DNA of 64,000 bases from Litoreibacter ascidiaceicola. Lineage in GTDB: Bacteria; Pseudomonadota; Alphaproteobacteria; Rhodobacterales; Rhodobacteraceae. The translations under genes were made by a program, and so were the position numbers. The notes below the pieces were generated by a model. That model worked only from the letters and a program-made list of their open reading frames with translations, did not search any database and was not told where the DNA came from. Positions 1-64,000 of the stretch are shown piece by piece. Position 1 is the first letter of the stretch; every line of letters begins with the position of its first letter. The stretch is from the NCBI RefSeq assembly GCF_900129235.1, contig NZ_FQUV01000004.1, positions 124,001-188,000 of the forward strand, read 5' to 3'.

Positions 1-381
1 GTCGTAGTGGTGTTCGGCATTTTTCTTGGCGATCGCGTGCGGAATCCACTGGTCCCATTTGCGTTTCGCGATCCGGATGCTGCGCGCAAGTGACTGGGAA
101 AATGGTAAATTTCCGTTTTGGAAATTTTTTACAACCAGTGTGAGCAGGCCGCGGACGTCGTCGTTTTCCACGATCAGCGTGCCGTCCATATAGGCTTCGC
201 CCATGGCCAGCTCCGGATTCAGGATAAGCTTCCTCGGGAGCGTGTCGTCGGTGAGGCGAACCGTCACGGAAGGGGCCGCGCCGTTGCCCGCCTTAAGTGT
301 AGGGCCAGAGCTAAGTTGAACCGTCAGAGTGCCGTGCTTGATGAGCTGCTTGAGCAAGGCGCCAAGTAGTCTGTTCCACAT
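1..381 (-). CDS. Cyclopropane-fatty-acyl-phospholipid synthase family protein (N-terminal part)
   Basis: Reading the minus strand from the ATG at 381 gives 127 codons open to the window edge, so the C-terminal methyltransferase part lies outside. The visible part holds the family's N-terminal pattern, including RKLILNPELAMGEAYMDG, typical of SAM-dependent enzymes that add a methylene bridge to membrane phospholipid acyl chains (CfaS). It is divergent from aspS. Family placement comes from recognition of the N-terminal region only. The catalytic SAM-binding motif is not visible, so a non-catalytic relative cannot be excluded. Confidence 0.75.
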   Translation of the reverse strand, partial: MWNRLLGALLKQLIKHGTLTVQLSSGPTLKAGNGAAPSVTVRLTDDTLPRKLILNPELAMGEAYMDGTLIVENDDVRGLLTLVVKNFQNGNLPFSQSLARSIRIAKRKWDQWIPHAIAKKNAEHHYD

Positions 382-570
382 AGATGTCGCTTTCCCGTTT
401 CTTGTTCCAAGCCGCGTGCCGCCGGCAATTTAGCGCGCAAAGGGCCGGATTCCCGCCGCGTTGTCAATAAATAGACATGCACAGCATATTTGCGCCCCGT
501 TTGCTTGACTTTACAGGCGCGGGCATGTGTATCGGGCCGATACAGATTTACGCCGAAGAGGGCCCCTAAC

Positions 571-2586
571 ATGCACGCATATCGCAGCCATACCTGTGCC
601 GACCTGACCGCCGCCAATGTGGGCGACAACGTTCGCCTTTCGGGCTGGGTGCATCGGGTGCGCGACCACGGGGGCATCCTCTTTATCGACCTGCGCGACC
701 ATTATGGCGTGACGCAAGTGTTGGCCGACCCTGACAGCCCTGTGTTCAAGGACGTCGAGAAGGTGCGCTCCGAATGGTGTATCCGCATTGACGGCAATGT
801 TATGGCGCGCGCGCCGGAACTGGTGAACTCGAAACTGCCGACGGGCGAGGTCGAGGTATTCATCCGCGACATCGAAGTTCTGGGGGCGTCTGACGAGTTG
901 CCTTTGATGGTGTTTGGCGATCAGGAATACCCCGAAGAGACGCGGCTGAAATACCGCTTTCTGGACCTGCGCCGCGAGAAGTTGCAGCGCAACATGATCC
1001 TGCGCTCGGACGTTGTGGCGTCGATGCGCAAGCGCATGTGGGATCTGGAGTTCAAGGAATTCCAGACGCCGATCATCACCGCGTCCTCGCCTGAGGGTGC
1101 GCGCGACTTCCTCGTGCCGTCACGCTTGCATCCGGGCAAGTTCTACGCGCTGCCGCAAGCGCCGCAGCAGTTCAAGCAACTGCTGATGGTGTCGGGCTTT
1201 GACAAGTATTTCCAGATCGCGCCGTGTTTTCGTGACGAAGACCCGCGTGCCGACCGCTCGCCCACGGACTTCTACCAGCTTGACCTTGAGATGAGCTTTG
1301 TCGAGCAGCAGGACGTGTTCGACACGATCCAGCCGGTGATCCAAGGCGTGTTCGAGGAGTTCGGCGGCGGCCGCAAGGTGGACAGCGAATGGGAGCAGAT
1401 TTCCTACAAGGACGCGGCACTTTGGTACGGCACTGACAAGCCCGACCTGCGCAACCCGATCAAGATGCAGGTGGTGTCGGAGCATTTTAAAGGCTCCGGC
1501 TTTGCGATCTTTGCCAAGATTTTGGAGCAGGACGGAACTGAAATCCGCGCCATTCCTGCGCCCAAAGGTGGCTCGCGCAAGTTCTGTGACCGGATGAATG
1601 CGTTTGCGCAGAAGGAAGGGTTGCCGGGGATGGGGTATATCTTCTGGCGGAAGCGTGAGGGTTTTGAGCCAAGTAAGTTTGAAGAATCTATGGGGACGCT
1701 GTTCGGTCTTGGTGGTTCAATCTACTCTTTGATTAAAGGCGACGACGAAGGATTCAAAAAGTTTGAGCAGGTTATTGAAGCTTTTTCACCACCCACGCCC
1801 ATCTCCGACGAAAACAAAGCTGAGATAATTGAACGAATTCAACGCTGCCGTGAAAGAGAAGATCTCGAACGCGCAGAGTTTCTTTTTGATGCTTACTTTG
1901 GAGAATGGGAAGCCGCTGGTCCGCTGGCGAAGAACATCGGCCCGGAACGCACCGAAGCGATCCGCCAGCAGCTTGGTCTTGGCGTGGGCGACGCGGCGTT
2001 CTTCCTGGGCGGCAAGCCGTCCTCGTTCGAAGCCGTCGCGGGTCGTGCGCGTGTCGAGATTGGCAACGAGCTGAAACTGACCGATCTGGACCGCTTTGCC
2101 TTCGCGTGGATCGTGGACTTCCCGATGTATGAAGCGCACGAGGAAACCGGCAAGATCGACTTCTCGCACAACCCGTTCTCGATGCCCCAAGGTGGCATGG
2201 CGGCGCTGCAAGGCAACCCGCTGGACGTGCTGGGTTACCAGTATGACCTTGCTTGCAACGGCTACGAGCTAATCTCGGGGGCTATCCGGAACCACAAGCC
2301 GGAGATCATGTTCAAGGCGTTCGAGTTGGCAGGGTACGGCGAAGAGGAAGTGCGCAAGCGCTTCGGTGGTATGGTTAATGCGTTCAAATACGGCGCACCG
2401 CCCCACGGCGGCTGTGCTGCGGGGATCGACCGCATCGTGATGCTGCTGGCCGACGAGGCCAATATTCGCGAGGTGATCCTGTTCCCGATGAACCAACGCG
2501 CCGAAGATTTGATGATGAACGCCCCAAGCGAGCCGATGTCGGATCAGCTGATGGAATTGGGCCTGCGGGTTATTCCACAGGATTAG
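571..2586 (+). CDS. aspS: Aspartate--tRNA ligase, with an unusual in-frame insertion
   Basis: Class IIb aminoacyl-tRNA synthetase charging tRNA(Asp), possibly also tRNA(Asn). The ATG at 571 is chosen because the protein then opens with the usual N-terminal OB-fold ([12 protein letters not shown], about residues 22-33). Motif 2 (FRDED) and motif 3 ([13 protein letters not shown]) of the catalytic core are intact. The protein is 671 residues, whereas bacterial AspRS is usually about 590. The excess is one block, about residues 361-446, inside the GAD domain: it follows GYIFWR and is followed by [13 protein letters not shown], sequences I expect close together in Rhodobacterales. The reading frame stays open throughout. 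Enzyme identity is certain; the role of the extra block is unknown. Confidence 0.97.
1651..1910 (+). other. Low-GC in-frame insert inside the aspS GAD domain
   Basis: My hand count gives 115 G/C in 260 nt (44%), against 39 of 60 (65%) just downstream at 1921-1980. The insert encodes about 86 residues, acidic and lysine-rich in the second half (for example [19 protein letters not shown]), with codons such as AAA, TTT, ATA and AGA that are scarce in neighbouring genes. The hexamer GGAAGC occurs at 1649-1654 and 1908-1913, near both edges, which may be chance. I recognise no domain in it. Confidence 0.7.
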
Positions 2587-2587
2587 A

Positions 2588-2613
2588 GCGCGCGGGCGAA
2601 GACGCTCGCGCAT
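2588..2613 (+). terminator. Possible aspS transcription terminator hairpin
   Basis: A 9-bp GC-rich stem with one mismatch (2590-2598 with 2603-2611, loop AAGA) begins just after the aspS stop. There is no clear T-run, so efficiency is uncertain. It also lies just downstream of the convergent hemerythrin gene. Confidence 0.35.
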
Positions 2614-2623
2614 CGCCTGACAT

Positions 2624-3100
2624 TTAGTCTTCCAGACTGTCTTCGCGCTTCTCGTCGATCAGTTTACGCTCGTCGGCTTTGCGGGAGGTGAACCTTTCGC
2701 CGTAGCCCTTGATCTCTGACTCGGGGATGACTTCGCGGGCGCGGGTGAAGACCTCGTCTTCTTCCTCTTCAATGTGGTGTTCGTAGTCGTGGCGTAGGGT
2801 TTTGAACTTGGTGAGCCACGCGCCCTGCGACATATCCATGTCGTTGAGTTCTTCCATCAAATCGTCAAGCTGCTGATGCTCGTGGACTGAATGGCGGGCG
2901 GCATCCTGTCCCCATGTCTTGGAGATGAGTTTGGAATAAAACGTCTCTTCCTCGGCGGCGGCGTGGCTTTTGACGTCGTGATAGAAATCGTCCCACGCGG
3001 CTTTGCGGTCTTCCGACGCGCCGGTGGTGTCTTCGATCGTGTCGAGCAATTTGCGGTGGTGGTCGTGGTCTTTTTTGATGAGGGTATAAATGTCGGCCAT
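2624..3100 (-). CDS. Hemerythrin HHE-domain protein
   Basis: A 158-residue cytoplasmic four-helix-bundle protein with the His/Glu pattern of HHE hemerythrin domains: DHDHHRK near the start, then HAAAEEE, HEHQQLD and YEHHIEEEED. Such residues usually bind a di-iron centre that senses or stores O2 or NO. The start at 3100 is preceded by AGGAG on the minus strand; an upstream in-frame ATG at 3127 lacks this. The highly charged C-terminus is common in this subgroup. A second, different HHE protein lies at 42133-42699. Ligand and role cannot be told from sequence. Confidence 0.88.
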   Translation of the reverse strand: MADIYTLIKKDHDHHRKLLDTIEDTTGASEDRKAAWDDFYHDVKSHAAAEEETFYSKLISKTWGQDAARHSVHEHQQLDDLMEELNDMDMSQGAWLTKFKTLRHDYEHHIEEEEDEVFTRAREVIPESEIKGYGERFTSRKADERKLIDEKREDSLED

Positions 3101-3265
3101 GAGAATGCTCCTGTCTGTTCGCTGCAAAACGCAGGAGCATTGACGAAAGTTCCCGGATTGTCGGCGGCAAGGCGCCGCAGGACGAAACTGTCAATTATTT
3201 TTCAACGGACTTGCGTCAGAGATACGTTAAACTGAAGCAACCCAATTTGAGGAAAGAGCCGCCCG

Positions 3266-4642
3266 ATGGCGTTCACCCCAGACATTGCGGCCATTCGCTT
3301 TGGCGAAGGTCTGGCACCCGAGATCGCAGCGCCTGCGTCTGTGGAAGGCGTGTTGGACCAGTTGCGCGGGGCTGATCTGGCGGCAAAAGAGTTTCCGATT
3401 ACACCCCTGTCCGACTTGTATGGCACCTTTGCGAAGGTCAGCACGCTGCAAAAGGTGGCGCGGCGGGGACGAAAGGGTTCTGACGCAGAGGAATTGAGCA
3501 AGGCCTACAAGCAAGCACGGCGGGAGTTGAACCTGCACCTTGAAGGCGCGTTGGCCCCCTTGCTGTCGCGCTCGATTACGACAGAGCAGCCGTTTCGCGA
3601 ACGCCTGACGCGGTTCTGGGCTGATCATTTTACCGTCGTGGGCAAGAACAACCTGACCCGAAATGCGGTGCCGTCTTATACAGAAGAGACCATCCGCCCG
3701 CATATCACGGGGCGGTTTTCCGACCTTCTGAAAGCGGTGATGACCAGCCCGATGATGCTGGACTATCTGGATCAGAACTCGTCCGTCGGGCCAAACTCGC
3801 GCGGGGCCAAGGGGCGTCGCGGATTGAACGAGAACCTTGCGCGTGAGTTGCTGGAATTGCACACGTTGGGGGTCGGCGGCGCATATGCGCAAGGCGATGT
3901 CCGGCAATTGGCCGAGCTTCTGACCGGTATGACGACCGAGATCAGCCGCGGTTTTGTCTTCAGGCCAAAGATTGTGGAGCCCGGTGCCGAGACGGTGTTG
4001 GGGCGGAGTTATGGTGGCGGTCCACCTGCGGTCGAGGACGTCATGGCGTTTCTGGATGATGTCGCGCTGCATCCTGACACTGTGCGGCATATTTCGCGCA
4101 AACTGGCCGTGCATTTTACATCCGATAGGCCTGACGAGGGCATGATTGCAGACATGGCCGACGCCTATGCTGCGACAGGTGGCGAGTTGATGGCGGTGTA
4201 CGAGGCGATGCTAGACCATCCGTTTGCGTGGACGAGCTTTGGTCAAAAGGTAAAGCAGCCGGTCGATTTCATTGTCTCGGCGATGCGGGTTCTGGAAGTT
4301 CCACCGGCATCGCTTCGTCAACTCAACCGCTCGAAACGGCGCGCTTATGTGACAGGGCCGATGACCGCGATGGGGCAGCAATGGTTCAGGCCCAGCGGTC
4401 CCGATGGCTGGCCGGAGGAGGCCGAAGCATGGGTCACGCCGCAAGGGCTTGCGGCGCGTATTCAATGGGCCATGGCCGCGCCCTCCGCGATATTTCGGAG
4501 CCTTCCCGATCCGCGGAGCTTCGTTGTGGCGGCGCTTGGGGATGTGGCTGACGAGAAGGTCACATTCGCGGCGCGCGCCGCTGAAACACGGCGCGAAGGG
4601 GTCGGGCTGATTTTGGCCTCCCCCGCGTTTCAAAGGAGATAG
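3266..4642 (+). CDS. DUF1800 family protein
   Basis: A 458-residue protein recognisable as DUF1800 by its spacing and by motifs such as RLTRFWADHFTV and NLARELLELHTLGV. The family has no established biochemical function. It is usually encoded beside DUF1501, as here, where only 2 nt separate the two genes. GAGGAAAG supplies a ribosome site before the ATG. I see no signal peptide, while the DUF1501 partner carries a Tat signal, so if they form a complex this partner may be co-exported or act before export. That last point is inference. Confidence 0.88.
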   Translation: MAFTPDIAAIRFGEGLAPEIAAPASVEGVLDQLRGADLAAKEFPITPLSDLYGTFAKVSTLQKVARRGRKGSDAEELSKAYKQARRELNLHLEGALAPLLSRSITTEQPFRERLTRFWADHFTVVGKNNLTRNAVPSYTEETIRPHITGRFSDLLKAVMTSPMMLDYLDQNSSVGPNSRGAKGRRGLNENLARELLELHTLGVGGAYAQGDVRQLAELLTGMTTEISRGFVFRPKIVEPGAETVLGRSYGGGPPAVEDVMAFLDDVALHPDTVRHISRKLAVHFTSDRPDEGMIADMADAYAATGGELMAVYEAMLDHPFAWTSFGQKVKQPVDFIVSAMRVLEVPPASLRQLNRSKRRAYVTGPMTAMGQQWFRPSGPDGWPEEAEAWVTPQGLAARIQWAMAAPSAIFRSLPDPRSFVVAALGDVADEKVTFAARAAETRREGVGLILASPAFQRR

Positions 4643-4644
4643 CG

Positions 4645-5874
4645 ATGGCTGATGCAGTGTCCCGACGGCGGTTCTTGTTGCGCGCAACGGCGTTGGGTTG
4701 CTCCGCTGCGGCGAGTCCGTTGATGACGCCCATGACCTTTGCACAAGCGCCGGGTGAGAACAGGTTGGTCGTGATTATCCTGCGCGGGGCGATGGATGGT
4801 TTGGACGCTGTGCGCCCGATAGGGGACCCGCTTTTGCGGCAGTACCGCCCCGGCTTGGGGATGTCGCTTGATAGCGCGGCCACTGAACTGGACGGCTTTT
4901 TTGCACTTCACCCGGCTTTGGCCGAGTTGATGCCACTGTGGGCGCAAGGTGATCTTGCGGTCGCGCACGCGGTATCCACGCCTTATCGCGACAAGCGGAG
5001 CCATTTTGACGGGCAGGATTTGCTGGAGGCGGGGACAGGCGCAGATGTCGACGGGGCACAGGCCCGCGACGGGTGGTTGAACCGGATGTTGCAGGTGCTG
5101 CCCGCTGCGGGGTCCGAGACGGCGTTTGCCATCGGGCGATCTGAAATGAAGCTGATGTCCGGGCGTGCGCCGGTGTCCAGCTGGTCGCCGGACGGGCGTC
5201 TGGATATGTCCCCTCAGGCGCGGTTGCTGTTGGAGGAGATTTACCATGATGACCCGCTGTTTCACGACACCAGCATGGATGCGCTGGCGATTGCGGAAAG
5301 CTTGGGGTTGGCGAGTGACGATAGTTTCGGCATGTCGAGCAGCGACATGCGTGCCGCGGTGAAGGCGGCGAGTGCGGCGGGTGACGCGTCGGTTTTGGCC
5401 AGCTTTGCGGCGCGGCGGTTGAACGAGGAAGCGCGGATTGCCGCGTTTTCGTTGGGGGGCTGGGACACGCATCGCGCGCAGACGCGCGGGATAACTAGGG
5501 CTCTGGGAAATCTAAAGGATGCAATTCTAACTTTGCGAAGCGAGTTGGGGCCGCGCTGGGACAAAACCGCTGTTGTCGCGGTCACCGAGTTCGGCAGAAC
5601 AGCACGCGAGAATGGCACGCGCGGGACGGATCACGGGACGGGTGGTGCGATGATATTGGCAGGAGGAGCCATTCGCGGCGGGCGCGTTTATGGTGACTGG
5701 CCGGGGCTGGAGGAAGCCGCGCTTTACGCACGGCGCGACCTTATGCCGACCTCCGATGTCAGGTCGTACATTGCCTGGTTGATGCACGGGCTCTACGGGC
5801 TGGACAAAACGACGCTGGGAACGGTGGTGTTCCCCGGGCTTAACCTTGCAGATGATCCAGGCCTGTTGGCTTAA
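4645..5874 (+). CDS. DUF1501 family protein with Tat signal peptide
   Basis: A 409-residue exported protein. The N-terminus has a twin-arginine signal (SRRRFLL at about residues 6-12, then a hydrophobic stretch ending near AQA), implying folding and probably cofactor or metal loading before export. The body fits DUF1501, an uncharacterised group related to the sulfatase/alkaline-phosphatase fold; GGWDTH and TEFGRT are characteristic. It lies 2 nt after the DUF1800 gene, and AGGAG overlaps the end of that gene. Function is unknown. Confidence 0.9.
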   Translation: MADAVSRRRFLLRATALGCSAAASPLMTPMTFAQAPGENRLVVIILRGAMDGLDAVRPIGDPLLRQYRPGLGMSLDSAATELDGFFALHPALAELMPLWAQGDLAVAHAVSTPYRDKRSHFDGQDLLEAGTGADVDGAQARDGWLNRMLQVLPAAGSETAFAIGRSEMKLMSGRAPVSSWSPDGRLDMSPQARLLLEEIYHDDPLFHDTSMDALAIAESLGLASDDSFGMSSSDMRAAVKAASAAGDASVLASFAARRLNEEARIAAFSLGGWDTHRAQTRGITRALGNLKDAILTLRSELGPRWDKTAVVAVTEFGRTARENGTRGTDHGTGGAMILAGGAIRGGRVYGDWPGLEEAALYARRDLMPTSDVRSYIAWLMHGLYGLDKTTLGTVVFPGLNLADDPGLLA

Positions 5875-5880
5875 CGCAAC

Positions 5881-6069
5881 TTAAAAAGCCGGATTTACGT
5901 CGTGATTGACCATGGTCGTGGACAGATCGCCAGTCAGGTCTTCCATGCCATTGGACACAGACGCTGTCACGGCAAGTGCCAAACCGACCAGTGCAGCCAT
6001 CAGCATGGTCATGTCGACAACGGCAGCGCCGTCTTCGGTGCGTAGAAAATTCTTGAACATCTTAGTCAT
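5881..6069 (-). CDS. Flp/Fap-like small pilin subunit
   Basis: A 62-residue protein: short basic head, then DG followed by AAVVD and a single hydrophobic helix (about residues 20-38). This matches type IVb (Flp) prepilins, cut after Gly with an acidic residue at +5; here the residue is Asp rather than the usual Glu. A strong TGGAGGAG site precedes the ATG at 6069. No tad assembly or prepilin-peptidase gene is in the window, so the subunit would depend on a remote locus. A 6-bp hairpin (6099-6114) lies in its leader. The family fit is good, but pilus assembly is inference. Confidence 0.7.
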   Translation of the reverse strand: MTKMFKNFLRTEDGAAVVDMTMLMAALVGLALAVTASVSNGMEDLTGDLSTTMVNHDVNPAF

Positions 6070-6280
6070 CGTAAACTCCTCCAGTCCTGAAACGGGTTCC
6101 GAAGGAAGCTTCGGGCCCGATGGGCTTGATGACAGGTTTGATCCTAAAACATGGCATCAATGCGTCTTGGAGCGGGTATCAAATGGGTCAATTTGCGGTA
6201 GTTTGAGGCAGATTTGAACCTTTCGGACAGCGCACAATCCGGATTAGGATAGCGTCGATAAATGTGCTGGGGACCAAGAC

Positions 6281-6994
6281 ATGACGAAGAGCAGCAACGA
6301 CGCCCGACCGCTGTCCGGTTGGGTGGCGCCACGGCGGCCTGATGCGGAGTGTCTGGAGGGGGCATATGTCCGGCTTGAACGGCTGGCGCCGGATCAGCAC
6401 GCCGCGGATTTGCACAGGGCGAATTCGGCCAGCGATGCGATTTGGGATTATCTGCCCTACGGCCCTTTCGCGTCTGCGGCGTCCTACCACAGATGGGCAC
6501 GCGACGTGACGCAAGGCGATGATCCCGTATTCTATGCGATCCAGCCCCGCGCCACTGGGCATTTCAGCGGCGTTGCGAGTTACCTCAGGATTTCGCCGGA
6601 GGCCGGATCAATCGAGATCGGGCATATCAACTTTTCACCGGAGTTGCAGCGCAGTGTGGCTGCGACCGAGGCGATTTTCTTGATGATGCAATGGGCATTT
6701 GATGCGGGGTACCGTCGATTTGAATGGAAATGCGATGCTTCTAATCTGGGTTCACGCCGCGCGGCACAACGCTACGGGTTCAGTTTCGAGGGCGTCTTCC
6801 GGCAGGCGGCCGTTGTGAAAGGCCGCAATCGGGACACGGCGTGGTTCGCGTGCATTGACGCAGAGTGGCCCGCATTGAAAGAGGCATTCACCGCGTGGCT
6901 TTCCCCGTCAAATTTCGACGTCGACGGCAAGCAGATCGAACGCTTGGGCGCGTTGACCGGCCTTGTGCGCGCGGCGAGCGATCCGGCCCTTTAA
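6281..6994 (+). CDS. GNAT family N-acetyltransferase (RimJ/RimL type)
   Basis: A 237-residue acetyl-CoA-dependent acetyltransferase of the RimJ/RimL group. Typical pieces are GAYVRLERLAPDQHA at the start, EIGHINFSPELQRS in the middle and KCDASNLGSRRAAQRYGFS in the last third, the acceptor-side motif of these enzymes. The substrate could be a protein N-terminus, an amino acid or a small amine. Its stop interlocks over 4 nt (TTAA) with the stop of the convergent response-regulator gene. Confidence 0.88.
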   Translation: MTKSSNDARPLSGWVAPRRPDAECLEGAYVRLERLAPDQHAADLHRANSASDAIWDYLPYGPFASAASYHRWARDVTQGDDPVFYAIQPRATGHFSGVASYLRISPEAGSIEIGHINFSPELQRSVAATEAIFLMMQWAFDAGYRRFEWKCDASNLGSRRAAQRYGFSFEGVFRQAAVVKGRNRDTAWFACIDAEWPALKEAFTAWLSPSNFDVDGKQIERLGALTGLVRAASDPAL

Positions 6995-7713
6995 ACCAGT
7001 TCGCGCACCTTCAACCTTTGCTGGATAAGATCGCGCGTCGCTTGAATAGCTTCGCGGCGGCCAACCCCGAGTGTAAGCGCTTGCGTGAGCTTGCGGGAAA
7101 CCTCGGCCAGTTTCTCGTCACTGGTGAGCCGCGCAAGCCCTTGAAGGAACGGCGCGACATAGGGCAACGCGTCAAGGCCGCTCCCCAACAGGTCGTCGAG
7201 ATGAGACAGGTCTTCGTTGAGCGCAATCGGATCAGGGACGACCACTTCGTGATTGAGCAGGCGAGGGCCGTTTGGATGCATGTCTTCGGGCAGGTGCTTG
7301 AGGATTGTTTGCTGAAAGGCACATACCGATGCAATCGGCTTGGGCAGGAACTCGTCAGCACCCGCCGCGATTGCGGCCTCCGCCAACCCGTCGCCATCCG
7401 CGCCGCTTGTGGCGATGATCACAGGTCTGACGGATTTACCGTCGCGGGCAACCTCCGTGATCAGATCCACGCCGGAGCCGTCGGGCAGCCCCAGATCAAC
7501 AACAACGACTGAAGGTCGATACACACGCAGGTGTCGGCGTGCAGCCGTCAAACTGTCGGCCCGGCGGATGCGCGCGCCTGAACGGATACAAAGCAGTCGA
7601 ACCGCTTCGGACGCAAACCGGCTGTCTTCCACGACAAGCACGGTGAGGCCCAGCAGCGGGCGTTGGGCAGTGGCATGGGTAGTAAGAGTCATAAAAGCGG
7701 TATCATCGGGCAT
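6991..7713 (-). CDS. Response regulator with receiver domain and unassigned C-terminal helical region
   Basis: A 240-residue protein beginning at the ATG at 7713, which has GGAGG upstream; an in-frame ATG at 7758 lacks one. The receiver domain (about residues 22-140) has all key positions: D30 in the acidic pocket, phospho-acceptor D73 in VVVVDLGLPDG, T102 and K125. The remaining 100 residues are helical and match no DNA-binding domain I know; they contain LSHLDDLLGSGLDALP. No histidine kinase is adjacent. It may act by protein-protein contact. Confidence 0.82.
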   Translation of the reverse strand: MPDDTAFMTLTTHATAQRPLLGLTVLVVEDSRFASEAVRLLCIRSGARIRRADSLTAARRHLRVYRPSVVVVDLGLPDGSGVDLITEVARDGKSVRPVIIATSGADGDGLAEAAIAAGADEFLPKPIASVCAFQQTILKHLPEDMHPNGPRLLNHEVVVPDPIALNEDLSHLDDLLGSGLDALPYVAPFLQGLARLTSDEKLAEVSRKLTQALTLGVGRREAIQATRDLIQQRLKVRELV

Positions 7714-7882
7714 TCTGGGCCTCCGGCAGCAAGAAGGTGAGTCGGTAACTGCGTCCATGCTTGCCCCTTGGTGGCTAACAGAAGGTGAACAGCGCGGATT
7801 TTACGCACCTGATGCCGCTTGCAGCATCGCGGAGCCGCAGCCATAACCCCCTAACCAAACCGGAAACCTGACGGAGAGTGCG

Positions 7883-8287
7883 ATGATCGGCAGACTGAAC
7901 CATGTGGCAATTGCAGTGCCGGACCTTGATGCGGCCTGCGCGCAGTACAAAGACACGTTGGGCGCAAATGTTGGCGCGCCTCAGGACGAGCCTGACCACG
8001 GTGTGACGGTTGTCTTTATCGAGCTGCCAAACACCAAGATCGAGCTTCTGTATCCGCTGGGTGAAAACAGCCCCATTCAAGGTTTCCTCGACAAGAACCC
8101 GTCCGGCGGCATTCACCATATTTGCTACGAGGTGGACGATATCATCGAAGCGCGTGACCGCCTGAAAGACAGCGGTGCGCGTGTTTTGGGCAATGGCGAG
8201 CCGAAGATCGGGGCGCATGGCAAGCCGGTGCTGTTCCTGCACCCGAAAGACTTTACCGGAACCCTGGTCGAGCTGGAGCAAGCCTGA
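7883..8287 (+). CDS. mce: Methylmalonyl-CoA epimerase
   Basis: A 134-residue VOC (glyoxalase-fold) enzyme that interconverts (R)- and (S)-methylmalonyl-CoA in propionyl-CoA assimilation. Metal-ligand regions are visible at RLNHVAIAVPD, in the GGIHHICYEV strand and in the C-terminal TLVELEQ. Length is normal for the family. GGAG precedes the ATG. The stop overlaps the DUF1467 start by one base (TGATG), an arrangement I know from other alphaproteobacteria, so the two are translated together. Confidence 0.93.
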   Translation: MIGRLNHVAIAVPDLDAACAQYKDTLGANVGAPQDEPDHGVTVVFIELPNTKIELLYPLGENSPIQGFLDKNPSGGIHHICYEVDDIIEARDRLKDSGARVLGNGEPKIGAHGKPVLFLHPKDFTGTLVELEQA

Positions 8288-8562
8288 TGGCCATAACCTC
8301 TGCCATCGTGGTGTTCGCTGTTGTCTGGTTTCTTGTGCTGTTTTGCGTCCTGCCCTTCGGCACACCCAGCCAAAGCGAGATGGGTGAGGTTTCCCCCGGA
8401 ACGCCGCGCTCCGCACCGGCGAACCCGCGGATGAAACGCAAATTTGCGATCACCACTATGATCACGATCGTGATCTGGGTGCCGCTGTGTCTGGCGATCA
8501 TTTATGGCTACATCAATGCGGACACGATGAACCTTTACAAGCGGTTCGGTCCAGATAGTTGA
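8287..8562 (+). CDS. DUF1467 family small membrane protein
   Basis: A 91-residue protein with two membrane helices (about residues 3-23 and 53-75) joined by a polar loop rich in Pro and Ser. It fits DUF1467, which frequently follows the methylmalonyl-CoA epimerase gene in alphaproteobacteria. Start and upstream stop share one base. No function is established. Its end lies 7 nt from the end of the convergent EI24/CysZ gene. Confidence 0.85.
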   Translation: MAITSAIVVFAVVWFLVLFCVLPFGTPSQSEMGEVSPGTPRSAPANPRMKRKFAITTMITIVIWVPLCLAIIYGYINADTMNLYKRFGPDS

Positions 8563-8569
8563 CCGCGCC

Positions 8570-9256
8570 TTAGCGCGACAGCCGATGGAACAGATGCGTG
8601 AAACTGGCCACCCCTAAGATCGGGATCAGCAGGTTGACGAAGGGGATGGTCAAAGGAATGGCCATTAGTGTTCCTGCCATCCAGATTTGCCAACCATTGC
8701 GTTTGCGGAATTCGCGCGCGCCAGCCGTACCCAGCCTGCGTTGCGCCACGAGCGTGGCGTATTCGCGGCCAAGAAGTAGTCCGTTCACGCCCCAAAAGAT
8801 CAGCGGTGCGAAGGGTGGAAAGATCACATAGAGCACCAGTGCGGCGATGTTCACCGCGATAAGGACGCCGAGGAACTTCGCGCTTTCGGTGAGGGCCTCG
8901 CCTAAGGGCAAAGGGGATACGGCGGGTTGGTTCGGATAGTGTTCTGCTTCGACGGCGTCGACGACCTGATCCAGAAACAGACCCGTAAACGCGGATGCCA
9001 CGGGGACCATCAGGAAGACCGACGCCCCGAGCATGACAGGCACCACGGCCCATGACAGGACATTGTCGATCCATGTGATCTCACCGATCCATGGCAGCGA
9101 GAAGCTGTCTGGCACCACGAGCCCGACGGTCCACGCGAAGGCCACTGTGAAGGCAAAGAGCAGCGCGAGCGTCAGGCCGACGCCTGTGAGCAGCACCTTC
9201 AGGAAGCGCCCGTCGCCGATTTGGCCCAACGCTTTGACGAAGTCGGAGAAAATCAT
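8570..9256 (-). CDS. EI24/CysZ-like membrane protein
   Basis: A 228-residue integral membrane protein with roughly four hydrophobic segments (for example LTLALLFAFTVAFAW and WAVVPVMLGASVFLMVP) and a C-terminal pattern seen in the EI24/CysZ family. CysZ proteins carry sulfate inward, but for distant members such as this the substrate is not known. The ATG at 9256 overlaps the nitroreductase stop as ATGA, so the pair is translationally coupled. This favours it over an in-frame GTG at 9268. Confidence 0.8.
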   Translation of the reverse strand: MIFSDFVKALGQIGDGRFLKVLLTGVGLTLALLFAFTVAFAWTVGLVVPDSFSLPWIGEITWIDNVLSWAVVPVMLGASVFLMVPVASAFTGLFLDQVVDAVEAEHYPNQPAVSPLPLGEALTESAKFLGVLIAVNIAALVLYVIFPPFAPLIFWGVNGLLLGREYATLVAQRRLGTAGAREFRKRNGWQIWMAGTLMAIPLTIPFVNLLIPILGVASFTHLFHRLSR

Positions 9257-9831
9257 GTGCTGGTCCACGTTGTGATGGCAGTTATGTCTGGACGGGGGCG
9301 GTCTGGGGGTGTGGATGTCTCGGTGCCCATGTGAATGAAGCCCGCGACATATTCCGGCGCGTCGAGGTTTAATCCCTCAGTCAGAAACGGACGGTCGAAG
9401 GCGGTCCAACCGGTCAGCCAGTTTGCGCCCCATCCTGCGGCAAGTGCTGCGTTCAAAAGGGCGAGGCACACGGCTCCGGCACTGAGCGTTTGTTCAATTT
9501 CGGGAATTTTCTCGGATGCTTTAGGAGAGGCCACAACAGCGACCGACAGCGGCGCGGTTTCGAACATGCCTGCAATCTTGTCGATTTGATCAGGGTCCAG
9601 CTGCAAGTCGGCGCCGCGCTTGCGGGTCAAAGCGGCAAGCCGGTGCAGGGCTGGTTGCTCCAGCACTATGAATCGCCATGGCTCCAGCTTTCCGTGATCC
9701 GGCGTGCGGGCCGCTGCGGTTAGCAAGGGGAGCAGCGCGTCGCGGTCGGGTGCAGGGCCGGTGAGCGTCTTATGCGGACGCGAGCGGCGGGTCAGCAAGA
9801 ACGCGAGAGCGTCTGGGTTTGGCGTTGGCAT
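9253..9831 (-). CDS. Nitroreductase family protein
   Basis: A 192-residue FMN-dependent NAD(P)H oxidoreductase of the nitroreductase superfamily. The start has the flavin-binding pattern LLTRRSRPHKTLTG and AAARTPDHGKLEPWRFIVLE; the middle has AGAVCLALLNAALAAGWGANWLTG, which lines the FMN pocket. The physiological substrate is unknown. It is first of a two-gene unit with the EI24-like membrane protein. Confidence 0.88.
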   Translation of the reverse strand: MPTPNPDALAFLLTRRSRPHKTLTGPAPDRDALLPLLTAAARTPDHGKLEPWRFIVLEQPALHRLAALTRKRGADLQLDPDQIDKIAGMFETAPLSVAVVASPKASEKIPEIEQTLSAGAVCLALLNAALAAGWGANWLTGWTAFDRPFLTEGLNLDAPEYVAGFIHMGTETSTPPDRPRPDITAITTWTST

Positions 9832-9858
9832 ATGGAATTGGTCCCCGTTGATTGGACC

Positions 9859-10023
9859 CTATGTCGGCCACACGTGGCGCAAATTCAAGGTCTGCGGGGC
9901 GATAGCGTCCATCGCGGGGCGCTCTAACAAGGCAGTGCGCGGGGCAGGGCGTGATTTCGCCCAAACCAACAACCCGACCAGCACGCAAAAGACTGCCAGC
10001 AAAAGCAGCAGCCCCTTGGTCAT
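9859..10023 (-). CDS. Small single-pass membrane protein coupled to topA
   Basis: A 54-codon frame whose ATG overlaps the topA stop as ATGA on the minus strand. The product begins MTKGLLLLLAVFCVLVGLLV, one strong membrane helix directly at the N-terminus, followed by a 33-residue basic and proline-containing tail ending VWPT. The helix is too long and uninterrupted to look like a random frame, and this overlap type is used by many true gene pairs in the window. I recognise no family. It could be a membrane microprotein or a short signal-anchored peptide. Confidence 0.55.
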   Translation of the reverse strand: MTKGLLLLLAVFCVLVGLLVWAKSRPAPRTALLERPAMDAIAPQTLNLRHVWPT

Positions 10024-12620
10024 TTCTTCGCGGCCGGTTTTTTCTTCGCAGCAGCTTTCTTCTTAGCCGGCGCCTTCTTCTTGGTTGGCGCCTTGCGCTT
10101 CTTGCCGCCCTTGGACTGCTTCTCGACGATCAACTGGATCGCCTGATCAACGGTCAGATCTTCGGGGGCGATGTCCTTGGGAACCGTGGCGTTCACTTTT
10201 TCCCATTTCACGTAAGGCCCGTATTTGCCTTCCATGATGGAAATGGCACCGCCCTCGTCAGGATGTTCGCCCATATCGCGCAAGGTCTTCGCTGCCGCAC
10301 CGCGACCACCGCGAGAGGCGACTTTTTCGGCGAGCAATTGCACCGCGCGGTTCATCCCGACATCGAAGACTTCTTCGAGGCTTTCGAGATTGGCGTTGGT
10401 GCCGCCGCGGTCCGACGTGCTTTCGGCGTGTTTGATATACGGCCCGTAACGGCCAATATTGGCCCAGACATTCACCCCGTCTTCAGGGTGCGGCCCGATC
10501 AGGCGCGGCAAGGACAGCAAGCGCACGGCTTGCGCAAGGTCGATGTCTTCGGGTGGCCATTCCTTGGGGATCGACTGGCGGTTTGGCTTTTTGTTTTCTT
10601 CGGTCACCTCGCCGCGCTGGGCGTAGGGGCCAAAGCGGCCTTTGTGGATCCAGATCTTGTCGCCGTCATCCTCGCCCAGCAGCTTACCTTCGGGGGGAAT
10701 GGCGCTGGCTTCCAGCTCCGCATTGGGCGGGCCGAAGGGGCGGGTGTACTTGCACTCGGGGTATCTGGAGCAGCCGATGAACGCGCCGCCGGAACGCGCG
10801 GTGCGCATCGACAAACGACCTTCGCCGCAGTTCGGGCATAGGCGCGGATCCGTGCCTTCCTCGTTCGGTGGGAAGATGTGCGGGGCCAGCACGTCGTTGA
10901 TCTTTTCCAACACCTCGGTGATCGACAGGTCCAGCGCCTCGGCAATCGCGACGGAGAAGTCGCGCCAGAAGCGTTCGAGCACATTCTTGTAGTTACGCTC
11001 GCCTGCGGAAACGTCATCGAGTTCTTCCTCAAGCGCAGCAGTAAAATCGTATTCCACATATTTGCTGAAGAAGTTGGACAGGAAGACTGTCACCAAACGA
11101 CCTTTATCCTCAGGGATCAGGCGGTTTTTCTCTTTGATCACGTAATCGCGGTCTTGGATCGTGGTCACAATCGACGCGTAGGTCGACGGACGGCCAATGC
11201 CCAGTTCTTCCATGCGCTTGACCAAGGTCGCCTCGGTGTAGCGGGGGGGCGGCTGGGTGAAGTGTTGCTCTGGTGTGACCGACTTTTTAGGGGCGGTTTC
11301 ACCTTCGCTGATTTGTGGCAGCGACTTGTCGTCATCGTCGATGACAGCGTCGTCGCGGCCTTCTTCGTAGACCTTCAGGAAGCCGTCAAACATCATCACC
11401 TGACCGGACGCGCGCAATTCGACTTGGCGGTCGCCAGAGCCGATAATAACCGTCGTGCGCTCCAGCTTGGCGGCCGCCATTTGCGACGCGATAGTACGTT
11501 TGTAGATCAGGTCATAGAGCTTGCGCTGATCCGCATCCATGATCTTGAGGCTTTCGGTATCCGCCGACAACACGGTCGGGCGGATACATTCGTGGGCCTC
11601 TTGCGCGTTCTTGGCTTTGTTTTTGTACATGCGCGGCTCTGCGGGGACGTATTTGTCGCCGAACTTGTCCTTGATCGCGTCGCGGGCAGCGTGAACAGCT
11701 TCGGGCGCCATATCGATGCCGTCGGTCCGCATATAGGTGATGTGACCGGCCTCATAGAGGCGCTGTGCTGCGCTCATGGTTTGGCGCGCGCCCATGCCGA
11801 ACTTGCGGCTGGCTTCCTGCTGCAAGGTGGAGGTCATAAACGGCGCGGACGGATTGCGGGAGCCGGGTTTGGCCTCGACGCTAGTGACCTTTAGATCACG
11901 CGAATTGACGGCGGCGACGGCCAGTTCAGCGGCGGTGTCGTTGGCGATGTCGAACTTGTCGAGCTTCTTGCCTGCGAGCATCGTCAGTCGTGCTTCGTAT
12001 TCTTGCCCACGCGAGTTTGCCAGTAGAGCCTTCACCGTCCAGTATTCCTGAGCGTTGAATTTCTCGATCTCCATCTCGCGGTCAACGATCAGGCGCAAGC
12101 AGACGGATTGCACGCGGCCCGCGGATTTCGCACCGGGCAGGCGGCGCCACAATACGGGCGACAGTTTGAAACCCACCAGATAATCCAGCGCGCGGCGCGC
12201 CAGATAGGCGTCCACCAAAGGCTGGTCGACCTTGCGGGGGTTTTTCATCGCCTCGGTGACAGCGGTTTTTGTAATGGCGTTGAATACGACGCGGCTGACG
12301 GGGGTGTCCTTTTTGATCACCTTGCGTTTGCGCAGGGTCTCTTCAAGGTGCCACGAGATCGCTTCGCCTTCGCGGTCGGGGTCGGTTGCGAGGATCAGGT
12401 TGTTGTCGTCTTTCAGCGCGTCGGCGATGGCTTTGACATGCTTTTTGGAATCGCTCGCGACCTCCCACAACATGTCGAAATCATTGTCGGGGTCGACGGA
12501 GCCGTCCTTCGGGGGAAGGTCCCGAACGTGGCCGTAAGAGGCAAGCACCGTGTAGTCGGGGCCGAGATATTTGTTGATTGTCTTAGCCTTTGCGGGCGAC
12601 TCGACGACAACTACGGGCAT
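10020..12620 (-). CDS. topA: DNA topoisomerase I
   Basis: An 866-residue type IA topoisomerase that relaxes negative supercoils. The Toprim domain opens the protein (VVVESPAKAKTINKYLG), followed by DPDREGEAISWHLEE. The active-site tyrosine lies in GHITYMRTDG. Past the core there is a four-Cys zinc finger (CPNCGEG through CSRYPEC), several topoisomerase-C-like repeats of the GRFGPY/GRYGPY type, and a Lys/Ala-rich tail usual for alphaproteobacteria. GGAGAGG precedes the ATG. A small membrane-protein gene overlaps its stop. Confidence 0.97.
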   Translation of the reverse strand: MPVVVVESPAKAKTINKYLGPDYTVLASYGHVRDLPPKDGSVDPDNDFDMLWEVASDSKKHVKAIADALKDDNNLILATDPDREGEAISWHLEETLRKRKVIKKDTPVSRVVFNAITKTAVTEAMKNPRKVDQPLVDAYLARRALDYLVGFKLSPVLWRRLPGAKSAGRVQSVCLRLIVDREMEIEKFNAQEYWTVKALLANSRGQEYEARLTMLAGKKLDKFDIANDTAAELAVAAVNSRDLKVTSVEAKPGSRNPSAPFMTSTLQQEASRKFGMGARQTMSAAQRLYEAGHITYMRTDGIDMAPEAVHAARDAIKDKFGDKYVPAEPRMYKNKAKNAQEAHECIRPTVLSADTESLKIMDADQRKLYDLIYKRTIASQMAAAKLERTTVIIGSGDRQVELRASGQVMMFDGFLKVYEEGRDDAVIDDDDKSLPQISEGETAPKKSVTPEQHFTQPPPRYTEATLVKRMEELGIGRPSTYASIVTTIQDRDYVIKEKNRLIPEDKGRLVTVFLSNFFSKYVEYDFTAALEEELDDVSAGERNYKNVLERFWRDFSVAIAEALDLSITEVLEKINDVLAPHIFPPNEEGTDPRLCPNCGEGRLSMRTARSGGAFIGCSRYPECKYTRPFGPPNAELEASAIPPEGKLLGEDDGDKIWIHKGRFGPYAQRGEVTEENKKPNRQSIPKEWPPEDIDLAQAVRLLSLPRLIGPHPEDGVNVWANIGRYGPYIKHAESTSDRGGTNANLESLEEVFDVGMNRAVQLLAEKVASRGGRGAAAKTLRDMGEHPDEGGAISIMEGKYGPYVKWEKVNATVPKDIAPEDLTVDQAIQLIVEKQSKGGKKRKAPTKKKAPAKKKAAAKKKPAAKK

Positions 12621-12822
12621 ATCTGCCTCTCCTTAAACGACTACTTCGATCAGCGGTTACATGTGGTCGCGACGTAAGGCTTGTCAACAGGCGCTGTGTT
12701 CAATTGCCTGTTGTGGTGCCTTGTTTCACGCTTCCTGTGCGGGGAAAATCAGCTTCAAGGGCTCATATGACGCATGTTTCTGACAAGGTATTAGTGAAAC
12801 GTAGAGATAAAAGGACTATGTC

Positions 12823-13677
12823 GTGAGAATGAAGAAACTGGCCTTGATATTTTTCGCGTTTCCATCTGTCGCAACGGCGGATTGTGTCGTGTTGTTGCAC
12901 GGGCTTGCGCGGAGCAATTTCTCCCTGTCGGTGATGGAGCAAAGCCTTCAGGCAAGCGGGTTCCAAACGGTTAACCCGTCCTATCCATCCACGACAGAAA
13001 CGATCAAGGATCTGGCCAACGCGACGATTCCGGCGGCGATTGCGGAATGTGACGCCAACACCCCGATCCACTTTGTGACGCATTCCATGGGCGGTATCCT
13101 TGTTCGGGCATGGCTCAAGGAAAACGATCTGCCCAGTTTGGGGCGGGTGGTCATGCTTGCGCCGCCAAACAAGGGGTCCGAACTTGTGGACCAGCTGAGC
13201 TCGTGGGAGCCGTTTGAATGGGTGAACGGCCCAGCGGGCGCGCAGCTTCATACGGGGCCGGAGTCGCTGCCAAACACTTTGGGGCCGGTTGATTTCCCGT
13301 TGGGCGTTATTGCGGGGACGCAAACGCTCAACCCGTTTTATTCAGTTCTGATCGACGGGCCTGATGATGGCAAAGTATCGGTCGAAAGCACCAAGATCGA
13401 GGGGATGAGTGACCACATGGTTTTCCCTGTCACACATACTTTCATGATGAATGCCCCGATGGTTGTGGCGGAAACCATCAAGTTTCTGGAAGATGGCAAG
13501 TTCGACCGAGACCTGACTTTGACCGACGTCGTCACCGGTGTTGCCGAAGAGGTCGGGGATACCGTTTCACAGGTCGCGGAAGAAGTTGGTGATGCTGTGG
13601 CTGACGCCGCCAGCGATGTCGGCGACGCGGTGACGGAGACAGTAGAGCAGACCCTAGGGACCGACAGCTCTAACTAG
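12823..13677 (+). CDS. Secreted lipase-like alpha/beta hydrolase with C-terminal 11-residue repeats
   Basis: A 284-residue hydrolase. A signal peptide ends near VATAD. The oxyanion HG pair (26-27) and nucleophile S88 in HSMGG are present; an Asp in DGPDDGK and a His in the VTHTF region could complete the triad. It resembles small triacylglycerol lipases and esterases. The GTG at 12823 sits 7 nt from AGGAC; the ATG at 12829 is the alternative. The tail carries three consecutive 11-residue repeats (240-272) that look amphipathic. The stop interlocks with the purK stop over CTAG. Confidence 0.82.
13540..13638 (+). repeat. Three 33-bp units encoding 11-residue amphipathic repeats
   Basis: Units at 13540-13572, 13573-13605 and 13606-13638 encode [22 protein letters not shown] and [11 protein letters not shown]. 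Protein identity is high while the DNA differs at many third positions, so this is an old, selected repeat rather than a recent duplication. Eleven-residue periodicity occurs in apolipoprotein- and LEA-like helices that bind surfaces. Confidence 0.75.
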
Positions 13678-14747
13678 CCTTTCGGGCTAATCCGGTTGAT
13701 ATGGCCCATCTTGCGCCCCGGCTTGGCGTCGGCTTTGCCGTAAAGGTGCAAGGCGACGGCAGGGTCGGCGGAAAGCTCCGGCACCTTGTCCATATCCGCG
13801 CCGATCAAGTTTTCCATCACCACATCGGCATGTCTGCTTCCGTCACCCAGCGGCCAGCCCGCGACGGCGCGGATATGCTGCTCGAACTGGTCGATGACGC
13901 AGCCGTTTTGTGTCCAGTGTCCGGAATTGTGCACGCGAGGAGCGATCTCGTTGACGATCAGGCCCGCTGGCGTGACGAATAGCTCGACACCCAGAACGCC
14001 CACGTAATCCAACGCATTCAATATGCGTCCCGCCATCAACACCGCGTCGGTGCGCAAGGCAGCGGATACGGATGCGGGAACTGTGGTTGTGTCGAGTATG
14101 CCGTCGCGATGGACGTTCTGGCCGGGATCGAAACAGGCGACTTGGCCGTCAACTGCGCGCGCACCGATAACGGAAATCTCGCAGGAGAAATCTACGAAGC
14201 CTTCCAAAACTGCGCTGGCACCGTTCATGACAGCGAATGCCGCGTCCGCATCGCCAGTATCACCCAAGCGTGCTTGACCTTTCCCGTCATACCCCAAGGT
14301 GCGGGTTTTCAGGATGGACGGCGCGCCAATTTCGGCCACGGCCTCGTGCATATCCTCAAGCGTATCGACGGCCATGAAGGGCGCGACGTTCAGGCCGATC
14401 TCTTGCAGGAAGGCCTTCTCGTTCATGCGGTCTTGGCTAATCGTCAACGCGCGCCGGTTCGGGCGGACTTCGCACAGGGCCTCTAGCTGATCGAGCGCGG
14501 AGGTGGGGATGTTCTCGAATTCGTAGGTGATGACATCGACAGCTTCGCCAAATTTGCGGAGGGCGTCGGTGTCATCATAGGAGGCTTGGAAATGGTAGTT
14601 CGCCACATGCGAGGCGGGACAATCGCCGCCCGGCTCAAAGATGCAGGTCTTGAACCCGAGCCGCGACGCGGCAACCGACAGCATCCGGCCCAGCTGGCCA
14701 CCGCCCAGAATTCCGATGGTCGCGCCAGTGGGTAGGGGCTTAGTCAT
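13674..14747 (-). CDS. purK: N5-carboxyaminoimidazole ribonucleotide synthase
   Basis: A 357-residue ATP-grasp enzyme that carboxylates aminoimidazole ribonucleotide using ATP and bicarbonate, the step before PurE in purine synthesis. The start has [15 protein letters not shown], then the ATP-grasp pieces [15 protein letters not shown] and [15 protein letters not shown]. The ATG at 14747 has AGGAG upstream and overlaps the end of purE by 8 nt, implying coupled translation. An in-frame start farther upstream would run deep into purE and is not needed. Confidence 0.96.
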
Positions 14748-15234
14748 TGCTCGGCTCCTGCGGAATGGAGGCTGACAGATCAGCGCGCCATTTGTCCAAA
14801 CGCGCGGCAAGATCGCTGTCATGTAGAGCTAATATACCAGCAGCCATCAGGCCCGCATTCGCAGCTCCGGCAGCGCCGATGGCCATGGTCGCCACAGGAT
14901 AACCACGCGGCATTTGCAGGATGGAATAGAGGCTGTCCACGCCGGATAGCGCTTTGGTTTGAACAGGAACGCCGATCACCGGAACACGGGTCTTGGACGC
15001 CATCATCCCCGGCAAATGCGCGGCACCGCCAGCGCCTGCAATGATCACCTGCAAACCCCGATCAACGGCGGTCTTGCCATAGTCCCAAAGCCGGTCAGGT
15101 GTGCGGTGCGCGGAGACGATTTTGGCCTCAAAGGGGATACCCAGAGCATCAAGCATATCGGCGGCTTCTTTCATGGTGGGCCAGTCGGACTGGCTGCCCA
15201 TGATAATACCAACGGGGATGGGTGCTTGTGTCAT
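14740..15234 (-). CDS. purE: N5-carboxyaminoimidazole ribonucleotide mutase
   Basis: A 164-residue class I PurE that converts N5-CAIR to CAIR. The signature [14 protein letters not shown] and the SAHRTPDRL loop form the substrate site, and GAAHLPGM lies in the next conserved loop. Length is normal. It is the first gene of purE-purK. No riboswitch-like structure is obvious in the short 58-nt gap to the YdcH-like gene. Confidence 0.97.
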
Positions 15235-15291
15235 GATGGGACCGCTCTCAGGATGCCGGATGGAAGCCGCCCTTATAGCGGCTGGCGCTGC

Positions 15292-15492
15292 TCACGCAAT
15301 AATATCTGGGGTAAGCTCGTCTTCGAGGACTGCGATGCGGTCCTTCAGCGACAGTTTCTGTTTTTTCAACCGTCGGAGTGTCAGCTGATCGGGCGCCGAT
15401 TTTTCCTGCAATGCTGCAATAGCCTCGTCCAGATCACGATGCTCTCGTTTGAGGACTTCGAGCTTCACGCGAAGAACATCGTTCTTGCTCAT
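15292..15492 (-). CDS. YdcH-like (DUF465) small coiled-coil protein
   Basis: A 66-residue, highly charged helical protein with the DUF465 pattern: LKREHRDLDEAI, then LTLRRLKKQKLSLKDRI. Function is not established for this family. The start is uncertain: neither the ATG at 15492 nor the one at 15537 (15 residues longer) has a convincing ribosome site. I take 15492 because homologues start close to the first coiled-coil residues. It may be co-transcribed with purE-purK downstream. Confidence 0.75.
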   Translation of the reverse strand: MSKNDVLRVKLEVLKREHRDLDEAIAALQEKSAPDQLTLRRLKKQKLSLKDRIAVLEDELTPDIIA

Positions 15493-15589
15493 GTTTTCGG
15501 ATGATTTCACGGGCTTAGTGCTCTTTGCTGAGGTCATCTGCAATGTGGGGGTGCGCGCGCGTGCTGTCCAGTGTTTCGCGCATATCACT

Positions 15590-15618
15590 CTTGATTCATC
15601 GACAAACAGCCCCCATTT
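15590..15618 (+). promoter_or_regulatory. Sigma-32 (RpoH) type heat-shock promoter for hsp20
   Basis: CTTGAT at 15590-15595 and CCCCATTT at 15611-15618 are 15 nt apart. This matches the known RpoH consensus (CTTGAA, 13-17 nt, CCCCATNT) at nearly every position. Transcription would start near 15624 and leave a leader of about 60 nt before hsp20. Confidence 0.72.
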
Positions 15619-15623
15619 TATTC

Positions 15624-15682
15624 GTATGGCTGCTTTCGGGGGCCATACTTCGCAAAGTCGCTTAAACATCTAGGACTGTGCC
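15624..15682 (+). promoter_or_regulatory. ROSE-like RNA thermometer in the hsp20 leader
   Basis: The leader has a 7-bp hairpin (GTATGGC 15624-15630 with GCCATAC 15642-15648). It then has TCGCT at 15658-15662, a 9-nt loop, and the ribosome site AGGA at 15672-15675, 7 nt before the ATG. U-Y-G-C-U facing AGGA, with the G bulged or mispaired, is the defining core of ROSE elements, which hide the ribosome site at low temperature. The flanking G15657-C15676 and A15656-U15677 pairs extend the stem. Identification rests on this motif and context; no folding was run. Confidence 0.6.
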
Positions 15683-16093
15683 ATGACGAAATTGACCTTG
15701 GGGTCGCACCCTTTTTTGCTGGGCTTTGACCAGTTGGAACGGCTGGTAGAACGCACCGCAAAATCCGAGAACGGCTACCCGCCATTCAACATCGAACAAT
15801 CCGCGGACAACGCCTACCGCATTACGCTTGCTGTCGCCGGGTTCGGCGAAGACGATCTGTCGATCACTGTCGAGGACCGCCAGTTGATCGTGCGGGGCAG
15901 GCAGGCTGACGCGAGCGATGAGCGGATTTTCCTGCATCGCGGTATTGCGGCGCGACAGTTTCAAAAAGCATTCGTGCTGGCCGATGGCGTCGAAGTCGCT
16001 GGTGCTACGACCGAGAACGGACTGCTTCACGTCGATCTGAAACGGGCCGTACCTGATACAATTGTGCAAACCATCAAGATCAATAAAGGATAA
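15683..16093 (+). CDS. Hsp20 family small heat-shock protein
   Basis: A 136-residue alpha-crystallin-type chaperone holding unfolding proteins in the cytoplasm. The N-terminus (LGSHPFLLGFDQLERLVERTA) is typical of the IbpA-like group. The alpha-crystallin domain runs from about residue 35 (PPFNIEQSADNAYRITLAVAG) through the GLLHVDLKR strand. The gene lies behind a sigma-32-like promoter and a ROSE-like leader and is followed after 5 nt by a DUF1150 gene. Confidence 0.93.
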   Translation: MTKLTLGSHPFLLGFDQLERLVERTAKSENGYPPFNIEQSADNAYRITLAVAGFGEDDLSITVEDRQLIVRGRQADASDERIFLHRGIAARQFQKAFVLADGVEVAGATTENGLLHVDLKRAVPDTIVQTIKINKG

Positions 16094-16098
16094 ACATC

Positions 16099-16329
16099 AT
16101 GGACACACAAGTTGACCTCAAGACCTTGGGTGGTGCTGACCGGATTGTCTATGTCCGCCCAGTCGATGTCGCGGAGCTGCCGGAAGAAGTGCGGTCCGAG
16201 ATCGTCGGCGTTGATCACCTATACGCGGTTCACGCCCCTGACGGCGAGCGTCTTGCCTTGGTTAAGGACCGCGAAATGGCCTTTATGCTGGCGCGTCAGA
16301 ACGATTTTTCGCCGGTGACGGTTCACTGA
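16099..16329 (+). CDS. DUF1150 family protein
   Basis: A 76-residue soluble protein matching DUF1150 (YVRPVDVAELPEEV, then LYAVHAPDGERLALVKDRE, FMLARQND). The family is largely alphaproteobacterial and commonly sits next to hsp20, as here, so it is likely co-expressed under heat shock. Its biochemical function is unknown. Confidence 0.88.
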   Translation: MDTQVDLKTLGGADRIVYVRPVDVAELPEEVRSEIVGVDHLYAVHAPDGERLALVKDREMAFMLARQNDFSPVTVH

Positions 16330-16355
16330 CCTGACGGTTTATAAAATAGAAATAG

Positions 16356-16386
16356 AAAGGGCTCCCAACTTGGGAGCCCTTTTCGT
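16356..16386. terminator. Bidirectional rho-independent terminator
   Basis: A perfect stem GGGCTCCCA / TGGGAGCCC (3-nt loop) is flanked by AAA on the left and TTTT on the right. It can end transcription of hsp20-DUF1150 on the plus strand and of the ATP-sulfurylase gene on the minus strand. Confidence 0.88.
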
Positions 16387-16403
16387 CTTTTGTGTTTGAA
16401 AAT

Positions 16404-18116
16404 TTAGGCTTTGATCAGGCCCATAGATTCCAGCTTCAGGATGACCTGATGCGCGCAGTTGTCGACATCGACGTTTTCGGTCTCGACGCTTAGTTCTGGA
16501 TCTACGGGAACGTCATACGGGTCAGAGATACCGGTGAATTCCTTGATCTTGCCTTCGCGCGCCAGCTTATAGAGGCCTTTGCGGTCACGGCGTTCGCATT
16601 CCTCGATAGAGGTCGCAACGTGGACTTCGATGAAAGCCCCGAACGCTTCGACGTCCTCGCGCACCGCGCGACGCGTCGTGGCATAGGGTGCGATTGGCGC
16701 ACAGATTGCGATGCCACCGTTCTTGGTGATCTCGGAGGCGACGTAGCCGATGCGGCGGATGTTCAAATCGCGGTGCTCTTTCGAGAAGCCCAATTCGGAG
16801 CTGAGATTCTTACGCACGATGTCACCATCAAGAAGCGTGACGGGGCGGCCGCCCATTTCCATCAGTTTCACCATCAAAGCGTTCGCAATGGTGGACTTGC
16901 CGGAGCCGGAGAAGCCGGTGAAGAACACGGTGAAGCCCTGATTCGCGCGCGGTGGGCGGGATTTGCGAAGCTCTTCGACCACAGCAGGGAAGGAGAACCA
17001 TTCCGGAATCTCCAGACCTTCCGCCAAACGGCGGCGCAGCTCGGTGCCGGAGATGTTGAGGATCGTGACGTCGTCCGCATCCGCAATCTCGTCGGCAGGC
17101 TCGTATTGGGCGCGGTCCTGAACAAACACCATGTGTTTGAAGTCGACCATTTCGATGCCCATTTCTTCTTGATGCTCGCGGAACAGGTCCTGCGCGTCAT
17201 AGGGGCCGTAGAAGTCCTCACCTGCGGAGTTCTTGCCGGGGCCTGCGTGGTCACGCCCGACGATGAAGTGGGTGCAGCCGTGGTTCTTACGGATCAGGCC
17301 GTGCCACACGGCCTCGCGTGGGCCACCCATACGCATCGCAAGGTTTAGCAAGCTCATCGAAGTTGTGGATGCCGGATATTGGTCCAGCACAGCCTCGTAG
17401 CACCGCACGCGGGTGAAGTGGTCGATATCGCCCGGTTTGGTTAGGCCAACAACGGGGTGGATCAGCAGGTTGGCCTGCGCCTCTTTCGCGGCGCGGAAGG
17501 TCAGTTCCTGATGGGCGCGGTGCAACGGGTTGCGGGTTTGGAAGGCCACAACGCGGCGCCAGCCCATTTTGCGGAAATAGGCGCGCAATTCGTTAGGTGT
17601 GTCGCGGCGGGCGCGGAAGTCGTAATGCACCGGCTGCTGGATGCCTGTGATCGGGCCGCCGAGGTAAATCTTGCCGGCTTGGTTGTGCAGGTAGTTGACG
17701 GCGGGGTGGGCGCTGTCATCCGCGCCAAAGACCTTTTTGGCCTCATTGGCTTTGTTCGGCTCCCATTTGTCGGTGACCGACATCATGGCAAGGATCACGC
17801 CTTCCTGGTCGCGCAAGGCGATGTCTTGGCCCACTTCAACCGAGTTGGCGAAGTCGTCGCCGACATCCAAGGTGATGGGCATTGGCCACAACTCACCCGA
17901 CGTCAGGCGCATGTTTTCGACCACGCCGTTATAGTCTTCTTCGGACAGGAAACCCTTAAGCGGGTTGAAGCCGCCATTCATCAGCAGCTCCAGATCGCAG
18001 ATCTGACGCGGTGTAAGGTCCCAAGACACAAGCGCACCCGCTTCGTGCTTTAGCTTTTGAGCGCTGTCATAGGAGACAAAGAGTTCAGGGATTGGTGCCA
18101 AGTTGGTAGGTTGCAT
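16404..18116 (-). CDS. Bifunctional sulfate adenylyltransferase / adenylylsulfate kinase
   Basis: A 570-residue fusion that makes APS from sulfate and ATP, then phosphorylates it to PAPS. Residues 1 to about 380 are the sulfurylase, with QTRNPLHRAHQE (nucleotide site) and VGRDHAGPGKN. The C-terminal APS kinase begins near FTVFFTGFSGSGKSTIANAL (Walker A). The ATG at 18116 is taken; the upstream extension would start at TTG. PAPS also feeds sulfotransferases, two of which lie at 21033-23506, though that link is only proximity. Such fusions are common in Roseobacter-group genomes. Confidence 0.95.
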   Translation of the reverse strand: MQPTNLAPIPELFVSYDSAQKLKHEAGALVSWDLTPRQICDLELLMNGGFNPLKGFLSEEDYNGVVENMRLTSGELWPMPITLDVGDDFANSVEVGQDIALRDQEGVILAMMSVTDKWEPNKANEAKKVFGADDSAHPAVNYLHNQAGKIYLGGPITGIQQPVHYDFRARRDTPNELRAYFRKMGWRRVVAFQTRNPLHRAHQELTFRAAKEAQANLLIHPVVGLTKPGDIDHFTRVRCYEAVLDQYPASTTSMSLLNLAMRMGGPREAVWHGLIRKNHGCTHFIVGRDHAGPGKNSAGEDFYGPYDAQDLFREHQEEMGIEMVDFKHMVFVQDRAQYEPADEIADADDVTILNISGTELRRRLAEGLEIPEWFSFPAVVEELRKSRPPRANQGFTVFFTGFSGSGKSTIANALMVKLMEMGGRPVTLLDGDIVRKNLSSELGFSKEHRDLNIRRIGYVASEITKNGGIAICAPIAPYATTRRAVREDVEAFGAFIEVHVATSIEECERRDRKGLYKLAREGKIKEFTGISDPYDVPVDPELSVETENVDVDNCAHQVILKLESMGLIKA

Positions 18117-18224
18117 GTCGCATCTTTCTGTCAAAATATCTTAACGCCCCCTCCAAGCGCCGTTGGAAAAGCGTTTAGCGTTCAAGTCTGACCACTAGCA
18201 AGGGCCGGATTGAATTACAGGGGA

Positions 18225-18246
18225 AACGCGGCAGAAAAGCCGCGTT
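18225..18246 (-). terminator. Hairpin at the end of trxB
   Basis: AACGCGGC and GCCGCGTT form an 8-bp stem with a 6-nt loop overlapping the trxB stop codon. On the minus strand it is followed by only TTCCCC, so termination may be partial. Confidence 0.5.
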
Positions 18247-19240
18247 ACTCGGTGACTGCGCCGTAGCCAAGCGGCTCTGATACGTATTTGCCGTCGACCT
18301 CGCCTTGTTCGGCGAGCCAGCGTTCAGCTTCAAGGGCTGCCATGCACCCCATGCCCGCGCTTGTGACGGCTTGGCGATACTTGTGGTCGGTCAGGTCGCC
18401 TGCCGCGAAAATGCCGGGGATGGAGGTCTGTGTGCTGTCGGGTTTCGTCACCACGTAACCGCCCATATGCGTTTCCAGCACATCTTTGACCAATTCGTTC
18501 GACGGCGCGTGACCGATGGCCACAAACACGCCTTTGCATGGAATCTCGGTGATCTCGCCGGTCTTGGTGTGCTTGACCTTGACGCCTTCAACGCTGAGCG
18601 GCGTGTCGGTGCCCGTCACCTCGACCAACTCGTGGAACCACATCGGTTCGATCTTCGGGTTCTTCTCAAGGCGGTCGATCAGGATCTTTTCGGCACGCAA
18701 TTCGTCGCGACGGTGGATCAGCGTTACCTTGGAGGCAAAGTTGGTCAGAAAGAGCGCTTCCTCCACGGCGGTGTTCCCGCCGCCGATTACCACGATTTCC
18801 TGCCCGCGATAAAAGAAGCCGTCGCAAGTGGCGCAGGCGGACACACCGAAGCCTTTGAACTTCTCTTCGCTTTCGAGGCCAAGCCATTTTGCGCGCGCAC
18901 CTGTCGCAAGGATCACCGCATCTGCGGTGTAAAGCGTCCCGCTATCCCCTTTGGCTTTGAACGGTCTCGAGGTGGTGTCGAGGTCGGTGATGATGTCGCC
19001 AATGATTTCGCAACCCATCGCTTTGGCGTGGTCTTGCATGCGCACCATTAGATCGGGGCCTTGCACTTCGGTGTCGCCGGGCCAATTTTCGACTTCGGTG
19101 GTGGTGGTCAGTTGACCACCCGGCTCAATGCCTTGCACCAAAATGGGGTCCAGCATCGCACGGGACGCATAGACGCCCGCCGTATAACCAGCAGGGCCGG
19201 AACCAATGATCAAAACTTTCGAGTGGCGGGTGGCGGACAT
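18245..19240 (-). CDS. trxB: Thioredoxin-disulfide reductase
   Basis: A 331-residue flavoenzyme that reduces thioredoxin with NADPH. FAD-binding [13 protein letters not shown] opens the protein; the redox pair is C-A-T-C in [10 protein letters not shown]; the NADPH motif is [13 protein letters not shown]; a second FAD stretch is [10 protein letters not shown]. The ATG at 19240 has AAGGAT upstream and gives the standard length. It is divergent from an Lrp/AsnC regulator, a pairing often seen in related bacteria, so the regulator may control it. Confidence 0.96.
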
Positions 19241-19317
19241 TGCGAAATCCTTCAGCAATAATTGCGGTCAGCCCGATATAATTGCCGCGGGCGTGGAGCG
19301 AAAGGGGGCGGTTATTT

Positions 19318-19327
19318 ATTTGCAAAT
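19318..19327. promoter_or_regulatory. Possible Lrp-type operator between trxB and the regulator gene
   Basis: ATTTGCAAAT is a perfect 10-bp palindrome in an AT-rich patch in the 171-nt divergent intergenic region. Lrp/AsnC proteins bind AT-rich inverted repeats, and autoregulation is usual. This is a site proposed from position and shape alone. Confidence 0.35.
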
Positions 19328-19411
19328 CATTTGATATGTTGCTCAGGCTTGAAATATTATTGCGCGTGCAGCCCTTGCGGAGTAAGACACGGTAAACCAA
19401 GGGAGTCGGTC

Positions 19412-19912
19412 ATGGCCGTTTCAAAGCTCGACGAAATTGATCGCAAGATTCTTTCAGAACTTCAAGCAGACGGGCGAATGACCAATGTCGAGTTGGCCAA
19501 GCGTGTCGGCATTTCCGCCCCACCCTGCCTGCGCCGTGTGCGCACGCTCGAAGAGTCCGGATATATTCGGGGTTATCACGCAGATGTCGAAGCGCGTGCC
19601 TTGGGATTTGAAGTCAAAGTCTTCGCGATGGTGGGGCTACAAAGCCAAGCCGAAGCGGACCTGTCTGCATTCGAGAAACGGTGCCGCGAGTGGCCGTTGG
19701 TGCGTGAGTGCCATATGCTGAACGGGGAAGTCGACTTCGTTCTGAAATGCGTCGCCCCGGACCTGAGCAGCTTTCAAAGCTTCCTGACGGAAGAACTGAC
19801 CTCCGCCGACAACGTCGCCAGCGTCAAAACATCTTTGGTTATTCGGGTTGCAAAAGACGAACCCGGCGTGCCGTTCGAGGTTGTCGAGGCTCGACTGTCC
19901 CAGATCGCCTAG
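19412..19912 (+). CDS. Lrp/AsnC family transcriptional regulator
   Basis: A 166-residue regulator. The N-terminal helix-turn-helix runs from KLDEIDRKILSELQADGR to PPCLRRVRTLEESGYI; the C-terminal RAM domain binds effectors, often amino acids, and drives oligomerisation (VRECHMLNGEVDFVLK). The ATG at 19412 has GGGAG upstream. It is transcribed away from trxB and its stop interlocks with that of the Hint-domain gene over CTAG. The target set is unknown; self and trxB are the obvious candidates. Confidence 0.93.
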   Translation: MAVSKLDEIDRKILSELQADGRMTNVELAKRVGISAPPCLRRVRTLEESGYIRGYHADVEARALGFEVKVFAMVGLQSQAEADLSAFEKRCREWPLVRECHMLNGEVDFVLKCVAPDLSSFQSFLTEELTSADNVASVKTSLVIRVAKDEPGVPFEVVEARLSQIA

Positions 19913-20697
19913 CTGCCTTCGCGCAAGGCCCGCACTTCGAATGTCGTCAACCTATTGATGAGTTGCGGACCGAAGAAGTCCAAGCCTCTTGCCTGTGGAA
20001 AGAGCCTTAGTAGGGAATATTTCATCTCGTCGTCGACCAAGGCTTCCGTGTGCGGGCCGGGGTGGAAGCTTTCCATCTCGATGTCGTTCACTTTGATTGT
20101 GGCCTGACGGTCGAACGCGAGATTGAAAACCGCGATAGGCGACGCTGGTTGCACCGAGAAGACAGACATTCCATCCTCAAACGCGCGCACCGGAGCAAAG
20201 GCCAGGTCGACCCCGAACAGGGACCGGCACTTTGCGTGGCGGAACAAGATGTGCGCGCGGGGGGCCAGAAGCAAATCTTGCGATGGCTTTGCCAAGCCGA
20301 AGGCATCGGCAGTTACCCGAAACAGCGCACCACGGTCCGCGGTTTGTGCTTCGCGCAGGGACAACTCATAGGACCCGATCCATTGCAACGGGATTGGGCC
20401 ATACTCGGACGTCAAGATCAGCATGCCCGGCACAAGGTCTTCGACGGCAACGGGGCCATTGGCGGTCGCGACGATCGCGCCACGGGCCATGCTTGCGCAG
20501 GCACTTTCGATCACGGGAAGGGCGGGGGCCACGACAGTATCATACCGCTCCTCACCCGCAGGCGTGAGCCAAGCGATATTATAGGGACGGGCCATTGCGC
20601 GGGTGCGCGGGCTTGCAGCCGCACGGTACGCAAGGGACTGGCCTTGGCCAATTCGGGTCGGGGATAGATGTGTGGGAATATCGGGTGAATAGGTCAT
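19909..20697 (-). CDS. Hint-domain protein
   Basis: A 262-residue protein with a Hint (hedgehog/intein) fold region starting near residue 67: ARGAIVATANGPVAVEDLVP followed by LQWIGSYEL. This resembles the many Roseobacter Hint proteins. In classical members a Cys begins the domain (CFTPGT); here the aligned position appears to be S69 (S-M-A-R-G), with a Cys at 67, so autoprocessing is doubtful. The ATG at 20697 has AAGGGA upstream. There is no signal peptide. Role unknown; related proteins sit in large secreted or surface proteins. Confidence 0.75.
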   Translation of the reverse strand: MTYSPDIPTHLSPTRIGQGQSLAYRAAASPRTRAMARPYNIAWLTPAGEERYDTVVAPALPVIESACASMARGAIVATANGPVAVEDLVPGMLILTSEYGPIPLQWIGSYELSLREAQTADRGALFRVTADAFGLAKPSQDLLLAPRAHILFRHAKCRSLFGVDLAFAPVRAFEDGMSVFSVQPASPIAVFNLAFDRQATIKVNDIEMESFHPGPHTEALVDDEMKYSLLRLFPQARGLDFFGPQLINRLTTFEVRALREGS

Positions 20698-21032
20698 GCG
20701 TCGTCCCTTGTCAGGTCTTTGCGTGACTGCGTCGGTCCCCACCGGCGCGCAGAGTTGCTGGTTGATAATACCCAGACAATGGCCAGTTCCACGCATCAAA
20801 GTCAAATATTCGGCCCTAGTCGTTGCGTTTAGGTGGACAATGCTAGGGCGCGACAAGCGACCGTTTCCGCCGGAGTGGGGAGGTTTGCCACAATTCGAAA
20901 GCCGTGCGTGTGTTGCAGGCAATGGACAGAGGCGAATCGGTCTGTCACACTCTGACGGTCACCAACAAGACCCGAGTAACGAGGCACGCGGTGCAGGTAA
21001 CGAGCAAGGATCACGTTCTAAAGGTCGTCACG

Positions 21033-21776
21033 ATGACCCGGTTTCACTTTGTAGCGGGGTTGCCGACGGCTGGCGCACGGTGCCTCATGGCATTACTGGC
21101 GCAGAACCCGCGGTTTTGTGCGGCGAGTGACAGTCCGGCGGAGCGCGTATTCAATGTCCTGAGTGCTGGACGAGAAAATCAGGACCACCCCCTATCTGGC
21201 ATCTCATCAGACACACGCAGCGCGGTGTTGCGCGCGTCATTGGACGCGGTTCACCATGCTCGCCCAATCGCGTCCGTGGTGTTCGACAACAACATCCGAT
21301 GGCTGTCGCATGTGACAACACTGGCCGAACTGTTTCCACTGTCTCGCTTCGTCATCATGGTCCGAGACCCCGCACGTATCGCGGCCGAAATGGCTCAAGA
21401 GGCCGGAGTCGTGACATCGCCGCACGCGTTGATGTCGGAGCACGGTGTCATCGGCGCACCGATCCAATTGGTTCACGACGCGTTGAGCAGTCCGGCGTCC
21501 AAGCGATTGCTGTTGATTGACTATGACCGGTTGCTGACCGATCCGGAGCGCGTGCTGGACTCACTCTACGCGTTTGTAGGCGAGCCACATTTCACGCACG
21601 ATTTCCGTGCGCTTCCTGCAAGAGAGGTGCCGCCGCAAGCGATCACCGGTCATCTGGCGCGACGGGTGACCACACCAAGCGACACAACATCGCGCCGCGC
21701 CCAGAAAGCTGACCTACCGATCTGGCGACGCAGCTCGGGGTCAGAAGCCACCATGTTGCTGCCCGAGACTGGATAA
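21033..21776 (+). CDS. Sulfotransferase-like protein with degenerate PAPS loop
   Basis: A 247-residue protein of sulfotransferase fold. The 5'-phosphosulfate loop is atypical (FVAGLPTAGARCLMALL instead of the usual G-x-P-R-S-G-T/S-T form), but the 3'-phosphate motif FVIMVRDPARIAAEMAQ and a late LLLIDYDRLLTDPERVLDSL region fit. The ATG at 21033 is chosen because the protein then starts directly with the loop strand. The next gene, 53 nt away, is a second sulfotransferase with a canonical loop. The acceptor is unknown, and loss of activity is possible. Confidence 0.75.
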   Translation: MTRFHFVAGLPTAGARCLMALLAQNPRFCAASDSPAERVFNVLSAGRENQDHPLSGISSDTRSAVLRASLDAVHHARPIASVVFDNNIRWLSHVTTLAELFPLSRFVIMVRDPARIAAEMAQEAGVVTSPHALMSEHGVIGAPIQLVHDALSSPASKRLLLIDYDRLLTDPERVLDSLYAFVGEPHFTHDFRALPAREVPPQAITGHLARRVTTPSDTTSRRAQKADLPIWRRSSGSEATMLLPETG

Positions 21777-21829
21777 CCGATGCGGCTGGTGCTAGCAGTC
21801 CAGTGGATTTAGCGAGAAGGCCGGACGCC

Positions 21830-23506
21830 ATGGCGACACTAAGCAAACAGCAGATAAAAGACCTTTTCGCAAAGTCGCGACAGGCGCAGGAAAAAGGCAG
21901 GCTCGACGAAGCCGAGCGTGGCTACAAAAAACTGCTGAAAGCCGCACCGCAACTGGCCGAAGTCAGCTTCAACCTCGCAGAGATATTCACCCTTCGCGGT
22001 AAGGTGGCCGAAGCTGCAGAGCGGTTTGAACATGCGGTAAAGTTGCGCCCGAACGAGCCGGCCATTTGGGTGAGCTATCTCAACATGGCCAGCAGGCATC
22101 CAAACCAGAAAAACTTTGATGTGCTGCGAGAGCGGGCGCGGCCCGTTCTGGGAAAGACACCTGCATTTGCATTCTTTGAAGGCCTGGCAGCACTTCGAGA
22201 AGAGAATTGGGAAGCAGCGGCGAAGTTTTTGAAGTCCGCGATAGATGCCGGATTCCGTCAGGCGCGCGTTTATGCGGAATACGGCTCCGCGCTGGTTGGG
22301 CTCAAGAAATTCGACTTGGCGATGTCGCAATTCGATATGGGCCTGACGCTCGCCCCCGATAGCGACATGGTCTTGTTCCGCAAAGCGGGGCTTCTTCAAT
22401 CGATGGGGCGAATAGACGAGGCGCGTGATGCCATCCAACGCGCGATCAAGCTGGCTCCGAACGTGGGCGGCCACCACGCGCTTTACGCATCGCTCACCAA
22501 GATGACTGCGGATGATCCCAATATTCCGGTGATGAAAGCCGCCCTGAAATCGAAACGTGTGGGGGATAAAGAACTTCCGGCGCTGGGGTATGCACTTGCG
22601 AAAGCGATGGAGGATAGTGGCCAGTTCGGTAAGGTATTTACTTACCTGAATTTGGCGAACCGCGCATTGGCGAAAGCCTATCCCTACGATGTTCCGTCGG
22701 TTATCGCGAGCGCGGAGCGAATCTGCCGGCTATTCGAACGTGTGAAAGACTTTGACGGGCCGGTGAGCGATGCGTCTCCGATATTCGTCACGGGCGCGCC
22801 GCGGTCCGGCACCACGCTGGTTGAGCAAATTCTGGCGTCCCACTCACAAATTGAGGGCGGTGGCGAGATCGGGTTCGTGCAGCCGAAATTTGCGGATTTG
22901 ATTGTGCCTGCTGACAAGGACTGGGGGGCAGATGGTCAAGAATTGATGGCCCAATGTGTGAAGGCGGCGGACGAGTTTGGCGTCGAGTTGAAGAAAATGT
23001 TCCCCGACGCGCCGTTCGTGACGGACAAGTCGATTTCCAGCTACGCCATCTTGGGGTTTCTTGCAAAAGCCATGCCCAATGCGCGCTTTGTCGTGGTGCG
23101 CCGTGATCCGCGAGACAATGCGTTATCAATCTACAAAAACCAGTTTCGCGAAGGCTTGCACCGTTATGCGAACAATCTTGAACATATTGCGATTTTCCTG
23201 CGTCAGTTCGAAGAGATGGTGGAATTTTGGCGGCAGCATCTACCGGGATCATTTCACGAAATCCGCTATGAAGAGCTGATTGCGGAGCCTGAAGCCCAGT
23301 CGCGGGCCTTGATCGCGGCCACGGGTTTTGAATGGGAGGATGCGTGTCTGTCGTTCTATGAGACCAAGCGGGAAGTCCGCACGCTCTCTGCGACCCAAGT
23401 GCGCCAGCCGATGTATTCGTCATCTGTGGGCGCGTGGAAAAAGTTCGAGACGGACATGAAGCCCTTCCTGACGGCGTTTGCCAGCTCAGAAGCAAGCGAC
23501 ACCTAA
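21830..23506 (+). CDS. Tetratricopeptide-repeat sulfotransferase
   Basis: A 558-residue two-part protein. Residues about 5-270 are TPR-type helical repeats (EKGRLDEAERGYKKLLKAAP and several similar units); from about 310 there is a sulfotransferase domain with canonical PAPS loop IFVTGAPRSGTTLVEQIL and the 3'-phosphate motif ARFVVVRRDPRDNALS. TPR-sulfotransferases are common in marine alphaproteobacteria, acceptors mostly unknown. The ATG at 21830 has GAGAAGG 9 nt upstream. It probably shares a transcript with the preceding sulfotransferase. Confidence 0.9.
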   Translation: MATLSKQQIKDLFAKSRQAQEKGRLDEAERGYKKLLKAAPQLAEVSFNLAEIFTLRGKVAEAAERFEHAVKLRPNEPAIWVSYLNMASRHPNQKNFDVLRERARPVLGKTPAFAFFEGLAALREENWEAAAKFLKSAIDAGFRQARVYAEYGSALVGLKKFDLAMSQFDMGLTLAPDSDMVLFRKAGLLQSMGRIDEARDAIQRAIKLAPNVGGHHALYASLTKMTADDPNIPVMKAALKSKRVGDKELPALGYALAKAMEDSGQFGKVFTYLNLANRALAKAYPYDVPSVIASAERICRLFERVKDFDGPVSDASPIFVTGAPRSGTTLVEQILASHSQIEGGGEIGFVQPKFADLIVPADKDWGADGQELMAQCVKAADEFGVELKKMFPDAPFVTDKSISSYAILGFLAKAMPNARFVVVRRDPRDNALSIYKNQFREGLHRYANNLEHIAIFLRQFEEMVEFWRQHLPGSFHEIRYEELIAEPEAQSRALIAATGFEWEDACLSFYETKREVRTLSATQVRQPMYSSSVGAWKKFETDMKPFLTAFASSEASDT

Positions 23507-23536
23507 CCCGGAAAGGGATGCGGCGCTTTCAGATGG

Positions 23537-23578
23537 GTTGAGACAACCGGTAAGCTGTCTCGACCCCGATTTTATCGG
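23537..23578. terminator. Pair of hairpins between convergent genes
   Basis: GTTGAGACA (23537-23545) pairs with TGTCTCGAC (23556-23564) allowing one G-U pair, and CCGAT pairs with ATCGG (23566-23578) around TTT. They sit between the TPR-sulfotransferase end and the end of the small gene at 23585. Neither has a long T-run. Confidence 0.35.
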
Positions 23579-23584
23579 TCTCGA

Positions 23585-23785
23585 TTAGGACGTTGCCTGA
23601 CGTGGAAGGCGGACATGCGTCGGCGTGTCCGATATCGCGTTATGCAGGATTTTGGCCAGGCCTGGAGCTTCGTCTGCAAGACGCGTTTTCCAGTTGGCGC
23701 TTGTCCCGCGGGCCCAAGGCATCGTTACATTGGTCCGAGCGCTTTCTTCCAGCACCCAAGTCATCCAGCGGCTGTTTTTGCCCAT
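23585..23785 (-). CDS. Small conserved-looking hypothetical protein
   Basis: A 66-residue basic protein starting MGKNSRWMTWVLEESA and continuing MPWARG. This resembles a short protein type I recall from Rhodobacteraceae (N-x-K/R-W-M followed by an M-P-W-x-R-G motif). GGAG lies 9 nt before the ATG. It contains no signal peptide or membrane helix. Function unknown. The motif memory is not verified by search. Confidence 0.55.
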   Translation of the reverse strand: MGKNSRWMTWVLEESARTNVTMPWARGTSANWKTRLADEAPGLAKILHNAISDTPTHVRLPRQATS

Positions 23786-23799
23786 TGTATTGCTCCGTC

Positions 23800-24024
23800 T
23801 CAGTTTGATGGAGCGCCGCAGCGTTCTTGCTGCTTTACGGCCCCGTCCGATGAATTCGTGTCCCGTTTCGAGACAGGATCAATCCAACATTCCAATGGGG
23901 CATCAGCATGTCGTGTTTTTAAGTTTCTTAAATTTCTTTGGAGAAAATTGTGGCGCAATACGACGGCACCGCAAAGCAGCACGAAGGCCAGTAGATCAAA
24001 GGAGATGGACGAGATGAACTGCAT
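23800..24024 (-). CDS. Possible small membrane protein
   Basis: A 74-codon frame with one hydrophobic helix near the N-terminus (FDLLAFVLLCGAVVLRHNF) followed by a basic and then polar tail. The first 30 codons have host-like third positions; the tail is less convincing. No clear ribosome site precedes the ATG at 24024. Its stop lies 14 nt before the start of the next small gene, which would make a two-gene unit. The remainder of 23507-24112 holds nothing else I can support. Confidence 0.3.
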   Translation of the reverse strand: MQFISSISFDLLAFVLLCGAVVLRHNFLQRNLRNLKTRHADAPLECWIDPVSKRDTNSSDGAVKQQERCGAPSN

Positions 24025-24112
24025 GCCGCGAGTCGTAACAGGCGAAGTTTAAGGCACGATTAAGGCGTCTCACTGCCTTGTCATCGTCAACTTTGGCGCA
24101 ACAAACCGGAAA

Positions 24113-24865
24113 CTAGAGCCTGATTGTTGCGATGAGCCGACCATAGTCCGCTTCTTTTTGGTGAACACTGCGACGGTACGAATAAAAGCGCGCTGCATCT
24201 GAATAGGTGCAATGCCGCGTCCATTCCGCGTTGACCCCTGCGGCGCGCAAACGGTGTAGCCCGTAGGCAGGCAAGTCAAACTGCATTTTGTCGCCGTTGC
24301 CATTGGCAAAGAAGCGCGCGTTTTCGGGGTCCTCGTCATAGAACCGCTCGAAATACTCAGGCCCGACCTCATAGGCGGCCTGACTGATGCAGGGGCCAAT
24401 AACAGCCTGAATGCGTTCTCGGGTTGCGCCCAGACCCACCATGGCGTCGACCGTGTTTTCCAATATACCGGCTACTGCGCCACCCCAGCCCGCATGGGCT
24501 GCGCCGATGACGCCTGCTTGTGCGTCGGCGAACAGCACCGGTTGGCAATCGGCGGTTAAAACGCCCAAAGCCACCCCTTCGGTGGCGCAGACCATGCCGT
24601 CTGCTTTTGGTTTGTCCTTGATCGGCCCGTCTACGATGACGACATCGGCAGAGTGGCATTGATGAACCGAGACCAAGTGGTCAGGCGGCACTTGCATGGC
24701 CTGCGCCACACGCGCGCGGTTGGTCAGGACGATATCGGTCTGATCGGATGATCCTTGCCCGCAATTCAACCCGTCAAAGACGCCGGACGAAGCGCCGCCT
24801 TTGCGTGTGAAAAAGCCATGTCGCAACGGGGCGAGGCTATCTGCAGTTAGAATCTCCAGTGTCAT
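24113..24865 (-). CDS. pgeF: Peptidoglycan editing factor / multicopper-oxidase-like PgeF
   Basis: A 250-residue cytosolic protein of the YfiH/PgeF family, which hydrolyses wrongly inserted amino acids from peptidoglycan precursors; older annotation calls it polyphenol oxidase or laccase. The conserved zinc-site residues are visible: His in VHQCHSAD, Cys in TADCQPVL and His in AAHAGWGG. Its ATG overlaps the stop of the methyltransferase gene as ATGA. Confidence 0.93.
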   Translation of the reverse strand: MTLEILTADSLAPLRHGFFTRKGGASSGVFDGLNCGQGSSDQTDIVLTNRARVAQAMQVPPDHLVSVHQCHSADVVIVDGPIKDKPKADGMVCATEGVALGVLTADCQPVLFADAQAGVIGAAHAGWGGAVAGILENTVDAMVGLGATRERIQAVIGPCISQAAYEVGPEYFERFYDEDPENARFFANGNGDKMQFDLPAYGLHRLRAAGVNAEWTRHCTYSDAARFYSYRRSVHQKEADYGRLIATIRL

Positions 24866-25926
24866 GTCGAACTCGCAAGGTCAAAACCAGGGGGTACGGG
24901 CGCGCCGCGAGGCGTGAGGGTAATCGCTTTGAACAGGCTCCCCATTTCTTCGGGGTGCGTCAAGCGTCGATGTGCGGCAATGTGTTTATCAAGCTTTGCA
25001 CCTTGCAGGTTTTCAGCCAAAGCTTGTGCGCGTTGCGTGATGCCAAGCCGTTCCAAAAACACGCCTTGTGGTGTCATCGGGCTGACTTGGCAGGTGGTCG
25101 CGGCTTTGGAAAGCGCTTCGAAATCGACATGTGCGGTTAGATCCGCTTGTCCGGGAGATGCCAGCGGGTCGACGGGACTGTGGTTCTCGACCGCCTGAAA
25201 GGTGTCGCCCAAAGACCGCCAATCGCCATAGTCGACGATTATTCCCGCCCCGCCCTGCGCAACTCTGTCGGCCACTTCACCCATTGTCGGGGCAGCAGAC
25301 GGGCACAGCTCGACCACGTCTCCGACACCAGTGTCGGCAAGGCGGTGAGACAGCGCATCGACACGCGTGTCTTCGGTGAGGCCAAGTGTCAATGTGCCGT
25401 CTTGAAGCCCGATATGCCGCTCGCTCCAGCCTTTGGTGCCACGCACGAATTGGCGGACAGGAAGCGCGTCGAAAAATTCATTGGCAATCAGCAGAACCGG
25501 ACCGGCAGGAAGGGCGGAGACATGCTCTACCCATTCTACATCTGCGTCGCTTAGGGTGTCTGTCTGGACATCGCGCAGGTGCTGGCTGGCCTCGACCAAA
25601 ACAACTTTGCGCGGGAAGTTTGGAATTGCGACCGTCGCCCGCAAGACATCTTTCATCAAGGTGCCGCGACCGGGTCCCAACTCGGCAAGGTAAGCGTCGG
25701 GTCGCCCCTGATCAATCCAAGCTTGCGCAAGGCAGAGCCCGAGCATCTCGCCAAACATCTGACTGATCTCCGGCGCGGTGACGAAATCGCCAGCAGCCCC
25801 AAAGGGATCACGCGTTGCGTAATAGCCATGTTCCGGATGCAGCAGGCATTGCTGCATGTAGTCGGCAAGGTTCATCGGGCCGTCGGTCGCGATCTGGCGG
25901 GCCAGCAGGTCGCGCAGCGCAGTCAC
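24862..25926 (-). CDS. SAM-dependent methyltransferase, MidA (NDUFAF7) family
   Basis: A 354-residue class I methyltransferase. [19 protein letters not shown] and [20 protein letters not shown] are diagnostic of the MidA/NDUFAF7 family, whose mitochondrial member methylates an arginine of complex I; the SAM site follows at [15 protein letters not shown] place the start at the GTG at 25926, which overlaps the lgt stop as GTGA; an upstream in-frame start would run far into lgt. It is the middle gene of lgt-midA-pgeF. The bacterial target is not established. Confidence 0.92.
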
Positions 25927-26807
25927 GAACGCTTTGCCCGCATGATTAGAAGGACGCCGAGCACGATCATCGGGATCGAGAGCAATTGCCCCATCGTCAG
26001 TCCATGCCCACCGATCTGCCATGCCAAGCCCAACGGATTGCCGTCACTGACGAACTGCGCGTCCGGCTGGCGGAAGAATTCTACAAAGCCGCGTGCCAGC
26101 CCGTATCCCGCAAGGAATACACCGATCATGGCCCCCGGACGCATGAGCCAGCCGCGACGATAGGCAAGCCAGAGCATCACTGCGCCAAGGAGCAGCCCCT
26201 CTAGACCCGCTTCATAAAGTTGTGACGGGTGGCGGGCGCACAGGCCCTCTATGCCGGGGCAGTCTTGGGCCGCTTGCCCGGGAAAGATGAACGCCCAAGG
26301 CACATCGGTGGGGCGGCCCCAAAGTTCCGCGTTAATGAAATTCGCGATCCGCCCCAGCATCAGGCCGGTGGGCGCGGAGACCGCGACAGCGTCACCGACG
26401 CGCAAGGCGGGCAGCTTGTACTTCCAGCAATAGGCCAGTCCTGCGACCACCACGCCGAGGAAGCCGCCATGAAACGACATCCCACCCTCCCAAACTTTCA
26501 GAATTTCGGCGGGATTAGAGATGTAATAGCCGGGTTGGTAGAACGCGACATAGCCCAGCCGACCACCCAGAACCACGCCAAGGATGATCCATGTCAGCAG
26601 GTCTTCCGGCTGGTCTTTGGTCATCGGAGGGCCGGCGTCACCCCAGAGGGCAGGGCGTTTGACCAGACCGACTACGATACGCCAAGCGATGATTAACCCG
26701 ACGATATAGGCCAGCGCGTACCACCGCAGCGAGAAGGCAAAGCTGCCCAATTCGATTGTAAAAATTTCGGGCGCGATCTCGGGAAAGGGAAGGGCAAATA
26801 TTGTCAT
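25923..26807 (-). CDS. lgt: Prolipoprotein diacylglyceryl transferase
   Basis: A 294-residue inner-membrane enzyme that moves diacylglycerol from phosphatidylglycerol to the lipobox Cys of prolipoproteins. The family's motifs are all present: [31 protein letters not shown] and the signature [17 protein letters not shown]. About seven hydrophobic segments are visible. The ATG at 26807 gives the usual start ([14 protein letters not shown]). Confidence 0.96.
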
Positions 26808-26899
26808 AGCCGTTTGGTGCGCTGAGGCTGCGACGAAGTCAACCTTGTGCGCGGCGGCAACCCGACCCATATAGAGGCAAGTGACGAAGGAGTGACCAG

Positions 26900-27163
26900 A
26901 TGCAGACCCGCAACAAGTTTTTCGACGACATGTCGCAACTGATGACCAACGCTATGGGCGTGGCGCAGGGTGCTAAAGGCGAGGCCGACAATGCCATCAA
27001 AGGCATGATGGACCGTTGGTTGGCGGATCGTGATTTTGTGACCCGCGACGAATTCGAGGCTGTCCGTCTCATGGCCCAGAAAGCCCGTGAAGAGAACGAA
27101 GCCCTGAAGGCGCGGCTAGATTCGCTTGAGGCGAAGAAGAAACCCGCCGCCAAGGAATCCTAA
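26900..27163 (+). CDS. UbiK/BMFP-family accessory factor
   Basis: An 87-residue protein with the DUF526/UbiK layout: an amphipathic N-terminal half ([16 protein letters not shown]), then a C-terminal coiled coil ([27 protein letters not shown]). UbiK helps the ubiquinone biosynthesis complex, while the Brucella homologue is a membrane fusogenic protein. GAAGGAG precedes the ATG. Its stop interlocks with the next gene's stop on the other strand. Confidence 0.85.
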
Positions 27164-27771
27164 GCTGCCGTTGGCCGCCTGCTTTGTCGGCCATACCAGT
27201 ACCAGACGCGGTAGGCCTCCAAGGCCGCCAGAGGTGCGAAATGCACAATCGCCCCCGTGGGGTTTTCCCAGTTATGTAATGCAGCCCAGTGGACAAGCGT
27301 CAGAACCGCGGCAGCATAAGTCCAGCGTTGCAGCGATTTCCATGCCGTTCCCATGCGTCGGACGAAGTAGTCCATAGATGTCACCGCGAGTGGAATAAAG
27401 ATCGCAAAGGCCAGCCAACCGGTCCAGATATACAGGCGCGGCAACTCGGCAATCATGCGCGCTAACGTAGATTCGTCGATTATGTAGAAGACTGTGTGCA
27501 ACAAGGCGTAACCGAAGGCGGCAACTCCGAAGTAGCGTCGGTTTTTCTTCAACCAAAGCGGGCCGCGCCAACCTTTGAACAACAAAGTCAGTGGGGTCGC
27601 CATCATAGTGATAATAAGTAGTCGAGCCGACGTCTCGCCCGTCGGGTGCAAAAGCTTATGCAGAATACGTGCATCGTCAGACGTGAGGGCGCCGTTTAGC
27701 ATCAAAGCTGCAGGGACAGATAGAAGGGCCCAAAGCCAATATGGCGAAAGGCGGTTGAGGAAGGCGGACAT
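27160..27771 (-). CDS. Ferric-reductase-like transmembrane protein (MsrQ/YedZ-like)
   Basis: A 203-residue membrane protein with about six hydrophobic helices and the haem-ligand histidines of the ferric-reductase-like group (RILHKLLHPTGE, GYALLHTVFY, LTLVHWAALH). It resembles MsrQ, the haem b partner of the periplasmic methionine sulfoxide reductase MsrP, but no msrP gene is next to it, so that role is uncertain. The ATG at 27771 has GGAGC 7 nt upstream; a longer in-frame start at 27813 does not. Confidence 0.78.
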   Translation of the reverse strand: MSAFLNRLSPYWLWALLSVPAALMLNGALTSDDARILHKLLHPTGETSARLLIITMMATPLTLLFKGWRGPLWLKKNRRYFGVAAFGYALLHTVFYIIDESTLARMIAELPRLYIWTGWLAFAIFIPLAVTSMDYFVRRMGTAWKSLQRWTYAAAVLTLVHWAALHNWENPTGAIVHFAPLAALEAYRVWYWYGRQSRRPTAA

Positions 27772-27850
27772 AATAGCTCCGATGCGCGGTTGTTTGGCCT
27801 TACACGAAGTCACTCACGCATTCCGTCGCTGATTGTTCGACTTTTTAGGG

Positions 27851-29011
27851 CTACCAGATGTCTTTATACAACTGAACGATCTCCTCAGCCGTCGGCACGC
27901 GCGGGTTGTTTTGTGGCGAGCCGGAGGCCAAAGCCTGCTCGGCCATGATCGGTAAGGTGTCAAAGTAGTGTTGTTCGTCCAGCCCTTGCGCTGACGGGGC
28001 GGGAACGCGCAAATCATCGTTCAACCGGCGCAACCCTTCGACCAGCTTGCCGCAAGCCACTGCATCTGTGTCACTTCGCGTGGCCATCTCCATCACCCGT
28101 GCGCAATCAGCGTAACGCGATTGCGCGTGGCCAACGGAGAATTCCGTGACCGCCGGCAGAAGCATCGCGTTGGACAATCCGTGCGTCACGTGAAAATGCG
28201 CCCCGATAGGGCGGCTCATCCCGTGCACCAACGCAACCGAGGCGTTTGAGAACGCCATCCCCGCCTGAGACGCCGCGAGCATCAATCCCTCGCGCGCCTC
28301 GGCGTTGGACCCGTCCATACATGCCGCCCGCACATGCTTGGCGATCAACGGCATCGCCGACAGGGCAAAAGCGTCGGTATAAGCGAAGGCGCGGCGCGAG
28401 ACATAGGCTTCCATCGCGTGGGTCAGGCTATCGACTGCGGTATCCGCTGTGATGCGCCACGGTTTGGTGACCGTGAATTCCCAATCAATGATCGCTGCTG
28501 TGGCGACCGCCGCCAACCCAGACAAGTTATATTTCTCAGTCTTCACCGTGTCGGTGATCACGCACCAACGGGTCAGCTCTGACCCGGTTCCACCAGTCGT
28601 CGGGATCAATATCGTCGGCGGCCCGCATTTGTCGATCTGCGTCGGGGCCTTGTAGTCGCGCACATGGCCGGGATTGACTGACATGAATGAAATTGCCTTG
28701 GCCGTATCCATCGGGGAGCCGCCGCCTAAACCGATGACACAGTCATAGTTGCTGGCACGAAAAGCGGCCAATCCTTCGTCCAAACAAGTGTCGGTGGGGT
28801 CCTCAATGACTCTGTCGAAGACACCGTATGCGATCCCCGCTGCGTCCAGAACATCAGTTACTCTTCTTACGTGGCCAAGCTCTACCAAGGTTTGGTCAGT
28901 CACGATTAAGGGCTTCGATAGCCCAAGCTGTTGCAGCACGTCTGCGGATTCCGATGCAACGCCACCTCCGATGCGGATGATGCGCGGGGATTGTACGCGT
29001 CCGATGCTCAT
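27851..29011 (-). CDS. Iron-containing alcohol dehydrogenase
   Basis: A 386-residue group III (iron-dependent) NAD(P)-dependent alcohol dehydrogenase. The cofactor loop GGGSPMDTAKAIS and PTTGGTGSELTRW are typical; metal-binding histidines occur in HGMSRPIGAHFHVTHG. AGGAG lies before the ATG at 29011. The substrate could be one of several alcohols or semialdehydes; the neighbours give no pathway clue. Confidence 0.92.
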   Translation of the reverse strand: MSIGRVQSPRIIRIGGGVASESADVLQQLGLSKPLIVTDQTLVELGHVRRVTDVLDAAGIAYGVFDRVIEDPTDTCLDEGLAAFRASNYDCVIGLGGGSPMDTAKAISFMSVNPGHVRDYKAPTQIDKCGPPTILIPTTGGTGSELTRWCVITDTVKTEKYNLSGLAAVATAAIIDWEFTVTKPWRITADTAVDSLTHAMEAYVSRRAFAYTDAFALSAMPLIAKHVRAACMDGSNAEAREGLMLAASQAGMAFSNASVALVHGMSRPIGAHFHVTHGLSNAMLLPAVTEFSVGHAQSRYADCARVMEMATRSDTDAVACGKLVEGLRRLNDDLRVPAPSAQGLDEQHYFDTLPIMAEQALASGSPQNNPRVPTAEEIVQLYKDIW

Positions 29012-29135
29012 TCGGGTCTCCTTAATAATGCTTGCCGAAGCCTGTCCGCTCCAAATCAAAGATGCAAGCCGCCTTGCCATTCTCTATGTGGGTCACCTAA
29101 GTTCTGCCAAACAAACCAAACAGGGAACCTGACCC

Positions 29136-29924
29136 ATGCTTCGTTTTGCTGCCGCGGCGCTCGCCGCTTTCACCGCTACTGCCGCCATCGCCGACGGGCA
29201 TTTGCCCGATCTGGACGGAAAAGAAGTCGTCGTCGTAACTGAAAACGCCTATCCGCCACTTCAGTTTATCGAGCCGGGAACCGGCAATGCAATCGGTTGG
29301 GAATATGATGCGATGGCCGAGATTGCCAAACGGATCAACATTTCGGTCGTGTACGAGAATACAAGCTGGGATGCGATGATCCCTGCGGTGTCGCAGGCAC
29401 AATATGACCTTGGCATGACGGGCATCACCATTCGTGAGGACCGCAAGGAAAAGGTCGACTTCTCCGATAAATACATGACCTCGGCCATGTTGATGTTGGT
29501 ACGCGGCGACGAGGAGCGCTTCTCCGACGCGGCTTCCTTCGCGGCGGATGAAAACCTGCTGATGGCGGCCCAACCCGGCACGACGCCCTTCTACGTCGGC
29601 GTTTATGACGTGCTCGACGGCAACGAGGAAAATCCGCGCATCATCAAGTTCGAAACCTTCGGTGCTGGTGTTCAAGCCTTGCGCACTGGCGATGTTGATT
29701 TGGTGCTGACCGACAGCACCGCAGGCTATGGCTACGCCTCGGCGTCTGAAGGCAAGTTGAAGATCGTTGGCGAAAAACTCGGCACCGAGGATTTCGGTTT
29801 CATCTTCCCCAAAGGGTCAGAGTTGGTCGCCCCGATCAATGCTGCCATCGCCGACATGAACAAGGATGGCACACTGGAAGCCCTGAACAAGAAGTGGTTC
29901 TTGGACTACAAACTCGGCGGCTAA
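29136..29924 (+). CDS. Amino-acid-type ABC transporter substrate-binding protein
   Basis: A 262-residue periplasmic binding protein, family 3. A signal peptide ([21 protein letters not shown]) is followed by the two-lobed fold: [36 protein letters not shown], and [20 protein letters not shown]. It is closest in look to polar amino acid binders, but ligand specificity cannot be told. The permease gene starts 7 nt later and no ATPase gene follows. Confidence 0.93.
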
Positions 29925-29931
29925 ACCGCTG

Positions 29932-30729
29932 GTGCTTGGCCCGTCAAAACAATCAGACGACTTCCCCTATTGGTTGGTTCTTCTAGGGGGCGTCGTTGCC
30001 TATCTCGGCTATCAGGTTGTGGCGGACGACCTGTATTCCCAAGTTCTGGGCACTTTGGCCAAGGGCATCAAAATCACCGTTATCGTTACGCTGATCGGGT
30101 TTTCGATCGCCTCGGCGCTGGGGCTTGGGTTGGCGCTCATGTCGACCTCGCGCAGCATAATTATTCGCCAGATTGCACGTTTCTATATCGAGGTGGTGCG
30201 GGGAATTCCGATCATTGTGCTGCTGCTCTATGTGGCCTTCGTGGTGGCGCCGGGTTTTGTGGCGCTGGCAAATTGGCTGCTGCAACCCTTTGACGCCGAG
30301 CTGATACGGACCCGACAATTTCCCCTGTTGTGGCGGGCGACCATGGCGCTTGCTATCGGCTATTCCGCGTTCATCGCGGAAGTGTTCCGTGCGGGGTTAG
30401 AGTCCGTCGACCGCGGCCAGATCGAGGCGGGTCACACGCTTGGTCTCAATCGTTGGCAGCGCTTTCGCTACATTGTCTTCCCGCAAGCGATACGCACAAT
30501 TCTTCCGCCGCTGGGCAATGATTTCGTCGCCATGGTGAAGGATTCCAGTCTGGTGTCGGTTCTGGGCGTTGGAGACATTACACAGCTTGGCAAGGTGACG
30601 GCAGCCGGTAACTTCCGCTACTTCGAGACCTACAACGTGGTTGCCCTAATCTATTTGACCTTGACGGTGACCCTGTCCTTGGCCTTGCGCCGGTTTGAAC
30701 GGCATATGCGCCAACCGGATCAGGACTGA
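29932..30729 (+). CDS. Amino-acid-type ABC transporter permease
   Basis: A 265-residue HisM/GlnP-type permease. A GTG start at 29932 is the only reasonable one. It has about five membrane helices, the IARFYIEVVRGIPIIVLLLY region and the ATPase-docking EAA loop (EAGHTLGLNRWQRFRYIVFP). It lies 7 nt after its binding-protein gene. The ATPase partner is missing locally and must be supplied from elsewhere. Confidence 0.93.
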   Translation: MLGPSKQSDDFPYWLVLLGGVVAYLGYQVVADDLYSQVLGTLAKGIKITVIVTLIGFSIASALGLGLALMSTSRSIIIRQIARFYIEVVRGIPIIVLLLYVAFVVAPGFVALANWLLQPFDAELIRTRQFPLLWRATMALAIGYSAFIAEVFRAGLESVDRGQIEAGHTLGLNRWQRFRYIVFPQAIRTILPPLGNDFVAMVKDSSLVSVLGVGDITQLGKVTAAGNFRYFETYNVVALIYLTLTVTLSLALRRFERHMRQPDQD

Positions 30730-30779
30730 TTGCATCCCGCTCACAAGCGCATAGGTTAGGCGCAAAGGAGCTACATCCC

Positions 30780-32807
30780 ATGATCAACCCTCTACTTGCC
30801 GATTGGACCACACCTTTCGGGCTGCCACCCTTCGCTGATATGTCCGACGACGACTTCGCCCCGGGGTTCGAAGCATCTCTGACGCAGGCCCGTGCAGAAC
30901 TCGCTGCAATCATCGAAAACCCTAAGCCTCCCACCTTCGAGAACACAATTGACGCGTTGGAGCTGATGGGCGAGGCGATGCACAAAGTGCTGTCGCCGTT
31001 CTACACATTGGCGGGAGTCGACAGCAATCCTGCCCGTGAAGCGCTGCAGCGGGAGTTTTCACCCAAGCTGGCGGCTTGGGGTTCTGAGGTGTCGATGAAT
31101 CCGGAGCTGTTTGCGCGCGTTGATTCCCTCTGGCAGGACCGCGAGAAACTAAAGCTGACACCCGAACAGATGCGTGTGCTGGAGTTGACCCGTCGCGGGT
31201 TGGTGCGTGCGGGTGCGCAGCTGGACGGTTTTGCCTTCGACCGCCTGAAACAGGTGAAGGAACGCCTTGCCGTTCTTGGCACACAGTTCACGCAAAACCT
31301 GCTCGCCGACGAGCGTGCGTGGTATATGGAACTGGACCCCGAAGACTTGGAAGGGCTGCCCGATTTCGTCTTGGCAACGGCCAAGGCGGCGGCGGAAGAG
31401 AAAGGGACCGAGGGCCATGTCGTGACCCTGTCCCGCTCCCTCATCGTACCATTTCTGCAATTCTCCGCACGCCGCGACCTGCGGGAACGCGCTTACGAGG
31501 CTTGGACGTCTCGCGGGGCCAATGGCGGCGAAACCGACAACCGCTCCATCGCCGCTGAAATTCTGGCGCTTCGGGAGGAGCGGGCGCATCTTCTGGGCTA
31601 TGACGACTTCGCCACTTACAAGTTGGAAACGGAGATGGCCAAGACGCCAGATGCGGTGCGCAAGCTGCTGATGGAGGTTTGGGAGCCTGCCAAAGCACAG
31701 GCCGATCTGGATGCGCAAGTTCTGGCCGCGATGATGAACAATGACGGGGTGAATGACGCGCTGGAACCTTGGGACTGGCGTTATTATTCCGAAAAACGTC
31801 GCGCGGAAGAGCATGATTTGGACGAGGCCGAGTTGAAGCCCTATCTGCAACTCGACCGCATGATTGAGGCAGCATTTGATTGCGCGACCCGCCTTTTTAG
31901 TCTGGAGTTCAAAGCGTTGGATGTGCCACTGCACCACCCCGACGCCCGCGCTTGGGAGGTGACACGCAAGGGAGAGCATATCGCAGTGTTCATCGGCGAT
32001 TATTTCGCCCGTGGCGGCAAACGTTCCGGTGCATGGTGCTCGGCGTTGCGCTCCCAGCAAAAGTTGCGCGGCGACATCCGCCCGCATGTGATCAACGTGT
32101 GCAACTTCGCCAAACCGGCGAAGGGCAGCCCAGCTCTGCTCAGCTATGACGACGCGCGGACGCTGTTCCACGAGTTCGGCCATGCGTTGCACCAAATGCT
32201 GTCAAATGTGACCTACGAGTCCATCTCCGGCACCTCCGTCGCGCGTGATTTTGTAGAACTGCCCAGCCAGCTCTTCGAGCATTGGCTCGAAGTGCCGGAA
32301 GTCCTGCAAAAATACGCAACGCACGCGGAAACCGGCGAGCCGATGCCCGCCGATATGCTGCAACGTATGCTGGATGCGGCGAACTATGATCAGGGGTTTG
32401 CGACGGTCGAATACGTGGCCTCCGCGATGGTTGATATCGAGTTCCATTCCGGCGATGCCCCCGAAGACCCGATGACCATGCAGGCGGAAATCCTAGAAGG
32501 CATGGGGATGCCGCCCGCTATTCGCATGCGCCACGCAACGCCCCATTTCGCCCATGTTTTTGCAGGCGACGGCTATTCATCTGCCTATTACAGCTACATG
32601 TGGTCGGAGGTGATGGATGCAGACGCCTTCGCTGCGTTTGAGGAAGCAGGAGGCGCTTTTGACGCGGCGACTGCGCGCAAACTGGAAGACCACATCCTTT
32701 CGGTCGGCGGGCTTCGCGAAGCAGACGAGCTTTACACAGAATTCCGCGGTCGCCTTCCCGGTGTCGAGGCGTTGTTGAAAGGTCGTGGATTGGACAAGGT
32801 CTCATGA
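30780..32807 (+). CDS. M3 family metallopeptidase (oligopeptidase A/Dcp type)
   Basis: A 675-residue cytosolic zinc peptidase that degrades oligopeptides. The zinc motif is HEFGHALH, with the third ligand expected about 25 residues on in the YESISGTSVARDFVELPSQ region. N-terminal LLADWTTPFGLPPFADMSDD is typical of the Dcp/OpdA group. AAGGAG precedes the ATG. Its stop overlaps the next start as ATGA. The choice between OpdA and dipeptidyl carboxypeptidase is not settled by sequence. Confidence 0.94.
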   Translation: MINPLLADWTTPFGLPPFADMSDDDFAPGFEASLTQARAELAAIIENPKPPTFENTIDALELMGEAMHKVLSPFYTLAGVDSNPAREALQREFSPKLAAWGSEVSMNPELFARVDSLWQDREKLKLTPEQMRVLELTRRGLVRAGAQLDGFAFDRLKQVKERLAVLGTQFTQNLLADERAWYMELDPEDLEGLPDFVLATAKAAAEEKGTEGHVVTLSRSLIVPFLQFSARRDLRERAYEAWTSRGANGGETDNRSIAAEILALREERAHLLGYDDFATYKLETEMAKTPDAVRKLLMEVWEPAKAQADLDAQVLAAMMNNDGVNDALEPWDWRYYSEKRRAEEHDLDEAELKPYLQLDRMIEAAFDCATRLFSLEFKALDVPLHHPDARAWEVTRKGEHIAVFIGDYFARGGKRSGAWCSALRSQQKLRGDIRPHVINVCNFAKPAKGSPALLSYDDARTLFHEFGHALHQMLSNVTYESISGTSVARDFVELPSQLFEHWLEVPEVLQKYATHAETGEPMPADMLQRMLDAANYDQGFATVEYVASAMVDIEFHSGDAPEDPMTMQAEILEGMGMPPAIRMRHATPHFAHVFAGDGYSSAYYSYMWSEVMDADAFAAFEEAGGAFDAATARKLEDHILSVGGLREADELYTEFRGRLPGVEALLKGRGLDKVS

Positions 32808-33631
32808 GACTCACACCCGAACAGTCCGACGCCTTGATTCAGATCGTCCGGGAGGTGGCCGCGCACGAAATCAGGCCACTTTTCCGGAAACTTGATGTCT
32901 CGGACATCGACAGCAAATCTGCGCCGGATGACTTGGTCACCGTGGCAGACCGTGCGGCGGAGCTGGCGATCTCCGCCGCTGTTCGCGACTTGCTGCCAGA
33001 CGCCGCGATTGTCGGGGAGGAAGCCGTTTCCGCCGACAAATCCGTGCTGGATCGCGTGGGGCAGGGGCAGGTGGTGGTGATCGACCCTATTGATGGCACA
33101 TGGAATTTTGCGCATGGGATTGCCTCTTATGGTGTGATCCTGTCCGTCGTGGAGGATGGAGAGACGGTCTTCGGTCTGCTCTATGACCCCAGCTATGACG
33201 ACTGGATCATTGCCACGAAAGGGCAGGGCGCATGGTTCTGCGATGCCGCTGGCAATCGCCGCCAGCTGACTTTGGAGCGCCCACCAGCCGTAGCGGACTG
33301 CTTCGGCTATGTCGGAATGTATCTGTTCGACAAACCCCAGCAAGCGAAGATCGCGGCGCAGCTCCCGGCGTTCCGACGCACGCAATCGCTACGCTGCGCA
33401 TGTCATGAATACCGACTTCTTGCCGGTGGCGCGTCCCAGTTTTACCTGACAGGGATGCTCAACGTTTGGGATCACGCGGCGGGTGTCTTGATTTATCAAG
33501 AGGCGGGCGGCTTCGTCCGGCTTATGGATGGTCGCGATTATCATCCGACCATGCGGCAGGGCAGGTTGCTTGCGGCAGCGTCCGAAGAGCTATGGCAAGA
33601 TCTTGCACAGCGGTTTTCGTTTCTAGAGTAG
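32804..33631 (+). CDS. Inositol monophosphatase family protein
   Basis: A 275-residue Mg-dependent phosphatase. The metal-site motifs are all present: VGEEAV, DPIDGTWNFAHG and WDHAAGVLIYQEAGG. It may act on inositol phosphate, histidinol phosphate (HisN-like) or PAP produced by sulfotransferases; sequence alone does not choose. It is coupled to the M3 peptidase gene by a 4-nt overlap. Confidence 0.92.
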   Translation: MRLTPEQSDALIQIVREVAAHEIRPLFRKLDVSDIDSKSAPDDLVTVADRAAELAISAAVRDLLPDAAIVGEEAVSADKSVLDRVGQGQVVVIDPIDGTWNFAHGIASYGVILSVVEDGETVFGLLYDPSYDDWIIATKGQGAWFCDAAGNRRQLTLERPPAVADCFGYVGMYLFDKPQQAKIAAQLPAFRRTQSLRCACHEYRLLAGGASQFYLTGMLNVWDHAAGVLIYQEAGGFVRLMDGRDYHPTMRQGRLLAAASEELWQDLAQRFSFLE

Positions 33632-33652
33632 TGGTGCTTCGGGGGCGATAAC

Positions 33653-34153
33653 TTACTCGCGGATTTCGCCCGGCATTAACCCCCACAGCTTTTCTCGCGG
33701 CATCCAGCCTTTTGTACCATCCAAAGTGACGCGACACCAATACTGGTCGCATTTTCCCAACCGCGCGACGACGCCCATTTCGGCATGGGCGACGATGTTT
33801 GATGCGGTGTCGGCCAGTTTGTAAATCGGGGTCAGGTCTTCCTCGATTAATCCGAATCTGGAGCCGCTCAACAATGTGTAGTGAACCCAGCCGCCCGCTC
33901 CATCACGGTCAACGACGCGACGCCAATGACCGTGCTCTGCCACGATCTGAAGCGGCATATTGCGATGTTTGAAAACCCAGTCGATGCGGTGCGAAAGCGA
34001 CGGACCACGCCTCACGTTTCCCTCGGATGCTTTCAGCGACACAAAGCGTGGCAGGGGCAAATTGGTGACAGGACCGCGTTCGGAGGCGACGGCCAGTATA
34101 GGAGAACATAATAAGCATGCGACCAAAGCCGCAATTTTGATAACCCGTTTCAT
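33653..34153 (-). CDS. Secreted bacterial SH3-domain protein
   Basis: A 166-residue exported protein: signal peptide to about residue 22 (ends AVASE), then two SH3-like repeats. The first has NVRRGPSLSHRIDWVF, HGHWRRV and GGWVHYTLLSG; the second has VAHAEMGVVARLGKCDQYWCRVTLDGTKGW. Such domains often bind cell wall peptides. AGGAC is before the ATG at 34153. The two Cys flanking the last repeat could form a disulfide. Confidence 0.85.
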   Translation of the reverse strand: MKRVIKIAALVACLLCSPILAVASERGPVTNLPLPRFVSLKASEGNVRRGPSLSHRIDWVFKHRNMPLQIVAEHGHWRRVVDRDGAGGWVHYTLLSGSRFGLIEEDLTPIYKLADTASNIVAHAEMGVVARLGKCDQYWCRVTLDGTKGWMPREKLWGLMPGEIRE

Positions 34154-34268
34154 TGACCGTCCTGCTTGCACTGCTGCACTTGTTCTATTTGGGGCATTTC
34201 TGGCCTTGCCCCTTGGGCTACGATCTTGTCACTATGGGATTGGAATTTCCACTCAAGGATGAACACAG

Positions 34269-35255
34269 ATGCCAAACCAGAAGCTGAGTGTTGTCGTCAC
34301 GCGACGGTTGCCCGAACACGTTGAGACTCGCATGAAGGAGTTGTTCGACGTCACCTTGCGTTCGGACGATACTCCGATGAGCCGTGACGAGTTGGTTAAT
34401 GCCGTGAAAACCACAGACATATTGGTCCCGACCCTGACCGATAAAATTGATGCAGGATTGCTTGGGCAGGCCGGTGAGAAGCTGAAACTGATCGCGAACT
34501 ACGGCGCGGGAGTTGATCACATCGACGTTCACACCGCCCGCCAACGGGGCGTTCTGGTGTCCAACACTCCCGGTGCTGCGGCGGAAGACACGGCTGACAT
34601 GACCATGGCGCTAATTCTTGCAGTGACCCGCCGAATTCCTGAAGGGTTGGCGGTCATGCAATCAGGCGATTGGGAAGGGTGGTCACCAACTGCCCTCATG
34701 GGGGGCCGCATCGCGGGCCGTCGTCTCGGTATCCTCGGGATGGGGCGCATCGGGCAGGCCGTCGCGCGTCGTGCACGGGCGTTCGGAATGCAGGTTCACT
34801 ACCACAACCGTAAAAAGGTTCACGAAGGCATCGCTGACGAGCTGGAAGCCACCTACTGGGACAGTCTCGACCAGATGATCGCCCGTATGGATGTGGTGTC
34901 GATCAACTGCCCGCACACGCCGTCCACCTACCACTTAATGAACGCCCGCCGCTTAAAGCTGATGAAGCCCGACGCGGTGATCGTGAATACGTCGCGCGGC
35001 GAGGTGATCGACGAAAACGCCCTGACCCGCATGCTTCGGGCAGGCGAGTTGGCGGGCGCAGGCCTCGACGTGTTCGAGCACGGCACCCAGATCAACCCGC
35101 GCCTGCGTGAGCTGAACAACGTCGTGCTGTTGCCCCACATGGGCTCCGCCACCCGCGAGGGGCGTCTGGAGATGGGCGAGAAGGTTTTGCTGAACATCAA
35201 AACCTTCGCCGACGGCCACCGCCCGCCGGATCAAGTCGTGCCGGGGATGCTGTAA
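34269..35255 (+). CDS. D-2-hydroxyacid (D-glycerate type) dehydrogenase
   Basis: A 328-residue NAD(P)H-dependent D-isomer dehydrogenase. The Rossmann motif is GILGMGRIGQAVARRA; the catalytic Arg lies in VNTSRGEVID, a Glu in the following segment and the catalytic His in LLPHMGSATREGR. It most resembles glyoxylate/hydroxypyruvate reductases (GyaR/GhrB-like), which would fit the serine cycle or photorespiratory-type metabolism. Substrate is inferred. Confidence 0.9.
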   Translation: MPNQKLSVVVTRRLPEHVETRMKELFDVTLRSDDTPMSRDELVNAVKTTDILVPTLTDKIDAGLLGQAGEKLKLIANYGAGVDHIDVHTARQRGVLVSNTPGAAAEDTADMTMALILAVTRRIPEGLAVMQSGDWEGWSPTALMGGRIAGRRLGILGMGRIGQAVARRARAFGMQVHYHNRKKVHEGIADELEATYWDSLDQMIARMDVVSINCPHTPSTYHLMNARRLKLMKPDAVIVNTSRGEVIDENALTRMLRAGELAGAGLDVFEHGTQINPRLRELNNVVLLPHMGSATREGRLEMGEKVLLNIKTFADGHRPPDQVVPGML

Positions 35256-35298
35256 CTCTACCAGGGACCATTTCTTTCTAGTTTTCTCACGATGTGGC

Positions 35299-35323
35299 GG
35301 AACATTTGCCGCCCTCGGTGGTT
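35299..35323 (+). promoter_or_regulatory. Possible EcfG-type general stress promoter for csbD
   Basis: GGAAC at 35299-35303 and GGTT at 35320-35323 are 16 nt apart, close to the alphaproteobacterial EcfG pattern (GGAAC, 16-17 nt, CGTT). A start near 35330 would leave a leader of about 30 nt. The downstream genes are stress-type, which supports the idea; the -10 half is imperfect. Confidence 0.4.
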
Positions 35324-35360
35324 GTCTAGTCATACCGTAACCGAATGAAAGGAATACGAG

Positions 35361-35555
35361 ATGAACTGGGACCAAATCGAAGGCAACTGGAAAGAATGGA
35401 AGGGCAAAGCCCAAGCGAAATGGGGCGAGCTGACCAATGATGAGCTTGACCAAGCTGAGGGCAATCGCGAGAAAATCGAAGGCCTGATCCAGCAAAAATA
35501 CGGTAAGACCAAAGAAGAAGCGCGCAAAGAAGTCGACAGCTTCATGGCGAGTTAA
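35361..35555 (+). CDS. CsbD family stress protein
   Basis: A 64-residue, hydrophilic CsbD-like protein (MNWDQIEGNWKEWKGKAQ, WGELTNDELDQAEGN, LIQQKYGKTKEEA). The family is induced under general stress in many bacteria; its mechanism is unknown. AAAGGAA supplies the ribosome site. It is 3 nt from the next gene. Confidence 0.93.
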   Translation: MNWDQIEGNWKEWKGKAQAKWGELTNDELDQAEGNREKIEGLIQQKYGKTKEEARKEVDSFMAS

Positions 35556-35558
35556 GCC

Positions 35559-36068
35559 ATGGCTGACACTGACCGCACTGAAACAGACGCCCGGGGTCAG
35601 CTTTTCGACCAACTCGACGATGTCCGTGCGGGCATGTTGGGGGTCGAGGGCTCCGGGCAACACATGCAGCCGATGACCCACTACTTTGACCGCGATACCG
35701 GCGAGTTGTGGTTCATCACGTCCCGCGACACCGACTTGGTTCGTGGCATTGGGCAAGGCAATACGGCACATTTCTGCGTCCAAAGCACTTCGCAGGACTT
35801 CTATGCCTGTCTGTCTGGCCCGATCCGCCAAAGTCAGGACGAGGCCAAGCTGGATGAAATCTGGTCCGCCGCCGCCGCCGCCTTTTTCGAGGGCGGTCGC
35901 GAGGATAGGGATGTGTGCTTGCTGCACATGCCCCTGCGCGAGGCGGCAATCTGGTCGTCTTCGGGCAACCCGTTCGCGTTCGGCATAGAGGTGCTCCGCG
36001 CCAACATGACCGACGGAACGGCCCAGACCGGCACCCACAAGGTGATCAACTTTGCGTCTGCTGCCTGA
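35559..36068 (+). CDS. Pyridoxamine 5'-phosphate oxidase-like stress flavoprotein
   Basis: A 169-residue split-barrel flavin-binding protein of the general-stress-protein 26 type. MTHYFDRDTGELWFITSRDT is the typical FMN-contacting strand pair, followed by FCVQSTSQDFYACLSG. It is probably co-transcribed with csbD, 3 nt upstream, and a strong terminator follows. Activity on pyridoxamine phosphate is unlikely; such proteins bind FMN or F420-like cofactors. Confidence 0.9.
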   Translation: MADTDRTETDARGQLFDQLDDVRAGMLGVEGSGQHMQPMTHYFDRDTGELWFITSRDTDLVRGIGQGNTAHFCVQSTSQDFYACLSGPIRQSQDEAKLDEIWSAAAAAFFEGGREDRDVCLLHMPLREAAIWSSSGNPFAFGIEVLRANMTDGTAQTGTHKVINFASAA

Positions 36069-36074
36069 AAAACG

Positions 36075-36103
36075 AAAGCCCCGCCTGTTAAGGCGGGGCT
36101 TTT
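36075..36103 (+). terminator. Rho-independent terminator after csbD operon
   Basis: AAAGCCCCGCCT (36075-36086) pairs perfectly with AGGCGGGGCTTT (36091-36102) around GTTA, ending in TTTT. It also lies just past the convergent transglycosylase gene. Confidence 0.88.
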
Positions 36104-36128
36104 ACACGTCTTAAAATTCGTGCGCCGC

Positions 36129-36920
36129 CTACCCGTCGATCTTCCCCGCCATAATGGCGATCGCCTTCTGGTAAACCCCCGCCGCATTCCATTGCTTGAT
36201 CACCGCAAAATTCGTCTGCCCTTCTTGGTAGCCCGCCCCGCGTTTCCAGCCTTTTCCTTTTAGGAAATTTGCCGTCGACGCCATCGCATCCGCCAGATTG
36301 TTCAGATCAATCCGCCCGTCGCCATTCCCGTCTTGCCCGTATTTCAGCACGTTTCCCGGCAGGAACTGGGTGTGGCCCAACTCGCCATGTTTCGCGCCGA
36401 TGGAGTTCGGCGAAATGATGCCCCGATCCACCAGTTTCAGCGCCGCGAGCGCATGGCCGGTGAAGAAATCCGACCGACGGCAATCATAGGCGAGTGTCGA
36501 AATAGACGACACCACATTGCTGTCCCCCATGAAGTTGCCGAACCCCGTTTCCATGCCGTGGATGGCTATAATCACACCCGCAGGCACGCCGTATTTTGCC
36601 TCAAGTGAGTTATAAAACGCCGCGTTCCGCGCCTTGCGTTTACGCCCTTGGGCGACGATAGTGTCGGCCCCGCGCACCTGCATGAATTTCGACAAGGAAT
36701 ACTTGAAACTCTTCTGATTGCGGTCCGCGTTGATCGTGCGTTGCGCGTATTGTGTCGAAGCCAGCGCGGCGAGGCCCCGTTGCCCGACGCCGGCTTGCGC
36801 CGCCTCTCTAGCGAACTCGGCCTTCCAAGCGTTGTAGCCACCGGAGCTGTTGCCGCATTGGGCTGACAGTGCGGGGGAGGCCAAGGTCAGGGCGGCGATT
36901 ACAAGAGCAGAGCGGAGCAT
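36129..36920 (-). CDS. Lytic murein transglycosylase (MltB/SltB type)
   Basis: A 263-residue periplasmic enzyme that cuts peptidoglycan to anhydromuropeptides. A signal peptide (ALVIAALTLASPALSAQ) is followed by the transglycosylase 2 domain; the catalytic Glu is in IHGMETGFGNFMG, and HTQFLPGNVLKYGQDGNGDG is a conserved MltB-like stretch. The ATG at 36920 is chosen to place the signal peptide at the start; the ribosome site is weak. Length is short but complete. Confidence 0.9.
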   Translation of the reverse strand: MLRSALVIAALTLASPALSAQCGNSSGGYNAWKAEFAREAAQAGVGQRGLAALASTQYAQRTINADRNQKSFKYSLSKFMQVRGADTIVAQGRKRKARNAAFYNSLEAKYGVPAGVIIAIHGMETGFGNFMGDSNVVSSISTLAYDCRRSDFFTGHALAALKLVDRGIISPNSIGAKHGELGHTQFLPGNVLKYGQDGNGDGRIDLNNLADAMASTANFLKGKGWKRGAGYQEGQTNFAVIKQWNAAGVYQKAIAIMAGKIDG

Positions 36921-37096
36921 GGTATAAATCCATTTGTGTGAAACAATTCTGCCCAGATTAGCTTCGAGCAGGATCGTACGCAACTGGCGGAGCGCCCGCT
37001 TGTCGGAAATGGTGGATTATGCGTCGAAAGGCGCTCGGGGATTGCCGTCTGCCTTGCTAGACAGAACCCAAGTAAGCCCAACGGGAGTCGGTTAGA

Positions 37097-39583
37097 ATGA
37101 AAACGCATGTCAAAGCACTGGTCGTCGGCGGCGGTGCCGTCGGAACCTCGATCGCCTACCATTTGGGCAAGGCGGGTTGGGACACCATGCTGCTGGAACG
37201 CGACGAGCTGACCTCCGGCTCCACATGGCACGCGGCAGGGCTCTTGCCCTATTTTAACATGTCGTTCGCGACGACGCACATCCACGACTACTCGATCAAG
37301 TTCTACAAGCAGCTTGAGGCGGAAACCGGCCTGAACGCGGGTTTCTCGGTCTGCGGCAACCTGCGCATGGCCCGCACACAGGACCGTATGGATGAATACG
37401 CGCTCTATAGCTCCACCGCCGAAACCGTCGGTGTGCCACACGAATGGCTGACTCCCACCCAGATCAAAGACCGCTGGCCATTGCTGCGCACCGACGATCT
37501 GAAAGGCGCGATCTACCACAACACCGATGGCTACATTAATCCCGCCGACGTCACTATGGCTATGGCCAAGGGCGCGCGTCAGCACGGCGTCACGATCGAG
37601 CGGAAATGGCAGGTCGATGGCTACGAGTGGACCGGCTCCGAATGGCGTGTGACCGTCACCAAGATGGTGGAGAAGGGCGGCAATTTGGTTCCCTCCGACG
37701 AGCAGACGGTCATCACCGCCGAACACGTCGTCACCGCCACGGGCAACCACGCGCAGCGCACGGCGCAGCTGCTGGGCATCAAGATCCCAGCCATCCCCGT
37801 AGAGCACCAATTCATCGTGATGGAGCAGGACCCCGCGCTGGTCGAATGGCGCAAGACCAACCCTGAACACCCCGTCATCCGCGACGCCGACGCGCAAAGC
37901 TATGTCCGCGAGGAACGTGGCGGCTGGATATTGGGCGTCTACGAGAAGAGCGCCCCCGCCCGTTTTGAATACGGCGTCCCCGACAGCTTCCGCGCCGACC
38001 TGTTCCAGCTCGATCTGGAGCGGATCGAGCAGCAATATATGGAAATGATCCACCGCATCCCGTCCTGCGAGGAATGTGGCCTGAAGGACGATTTCAACGG
38101 CCCGATCTGCTACACGCCCGACGGCAACCCGCTGGTCGGCCCCGCGCCGGGCCTGCGCAACATGTGGCTCGCCGAGGGCTTCTCGTTCGGCATCACGGCG
38201 GCGGGAGGCACCGGCTACTACCTTGCTCAGATGATGGTAGAGGGCGAGGCGGAGATCGACATGGCCTCGCTGGACCCCAAACGCTACGGCTCTTGGATGA
38301 CCACCGAGTTCGCCGCCCGCAAGAACGAGGAATGCTACGACCACGTCTACATCCTCCACCACCCCGACGAGGAACGGCCCGCAGCACGCCCCTTGCGCAC
38401 ATCGCCCGCCTATGACCGCCAGGCCGCACGCGGCGCGCAATTCGGCTGGGTCAACGGCTGGGAACGCCCCAACTACTACGCCCCCGAAGGCTTCAGCGAC
38501 CACGACGCCCGATCTTTCCGTCGCGGCGGCTGGTGGCAATACGCGGTGGAGGAGGCCAAGGCCATCCGCGAGGGCGTCGGCCTTGTCGACGCGACCGCCT
38601 TCACCAAGCACATCGTCAAAGGGGCAGGCGCGGCGGCCTTCCTCGAGTGGTTCACCACCAACAAACTGCCCCGCGTGGGCCGCATCAACCTGACCTACGC
38701 GCTGACCGACGCAGGCACCACGCGCACGGAATACACCATCGTGCGGCTGGCCGAAGACGAATTCTATCTGGTGAGCGCCGGTGCATGGACCGCCTATGAC
38801 GCAGACTATCTGCGCAAAAGCATTGAGGACATGGAACCTCAGTTCGGCCGCATCGAATGCCAGGACGTCACCACCCAATGGGGAGTTTTCGCCATCGCAG
38901 GCCCGAAATCCCGCGACGTGCTGAACGCCGTGATCAAGGACGCCGACCCTTCCACAGCGCTCAGCAACAAGCGCTTCCCATGGCTGTCGGCCAAGCAGAT
39001 CGAGCTGGGCATGTGCCCCGTCAACGCCATCCGCGTGGCCTATACGGGCGAGTTGGGCTGGGAGTTGCACCACCCCATCGAGATGCAGAACTACCTGTTC
39101 GATCTACTCGAAAAAGCAGGCGAGCCGCATGGCATGAAACTGGTCGGCGCACGGGCGCAAAACTGGCTGCGTCAGGAAAAATCCTACCGCGCTTTTGGCA
39201 ACGAGCTGGGCCGCGATGCGACCCCGTTGGAGGCCGATCTGCCGCGCTTCGTCGATCTGGAAAAAGACTTCCGTGGCAAGGACGCGATGCAGGCGCTCGG
39301 CATCCGCTCCAAATGCGTGACGCTGCTGATCGACGGGCCGGACGACGCCGACCCATGGGGCCGCGAGGCGCTGTATGACGGCGAAACCAAAGTGGGCCGC
39401 CTGACCTCCGGCGGTTATTCTGTGGCCTTTGGAAAAAGCATCGGCATGGGCTATGTCAAACGGGAACTGGCCGAAGTTGGAACCAAGCTCAAGGTGCGTA
39501 TGCAACGCCAGCTTTGGGACGCCACCGTGGTCGAGGACAGCCCCTACGATCCCAAAAACGCGACCATCCGCATGGACGGCTGA
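37097..39583 (+). CDS. FAD-dependent dimethylglycine/sarcosine dehydrogenase with GcvT domain
   Basis: An 828-residue flavoprotein. The N-terminal DAO-type half begins ALVVGGGAVGTSIAYHLGKA and has SGSTWHAAGLLPYF, in which the His is the usual covalent FAD site. The C-terminal half, from about residue 430, is a GcvT/T-protein fold that passes the released methyl group to tetrahydrofolate. Such enzymes demethylate dimethylglycine or sarcosine from glycine betaine breakdown; which one is not settled. The gene stands alone on the plus strand. Confidence 0.92.
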   Translation: MKTHVKALVVGGGAVGTSIAYHLGKAGWDTMLLERDELTSGSTWHAAGLLPYFNMSFATTHIHDYSIKFYKQLEAETGLNAGFSVCGNLRMARTQDRMDEYALYSSTAETVGVPHEWLTPTQIKDRWPLLRTDDLKGAIYHNTDGYINPADVTMAMAKGARQHGVTIERKWQVDGYEWTGSEWRVTVTKMVEKGGNLVPSDEQTVITAEHVVTATGNHAQRTAQLLGIKIPAIPVEHQFIVMEQDPALVEWRKTNPEHPVIRDADAQSYVREERGGWILGVYEKSAPARFEYGVPDSFRADLFQLDLERIEQQYMEMIHRIPSCEECGLKDDFNGPICYTPDGNPLVGPAPGLRNMWLAEGFSFGITAAGGTGYYLAQMMVEGEAEIDMASLDPKRYGSWMTTEFAARKNEECYDHVYILHHPDEERPAARPLRTSPAYDRQAARGAQFGWVNGWERPNYYAPEGFSDHDARSFRRGGWWQYAVEEAKAIREGVGLVDATAFTKHIVKGAGAAAFLEWFTTNKLPRVGRINLTYALTDAGTTRTEYTIVRLAEDEFYLVSAGAWTAYDADYLRKSIEDMEPQFGRIECQDVTTQWGVFAIAGPKSRDVLNAVIKDADPSTALSNKRFPWLSAKQIELGMCPVNAIRVAYTGELGWELHHPIEMQNYLFDLLEKAGEPHGMKLVGARAQNWLRQEKSYRAFGNELGRDATPLEADLPRFVDLEKDFRGKDAMQALGIRSKCVTLLIDGPDDADPWGREALYDGETKVGRLTSGGYSVAFGKSIGMGYVKRELAEVGTKLKVRMQRQLWDATVVEDSPYDPKNATIRMDG

Positions 39584-39590
39584 AAGTTTG

Positions 39591-39613
39591 GAAGGGGGTC
39601 ATTGCCCCCCTTC
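39591..39613. terminator. Possible terminator between convergent genes
   Basis: GAAGGGGG (39591-39598) pairs with CCCCCTTC (39606-39613). There is no T-run directly after, but TTTTT occurs 14 nt on. It lies between the dehydrogenase and the convergent small membrane protein gene. Confidence 0.4.
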
Positions 39614-39660
39614 ACCTTCTGGGGATATTTTTGAGTTATACTCGGTTTTGGCTGAGCAGC

Positions 39661-39978
39661 TTAATTGCGCATGCGCCACAGCTCGATCCGTCGGCGGGCG
39701 CGCACGATCAAGTTCACTAATGGCCCCCGCAAAGCGGTGATGTCGACAGCAAGCAGCAATAGCCCGATCGGTAGCATCCAGAAGCCGAAGACCGGCAGAA
39801 TGGCCAGAAACCCGCCAATGATGAAGATCAAAGCGATCGGCACGCGAAGGATCCACCATCCCCGTGCGCGGATCGCTTTCAGCGGGCGCTGTAGCGCAGG
39901 CATTGTTCTTTCGATGGCATCGAATTGACGCTCGAAACGACGAGTTTCGCGTGCGCGCTTATGTGGATCAGGTGACAT
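39661..39978 (-). CDS. Small two-helix membrane protein
   Basis: A 105-residue protein. The first 40 residues are soluble and very charged (RARETRRFERQFDAIER); two close hydrophobic helices follow (VPIALIFIIGGFLAILPVFGF, WMLPIGLLLLAVDI, with a short turn) and a basic tail. The pattern is found in alphaproteobacterial hypothetical membrane proteins. No function is known. It may be cotranscribed with nothing; 35 nt separate it from the oxidase gene transcribed the same way. Confidence 0.75.
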   Translation of the reverse strand: MSPDPHKRARETRRFERQFDAIERTMPALQRPLKAIRARGWWILRVPIALIFIIGGFLAILPVFGFWMLPIGLLLLAVDITALRGPLVNLIVRARRRIELWRMRN

Positions 39979-40013
39979 TATGTGTCTTCACCTATGACCG
40001 ACCCTCGCACAAT

Positions 40014-41090
40014 TCAATTGGTTGAAAATCTCTGGGGTGACAGGGACAGGACAGTGTCCTTGTCGAGTTCAGGGACGCGATTGGCCACCAGATCAGCCAG
40101 CAACTGGCATGCGGCGGGGGCCGTTTGAAAACCGTATCCGCCTTGTCCTGCGCACCACCAAAACCCGTCCCGCTCGGACGCGCCAATCGCGAGGCAGCGA
40201 TCAGGGGCGAAGGTGCGCAAGCCCGCCCAATTCGCGATCATCCGTTGCACTGGCGTGGTGACATGCTCCTCGTAGCGGGCTATCCCCTCTGCCAGAACCA
40301 TATCGACGGCCCATGCATCCATTGGCACGACGGGCTCTTCATCGGCAGGTGAAATCAACACAGCACCCGCATCAGGCTTTGCGTACCAGTTTTCACCCGG
40401 TCCAAACAACATCGGCCAGCGGGCAACATCGTGGCCGTCCGGCGCGGCGACCCGCGCCATGGAGCGGCGCATCGGTTGTAGCCCCAGCGGGCTGACTCCT
40501 GCCAATTGCGCGATCTGGTCCGCCCACGCCCCTGCGGCGTTGATGATCTGGCGCGCCTCGTAATCTTCACCAGCAGACACGCGCCACCCTTGCGGCGTTT
40601 TCTCAATTGTCGAGACGTCCGCACGGGTCACGACCGTCCCACCATTGCCGCGCATATGTCGGATGAAGCGCTGTATCGCGGCGTCCGTGTCAATATCCCA
40701 GGCATCCTCGTGATATCCGACTTGGGTGACGCGATTGGGGTCGACGATTGGAAATAGTTCAGCCGCTTCGCCCAGCGTCAAACGGCGCAGCTGCATCGAG
40801 ACCATGTCAGTCGTGAAGGCCAGCTCGTTCCCCTCCTGACCAAGCAGCATCATCCCGCGTGGAAGATCACGCGACCCGTTCACGTTCAAATGCCAGTCTT
40901 TGCTCGCGCGGTTCAGGACAACCGTGGACGGCTTACCATAGGTTTCCTCAAACATCGCCGCCGAACGGCCGGAGGCGTGATAGGCCAAAGCCTCTTCACG
41001 CTCTAGCAAAGTAACGCTGCCCAAATCTGACAGGCGCGCTGCGGCTGAGGCACCGGCAATCCCGCCGCCGATCACCAGAAAATCAATCAT
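40014..41090 (-). CDS. FAD-dependent amine/amino-acid oxidoreductase (DAO family)
   Basis: A 358-residue flavoenzyme. FLVIGGGIAGASAAARLSDLG is the FAD fold; AYHASGRSAAMFEETYG and the late FWWCAGQGGYGFQTAP motif resemble D-amino acid or glycine/sarcosine oxidases. Its ATG overlaps the aldo/keto reductase stop as ATGA (41087-41090), so these two are one operon. The substrate is uncertain; the nearby dehydrogenase for methylated glycines is suggestive only. Confidence 0.9.
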   Translation of the reverse strand: MIDFLVIGGGIAGASAAARLSDLGSVTLLEREEALAYHASGRSAAMFEETYGKPSTVVLNRASKDWHLNVNGSRDLPRGMMLLGQEGNELAFTTDMVSMQLRRLTLGEAAELFPIVDPNRVTQVGYHEDAWDIDTDAAIQRFIRHMRGNGGTVVTRADVSTIEKTPQGWRVSAGEDYEARQIINAAGAWADQIAQLAGVSPLGLQPMRRSMARVAAPDGHDVARWPMLFGPGENWYAKPDAGAVLISPADEEPVVPMDAWAVDMVLAEGIARYEEHVTTPVQRMIANWAGLRTFAPDRCLAIGASERDGFWWCAGQGGYGFQTAPAACQLLADLVANRVPELDKDTVLSLSPQRFSTN

Positions 41091-42022
41091 GCTTCTTCAA
41101 GCCGATCCGTCGCCGGTGGCGGCGTTAGGCTCAGGGCGGTGACTTCGTCATACAAGGCGTCGCTCATGTCAAAATCCAGTGCCGCCAAGGACGGCGCAAG
41201 TTGTTCCGACGACCGGGCCGAGATGATCGGGCTGGTGACCTTGCCGTTTTTGGCGACCCAAGCAACGGCAAGCGTCGCGGCGTCGGTGCCATGTTTTGCT
41301 GCGAGCGCGGGGAGTGCCGCCGCGGCCTCGTGCATCCACGGGACATTGTAACGGGCATTGTAGCGTGTGTCGTCAATGAGGCGTCCCGCCGCTTCATCGC
41401 TGGCGTATTTCCCTGTCAACAACCCGCCGCCCAGCGGAGAGTAAGGGACAACAGCGATACCTTGGTCAGCACAGGCGGGGAATATTTCGACCTCGGCTTG
41501 ACGCTTCACCAGATTATACATCGGTTGAAGGACATCCACTGTGGTTCCTAGATCACGGGCGACCTGCGCTGCCTTCATCACCTGCCATGCTGCGAAATTG
41601 GATATCCCGATGTAGCGGATCAACCCGTCTTCGCGCAATTCTGCGAGCGCCTCGAAGCTGTCTTGCAAAGGTGTGTGGGGATCGAACCGGTGCAAATACA
41701 AGAGGTCGATCATATCGACCTTCATGCGGGATCGGCTTTCCTCGAACGATTGCAGCACATTGGCTTTGGTCGTGGGTTTGTCATACGCGATTTTGGTGGC
41801 GATTAGAACGTCGTCGCGTTCGGATTGCACGAAACGGCCCAGCATGGTTTCGGATTGGCCGCCTGTGTAGACATAAGCTGTGTCAAAGAAGTTGATACCA
41901 GCGGTGCGGCAGTCTTCATACATCGACTGGCTGGCGACGATGTCGGCCTTGCCGCCGAATTGCATGGTGCCAAAGCAAAGTTTGGATGCGGGGGCCCCGT
42001 TGGCCGTGGTCAAATGTATCAT
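41087..42022 (-). CDS. Aldo/keto reductase
   Basis: A 311-residue NADPH-dependent oxidoreductase of (beta/alpha)8 fold. The catalytic Asp/Tyr are in FFDTAYVYTGGQSE, the Lys is in TKIAYD and the His is in DLLYLHRFD. It belongs to the AKR group resembling general stress protein 69 and L-glyceraldehyde reductases. The ribosome site is poor. It is first of a two-gene unit with the FAD oxidoreductase. Confidence 0.9.
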   Translation of the reverse strand: MIHLTTANGAPASKLCFGTMQFGGKADIVASQSMYEDCRTAGINFFDTAYVYTGGQSETMLGRFVQSERDDVLIATKIAYDKPTTKANVLQSFEESRSRMKVDMIDLLYLHRFDPHTPLQDSFEALAELREDGLIRYIGISNFAAWQVMKAAQVARDLGTTVDVLQPMYNLVKRQAEVEIFPACADQGIAVVPYSPLGGGLLTGKYASDEAAGRLIDDTRYNARYNVPWMHEAAAALPALAAKHGTDAATLAVAWVAKNGKVTSPIISARSSEQLAPSLAALDFDMSDALYDEVTALSLTPPPATDRLEEA

Positions 42023-42089
42023 GCGTTTGAACTTGGCAGAAAGATTTTGCTGTGGAAAGGGAATAGGGTGCGACTTGCAAAAGCCAGAT

Positions 42090-42112
42090 CACAGCCCCGC
42101 ATTGGGGCTGTG
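42090..42112. terminator. Possible terminator hairpin
   Basis: CACAGCCCC and GGGGCTGTG form a perfect 9-bp stem with loop GCATT. It sits downstream of the hemerythrin gene on the minus strand, before the aldo/keto reductase start. The tail is not T-rich. Confidence 0.45.
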
Positions 42113-42132
42113 TCTGTGGCTTGAGAGGATCG

Positions 42133-42699
42133 CTATCCCCGCAGCTTGTGATGGAGCAGGATCGGGACGACCAAATCCTCTTCGTCTACCAGATGCCTGG
42201 CCAGAAAGGCTTCGATCTCCGACGCGGTTTCAAGCAGCGTGCCGGATTCTTCATAGGCCTGTGCCTCGTCAAGCTGGGTGAGCTTGACCACGCGGTTGGC
42301 TTGTCGGGTTAAACGGTCCAGCACGTTGTCCAAAGCCAGATGATCGGTCTCCAACGTTTCCAAGCCAGCATCAAACCGGCCATCGGCGGCGGACAATTCT
42401 GGAAAGAAAGAATGGTCTTCCCATCCGTGATGCCCGTGCAGGTTTCTGACCAACAGGTTGCCGTAATATGCCAATCTGTCGGCGGAATCCTCCGCCGAAC
42501 GGTCTTTGTTCAGATAGCTCTGGGTATTGAGGCGAACCTCCCGTCCAAGTTGTCGAAACATGTCATGAGCCCCCATCCAGTTTTGAATAGAAGCGGCGAA
42601 GTTCGGGTGACCCGGCCAAGCTTCGCGCGGGTAGTCCCGAAGCAGGATGCGCATTTCATCAGGCAGCGCATCCTGTCTCACAGTTTGATTTGTTGTCAT
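42133..42699 (-). CDS. Second hemerythrin HHE-domain protein
   Basis: A 188-residue helical protein with hemerythrin-type ligands spread as HDMFR, HGHHGWEDHSFFP, LETDHLALD and FLARHLVDEEDLVVPILLHHK. It differs greatly from the one at 2624-3100, so the two are unlikely to be recent duplicates. The ATG at 42699 is preferred over an in-frame TTG at 42708. Iron or another dinuclear centre is expected; the role is unknown. Confidence 0.85.
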   Translation of the reverse strand: MTTNQTVRQDALPDEMRILLRDYPREAWPGHPNFAASIQNWMGAHDMFRQLGREVRLNTQSYLNKDRSAEDSADRLAYYGNLLVRNLHGHHGWEDHSFFPELSAADGRFDAGLETLETDHLALDNVLDRLTRQANRVVKLTQLDEAQAYEESGTLLETASEIEAFLARHLVDEEDLVVPILLHHKLRG

Positions 42700-42782
42700 C
42701 CATGCCAAATGAGGATGCGGGGCCTGATAACAACTGCGTGTTCGCGCAGGTTAGCTAGGTGATTGGCGCACCATCATCGACG

Positions 42783-43421
42783 TCAGCTGTCTACAGGATC
42801 CGAAAAGCCCGCGTCTTTGTGGCTTCCGTCGCAATAGGGTTTGTTCTTCGATGCACCGCAGCGGCACAGGAATGCCTTGGGCAGGGTGGCAATCTGGCGT
42901 CCCGTACCTGTGGTCAGTTCGATATTGCCCTCGATCTTGAGCGGGCCGTCAGGGATGCGAAGTGTCGCGACCTTCCCGCCATGTTGCTCCGACCCGGCAG
43001 GGGATTTCGGCGATGGCTCTCCCGTCGCAGTGAACCCGGTCTCTACATGGGAGTAGTCGCAGTAGGGCTTGTTCTTGGAGAGACCACAACGGCACAATGT
43101 GACCCTGCTTTCTGTCTCCACCCCGTCGATCTCGAAACTTCCGGACGCGGCCAAAGGACCGTTTTCCAGAACAGCGATTTGGTTGATCTGAGGAGGGGTC
43201 TCGTTAACGCCGGTTTCGCGGTGGAAGGCCAAGGCACCCGAAGGGCAGGTTCGCACCACGGCGGCGACGTCGTCAGCTGTTGCGTTGTCAGGTTGCACCC
43301 AAGGGCGCTGCTTGGGGTCAAACACAGTTGGAAGTTTCAAGAAGCAATTGCGCGCGTGAACGCATCGCTTCAGATCAAAACTGACCGTGATGTCTTTGCC
43401 TTCATATCCCTTGCGGCGCAT
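42783..43421 (-). CDS. CDGSH-type iron-sulfur protein with N-terminal Fer4-like domain
   Basis: A 212-residue protein. The N-terminus (FDLKRCVHARNCFLKLP, then VRTCPSGAL) is a Fer4_19-like cluster domain. Two CDGSH domains follow, CRCGLSKNKPYCDYSH and CRCGASKNKPYCDGSH, each with the 3Cys-1His ligands of a [2Fe-2S] cluster; the second Asp-Gly position is Tyr in the first copy. GGAG is 7 nt before the ATG. This three-domain layout is known in bacteria; function is unproven, probably redox or cluster transfer. Confidence 0.88.
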   Translation of the reverse strand: MRRKGYEGKDITVSFDLKRCVHARNCFLKLPTVFDPKQRPWVQPDNATADDVAAVVRTCPSGALAFHRETGVNETPPQINQIAVLENGPLAASGSFEIDGVETESRVTLCRCGLSKNKPYCDYSHVETGFTATGEPSPKSPAGSEQHGGKVATLRIPDGPLKIEGNIELTTGTGRQIATLPKAFLCRCGASKNKPYCDGSHKDAGFSDPVDS

Positions 43422-43484
43422 GTGCGTCTCCTGCTGTTTCGTTTCCCCGACTTTAGCATGCCCAATGTAGCGCTGCGCACCAAA

Positions 43485-43519
43485 CTAAAAAGGCCCGCAG
43501 CTTGGGTGCTGCGGGCCTT
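43485..43519 (-). terminator. Rho-independent terminator of the purine operon
   Basis: On the minus strand GGCCCGCAGC pairs with GCTGCGGGCC (loop of 6) and is followed by TTTTTAG. It comes 23 nt after the BMP-protein stop codon, so it can close the operon that starts at xdhA. Confidence 0.88.
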
Positions 43520-43541
43520 GATCGCCAAAACTTCGTTGGCT

Positions 43542-44621
43542 TTAGTTTGGAATGTCGCCAGTGATGCCTTCAAGGTAGAAGTTCATGCCAGCCAGCGTGC
43601 CGTCATCGGCAGTCTCACCCTCGGCCAACCAGTCGGACCCGTCCTGCTTTTTCAGCGGGCCGGTGAATGGGTGGTAGGAGCCGTCCGCCAAGCTGTCTTT
43701 CAATGCCAGAGCTTCCGCTTTCACGTCAGCTGGAACAGCATCGGAAATCTCACCGATGCCAACCATGCCCGGGCCGATGCCGTCCCACGTGTCGGTGCTT
43801 TCCCAAGTTCCGTCCATCACCGCTTTCACGCGTTCGATGTAGTAGGGCGCCCAGTTGTCGATGATCGACGACACCCGTGGCATGGGCGCATATTCCGACA
43901 TGTCGGACGCCTGACCGAAAGTGATCACGTTACCGGCTTTCTGAGCCGCAGCCTGTGGCGCGGTAGAGTCGGTGTGCTGCAAGATCACGTCAGCACCTTG
44001 TTCGATCAGCGCGGTCGCTGCATCAGCTTCTTTTGCAGGGTCAAACCATGTGTAGGCCCAGACAACGCTGAATTCGACGTCAGGGTTCACTTTCTTGGCG
44101 TGGATGTAGGCCGCGTTGATGCCACGGATAACTTCCGGGATCGGGAATGACGCGATGTAGCCGACCTTGTTGGTCTTGGTCATCTTGCCCGCGATGTGGC
44201 CCTGAACTGCGCGGCCTTCATAGAAGCGGGCAGAGTATGTCGACACGTTGTCGGCGCGTTTGTAGCCGGTGGCGTGCTCGAACTTCACGTTCGGGAATTT
44301 CGCCGCGACCGCGTTGGTCGGGTCCATATAGCCAAACGAGGTGGTGAAGATCAGGTCGGCACCCGACAGCGCCATCTGTGTAATCACGCGCTCCGCGTCG
44401 GCACCCTCAGGGACGCTTTCTTGGAAGATGGTCTCGACCTTGTCGCCGAACTCGGCTTCCACGGCCAAACGGCCTTGGTTGTGCTCGTAGGTCCAGCCGC
44501 CGTCGCCGACGGGGCCGACGAAGATGAAGCCGACCTTGGTTTTGGCGTGGCCGTCGGCGAATGCGCCGGTGGTAAGTGCGAGGGCCGCAACGGCCCCTGC
44601 AAGGATAGTTCTGCGTTTCAT
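43542..44621 (-). CDS. BMP-family ABC transporter substrate-binding protein
   Basis: A 359-residue periplasmic (or lipoprotein-like) binding protein, related to purine-nucleoside receptor PnrA/BmpA. A signal peptide (RTILAGAVAALALTTGAFADG) precedes KVGFIFVGPVGDGGWTYEHN and LSGADLIFTTSFGYMDPTNAVA. GGGAG is placed before the ATG at 44621. As last gene of the xdhA-to-BMP unit, its likely ligand is a nucleoside or nucleobase such as xanthine or hypoxanthine; the ligand is inferred from the neighbours. Confidence 0.93.
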   Translation of the reverse strand: MKRRTILAGAVAALALTTGAFADGHAKTKVGFIFVGPVGDGGWTYEHNQGRLAVEAEFGDKVETIFQESVPEGADAERVITQMALSGADLIFTTSFGYMDPTNAVAAKFPNVKFEHATGYKRADNVSTYSARFYEGRAVQGHIAGKMTKTNKVGYIASFPIPEVIRGINAAYIHAKKVNPDVEFSVVWAYTWFDPAKEADAATALIEQGADVILQHTDSTAPQAAAQKAGNVITFGQASDMSEYAPMPRVSSIIDNWAPYYIERVKAVMDGTWESTDTWDGIGPGMVGIGEISDAVPADVKAEALALKDSLADGSYHPFTGPLKKQDGSDWLAEGETADDGTLAGMNFYLEGITGDIPN

Positions 44622-44658
44622 GAGTGGTATCTCCCCAGGTTTAAAACAGTTAGTGGCC

Positions 44659-45603
44659 TCAGTGAGAGGCATGGAATGCGCGACCGAGGCAGGCGGGCGC
44701 GGCAAGTGATGCGCGGGCTTTGCCACCCTTGCGGGGGGCCGACATTATGACCAGCACAGCGATGGTTATCAGATACGGCGACATGGACAAGTACTCCACT
44801 GGAATCGCCAACCCCGCAGCCTGCAAGTTCAGCTGCAACACGGTTACCCCGCCAAAAAGATAGGCACCCAGCAACACGCGCAAGGGACGCCAAGACGCAA
44901 AGACCACAATCGCCAGCGCAATCCAGCCCGCGCCCGCCGTCATTCCCTCGGTCCATTGAGGAACGCGAATGAGGCTAAGATACGCGCCGCCCAATCCCGC
45001 ACACGCGCCGCCAAACATGATCGCCAGCAGCCGCACCTTCACGACCTTGTAGCCAAGCGCATGCGCCGCGTCGTGGTTCTCGCCGACCGCGCGCAAGATC
45101 AGCCCTGCACGGGTGAATTTCAGCACGGCCCATGTTCCGACGCAAAGGGCCAAAGTCAGATAAACCATCAGGTCATGGGTGAAAAGAACCCGACCAATGA
45201 AGGGGATGTCGGCGAGCGGCCCGAAGTCTAGCTTCTCGACTGCGGGTGGCCGGATGCCGACATATCCCTGACCTAGCAGCGAGGATAGTCCGAGTCCGAA
45301 TAGAGTAAGTGCCAGACCCGTGGCGACTTGGTTTGACAGCAAATACTGCGTCAGTAGGCCGAAAATCAGCGACAAAATCGCCCCGCCAACAGCTGCCGCG
45401 ATAAAGCCGAATACGGGCGATCCAGTTTCAACAGCGATTGCAAAGCCGCAGATCGCACCGGTGATCATCATGCCTTCGACACCAAGGTTCAGGACGCCGG
45501 ATTTTTCAACGACCAACTCACCAAGTGCAGCCAGCAAAATAGGGGTCGCGGCCACCATGAGGGAGGCTAGCAGCAGGGTAGGGGAGATTGCGCTCAGGTC
45601 CAA
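44659..45603 (-). CDS. ABC transporter permease (BMP-type importer, second subunit)
   Basis: A 314-residue membrane protein with about eight or nine helices and the family pieces LGELVVEKSGVLNLGVEGMM and GYKVVKVRLLAIMFGGACAGLGGAYLSL. I prefer the TTG at 45603, which has GGGGGTG about 5 nt upstream and overlaps the preceding small gene by 10 nt, over the ATG at 45648. It forms the translocation pore with the permease at 45884. Confidence 0.92.
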   Translation of the reverse strand: MDLSAISPTLLLASLMVAATPILLAALGELVVEKSGVLNLGVEGMMITGAICGFAIAVETGSPVFGFIAAAVGGAILSLIFGLLTQYLLSNQVATGLALTLFGLGLSSLLGQGYVGIRPPAVEKLDFGPLADIPFIGRVLFTHDLMVYLTLALCVGTWAVLKFTRAGLILRAVGENHDAAHALGYKVVKVRLLAIMFGGACAGLGGAYLSLIRVPQWTEGMTAGAGWIALAIVVFASWRPLRVLLGAYLFGGVTVLQLNLQAAGLAIPVEYLSMSPYLITIAVLVIMSAPRKGGKARASLAAPACLGRAFHASH

Positions 45604-45887
45604 TGTACACCCCCGATCGCAAGGCAGAGTGCGCAGGTGGCAACCCATCCTGCCGTGAAACCAACGCCCATGACAGGCAGGTGAATTGCATGACTTTTGA
45701 TCGCACGCAGCCTATGCCTCACGCGTGGCACAAGCAGTGCCAGCGCTGCGAGCGCTAAAATCAGCGCGACATGTGAAAACACAAACAAAAGTCCCGCGGT
45801 GCCACCGGTTTCCATGTGCAACATCCATGGCAACATGAGACCCATCATGCCCCCCATGAAAAGTGGTGCTTTGTGCAATTGCATCAT
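45594..45887 (-). CDS. Met-rich small membrane protein inside the purine importer operon
   Basis: A 97-residue protein with three hydrophobic segments (about 9-22, 27-50 and 70-92). The first is unusually rich in methionine and has two His (for example FMGGMMGLMLPWMLHM). The ATG at 45887 overlaps the permease stop as ATGA, and its own end overlaps the next permease start by 10 nt, so it is clearly part of the operon. I recognise no family. Possible roles are a small transporter subunit or a metal-sensing or chaperone peptide. Confidence 0.72.
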   Translation of the reverse strand: MMQLHKAPLFMGGMMGLMLPWMLHMETGGTAGLLFVFSHVALILALAALALLVPRVRHRLRAIKSHAIHLPVMGVGFTAGWVATCALCLAIGGVHWT

Positions 45888-46969
45888 GCGACCTTCCTTT
45901 TGCCAAACCTGATCCGGTAGTTCGTCAACACATCCACCGCCAGCAAAAAGAACAACAACATCCCTTGGAAGGCTTGAATGGCCGCCGTCGGAACCCCCAG
46001 CATGAAGCTGGCGAGCTCGCCGCCGATATAGGTCAATGCCATAAGCAAGCCCGCCAGCAAGATGCCGAACGGGTTCAGGCGACCAAGGAAGGCCACGATG
46101 ATGGCGGTAAAACCGTAGCCCACATTGAAGTCGATGCTGACCTGACCTGCAGGACCGGACACTTCAAACAACCCCGCAAGTCCGGCGAGCGCGCCTGAGG
46201 TGCCAAGGCAGAACAGGATCAAGCGCGCAGGATCCACCCCGCCGAAACGTGCGGCTTTCGGGGCTTGGCCAGCCAGCCGAATGTGGAAGCCCATCATGTG
46301 TTTCGAGAACAAGACGTAAGCGAAGATCACGGCGATGATCGCTGCGACAACACCCCAATGAAGGCCTGTGTTGGGCAAAAGCTCTGCGTTGAAAGCTGAC
46401 GGGTAGTCTTTGAAATTCCGCGACCCCGGGAAGCCGTTCCCTTCAGGGTTGCGCAACGCGCCCAGCGCCATCGAGGCCAGAATGAACTCCGCCACATAAA
46501 CCAGCAGAAGCGAAACCAGAATTTCGTTGGTATGAAACTTCACCTTCAACAGGCCCGGGATCATCGCCCAAAGAAAACCACCCAACGCGCCGGCGATGAC
46601 CATAAGCGGGAAAATGAAGAAGCTTTCAGTTGGATAGAAGGCGAGCCCAACAGCGGCACCGGACAGTGCTCCGATGATGTATTGCCCCTCGGCCCCGATG
46701 TTCCAGACGCCTGCGCGAAACCCCATCGCCAATCCGGTTGCGATCAGGATCAACGGCGCGGCCTTCACCAAGAGTTGCGGGCGTGAGAAGGCCGCGAATT
46801 GTTCGTTGAACAACGGGTCCCAGAAGATCGTGCGGATGGCCTCGAACGGGTCCTTGCCAAGCAGGGCGAACATGATGCCACCGGCGATCATCGTGGCCAC
46901 AACGGCGAAGACCGGCGTGATCGCCGTCCAAAGCTTCGAGGGTTGTGGCCGTTTTTCCAGGACGATCAT
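45884..46969 (-). CDS. ABC transporter permease (BMP-type importer, first subunit)
   Basis: A 361-residue inner-membrane protein of the nucleoside-importer permease group. Characteristic pieces are LILIATGLAMGFRAGVWNIGAEGQYIIG and the cytoplasmic ARFGGVDPARLILFCLGTSGALAGLAG loop. Its start overlaps the ATPase stop as ATGA. Together with the permease at 44659 it forms the membrane channel. Confidence 0.93.
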   Translation of the reverse strand: MIVLEKRPQPSKLWTAITPVFAVVATMIAGGIMFALLGKDPFEAIRTIFWDPLFNEQFAAFSRPQLLVKAAPLILIATGLAMGFRAGVWNIGAEGQYIIGALSGAAVGLAFYPTESFFIFPLMVIAGALGGFLWAMIPGLLKVKFHTNEILVSLLLVYVAEFILASMALGALRNPEGNGFPGSRNFKDYPSAFNAELLPNTGLHWGVVAAIIAVIFAYVLFSKHMMGFHIRLAGQAPKAARFGGVDPARLILFCLGTSGALAGLAGLFEVSGPAGQVSIDFNVGYGFTAIIVAFLGRLNPFGILLAGLLMALTYIGGELASFMLGVPTAAIQAFQGMLLFFLLAVDVLTNYRIRFGKRKVA

Positions 46970-48525
46970 GCAAGAGCCTCCGACGATGCTGGTACAGGAT
47001 CAAGATCATGCGCCCCGCCCATCATCAGACCGATCTGATCCACCGTTAGTCCGGATGCTTCGACAGGCTGGCTCAAGCGTCCTTCGTTAAGGGCGGCGAA
47101 GCGGTCAGAAATCTCCATTAGCTCGTCCAGATCCTGACTGATCACAACGATCGCGGCCCCTGCTGACGCCAAGTCCAGCAAGGCTTGCCGGATGGCTGCT
47201 GCCGCGGAGGCATCGACGCCCCATGTCGGTTGATTTACCACCAGCACTGACGGGTTTTGCAGAATTTCCCGCCCGATAACGAATTTCTGCAAGTTACCAC
47301 CAGACAGAGCCCGCGCTGCCGTGTTCGCCGAGGGCGTGCGCACGTCGAATTCTTGAATGATCTTTTTGGCAAATTCGCGTGTTCTGCCCCAATCTATCAT
47401 GCCACGGGTTTCCAGACCTTCGCGCACCGCACCCGAAAGCAATGCGTTCTCGGTCAGCGACATATCAGGGGCCGCTGCATGGCCCAAACGCTCCTCCGGG
47501 GCGGCCAGCATGCCAAGCGCGCGACGTGCATTCGGACCCTTGTCACCGACAGCGTTCCCCAGCAGCCGCACCTGCGATGCGCCTACTAGAATTTCACCCG
47601 AAATCACCGAACACAACTCGTCCTGCCCGTTGCCCGCCACGCCGCCGATGCCAAGGATTTCACCCATTTGCACCGCCATATTTATATCTTTCAGCGAGGT
47701 GCCGAACGCGGTTCGAGCTGGCACGTCTAGCGCCTCAATCTCCAGCGCCACTTCTTGCGGAACACGTGGGGCTTTCAGCGGCACATGGAGCACCTCGCCA
47801 ACCATCATCTCAGCCATAGCGCGCGCAGTTTCCTGACGCGGATTACAGGTCCCGACCACCTTGCCCAGTCGCAATACCGTCGCGTGATCACACAAGGCGC
47901 GAATTTCTTCCAGTTTGTGTGAAATATACAGGATTGAACATCCCTCGCCGCGGAGCTTTTCCAAGGTTTGAAACAGAATAGCGACTTCTTGCGGTGTCAG
48001 AACCGAAGTCGGCTCATCCATAATCAGCAGCTTGGGGTTTTGCAGCAAACAGCGAATGATTTCGACGCGTTGGCGCTCACCTGCGGACAAATCGCCGACC
48101 AGCTGGTCCGGATCCAGCGGCAGGCCATAGTTTTGGGACACCTCGCGAATACGCGCAGCGAGGTCGCGCATTTTCGGCGGATTTTCCATGCCGAGGGCAA
48201 TGTTCTCGGCCACATCCAACGCCTCGAAAAGCGAGAAGTGTTGAAACACCATCGCCACACCTGTTGCGCGCGCCGCACGCGGCTCGGACGGTGCGTAGGG
48301 CATGCCTTTGAAGGTCATCGTTCCGGCGTCGGGCTTCACCAGCCCGTATATCATTTTGACAAGGGTGGATTTGCCCGCACCATTTTCACCAAGCAGCGCG
48401 TGCACCTCGCCGGGGCGAATGGCGAATGAGACTTGGTCGTTGGCGACGACACCGGGATAGGCCTTGGTCAGGCCGGCGATTGTCAGCAGGTCTTCACCCG
48501 CTGTGCTGAGACGCTCCTCCGTCAA
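46966..48525 (-). CDS. ABC transporter ATP-binding protein (two ATPase domains)
   Basis: A 519-residue double-ATPase subunit that powers the BMP-type importer. The first domain has Walker A LLGENGAGKSTLVKMI, signature LSAGERQRVEI and Walker B LLIMDEPTSVL. The second has the signature LSGGNLQKFVIGREI and LVVNQPTWGVD, where the usual Walker B ending D-E is N-Q, so this site is probably inactive or weak, as common in sugar/nucleoside importers. Start overlaps xdhC stop as ATGA. Confidence 0.94.
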   Translation of the reverse strand: MTEERLSTAGEDLLTIAGLTKAYPGVVANDQVSFAIRPGEVHALLGENGAGKSTLVKMIYGLVKPDAGTMTFKGMPYAPSEPRAARATGVAMVFQHFSLFEALDVAENIALGMENPPKMRDLAARIREVSQNYGLPLDPDQLVGDLSAGERQRVEIIRCLLQNPKLLIMDEPTSVLTPQEVAILFQTLEKLRGEGCSILYISHKLEEIRALCDHATVLRLGKVVGTCNPRQETARAMAEMMVGEVLHVPLKAPRVPQEVALEIEALDVPARTAFGTSLKDINMAVQMGEILGIGGVAGNGQDELCSVISGEILVGASQVRLLGNAVGDKGPNARRALGMLAAPEERLGHAAAPDMSLTENALLSGAVREGLETRGMIDWGRTREFAKKIIQEFDVRTPSANTAARALSGGNLQKFVIGREILQNPSVLVVNQPTWGVDASAAAAIRQALLDLASAGAAIVVISQDLDELMEISDRFAALNEGRLSQPVEASGLTVDQIGLMMGGAHDLDPVPASSEALA

Positions 48526-49457
48526 ACCGCGACATCCTTCCCCAAGGCCTTCGTTTGCAAGGACATCAGTAGCTCAGATGCAACGCCCACCGCAATGGCC
48601 TGAGGGTGCTTCCCCAGGACAGGTTGCCCGATCGGGCATTGAATGCGGGAAATTTGTGCGTCCGTGTGGCCAAGCGTGCGAAGCCTTGATCTAAACCGCG
48701 CCCATTTGGTGGCCGAGCCGATGAGCCCCGCGCTGGCAAAGCCGTGCGCCAGCAGCCGGTGGCACAGGTCCAGATCGAACACATGTGAGTAGGTCAGGAT
48801 CAGATGATGCGCATCGCGTGGCGCATGCGGCACGGCGTCGGGAATGTTGACAGCTGTCAACTCGTTAATAATAAATGAATTTTTGTCGCCTTGGCTGTTG
48901 GGAAAGCGGTCGGGCGCGCTATCCACCCATGTGATATCAACCGCCTGCGTGGGGGCGATGACATCGACAATCGCCCGCCCGACATGTCCCGCGCCCCAAA
49001 CCCAAAGCGGCACACGGGCGGGCTGCACCGGCTCGAACAGCCAGCCTTGATCGAAAACTAGGTCATGGCCCGACCCGTTGCGATCTTGCGATTTTGCGCG
49101 CTTGATTTCCAAGGGTTCAGCCGCATTCCCTTCGACGCGGCGCAGATAGTTATTTGAGACATCTGGTAAACGCTCAAAGACTTCAGTGACCAAAGTCACC
49201 GACCCACCGCAGCATTGTCTCAAAGCCGGGCCAAGCGGCACGCGGGTGACCGTGGTCGCCGTCGCTTCGAGCGCCCGTCTCGCGGCCTCGAGTTCCAGCG
49301 CGCCACCGCCAATGGTGCCTGATTGCCCACCGTCCCAGACAAGCATGGATGCACCCGCTTCGCGGGGGCTGGAGCCCTGATGAGACGCAATGACAACACG
49401 TGCTGCACGCCCATGTTGTTCCAGCGCGTTACGCAGTCCTTGGACATCGAAGCTCAC
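48522..49457 (-). CDS. xdhC: Xanthine dehydrogenase accessory protein XdhC
   Basis: A 311-residue chaperone that binds and inserts the sulfurated molybdenum cofactor into XdhB. The N-terminal XdhC/CoxI motif region has VVIASHQGSSPREAGASMLV and GTIGGGALE; a Rossmann-like C-terminal half has LWVWGAGHVGRAIVDV and GLIGSATKWARFRSRL. The start overlaps the xdhB stop as ATGA. Confidence 0.95.
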   Translation of the reverse strand: MSFDVQGLRNALEQHGRAARVVIASHQGSSPREAGASMLVWDGGQSGTIGGGALELEAARRALEATATTVTRVPLGPALRQCCGGSVTLVTEVFERLPDVSNNYLRRVEGNAAEPLEIKRAKSQDRNGSGHDLVFDQGWLFEPVQPARVPLWVWGAGHVGRAIVDVIAPTQAVDITWVDSAPDRFPNSQGDKNSFIINELTAVNIPDAVPHAPRDAHHLILTYSHVFDLDLCHRLLAHGFASAGLIGSATKWARFRSRLRTLGHTDAQISRIQCPIGQPVLGKHPQAIAVGVASELLMSLQTKALGKDVAV

Positions 49458-51733
49458 GCGCGCAATTTCTGGCAGGCCAGCAACACCCGCTCGGCGGTGG
49501 CCGGCGCATCAAGGTCTGGAAAGGCCTCGCCGCAAGCTGAAATTGCATCGGAAAGAGCTGACCACGCGGAAATACCAAGCATCAAGGGCGGCTCTCCCAC
49601 GGCTTTGGATTTGAACACGGTCTCGGCGCGATTCTCGCCATCCCAGAGGGCCACGTTGAAAATGTCGGGCCGGTCCGAGGCGGCGGGAATTTTGTAGGTC
49701 GAAGGCGCGTGTGTTTTCAGGGAGCCTTTCGCGTCCCAGACCAGCTCTTCTGTCGTAAGCCAGCCTGCGCCTTGCACGTAGCCACCTTCGATCTGCCCGA
49801 TATCCAACGCAGGGTTCAGAGAGCGCCCGCAATCATGCAAAATATCCGCCCGAAGTATCCGGTTTTCGCCGGTCAGCGTATCTATGACGACTTCGGTGAC
49901 AGCAGCGCCGTAAGCGAAATAGAAAAACGGTCGACCATGCCCCTTGATGCGGTCCCATTGAACCTCCGGGGTGGCGTAAAACCCTGTCGCCGAGAGAGAT
50001 ATGCGGTTTTGGTAGGCCTTCGACGCGGCGTCGGCGAAGCTCATCTCGTGATCATCAAACCGCACCAAGCCGTCCTCGAATACAACCTCGCCATCGCTCA
50101 AAAACGCAGCCATCCGGCCTTTGATCGTTTCGCATGCGTTCAAAACGGCCATGCCGTTCAAGTCCGAGCCGGACGAGGCCGCCGTCGCGGAGGTGTTCGG
50201 AACTTTTCCGGTGTCGGTCGCAGTTATCTTAACAAGGTCAAGCGGCACGCCAAAAGAATGCGCAGCAACTTGCGCCACTTTGGTGAACAGTCCCTGACCC
50301 ATCTCGGTGCCGCCATGGTTCAAATGGATCGAGCCGTCCTGATATACATGCACCAAGGCCCCCGCCTGATTGAGATGGGTAAGCGTGAACGAGATTCCGA
50401 ATTTAACCGGCGTGATTGCGATGCCGCGCTTCAGAACCGGGTTCTTGTCATTCCATTCCGCAACCGATTTTCGCCGCGCCTGATAGTCCGAGGATATCTC
50501 CAGCGCATCCACCATTTCGCGAATGATGCTATCGGTCACCTCCATCCCGTAAGGCGTGGTTTGGGGTTTCATCTTGGCAGAAATATTCCCGCCGGAGGCA
50601 TAAAAATTCTCGCGCCTCACCTGCAAGGGATCCAGACGTAAATGATGTGCGATATGATCCATCACACGTTCGATCCCGACAACGCCCTGCGGTCCGCCAA
50701 ACCCACGAAACGCCGTGTTGCTCTGGGTGTTGGTCTTCAGCCGGTGCGAGGTGATCCGGGCATGGTCAAGATTATACGCATTGTCGGCATGCAGCATGGC
50801 GCGGTCGGCGACGGGCAAAGACAGGTCCTGCGCCCAGCCACAGCGGGCATAATGGGTGAAATCTATCGCCTCGATGCGACCACGTGCGTTAAATCCAACA
50901 TCATACTCGATGCGAAATTCGTGACGTTTCCCCGTGATGATCATGTCATCGTCGCGGTCGTAGCGCATTTTGACAGGGTGGCCGTGCTTGTCGGCAACCA
51001 CAGCACAGGCCACACAGAGCGCGTTGCCCTGACTTTCCTTGCCACCAAAGCCACCACCCATGCGGCGCACTTCAACACGCACTGCATTCATCGGGCGGCC
51101 AAGGGCCTCGGCTACTTTGTGCTGGATTTCCGTAGGGTGCTGTGACGACGCATGAACCACCATATCGCCGCCCTCTTGCGGCACGGCGAGGGCCGCATGG
51201 CCTTCCAGATAGAAATGCTCCTGACCGCCGATCTCGAAACTGCCTTGCAAACGGTTGGCGGCTTTGCCCAGATGCGCTTCGGTATCTCCTTTGGTGTAGA
51301 CGCGAGGACCCTCTTCAAACCGCGCGTTTGCAGCGATCGCTTCGTCAATCGTCAGAATTGGCTCTTGCGCGTCATAGTCGATCTTTGCCAACCGTGCGGC
51401 TTTGCGTGCGGCAAGATGGGACGTCGCAACAACAAGAAATATCGGCTGGCCAAGATAATGCACGTCTTCAACGGCCAGCAACGGCTCGTCGTGGTTGGAC
51501 GGGCTTACATCATTGTCATGGGGCAGGTCGGATGCGGTCAGCACGTCCACAACCCCCTCGGCGCGACGTACATCCGTCAGATCAACACTGATGATCCTGC
51601 CTTTAGCGATCGAGCTGAGCCCAAAGGCCAAGTGCAACGTGCCCCGCGGCGTTGGAATGTCGTCGGTATATCTGGCCGCGCCTGTCACATGGAGCGGGCC
51701 TGCGTCGTGGGCGGTGTTCTTCCCTACACTCAT
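49454..51733 (-). CDS. xdhB: Xanthine dehydrogenase, molybdopterin-binding subunit
   Basis: A 759-residue large subunit oxidising hypoxanthine and xanthine to urate. MoCo-site motifs are present: [29 protein letters not shown] and [15 protein letters not shown], and a late conserved Glu-containing loop [14 protein letters not shown] precedes the ATG at 51733, which overlaps the xdhA stop as ATGA; a longer upstream reading frame would overlap xdhA heavily and is rejected. Confidence 0.95.
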
Positions 51734-53085
51734 GGGCGCACCTCCAGCACGGATGCGGGAATTCCAAGGCTTTCCACATAGACGCGTCGCAACATGTTTT
51801 GCGCCGCTTGCATGCGGTAGTCCGCAGAGGCGCGCATGTCGCTCATCGGGGTGAAGTCCTTGGCAAAGCCTGCCAAGGCGGCTTCCATATTTTCCTCGGA
51901 CCACGCTTTGCCGATCAGCGCGTCTTCAACATGCGTTGCCCGTTTCGGCGTTCCCGCCATGCCGCCAAAGGCAATGCGCGCCTTTGCGACTGAGCCACCA
52001 GCGACCACGATGTTGAAACATCCGCAAACTGACGAGATATCCTGATCAAAGCGTTTGGACAGCTTGTAGCATTTCACCGTATCGCGCTGCTTGGGGATGG
52101 TGATAAATTCAACGAATTCGCCCTTCTGCCGATCTTGCTTGCCGTATTCGAGAAAAAAATCTTCGATCGGCATCTCGCGTCGTGCGTCGCCCTTGCGCAA
52201 ATGCAGCGTTGCCCCAAGCGCGATCAGCGCAGGCGGGCCGTCCCCGATGGGGGAGCCATTGGCGATGTTGCCTCCAAGCGTTGCCGCGTTGCGTACTTGG
52301 GTGGAGCCGTAGCGGCGCAGTAGTTCTGCAAATGACGGGTAGAATGGCTTCACCGCCTCCAACAACTGCGTGATTGTGCACGCAGCGCCAATGCGCAGGC
52401 CGTTTTTGGTGACCTCGATCCGTTGCAAATCGGAGCAGCGTCCGGTGAAGGCAACCTTGCCCAAGTCCTGAAGGCGCTTGGTCACCCAAAGACCTACATC
52501 CGTTGCCCCGCCAATCAGCGTAGCGTCGGGGTTTGCCTCGTACCAAGCGGCGAGTTCGTCAGAGCTTTCCGGCATCGGGTAGGGGGCTTCGGCTTGAACA
52601 TGGCTGTCAGCAATCCAGTCAGGCACATCCTCGCGTGATGCAGCTTCCGCCGCGCGAATGATGGGCGCGTAGCCGGTGCAGCGGCACAAGTTGCCCGCAA
52701 GCTGATCCTCGTGATCGGTCGCGCCATTGGCATGCGCAGCAGCCATTGTGGTGATAAATCCCGGCGTGCAAAACCCGCATTGGGAGCCGTGATGCTCTAC
52801 CATCGCGCGTTGCACAGGGTGCAGATCACCGTTCGGTCCAGCGATCCCCTCTACCGTGCGCACCGCGCGGCCGGAAAGCTGAGGCATGAACAGGATGCAG
52901 GCATTCATGGCGCGGATAATGCCGTCCTCACCGGTGACCATTACGGAGCAGGCCCCGCAATCGCCTTCGTTGCAACCCTCCTTCGTTCCCGTCATTCCGC
53001 GCCGTTCGCGCAAAAAATCAAGCAACGTCTCGGTGGGGCCGACCTCGGCCTCCACGGTCTCTCCGTTCAGAAGAAACGTTAACAT
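51730..53085 (-). CDS. xdhA: Xanthine dehydrogenase, FAD/iron-sulfur small subunit
   Basis: A 451-residue subunit with two [2Fe-2S] clusters and FAD. The first cluster motif is [14 protein letters not shown]; the second is QCGFCTPGF with [10 protein letters not shown]; the FAD site is in the [20 protein letters not shown] region. It opens a seven-junction operon ending at the BMP protein. The 125-nt gap upstream contains a GC-rich hairpin-prone piece (GCGCGC and GGCGCGCGGG near 53125-53160) but no operator I can name. Confidence 0.95.
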
Positions 53086-53210
53086 ATGGAATTTATCCTG
53101 CCGCGTTACCTGTTGGGTGTCCCGAGATGCGCGCTTTCGATGCGACGTAGAAGGCGCGCGGGATTAGCTGACGCCTAGGAAAGCGCAGGAAAGTTCATTT
53201 GGCAAGTGTT

Positions 53211-53513
53211 TCAGTTTTTCGGACCAAGAGTTTGCGCTTCCCAAGCTTGCCGTTGCCATTCTAGCCAACCTTGCAGCGGGATCAGCGCGTTCGGTTCCAT
53301 CCAGCAAATGCGCTGCCGCCCTTCCTTGCGCGTGGCGATGATGCCGCCAGCTTCCATAACTTTGATATGTTGCAAGAAAGACGGAAGCGCCATGTCATGT
53401 GGCGCGGCCAGTTCTTTGACCGCGGCTGGCCCGTGGGCCAAGCGTTCGATGATGGCGCGGCGGGTAGGATCGCCGAGGGTCGCAAAAAGGGTATCGAGTG
53501 AATGGTTAGCCAT
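53211..53513 (-). CDS. ArsR-family winged-helix regulator
   Basis: A 100-residue DNA-binding protein with an ArsR-type fold: LDTLFATLGDPTRRAIIERLAHG, then the recognition helix ALPSFLQHIKVMEAGGII and the wing RKEGRQRICWMEP. No metal-binding Cys pair is visible, so it may be of the SdpR or non-metal type. The ATG at 53513 is taken; no ribosome site is obvious and the message could be leaderless. The target is unknown; the divergent gene side faces the small secreted protein region. Confidence 0.85.
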   Translation of the reverse strand: MANHSLDTLFATLGDPTRRAIIERLAHGPAAVKELAAPHDMALPSFLQHIKVMEAGGIIATRKEGRQRICWMEPNALIPLQGWLEWQRQAWEAQTLGPKN

Positions 53514-53547
53514 GCAGCTAACTAACATCGGTAGTGCTGCCGGGCAA

Positions 53548-53573
53548 GAGCCCCCCAGTTGCGTGGAGGGCTC
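53548..53573 (-). terminator. Probable terminator of the small secreted-protein gene
   Basis: GAGCCCCCCA and TGGAGGGCTC form a 10-bp stem with one mismatch and a 6-nt loop, 10 nt after the stop at 53583 on the minus strand, followed by a short TCTT tail. Confidence 0.5.
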
Positions 53574-53582
53574 GATCGTCGC

Positions 53583-53900
53583 CTAGAAGGGCAGGAACCC
53601 GTCGGACAGATCGTAGGGTTTAACGGCCATCAGGGGTTGGTCCCCTTCATAGGAGAACACGAAGATATGCGCCTGATCGTTTGCAAGCGTAATACGGCAG
53701 AAGACCACGTCCGTATCGAACTGCGCAGGGCATCCTTCGAGGTCGGCATGCTCAACCGAGGCCTCAAAGGTTTCATAGGTGAATGTGCCGTTGGGAAGAT
53801 AGGCGGTATCCGAGGAATGAGTTGAATCATCAGCGCCGGACGCGACCGCGGTGGTTGCAATTGCCAGCGTCAGAAGAGCGGTTAAGGGGAGTGTTTTCAT
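53583..53900 (-). CDS. Small secreted protein of unknown function
   Basis: A 105-residue exported protein: signal peptide with cleavage near AVASG, then an acidic domain containing two Cys (EGCPAQFDTDVVFCRITL) that probably form a disulfide. The last part, HIFVFSYEGDQPLMAV, is beta-like. AAAGGA lies before the ATG. No known family is recognised. Confidence 0.75.
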   Translation of the reverse strand: MKTLPLTALLTLAIATTAVASGADDSTHSSDTAYLPNGTFTYETFEASVEHADLEGCPAQFDTDVVFCRITLANDQAHIFVFSYEGDQPLMAVKPYDLSDGFLPF

Positions 53901-54031
53901 TTCCGAGTCCTTTTGTCAGATATTATATTTCCTATAAAATGAGTCGGAATTAGGCAAGCAGATGTTTTGCAATCCGGTTTCAGTCACTTTCGGGGGTGTT
54001 CGAGAGGTCGCGTGCGTCCTAATGTGACGCC

Positions 54032-57000
54032 ATGAGCAACGCCCCCCGATTCATCCATCTGCGCACCCATTCCGAGTATTCCTTGCTGGAAGGAGCGCTA
54101 CGCCTGAAGAAACTGCCGGGCTTGTGCGCGGCGGTTGGTATGCCGGCGGTCGCGCTGACCGACACGAACAACATGTTCGCAGCGTTGGAGTTTTCGGAAT
54201 ACGCATCCGGCGCAGGCATCCAGCCGATCATTGGCTGCCAGGTCGATCTGACCTACGAGCAAGCCGCCCCCGGCGAGCGCCCTCGCACCCCTGCGCCCAT
54301 CGTGCTTTTGGCACAAAGCGAGCGCGGCTACGAAAACCTGATGAAGCTGAACTCGTGCCTGTATCTGGACTCGGACGGTCAGTTGCCGCAGGTCTCGGTC
54401 ACGCAGCTGGACGTTCACAGTGAAGGGCTGATCTGCTTGACGGGCGGACCAGATGGCCCCATCGGGCGGCTTTTGCGAGCAGGGCAGATGCCCAAAGCGG
54501 ATGCGCTGATGCGCGACCTTGCCCGTATTTATCCTGACCGTCTTTATGTGGAGCTACAGCGCCACCCCGTCGATGGTGGCCTACCTGAGGCAGAGCAAAA
54601 ATCCGAGCGAGGCCATGTGGAACTGGCCTATGGCATGGGCCTGCCTTTGGTTGCTACAAATGACGCCTATTTCCCCAAGCCCGATATGTACGAGGCGCAT
54701 GATGCGCTGATCTGCATTTCGGAAGGTGCTTACGTGGATCAGCAGGAAGGCCGCCGCCGCCTGACGCCGCAGCATTATTTCAAGTCGCCGCAAGAAATGG
54801 CGACGCTTTTTGCCGACCTGCCGGAAGCGCTGGAGAACACCGTGGAGATCGCGCGACGCTGTGCGTTCAAGGTCTACACCCGTGACCCCATCCTGCCGAA
54901 GTTTGCTGATGACGAGGTGGAGGAACTGCGCCGTCAGGCCCAAGAGGGGCTGAAGGCGCGGCTGGCGGTGATCCCCCATGCGGCATCGGTCGAGGAGTAC
55001 GAGGCGCGGCTGGAATTCGAGCTGGGCATCATCGAAGGCATGGGCTTTCCGGGCTACTTCCTGATCGTTGCGGACTTCATCAAATGGGCCAAGGATCACG
55101 ACATTCCGGTGGGGCCCGGTCGGGGCTCAGGCGCGGGCTCGCTGGTGGCCTATGCGCTGACGGTGACCGACCTTGACCCGCTGCGATACTCCTTGCTGTT
55201 CGAGCGGTTCTTGAACCCCGAACGGGTATCCATGCCCGACTTCGACATCGACTTCTGCATGGACCGCCGCGAAGAGGTGATCCGCTACGTGCAAGAGAAA
55301 TACGGCCGCGACAAGGTGGGGCAGATCATCACCTTTGGCGCGCTGTTGTCCAAGGCCGCCGTGCGCGACGTGGGCCGCGTTTTGCAGATGCCTTACGGGC
55401 AGGTGGACCGGCTGTCGAAGATGATCCCGGTGGAAGGGGTCAAGCCGGTTTCGATCGAGAAAGCCTTGGCCGACGAGCCGAAGCTGCGCGAAGAGGCGAA
55501 GAACGAAGAGGTCGTGGCGCGGCTTTTGGACTACGGACAACAGGTCGAAGGGTTGCTGCGCAATGCCTCGACCCACGCGGCGGGCGTGGTGATCGGTGAC
55601 CGCCCGCTGGACGAGTTGGTGCCGCTCTACCAAGACCCACGCTCCGACATGCCCGCGACCCAGTTCAACATGAAATGGGTGGAGCAAGCTGGGCTGGTGA
55701 AGTTCGACTTTCTGGGCCTGAAGACCCTTACGGTGATCCAAAACGCCATCGACCTGATTATCCCGTCGCGGCCCCTTCATGTGGACGCCGAGGGCAACAC
55801 GCTGTTCGAACCGCCCGCAGGTGCGGAGAACGACATCGGGGCGATTCCGTTGGACGACAAGAAGTCCTACGACCTCTATTCCGCCGCTAAGACCGTCGCC
55901 GTTTTCCAGGTGGAAAGCTCGGGTATGATGGATGCGCTGCGGCGTATGAAGCCGACCTGTATTGAGGATATCGTGGCTTTGGTGGCGTTGTATCGTCCCG
56001 GCCCGATGGAAAATATCCCGACCTATTGCGAGGTGAAGAACGGCACCAAGGAGCTGGAGTCAGTCCACCCGTCGATTGACCATATTCTGGCCGAAACCCA
56101 AGGCATTATTGTTTACCAAGAACAGGTTATGCAGATCGCGCAGGTCATGGCGGGCTACTCGCTTGGCGGTGCCGACCTGCTGCGCCGTGCCATGGGTAAG
56201 AAGATCAAAGAGGCGATGGACGCAGAGCGGCCCAAATTTGAGAAAGGGGCCAAAGAGAACGGCGTCGACGCGAAGAAGGCCCGCGAGGTGTTCGACCTTC
56301 TGGAGAAGTTCGCCAACTACGGCTTCAACAAGTCCCACGCGGCAGCCTATGCGGTGGTCAGCTACCAAACGGCGTGGTTGAAGGCGAACCATCCGGTGGA
56401 GTTCATGGCAGGCGTCATGAATTGCGATTTGCACCTGACGGACAAGCTGGCCGACTATTTCAATGAAATCACGAAGAAGATGGACTTGGAGGTGGTGCCG
56501 CCCTGTGTGAACCGCTCCGAGGCGATGTTTACCGTCGGCGACGGCAAGGTCATCTACGCGCTTGGCGGACTTAAAAACGTCGGCGTCGAGGCGATGAAAC
56601 TCGTGACCGAGGGGCGTGGCGATAGTCCGTTCACCACGCTCTACGACGTGGCGCGGCGCGTAGATTTGAAACGCGTAGGCAAGCGTCCATTGGAAATGCT
56701 GGCGCGCTCCGGCGCGTTTGATCAGCTCGATCCCAATCGCCACCGCGTGTTCGCGTCCTTGGATGGGCTGGTGAATTACTCCGCCGCGATCCACGAGCAA
56801 CGTAACTCCAATCAAGTGTCGTTGTTTGGCGAGGCGGGTGACGACCTACCCGAACCGCGCCTGTCGCCAGTCGAAGACTGGTTGCCGGCCGAACGCCTGA
56901 TGGAAGAGTTCAAGGCAATCGGTTTCTACCTGTCCGGCCACCCGCTCGACGACTACATGTTGTCGCTGAAACGCAAAGGCATCATGACGCTGACCGAGAT

Positions 57001-57529
57001 TGAAAACCGCGCTCAAGGCGGGCCGTTCGTGGCGCAGCTTGCGGCGAATATTGCGGGGCGTCAGGATCGCAAGTCGGCCCGCGGCAACCGGTTCGCATTC
57101 GTGCAAGGCTCAGATCCGACAGGGCAATTCGAGGTCACGGTGTTCTCCGACACGCTGGAAAAATCCGGCGAGCATATGGTTTCGGGGGCCAACGTGGTGT
57201 TAACCGTTGAGGCCACGCTGGAGGCAGAGCAGCTGAAACTGCTATGCCGCGGGGCACAGCCCGTGGACGGAGCGGTTGCGGATGCTGGCTCCATCGGCTT
57301 GAAGATTTTCGTTGAGGACGACAGTTCGATTGCAGCCATTGCATCAGTGCTGGAGCGCTCTGGCCAAGATCCAAAGATCCGCGCGCGGGGGCCAGTGTCA
57401 CTGTGCCTGATGTCGCCGGATTTACCGGGGGAGGTGGAGGTGTCGCTCGGCGACCGCTTTGCCGTGAACCCGCAGGTCAAGGGCGCGATCAAGTCGCTGA
57501 ATGGCGTGGTGATGGTGGAAGAGGTCTAG
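54032..57529 (+). CDS. dnaE: DNA polymerase III subunit alpha
   Basis: An 1165-residue replicative polymerase. The PHP domain opens it (IHLRTHSEYSLLEGALRL). The catalytic core holds VGPGRGSGAGSLVAYAL and MPDFDIDFCMDRREEV, in which the Asp pair binds catalytic metals. The helix-hairpin-helix, beta-clamp-binding and OB-fold regions follow, with a C-terminal domain at the usual place. Length is normal for DnaE1. The gene stands alone. Confidence 0.97.
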   Translation: MSNAPRFIHLRTHSEYSLLEGALRLKKLPGLCAAVGMPAVALTDTNNMFAALEFSEYASGAGIQPIIGCQVDLTYEQAAPGERPRTPAPIVLLAQSERGYENLMKLNSCLYLDSDGQLPQVSVTQLDVHSEGLICLTGGPDGPIGRLLRAGQMPKADALMRDLARIYPDRLYVELQRHPVDGGLPEAEQKSERGHVELAYGMGLPLVATNDAYFPKPDMYEAHDALICISEGAYVDQQEGRRRLTPQHYFKSPQEMATLFADLPEALENTVEIARRCAFKVYTRDPILPKFADDEVEELRRQAQEGLKARLAVIPHAASVEEYEARLEFELGIIEGMGFPGYFLIVADFIKWAKDHDIPVGPGRGSGAGSLVAYALTVTDLDPLRYSLLFERFLNPERVSMPDFDIDFCMDRREEVIRYVQEKYGRDKVGQIITFGALLSKAAVRDVGRVLQMPYGQVDRLSKMIPVEGVKPVSIEKALADEPKLREEAKNEEVVARLLDYGQQVEGLLRNASTHAAGVVIGDRPLDELVPLYQDPRSDMPATQFNMKWVEQAGLVKFDFLGLKTLTVIQNAIDLIIPSRPLHVDAEGNTLFEPPAGAENDIGAIPLDDKKSYDLYSAAKTVAVFQVESSGMMDALRRMKPTCIEDIVALVALYRPGPMENIPTYCEVKNGTKELESVHPSIDHILAETQGIIVYQEQVMQIAQVMAGYSLGGADLLRRAMGKKIKEAMDAERPKFEKGAKENGVDAKKAREVFDLLEKFANYGFNKSHAAAYAVVSYQTAWLKANHPVEFMAGVMNCDLHLTDKLADYFNEITKKMDLEVVPPCVNRSEAMFTVGDGKVIYALGGLKNVGVEAMKLVTEGRGDSPFTTLYDVARRVDLKRVGKRPLEMLARSGAFDQLDPNRHRVFASLDGLVNYSAAIHEQRNSNQVSLFGEAGDDLPEPRLSPVEDWLPAERLMEEFKAIGFYLSGHPLDDYMLSLKRKGIMTLTEIENRAQGGPFVAQLAANIAGRQDRKSARGNRFAFVQGSDPTGQFEVTVFSDTLEKSGEHMVSGANVVLTVEATLEAEQLKLLCRGAQPVDGAVADAGSIGLKIFVEDDSSIAAIASVLERSGQDPKIRARGPVSLCLMSPDLPGEVEVSLGDRFAVNPQVKGAIKSLNGVVMVEEV

Positions 57530-57530
57530 C

Positions 57531-57734
57531 TTACCAATGCGGCGGGCGTTGGTCTGCCAGAACGGCGCTGCCACCGACGTCCAGCTCCTGCTCGGCGGAG
57601 CGTTGCATCAGCATTTCCACACGGCGGGTGAGGGTGGCGATCTCGGTTTCCTGACGAGCCACGATGTCGGACATATCCTCGACCGTGCGGGTCAGGTGGG
57701 CGATCTTCTCTTCCAGCTGGGTCGTGTCAGTCAT
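57531..57734 (-). CDS. SlyX family protein
   Basis: A 67-residue coiled-coil protein (EEKIAHLTRTVEDMSDIVAR, RVEMLMQRSAEQE) ending in RPPHW, the typical SlyX C-terminus. Its function is unknown. It ends 1 nt from the end of dnaE on the other strand. Confidence 0.9.
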   Translation of the reverse strand: MTDTTQLEEKIAHLTRTVEDMSDIVARQETEIATLTRRVEMLMQRSAEQELDVGGSAVLADQRPPHW

Positions 57735-57836
57735 CGGTGCCTCCGGTTTTCATGTCGCAGATATGGCGCTTTGCTTGCCCCCGCAAGGGCTGCGGGGTAA
57801 AGGCTGGGCCGAACAACGCAAGCAGGACGTCCCGTC

Positions 57837-59387
57837 ATGGCCAAAGTCAAAAAGCAGCCCCGCCCCAAGGCCGTCACCCCGAAAGGGTTTCGCGACTACT
57901 TCGGCGCGGAGGTCACTCAGCGAAAGGCGATGCTGGACAAGATATCTGAAGTCTATCAGCTCTACGGGTTCGAGGCGCTGGAAAGCAGTGCTGTCGAAAC
58001 CGTGGAGGCACTTGGTAAGTTTTTGCCAGACGTGGATCGCCCCAACGAGGGTGTGTTTGCATGGCAAGAAGATGATGACGCCGATTGGCTGGCGCTCCGC
58101 TACGATCTGACGGCCCCGCTGGCCCGCGTTTATGCGCAATACCGCAACGATTTGCCGACGCCGTACCGCCGCTACGCGATGGGTCCGGTTTGGCGCAACG
58201 AGAAGCCCGGCCCGGGGCGGTTCCGGCAGTTTTATCAGTGTGATGCGGATACCGTTGGGGCGTCTTCCGTCGCAGCCGATGCCGAGATTTGCGCGATGCT
58301 GGCTGATACGTTGGAAGCCGTCGGCATCCCGCGTGGTGACTATATTGTGCGGGTGAATAACCGCAAGGTTTTGAACGGGGTTTTGGAGAGCATCGGCCTT
58401 AGTGACGACTTGATCGTAAACCCGCGGCCGATGACCTTGGATGAAGCGGCGCTGGCGCTTTATTCCGATATGGTCAAACGGAACATTGAGTCAATTTCTC
58501 GCTTGGATGTCCTCCGGCAGATCGACAAATTTGACAAGGTTGGTCGAGAAGGCGTTAAGCAACTACTCACCGCTGGAAGAAAAGATGATTCAGGAGCATT
58601 TATTGATGGTGTCGGCCTGCCCGATGAAGCGGCGGAAAGAGTTATTTCCTTTCTTACTGCCAAATCTAGCAATTCAGCTGAAACTCTCGAGAATTTAAAG
58701 GTTGCAGTGGGATCATCTGCCATCGGACGTGAGGGTGTTGCTGAACTTGAGATGATCTCAGAGTTACTCGCCTACCAAGGCTACGAAGCTGACCGTATCG
58801 TCATCGACCCATCAGTCGTCCGTGGCCTCGGTTACTACACCGGCCCCGTCTACGAGGCCGAACTCACCTTCGAAATCAACGACGAGAAAGGCCGCCCGCG
58901 CCAATTCGGCTCGGTCGCTGGCGGTGGGCGCTATGACGACCTGGTCAAGCGCTTCACGGGCCAAGAGGTGCCCGCAACGGGGGTCTCCATCGGTGTCGAC
59001 CGGTTGCTGGCGGCGTTGCAAGCCAAAGGCCGCATGACCAAGGAAACCGTCGGCCCCGTCATTGTCACGGTCATGGATCGCGACCGCATGGCACATTACC
59101 AAAGCATCGTCGGTGAGCTGCGCGCGGCGGGTATCCGTGCGGAGGTCTATTTGGGCAACCCCAAAAACTTTGGCAACCAGTTGAAATACGCGGACAAGCG
59201 CAACGCGCCATTGGCGATCATCGAAGGCTCGGACGAGGCGGAGCGGGGCGTGGTGCAGGTCAAGGACCTTGTGCTGGGCGCAGAGATCGCCAAGACCGCG
59301 TCGCTTGAGGAATGGAAAGGCCAGCCTGCACAAAGTGAAGTGAAGCGCAGCGAGCTGGTCGCTGTGATCAAGAAAATGCTGGGCTGA
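57837..59387 (+). CDS. hisS: Histidine--tRNA ligase
   Basis: A 516-residue class II synthetase charging tRNA(His). The start [11 protein letters not shown] and motif 2 ([20 protein letters not shown]) are present; the histidine-site loops [14 protein letters not shown] and [17 protein letters not shown] also fit, and the C-terminal anticodon domain is complete. Residues about 209-315 are encoded by DNA of about 47% GC, unlike the rest. Alphaproteobacterial HisRS has a homologous insertion here as I recall, so this is probably a normal domain with unusual composition. hisZ follows after 2 nt. Confidence 0.96.
58461..58780 (+). other. Low-GC segment inside hisS
   Basis: My hand count gives 149 G/C in 320 nt (47%), against 39 of 60 (65%) just after at 58801-58860. 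Codons such as AGA, TTA and GAT are used as in the aspS insert and not as in the neighbouring genes. The reading frame is intact. Unlike aspS, the encoded segment (for example [19 protein letters not shown]) looks homologous to a normal alphaproteobacterial HisRS region. Confidence 0.65.
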
Positions 59388-59389
59388 AC

Positions 59390-60421
59390 ATGGACCGGGT
59401 TCGCCAACAAACAGAGCGGCTGTCGCGTCTTTTTCGTGATGCAGGGGCTGTTCCGGTGGAAACGTCGGTACTGCAACCTGCGGATACCTTGTTGGACCTC
59501 TATGGCGAGGACATCCGCGCACGGGCTTATGTGACCTCGGATCCTGTTCTGGGCGAGCAAATGCTGCGCCCCGACTTTACGGTACCGGTTGTGCAGCGTC
59601 ACATGGAAGAGGGTGCGGAACCCGCGCGATATACCTATCAAGGTTTGGTGTTTCGTAAACAGGAAGCCGGAACAGGTCGTGCATCTGAATACACGCAAGT
59701 GGGTTACGAAGTGTTTGACCGCACGGACCCGTCTGGCGCTGATGCGGAAGTTTTCGCGTTGTTTGCCCAAGCCTTGGAGGGTGTGACTCTGGACGCTTTC
59801 ACAGGCGATATCGGCATTCTCACTGCAGCGGTTGCGGGGCTGTCGACGACCGAGCGGCGGCGCAGTGCGTTGCTGCGGCACTTATGGAGGCCCATGCGCT
59901 TTCGCGCGTTATTGGAGCGTTTCAGCGTGCCAGCGTCCCGCGTGGTCCCGCAGCTGGTGAGCGATTTGCCTGAAATCGGGTTGCGCAGCTCTGGGGAAGT
60001 GGAAGCGCGCTTGGCTGCGCTGCGCGAAGATGCGCAAACGGCACCGCTGGATGCAACCGAGCTGCGTGCGTTGCAGGCAATTTTGGAAGTATCGGACGTT
60101 GCACCGAACGCCTTGGCAAGCTTGCGCAAAATAGCTGACGGCCTGCCCGCCATTTCCGGCGCGCTTGATCAACTTGAAGCCCGGTTATCAGCTTTGGCGT
60201 CCCGCGGCGTGGACGTGGATCAGTTGAATTTCTCGGGTGCCTACGGGCGCACGACCATGGAATACTACGACGGTTTCGTCTTTGGATTTCACGCGGATGC
60301 TCAGGTACCGGTGGCAACAGGTGGGCGCTATGACGCTTTGACACGTGTACTGGGGCAGGGGCGCGAAATCCCCGCTGTGGGCGGTGTCATTCGCCCTGAA
60401 CTGCTGGAGGCGCTGGCATGA
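59390..60421 (+). CDS. hisZ: ATP phosphoribosyltransferase regulatory subunit
   Basis: A 343-residue HisRS-like protein without anticodon domain. It forms the hetero-octameric ATP-PRTase with short HisG. ETSVLQPADTLLDLYGED and MLRPDFTVPVVQRHM are class II-like motifs kept for histidine sensing; the final GGRYDALTRVLGQGREIPAVG resembles motif 3 of HisRS. It starts 2 nt after the hisS stop and its stop overlaps the hisG start as ATGA. Confidence 0.94.
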   Translation: MDRVRQQTERLSRLFRDAGAVPVETSVLQPADTLLDLYGEDIRARAYVTSDPVLGEQMLRPDFTVPVVQRHMEEGAEPARYTYQGLVFRKQEAGTGRASEYTQVGYEVFDRTDPSGADAEVFALFAQALEGVTLDAFTGDIGILTAAVAGLSTTERRRSALLRHLWRPMRFRALLERFSVPASRVVPQLVSDLPEIGLRSSGEVEARLAALREDAQTAPLDATELRALQAILEVSDVAPNALASLRKIADGLPAISGALDQLEARLSALASRGVDVDQLNFSGAYGRTTMEYYDGFVFGFHADAQVPVATGGRYDALTRVLGQGREIPAVGGVIRPELLEALA

Positions 60422-61125
60422 TCAAGCTTGGCATTCCCTCCAAAGGGCGTCTGATGGAGGACACGTTCGCATGGTTTTCTGCGCGCGGTGTTACGTTGGC
60501 GCGCACCGGATCAGACCGCGAATATGCGGCCGAGGTGTCGGGCGTGGACGGCGTATCCTTGGTGCTGTTGTCGGCGGGGGAAATCCCGCGCGAGATGGCG
60601 GCTGGCCGCATTCACCTAGGGGTGACGGGCACGGATATGGTGCGTGAGAAAATTCCGCTGTGGTCCGAGAAAATCACTTCCTTGGCGGAAATGGGATTTG
60701 GTCATGCGGATTTGATTATTGCCGTCCCCAATTTCTGGTCGGATGTGGAAACGGTCGGGGACCTTGATGCTGTCGCAGCGGCCTTTCGCAAAGATCACGG
60801 TTTCCGTCTTCGCATCGCGACCAAGTATCACCGCTTGGTGCGGGAATATCTGCAAAAGCAGGGCGTGGCTGACTATCAACTGGTCGACAGCCAAGGAGCG
60901 ACGGAAGGGACCGTGGCCAACCTGACTGCAGAAGCGATTGCGGACATCACCTCGACCGGAGCGACCTTGGAGGCCAATCATCTGCGGATGCTGTCTGACG
61001 GGCCTATACTGGCTTCTCAGGCGACGTTGTTCGCAAGCAAGGTCGCTGATTGGTCTGATTGCGATCTGGCCAGTCTGGCGCAGGTACTTGGGCTAGAGAA
61101 TCCCGATATCGGCGAGTGCTGCTGA
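60418..61125 (+). CDS. hisG: ATP phosphoribosyltransferase catalytic subunit (short form)
   Basis: A 235-residue short-form HisG (HisG-S), which condenses ATP with PRPP in the first step of histidine synthesis and needs HisZ. IKLGIPSKGRLMEDT and HLGVTGTDMVREK are typical, and the PRPP-binding DSQGATEGTVANLTAEAI loop is complete. There is no C-terminal histidine-binding domain, consistent with use of HisZ. Its last 33 nt are shared, tail to tail, with the DUF1489 gene. Confidence 0.95.
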   Translation: MIKLGIPSKGRLMEDTFAWFSARGVTLARTGSDREYAAEVSGVDGVSLVLLSAGEIPREMAAGRIHLGVTGTDMVREKIPLWSEKITSLAEMGFGHADLIIAVPNFWSDVETVGDLDAVAAAFRKDHGFRLRIATKYHRLVREYLQKQGVADYQLVDSQGATEGTVANLTAEAIADITSTGATLEANHLRMLSDGPILASQATLFASKVADWSDCDLASLAQVLGLENPDIGECC

Positions 61126-61515
61126 CAGTTCCGGCGGCAGCGCGTCTTCTTTGGCGCGGCGGGCGGAAATATCTGGCGGCGCGTCCTCGGGCTTGAGGTA
61201 GCGCCAGCCTTGGAACGGTTTTTTCAGGACGGGGGCGGTGCGGATCAGGTCCGGCTCGAACACGAGCGCACAGCGACGGATGCCGTCCTGACCGATAACC
61301 TCATCCAAACGCAGCAATTTCTGGCGGGCTTGCACGACGCCTTTGATGACCCAATAAATGGAGCCACCGTCCAGAAGCTCGGCCTCCCGCTTGGGCCACA
61401 TGCGAGTGATGTGGCGCGGCAGGCCGTCAGGGCCTTTGGGCCGCGGCGAATTGTGCCACGCTTTGAGGCTTTCTACCGATTCTGTGCCAACGCTTAGCTT
61501 GATGAGATTGATCAT
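61093..61515 (-). CDS. DUF1489 family protein
   Basis: A 140-residue soluble protein (INLIKLSVGTESVESLKAWH, RHITRMWPKREAELLDGGSIYWVIKG), typical of DUF1489. It may bind nucleic acid or a ligand; unknown. The end overlaps hisG by 33 nt. The ATG at 61515 touches the NrdR-like box and has no ribosome site before it, so the gene may be leaderless or weakly translated. It is divergent from nrdJ. Confidence 0.85.
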   Translation of the reverse strand: MINLIKLSVGTESVESLKAWHNSPRPKGPDGLPRHITRMWPKREAELLDGGSIYWVIKGVVQARQKLLRLDEVIGQDGIRRCALVFEPDLIRTAPVLKKPFQGWRYLKPEDAPPDISARRAKEDALPPELSAALADIGIL

Positions 61516-61530
61516 ATCTATATATTGTAT
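61515..61530. promoter_or_regulatory. NrdR-box-like operator before nrdJ
   Basis: The 16-mer at 61515-61530 agrees with the known NrdR box (ACACWATATATWGTGT) at 12 of 16 positions, including the complete core CTATATATTG. It lies 48 nt before the nrdJ start, in the divergent region with DUF1489. NrdR sites often come in pairs; I see only one. Confidence 0.5.
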
Positions 61531-61578
61531 GCTTCCCGCTCCCGACTTCAATGCGATTCCAATCCCTAGGATGCCGAT

Positions 61579-63852
61579 ATGACCGCTTTCGCCGCCCCCA
61601 TTGCCGAGCAAATCTGGGACATGAAGTACCGTTTCAAGGATGCGGACGGTACTCCGGTGGATGAAACCGTCGAGGATACGTGGCGGCGGATCGCCCGTGA
61701 TCTGGCGAAGGTCGAGGATAACCCTGCGCAGTGGGAAGAGACATTTTACGACGCGCTTGCTGATTTCAAATACCTGCCCGCCGGTCGCATCATCGCGGGG
61801 GCCGGCACCAAGCGGTCGGTGACGCTGTTCAACTGCTTCGTGATGGGGACGATTCCCGACGACATGGGCGGAATCTTCCAGATGCTGAAAGAGGCTGCGC
61901 TGACGATGCAGCAGGGTGGCGGGATCGGCTACGACTTCTCCACTATCCGGCCCAAGGGTGCGGATGTGAAAGGCGTGGCTGCGGATGCCTCCGGCCCGTT
62001 GTCATTTATGGATGTGTGGGACGCGATGTGCCGCACGATCATGTCCGCAGGCTCGCGCCGCGGGGCGATGATGGCCACCATGCGTTGCGACCACCCTGAT
62101 GTGGAGGCGTTCATCGCCGCCAAACAGGACGCCGCGCGACTGCGTATGTTCAACCTGTCCGTGCTGATCACCGACCCGTTCATGGAAGCGGTAAAAGCGG
62201 ATGGTCCGTGGGATTTGGTGTTTGACGGCAAGGTCTACAAAACGGTGCAGGCGTTGGATCTGTGGAACAAGATCATGCGCGGCACGTATGACTACGCGGA
62301 GCCGGGCGTGATCTTCATCGACCGGATCAACGCCGCGAACAACCTGTCCTACGTGGAGCAGATTGCGGCGACCAATCCTTGCGGCGAGCAACCCTTGCCA
62401 CCCTATGGCGCGTGTCTTCTGGGCTCGATCAACATGGCGCGTCTGGTGGATCGACCGTTTGAGGACGGGGCAGATCTGGATGAGGCAAAGCTGACCGAAC
62501 TGGTGTCTGTTGCAGTGCGGATGATGGACAACGTGGTGGACGCGTCCAAATTTCCTTTGGAGGAACAGGCGCGTGAAGCCCATGCGAAGCGTCGCATCGG
62601 TTTGGGGGTCACCGGCTTGGCCGATGCCCTGTTGATGGTGGGATCGCGCTATGGCTCCGAGGAAGCGGCGCGTCTGACCGAGCGCTGGCTGCACGCGGTC
62701 GCCCGCGCCGCGTATCTGGCGTCGGTGGATTTGGCGAAGGAAAAAGGCGCGTTTCCGCTGTTCGATGCGGAGGCTTATTTGGCGTCAGGCACGATGCAAG
62801 CGATGGACAAGGATGTGCGTGAAGCCATCCGCGAACACGGCATTCGTAATGCTTTGCTGACGTCAATCGCGCCGACGGGAACCATCTCTCTTTATGCGGG
62901 CAACGTGTCGTCGGGGATCGAGCCGGTGTTTGCCTATGCCTACACCCGCAAGGTCTTGCAGAAAGACGGCTCTCGCACCGAGGAAGAAGTGGTCGACTAC
63001 GCCGTGCAGATGTGGCGCGACAAGTTCGGTGACGTTGAATTGCCGGAGTATTTCGTGAACGCTCAGACGCTGGCACCACTGGACCATGTGCGGATGCAGG
63101 CGGCGGCGCAGAAATGGGTGGATTCGTCGATCTCTAAAACCATCAACTGCCCGGAAGATATCAGCTTTAACGATTTCAAAGATGTTTACATGGAAGCGTG
63201 GGACACTGGCTGTAAAGGCTGCACGACCTATCGGCCCAACGCAGTGACCGGATCGGTTTTGAGTGTGTCGGAGAGCGCTGATACCACCCCATCCGAGAAC
63301 CCTGAAACGGCCACGGACGGCGACGTAATCTACATGTCCGAGCCTCTGGACCGCCCCGCAGAATTGGAAGGCCAAACCTACAAGGTGAAGTGGCCCGACA
63401 GCGAGCACGCGATTTACATCACCATCAACGACATCGTTTTGAACGGCCATCGCCGCCCCTTCGAGGTGTTCATCAACTCCAAGAACATGGAGCATTTCGC
63501 GTGGACTGTGGCACTGACCCGCATGATCTCGGCCGTGTTCCGGCGCGGGGGCGACGTGTCCTTTGTGGTTGAGGAGTTGAAGGCGGTGTTCGACCCGCGC
63601 GGTGGTGCGTGGATGAATGGCAAATACATCCCCTCCATTCTGGCGGCGATTGGGGGCGTGATCGAGAAACACATGATCGCCACCGGCTTCATCGCGGGCG
63701 AAGGAATGGGGCTAAAAACCGACCCCCATGCGCAAGTTGTGAATCTCAGCGGCAATCGTGGCCCAGCGTGTCCAAGCTGCGGCCAGTATGATTTGCGCAT
63801 GGTCGAAGGGTGTATGACTTGCGGATCATGCGGCCACTCCAAATGCGGCTAA
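61579..63852 (+). CDS. nrdJ: Adenosylcobalamin-dependent (class II) ribonucleotide reductase
   Basis: A 757-residue enzyme that reduces ribonucleotides to deoxyribonucleotides using a radical from adenosylcobalamin. The catalytic Cys are in FNCFVMG and NPCGEQPLPPYGACLLG, the radical-site and reductant pair. The C-terminus carries ACPSCGQYD and GCMTCGSCG, which serve as redox or zinc Cys pairs. There is no ATP-cone at the start. A class II enzyme works with or without oxygen but needs B12. I see no cobalamin riboswitch in the short leader. Confidence 0.95.
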   Translation: MTAFAAPIAEQIWDMKYRFKDADGTPVDETVEDTWRRIARDLAKVEDNPAQWEETFYDALADFKYLPAGRIIAGAGTKRSVTLFNCFVMGTIPDDMGGIFQMLKEAALTMQQGGGIGYDFSTIRPKGADVKGVAADASGPLSFMDVWDAMCRTIMSAGSRRGAMMATMRCDHPDVEAFIAAKQDAARLRMFNLSVLITDPFMEAVKADGPWDLVFDGKVYKTVQALDLWNKIMRGTYDYAEPGVIFIDRINAANNLSYVEQIAATNPCGEQPLPPYGACLLGSINMARLVDRPFEDGADLDEAKLTELVSVAVRMMDNVVDASKFPLEEQAREAHAKRRIGLGVTGLADALLMVGSRYGSEEAARLTERWLHAVARAAYLASVDLAKEKGAFPLFDAEAYLASGTMQAMDKDVREAIREHGIRNALLTSIAPTGTISLYAGNVSSGIEPVFAYAYTRKVLQKDGSRTEEEVVDYAVQMWRDKFGDVELPEYFVNAQTLAPLDHVRMQAAAQKWVDSSISKTINCPEDISFNDFKDVYMEAWDTGCKGCTTYRPNAVTGSVLSVSESADTTPSENPETATDGDVIYMSEPLDRPAELEGQTYKVKWPDSEHAIYITINDIVLNGHRRPFEVFINSKNMEHFAWTVALTRMISAVFRRGGDVSFVVEELKAVFDPRGGAWMNGKYIPSILAAIGGVIEKHMIATGFIAGEGMGLKTDPHAQVVNLSGNRGPACPSCGQYDLRMVEGCMTCGSCGHSKCG

Positions 63853-63878
63853 CGGGCTGACGGTCGAACCCGCCACGC

Positions 63879-64000
63879 TCAGGTGGCGGACGTATCTCCA
63901 AGTTCGGGAACGCCGCCGTAGGTGCGGGGCGCGCCGTGGATGACTGGTGCGGGAGCAGGGATCGAGACAGGCCCGTTGGGTGTTTGCACAGTGATCCGCC
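63879..64000 (-). CDS. C-terminal end of probable CaiB/BaiF CoA-transferase
   Basis: The last 40 codons of a minus-strand gene are visible, with stop at 63879-63881. The end RITVQTPNGPVSIPAPAPV and GGVPELGD resembles the C-terminal pattern of family III CoA-transferases (a pair of prolines and a V-P-x-L-G motif). Most of the gene is outside the window, so identity is tentative. A GC-rich inverted repeat (CGCCAC/GTGGCG) overlaps the end. Confidence 0.45.
   Translation of the reverse strand, partial: RITVQTPNGPVSIPAPAPVIHGAPRTYGGVPELGDTSAT

Follow-up and report, generated by a model that had tools for sequence, protein, structure and literature searches.

In the window, a 64,000-nucleotide stretch of DNA from Litoreibacter ascidiaceicola, the aspartyl-tRNA synthetase (AspRS) gene aspS carries a long in-frame insert of low G+C content. 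Our analysis indicates that Rhodobacteraceae aspS has one site, at the tip of a β-hairpin in the GAD domain, at which short, acidic modules of helical fold would be gained, exchanged, and lost between relatives; the window insert would be one long member of that set. There is good support for the anatomy of the insert, for the status of the site as a hot spot, and for repeated gain or loss, and exchange of inserts between relatives is likely. We give the combined statement, in which the modules also alter the outer face of the enzyme and may shield it, only tentatively and at rather less than even confidence.

The insert and its host enzyme

The following features define the insert and its surroundings.

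571-2586, + strand: aspS, bacterial-type aspartyl-tRNA synthetase, 671 amino acids (open reading frame, ATG start, Pfam)
1627-1650, + strand: upstream junction GMGYIFWR, in the predicted strand of residues 353 to 361; conserved in relatives, strand in the model
1651-1911, + strand: in-frame insert, an 87-residue loop where relatives have the 7 residues DQGEGME; net charge -9, with a helical bundle predicted
1912-1947, + strand: downstream junction of 12 residues, the return strand of the hairpin and the start of the next helix; conserved in relatives and seen in the model

The extra block proper occupies 1651-1908 (residues 361 to 446) and reaches 1911 when the following Glu is included. AspRS is 671 residues long in the window versus 591 in an insert-free relative (L004), a net gain of 80, and the nearest insert-free relatives have the 7 residues DQGEGME at the loop versus 87 here. 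The first-pass annotation had described an in-frame, low-G+C insert in a 671-residue AspRS, after GYIFWR and before a stretch of 13 residues, and this description was confirmed. Its G+C value of 44% for the block also held (0.44 to 0.45), but the 65% quoted for the downstream DNA fits just positions 1901 to 2100 (0.655); the 600 bases downstream have 0.61 and the 900 bases upstream 0.59. The different codon use that it reported is reflected in a third-position G+C of 0.39 in the insert versus 0.78 in the flanks.

Pfam matched AspRS to tRNA-synt_2 (3.8e-108) and the OB-fold (1.5e-15). GAD was matched below threshold (0.00091; 19.9 bits versus a cut-off of 23.4) in two stretches, the best of which, residues 314 to 358, lies just before the insert; the insert therefore splits the GAD domain. 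With an OB-fold, a class II core, and a GAD (insertion) domain, the last of these below its cut-off, the host protein is an ordinary bacterial AspRS. In the ten best PDB sequence matches, solved AspRS with chains of 580 to 620 residues, the first alignment ends at query residues 325 to 362, at or before the insert.

Modeling, which the first pass had proposed, predicted a helical bundle. In the AspRS model the bundle stands between strands 353-361 and 446-449, with predicted helices at 367-378, 384-389, 392-405, 413-428, and 432-443 (block-mean pLDDT 70 to 90), and a helix at 451-456 follows the second strand; the model of the full enzyme is of poor quality (mean pLDDT 58) except in the N-terminal and GAD regions, most of the catalytic core being poorly modeled. 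Modeled alone, the insert formed four helices (mean pLDDT 74). No convincing structural relative was found among solved or viral structures, a result that excludes no fold.

AsnRS did not exceed the TIGR00457 cut-off in any of 25 genomes of the family (5 genera), and did so in 1 of 41 genomes in all; the weak TIGR00457 match in each of the 25 was taken as AspRS itself. Because of this, and because an indirect tRNA-Asn charging pathway is described in PMC9976931, the window AspRS is probably non-discriminating: it would also charge tRNA-Asn and rely on an amidotransferase of the GatCAB kind. PMC3532385 runs against this reading, as it ties the non-discriminating type of AspRS to a lack of GAD. 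PDB entry 4wj4, whose title names a Pseudomonas non-discriminating AspRS, matched the model along with GAD-bearing AspRS.

Inserts at the same site in relatives

We searched the genus of the window (21 genomes) and obtained 20 readable loops, all but that of G012. The long loops, in the window, G006, and G010, are three different sequences at one site. In a DNA tree of aspS with the inserts excised, the window falls in a seven-row clade (100/99), and G010 pairs with the insert-free G020 (99/96); the same tree leaves G006 unplaced, with 11 of its 20 inner branches open. The first-pass annotation would have regarded the block as ancestral had most close relatives carried it, but 17 of the 20 loops are short and the six clade-mates of the window are all insert-free. 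A gain accounts more simply for the window and G010, losses being also possible; by parsimony, the window insert would have been gained in its own lineage. It is not a one-genome artefact, because other genomes hold other inserts at the same site.

To survey the family, we searched 394 genomes from 393 genera, close to one per genus, with an insert-free query of 190 residues, and 382 matched. A second search covered 93 genomes that had given two matches with a weak best E-value, and another 49 whose matches were weaker or odd. All loops of the 93 were examined, and 92 have an insert of at least 20 residues (G048 has none); 40 of the 49 were fetched and 39 examined, yielding one insert (G201) and 38 short loops. 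Counting the window, at least 94 of the 382 matching genomes carry an insert at this AspRS site, a lower bound in that mid-ranking matches were partly listed and most single matches lie outside the loop count. A common form of 32 to 33 residues (EKTADAVAQELG.. or KQSPDSIAQERG..), with two subtypes and in different genera (e.g., L032), accounts for 44 of the 94; by eye we take it to resemble a helix-turn-helix. The other 50 inserts are divergent and 38 to 95 residues long. The first pass did not recognize the site as a hot spot, occupied across the family by many inserts unrelated to one another.

Two further genera were examined in depth. Among 21 genomes of the genus of G392, 18 have the 32-residue form, 2 a short loop, and 1 a long one. 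The genus of G043 includes Paracoccus records (the inserts L329 and L176 are identical, as are L354 and L177), and 118 of its 121 genomes matched. We examined 70 of these: 57 loops are short, and the 13 long ones (including that of G043 itself, L138) make up seven sequence groups. In the other 48 the aspS open reading frames have at most 611 residues, so long inserts are unlikely there. In one genome of this genus (G766), two copies of aspS (L374 and L375), both with short loops, are separated by about 6 kb.

Class-wide, 286 of 289 genomes matched, and 281 matches lie outside the family; among the 150 rows listed, a split AspRS match, read from the match pattern only, was found in G578 alone. 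The same hairpin carries an insert in a metagenome bin titled Afipia (L187) and in two IMG/VR contigs, L391 and L393 (AspRS 53% and 44% identical to the query). Another contig filed as viral (L392:895-1584) encodes an AspRS with about 40 extra residues at a different GAD position, after GPIAKNLGSD. Several of the viral-contig records with AspRS genes (L388-L397) have bacterial-looking neighbors and may be host DNA.

The site is also singular within the enzyme. In 149 full-length AspRS, 69 insertions of at least 5 residues lie at L004 positions 360-369 and 5 lie elsewhere. HisRS (57837-59387), a second tRNA synthetase, gave more than one match (two or three) in 128 of the 197 family genomes that matched, and among the matches listed its C-terminal pieces start at residues 217-225; full-span HisRS rows among the matches listed keep their length and have no 20-residue insert. 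This is a fast-changing stretch. Since the HisRS result speaks in part against relying on split matches alone, AspRS inserts were counted from the loop sequence and not from splits, with the rest of AspRS as control.

Diversity, selection, and origin of the inserts

We collected 70 distinct inserts of at least 36 residues (one from the Afipia bin). Single linkage at E < 1e-4 within this set gave 24 sequence groups, with sizes of 37, 4, 3, 3, 2, 2, and 2 plus 17 singletons. The inserts of the largest group, that of the window included, have a common C-terminal helix pair, which in many ends near AYFG. In a tree of 228 AspRS rows with inserts excised, the insert must have appeared or disappeared at least 58 times, versus a mean of 75 and a minimum of 66 in 200 shuffles; the tree is a fast one of a conserved protein with partial rows, so that 58 is inflated and the genus-level cases are firmer. 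Because 58 lies below the shuffled values, part of the pattern is inherited, with much scatter.

The composition of the inserts sets them apart from their flanks. Among 52 inserts that do not belong to the 32-33-residue form, third-position G+C averaged 0.497, versus 0.821 in the flanks, and was the lower of the two in 51; for the 44 inserts of that form the averages were 0.676 and 0.734, with the insert lower in 34. By codon position, the G+C of 60 long inserts was 0.64, 0.37, and 0.49, versus 0.64, 0.46, and 0.82 in the flanks. Third positions of long inserts follow the host weakly (slope 0.22, p 0.03), and the deficit affects 17 of 18 amino acids, Tyr being the exception. The coding frame is open in all 60 long inserts, and each other frame contains stops in 43 to 60 of them. 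From their codons, the long inserts look like real coding sequences that have so far not taken up host codon use. All 70 are net negative (mean -5.8; the window insert, -9), compared with 65% of 71-residue segments taken from 150 AspRS with their inserts excised, and 61 of the 70 lack Cys.

To assess selection and exchange, we compared 11 chosen homologous pairs, in which synonymous divergence is often near saturation. Nonsynonymous divergence was lower than synonymous in all 11 (ratio 0.05 to 0.53), so these pairs are under selection at the protein level. One cross-genus pair, L139 and L183 (the latter from Sedimentitalea xiamensis), shares 94% of its insert DNA versus 87% and 81% in the flanks, with the step in identity at the edges of the insert and a synonymous divergence of 0.21 in the insert versus 0.40. 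This pair alone looks like a cassette transfer; the remaining 10 have inserts that have diverged further than their flanks. No identity step was seen around the window insert against its nearest relatives, a comparison that gives no tract length. The 32-residue form has a synonymous divergence about equal to that of its flanks and looks old; class-A inserts, considered for tract decay, have a synonymous identity close to that of their flanks.

We then searched for a source of the window insert. The first-pass annotation had suggested foreign DNA or recombination with a distant aspS; a module of foreign composition in a GAD loop is what we found, but a donor is not among our matches, the best relative by E-value being 37% identical. 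Against 389 relatives, its credible matches besides itself were five aspS inserts with 30 to 45% identity, and these limited searches of the segment alone gave no credible relative outside aspS. A search for further copies in its own genome returned one protein-level match at E ≤ 10. The insert had no match in plasmids and only matches at E 8 to 9 in phages, and three inserts had no viral-contig relatives. The AspRS found in phage records (all 16 listed) and in plasmid records (20 of 53 listed) match a short-loop query over about the query's own length. Against Pfam and PADLOC the window insert gave no match, and the best values were 0.0072 with PHROG and 0.11 for its profile versus PDB sequences; for nine or ten other inserts, the best were 0.0025 with Pfam (below cut-off) and 0.0015 with PHROG (a minor tail protein, L108).

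A profile of 33 related inserts was run against 149 genomes. Among the 40 matches listed, 11 had E ≤ 1.2e-7, all at aspS. The remaining 29 (E 0.001 or worse) were rejected as relatives and taken as chance; 19 of these loci (L256-L274) include many occurrences of one recurrent coiled-coil protein or its antisense frame and a few other genes. In addition, about residues 27-76 of the insert (residues 27-74 correspond to window 1729-1872) matched an antisense frame in seven genomes at 35 to 40% identity (E 0.0008 to 0.009), a match present on realignment in four of the seven loci (L338, L341, L344, and L345). The sense frame opposite it is, we assume, ParC. An origin from the parC antisense strand was rejected because a search of 389 genomes should yield about 4 chance matches at such an E-value and the seven genomes represent one gene.

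The DNA was also examined for signs of mobility. Edge repeats in the 70 inserts were not above control (mean longest shared word 4.20 versus 4.35, SD 0.10). Positions 1550-2010 contain one 15-nucleotide direct pair (80%) and one 11-nucleotide inverted pair, neither at the two ends of the insert; the inverted arms (1641-1651 and 1961-1971) lie almost wholly in the aspS flanks and are mostly present in insert-free relatives, and no inverted repeat has both arms inside the insert. Positions 1500-2050 gave no Rfam match at E ≤ 1, the frame being open, and the RNA fold of the insert is not unusual (z-score +1.14). Of the 60 named loci compared, 7 have long inserts. The neighbor-gene associations ranking first and second were antisense frames inside aspS, and no neighbor was clearly linked to long inserts, the next association having p 0.04 uncorrected.

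Interpretation and comparison with known systems

According to our model, the window insert would be translated as part of AspRS, is predicted to stand off the enzyme as a small bundle, and probably arrived by DNA exchange from an unsampled relative. Less certainly, it may change the outer face of a probably non-discriminating AspRS and serve as a replaceable shield from a factor docking on the hairpin, such as a phage protein, toxin, or bacteriocin. We favor a shield because one position hosts modules unrelated to each other and the enzyme core is left intact; it is a guess all the same, unlikely in absolute terms and level with or just above neutrality. A more specific version, resembling antigenic variation, in which a mobile antagonist docks on the hairpin tip and is escaped through unrelated acidic modules drawn from a common pool that has a base composition of its own, is rather improbable. 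No antagonist or partner of the insert was found, and family and fold searches gave no binding clue. Among the matches listed from open PMC papers, judged by titles and the starts of abstracts, no report of an exchangeable AspRS insert was found.

The main rival is a neutral, tolerated site, an explanation we consider possible but unlikely. An exposed hairpin tip that touches nothing would keep any foldable, soluble, in-frame DNA, which then drifts and is lost, with selection against misfolding only. Mere solubility would suit the acidic composition and the scarcity of Cys, and the occasional inserts at this hairpin in other bacteria (L187, L391, and L393) and the many short loops in the Paracoccus genus agree with it. 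Neutrality fits less well with the uneven frequency, at least 94 of 382 in the family versus the single split match among those listed from 281 elsewhere in the class, and with the few insertions at other AspRS sites; a random supply would also leave groups common to several genera unexplained. Vertical inheritance from the family ancestor with very fast divergence and many losses is a poor candidate. It would account for the 37 of 70 long inserts in one loose single-linkage group, many sharing the helix pair near AYFG, for the widespread 32-residue form with its flank-like synonymous divergence, and for inserts that outpace their flanks in 10 of 11 pairs. Yet the window and G010 nest in insert-free clades, the L139/L183 inserts are more alike than their flanks, third-position G+C has not shifted to host values, and 17 of the 24 groups are singletons with no detected similarity.

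Equally doubtful is a partner adapter, in which the insert of each lineage would adjust how AspRS contacts GatCAB, tRNA-Asn, or a regulator. An AspRS that should also serve tRNA-Asn, given the AsnRS result in the 25 family genomes and the pathway in PMC9976931, and the protein-level selection on inserts both accord with such tuning; close relatives in one genus with unrelated inserts or none do not, and net negative charge argues against RNA contact, including the tRNA contact raised by the first-pass annotation. Least probable is a small DNA element inserting precisely into aspS. The constant site, the sharp edges in the L139/L183 pair, and a base composition nearly independent of the host would be expected of such an element, but edge repeats do not exceed control, the sole inverted pair lies almost wholly in the flanks and is mostly kept without the insert, Rfam and RNA folding gave nothing, the insert is single copy in its genome, and the inserts tried have no credible plasmid, phage, or viral-contig relatives. 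The selfish insertion proposed in the first pass thus gained no positive support, with no strong match outside aspS in 149 genomes.

At a single loop of an essential enzyme, close species carry modules that are unrelated to one another and have not adopted host codon use; this suggests that the surface there is contested or can be freely exchanged. If the modules are selected, they point to an antagonist or regulator of AspRS; if they are neutral, they amount to a natural collection of inserts able to fold at a tolerant site, which protein engineering could draw on. In both cases, aspS length and the insert region are unsafe as phylogenetic markers.

Several known systems invite comparison. 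In-frame insertion into bacterial protein genes is described for the Rickettsia palindromic elements in PMC10969869. Those are families of elements spread over many genes, whereas here many non-palindromic inserts occupy one gene; the palindrome or strong hairpin and the several copies per genome that mark such elements or MITEs are absent from the window insert. Inteins, too, are in-frame inserts in essential enzymes. An intein has Cys or Ser first and Asn last, with Cys, Ser, or Thr next; the AspRS insert starts with KREG, ends with GEWE, and is followed by Ala, and it differs from inteins further in being short and in having no Pfam match. Positions 1500-2050 likewise match no self-splicing intron RNA family. 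Lineage-specific insertions in enzymes of this kind are commonly stable within a lineage and are usually taken as stable lineage marks. Those of RNA polymerase and aminoacyl-tRNA synthetases are, like the modules described here, in-frame extra domains in a core enzyme (PMC13114784); in contrast to them, close species here have unrelated modules or none at one AspRS site.
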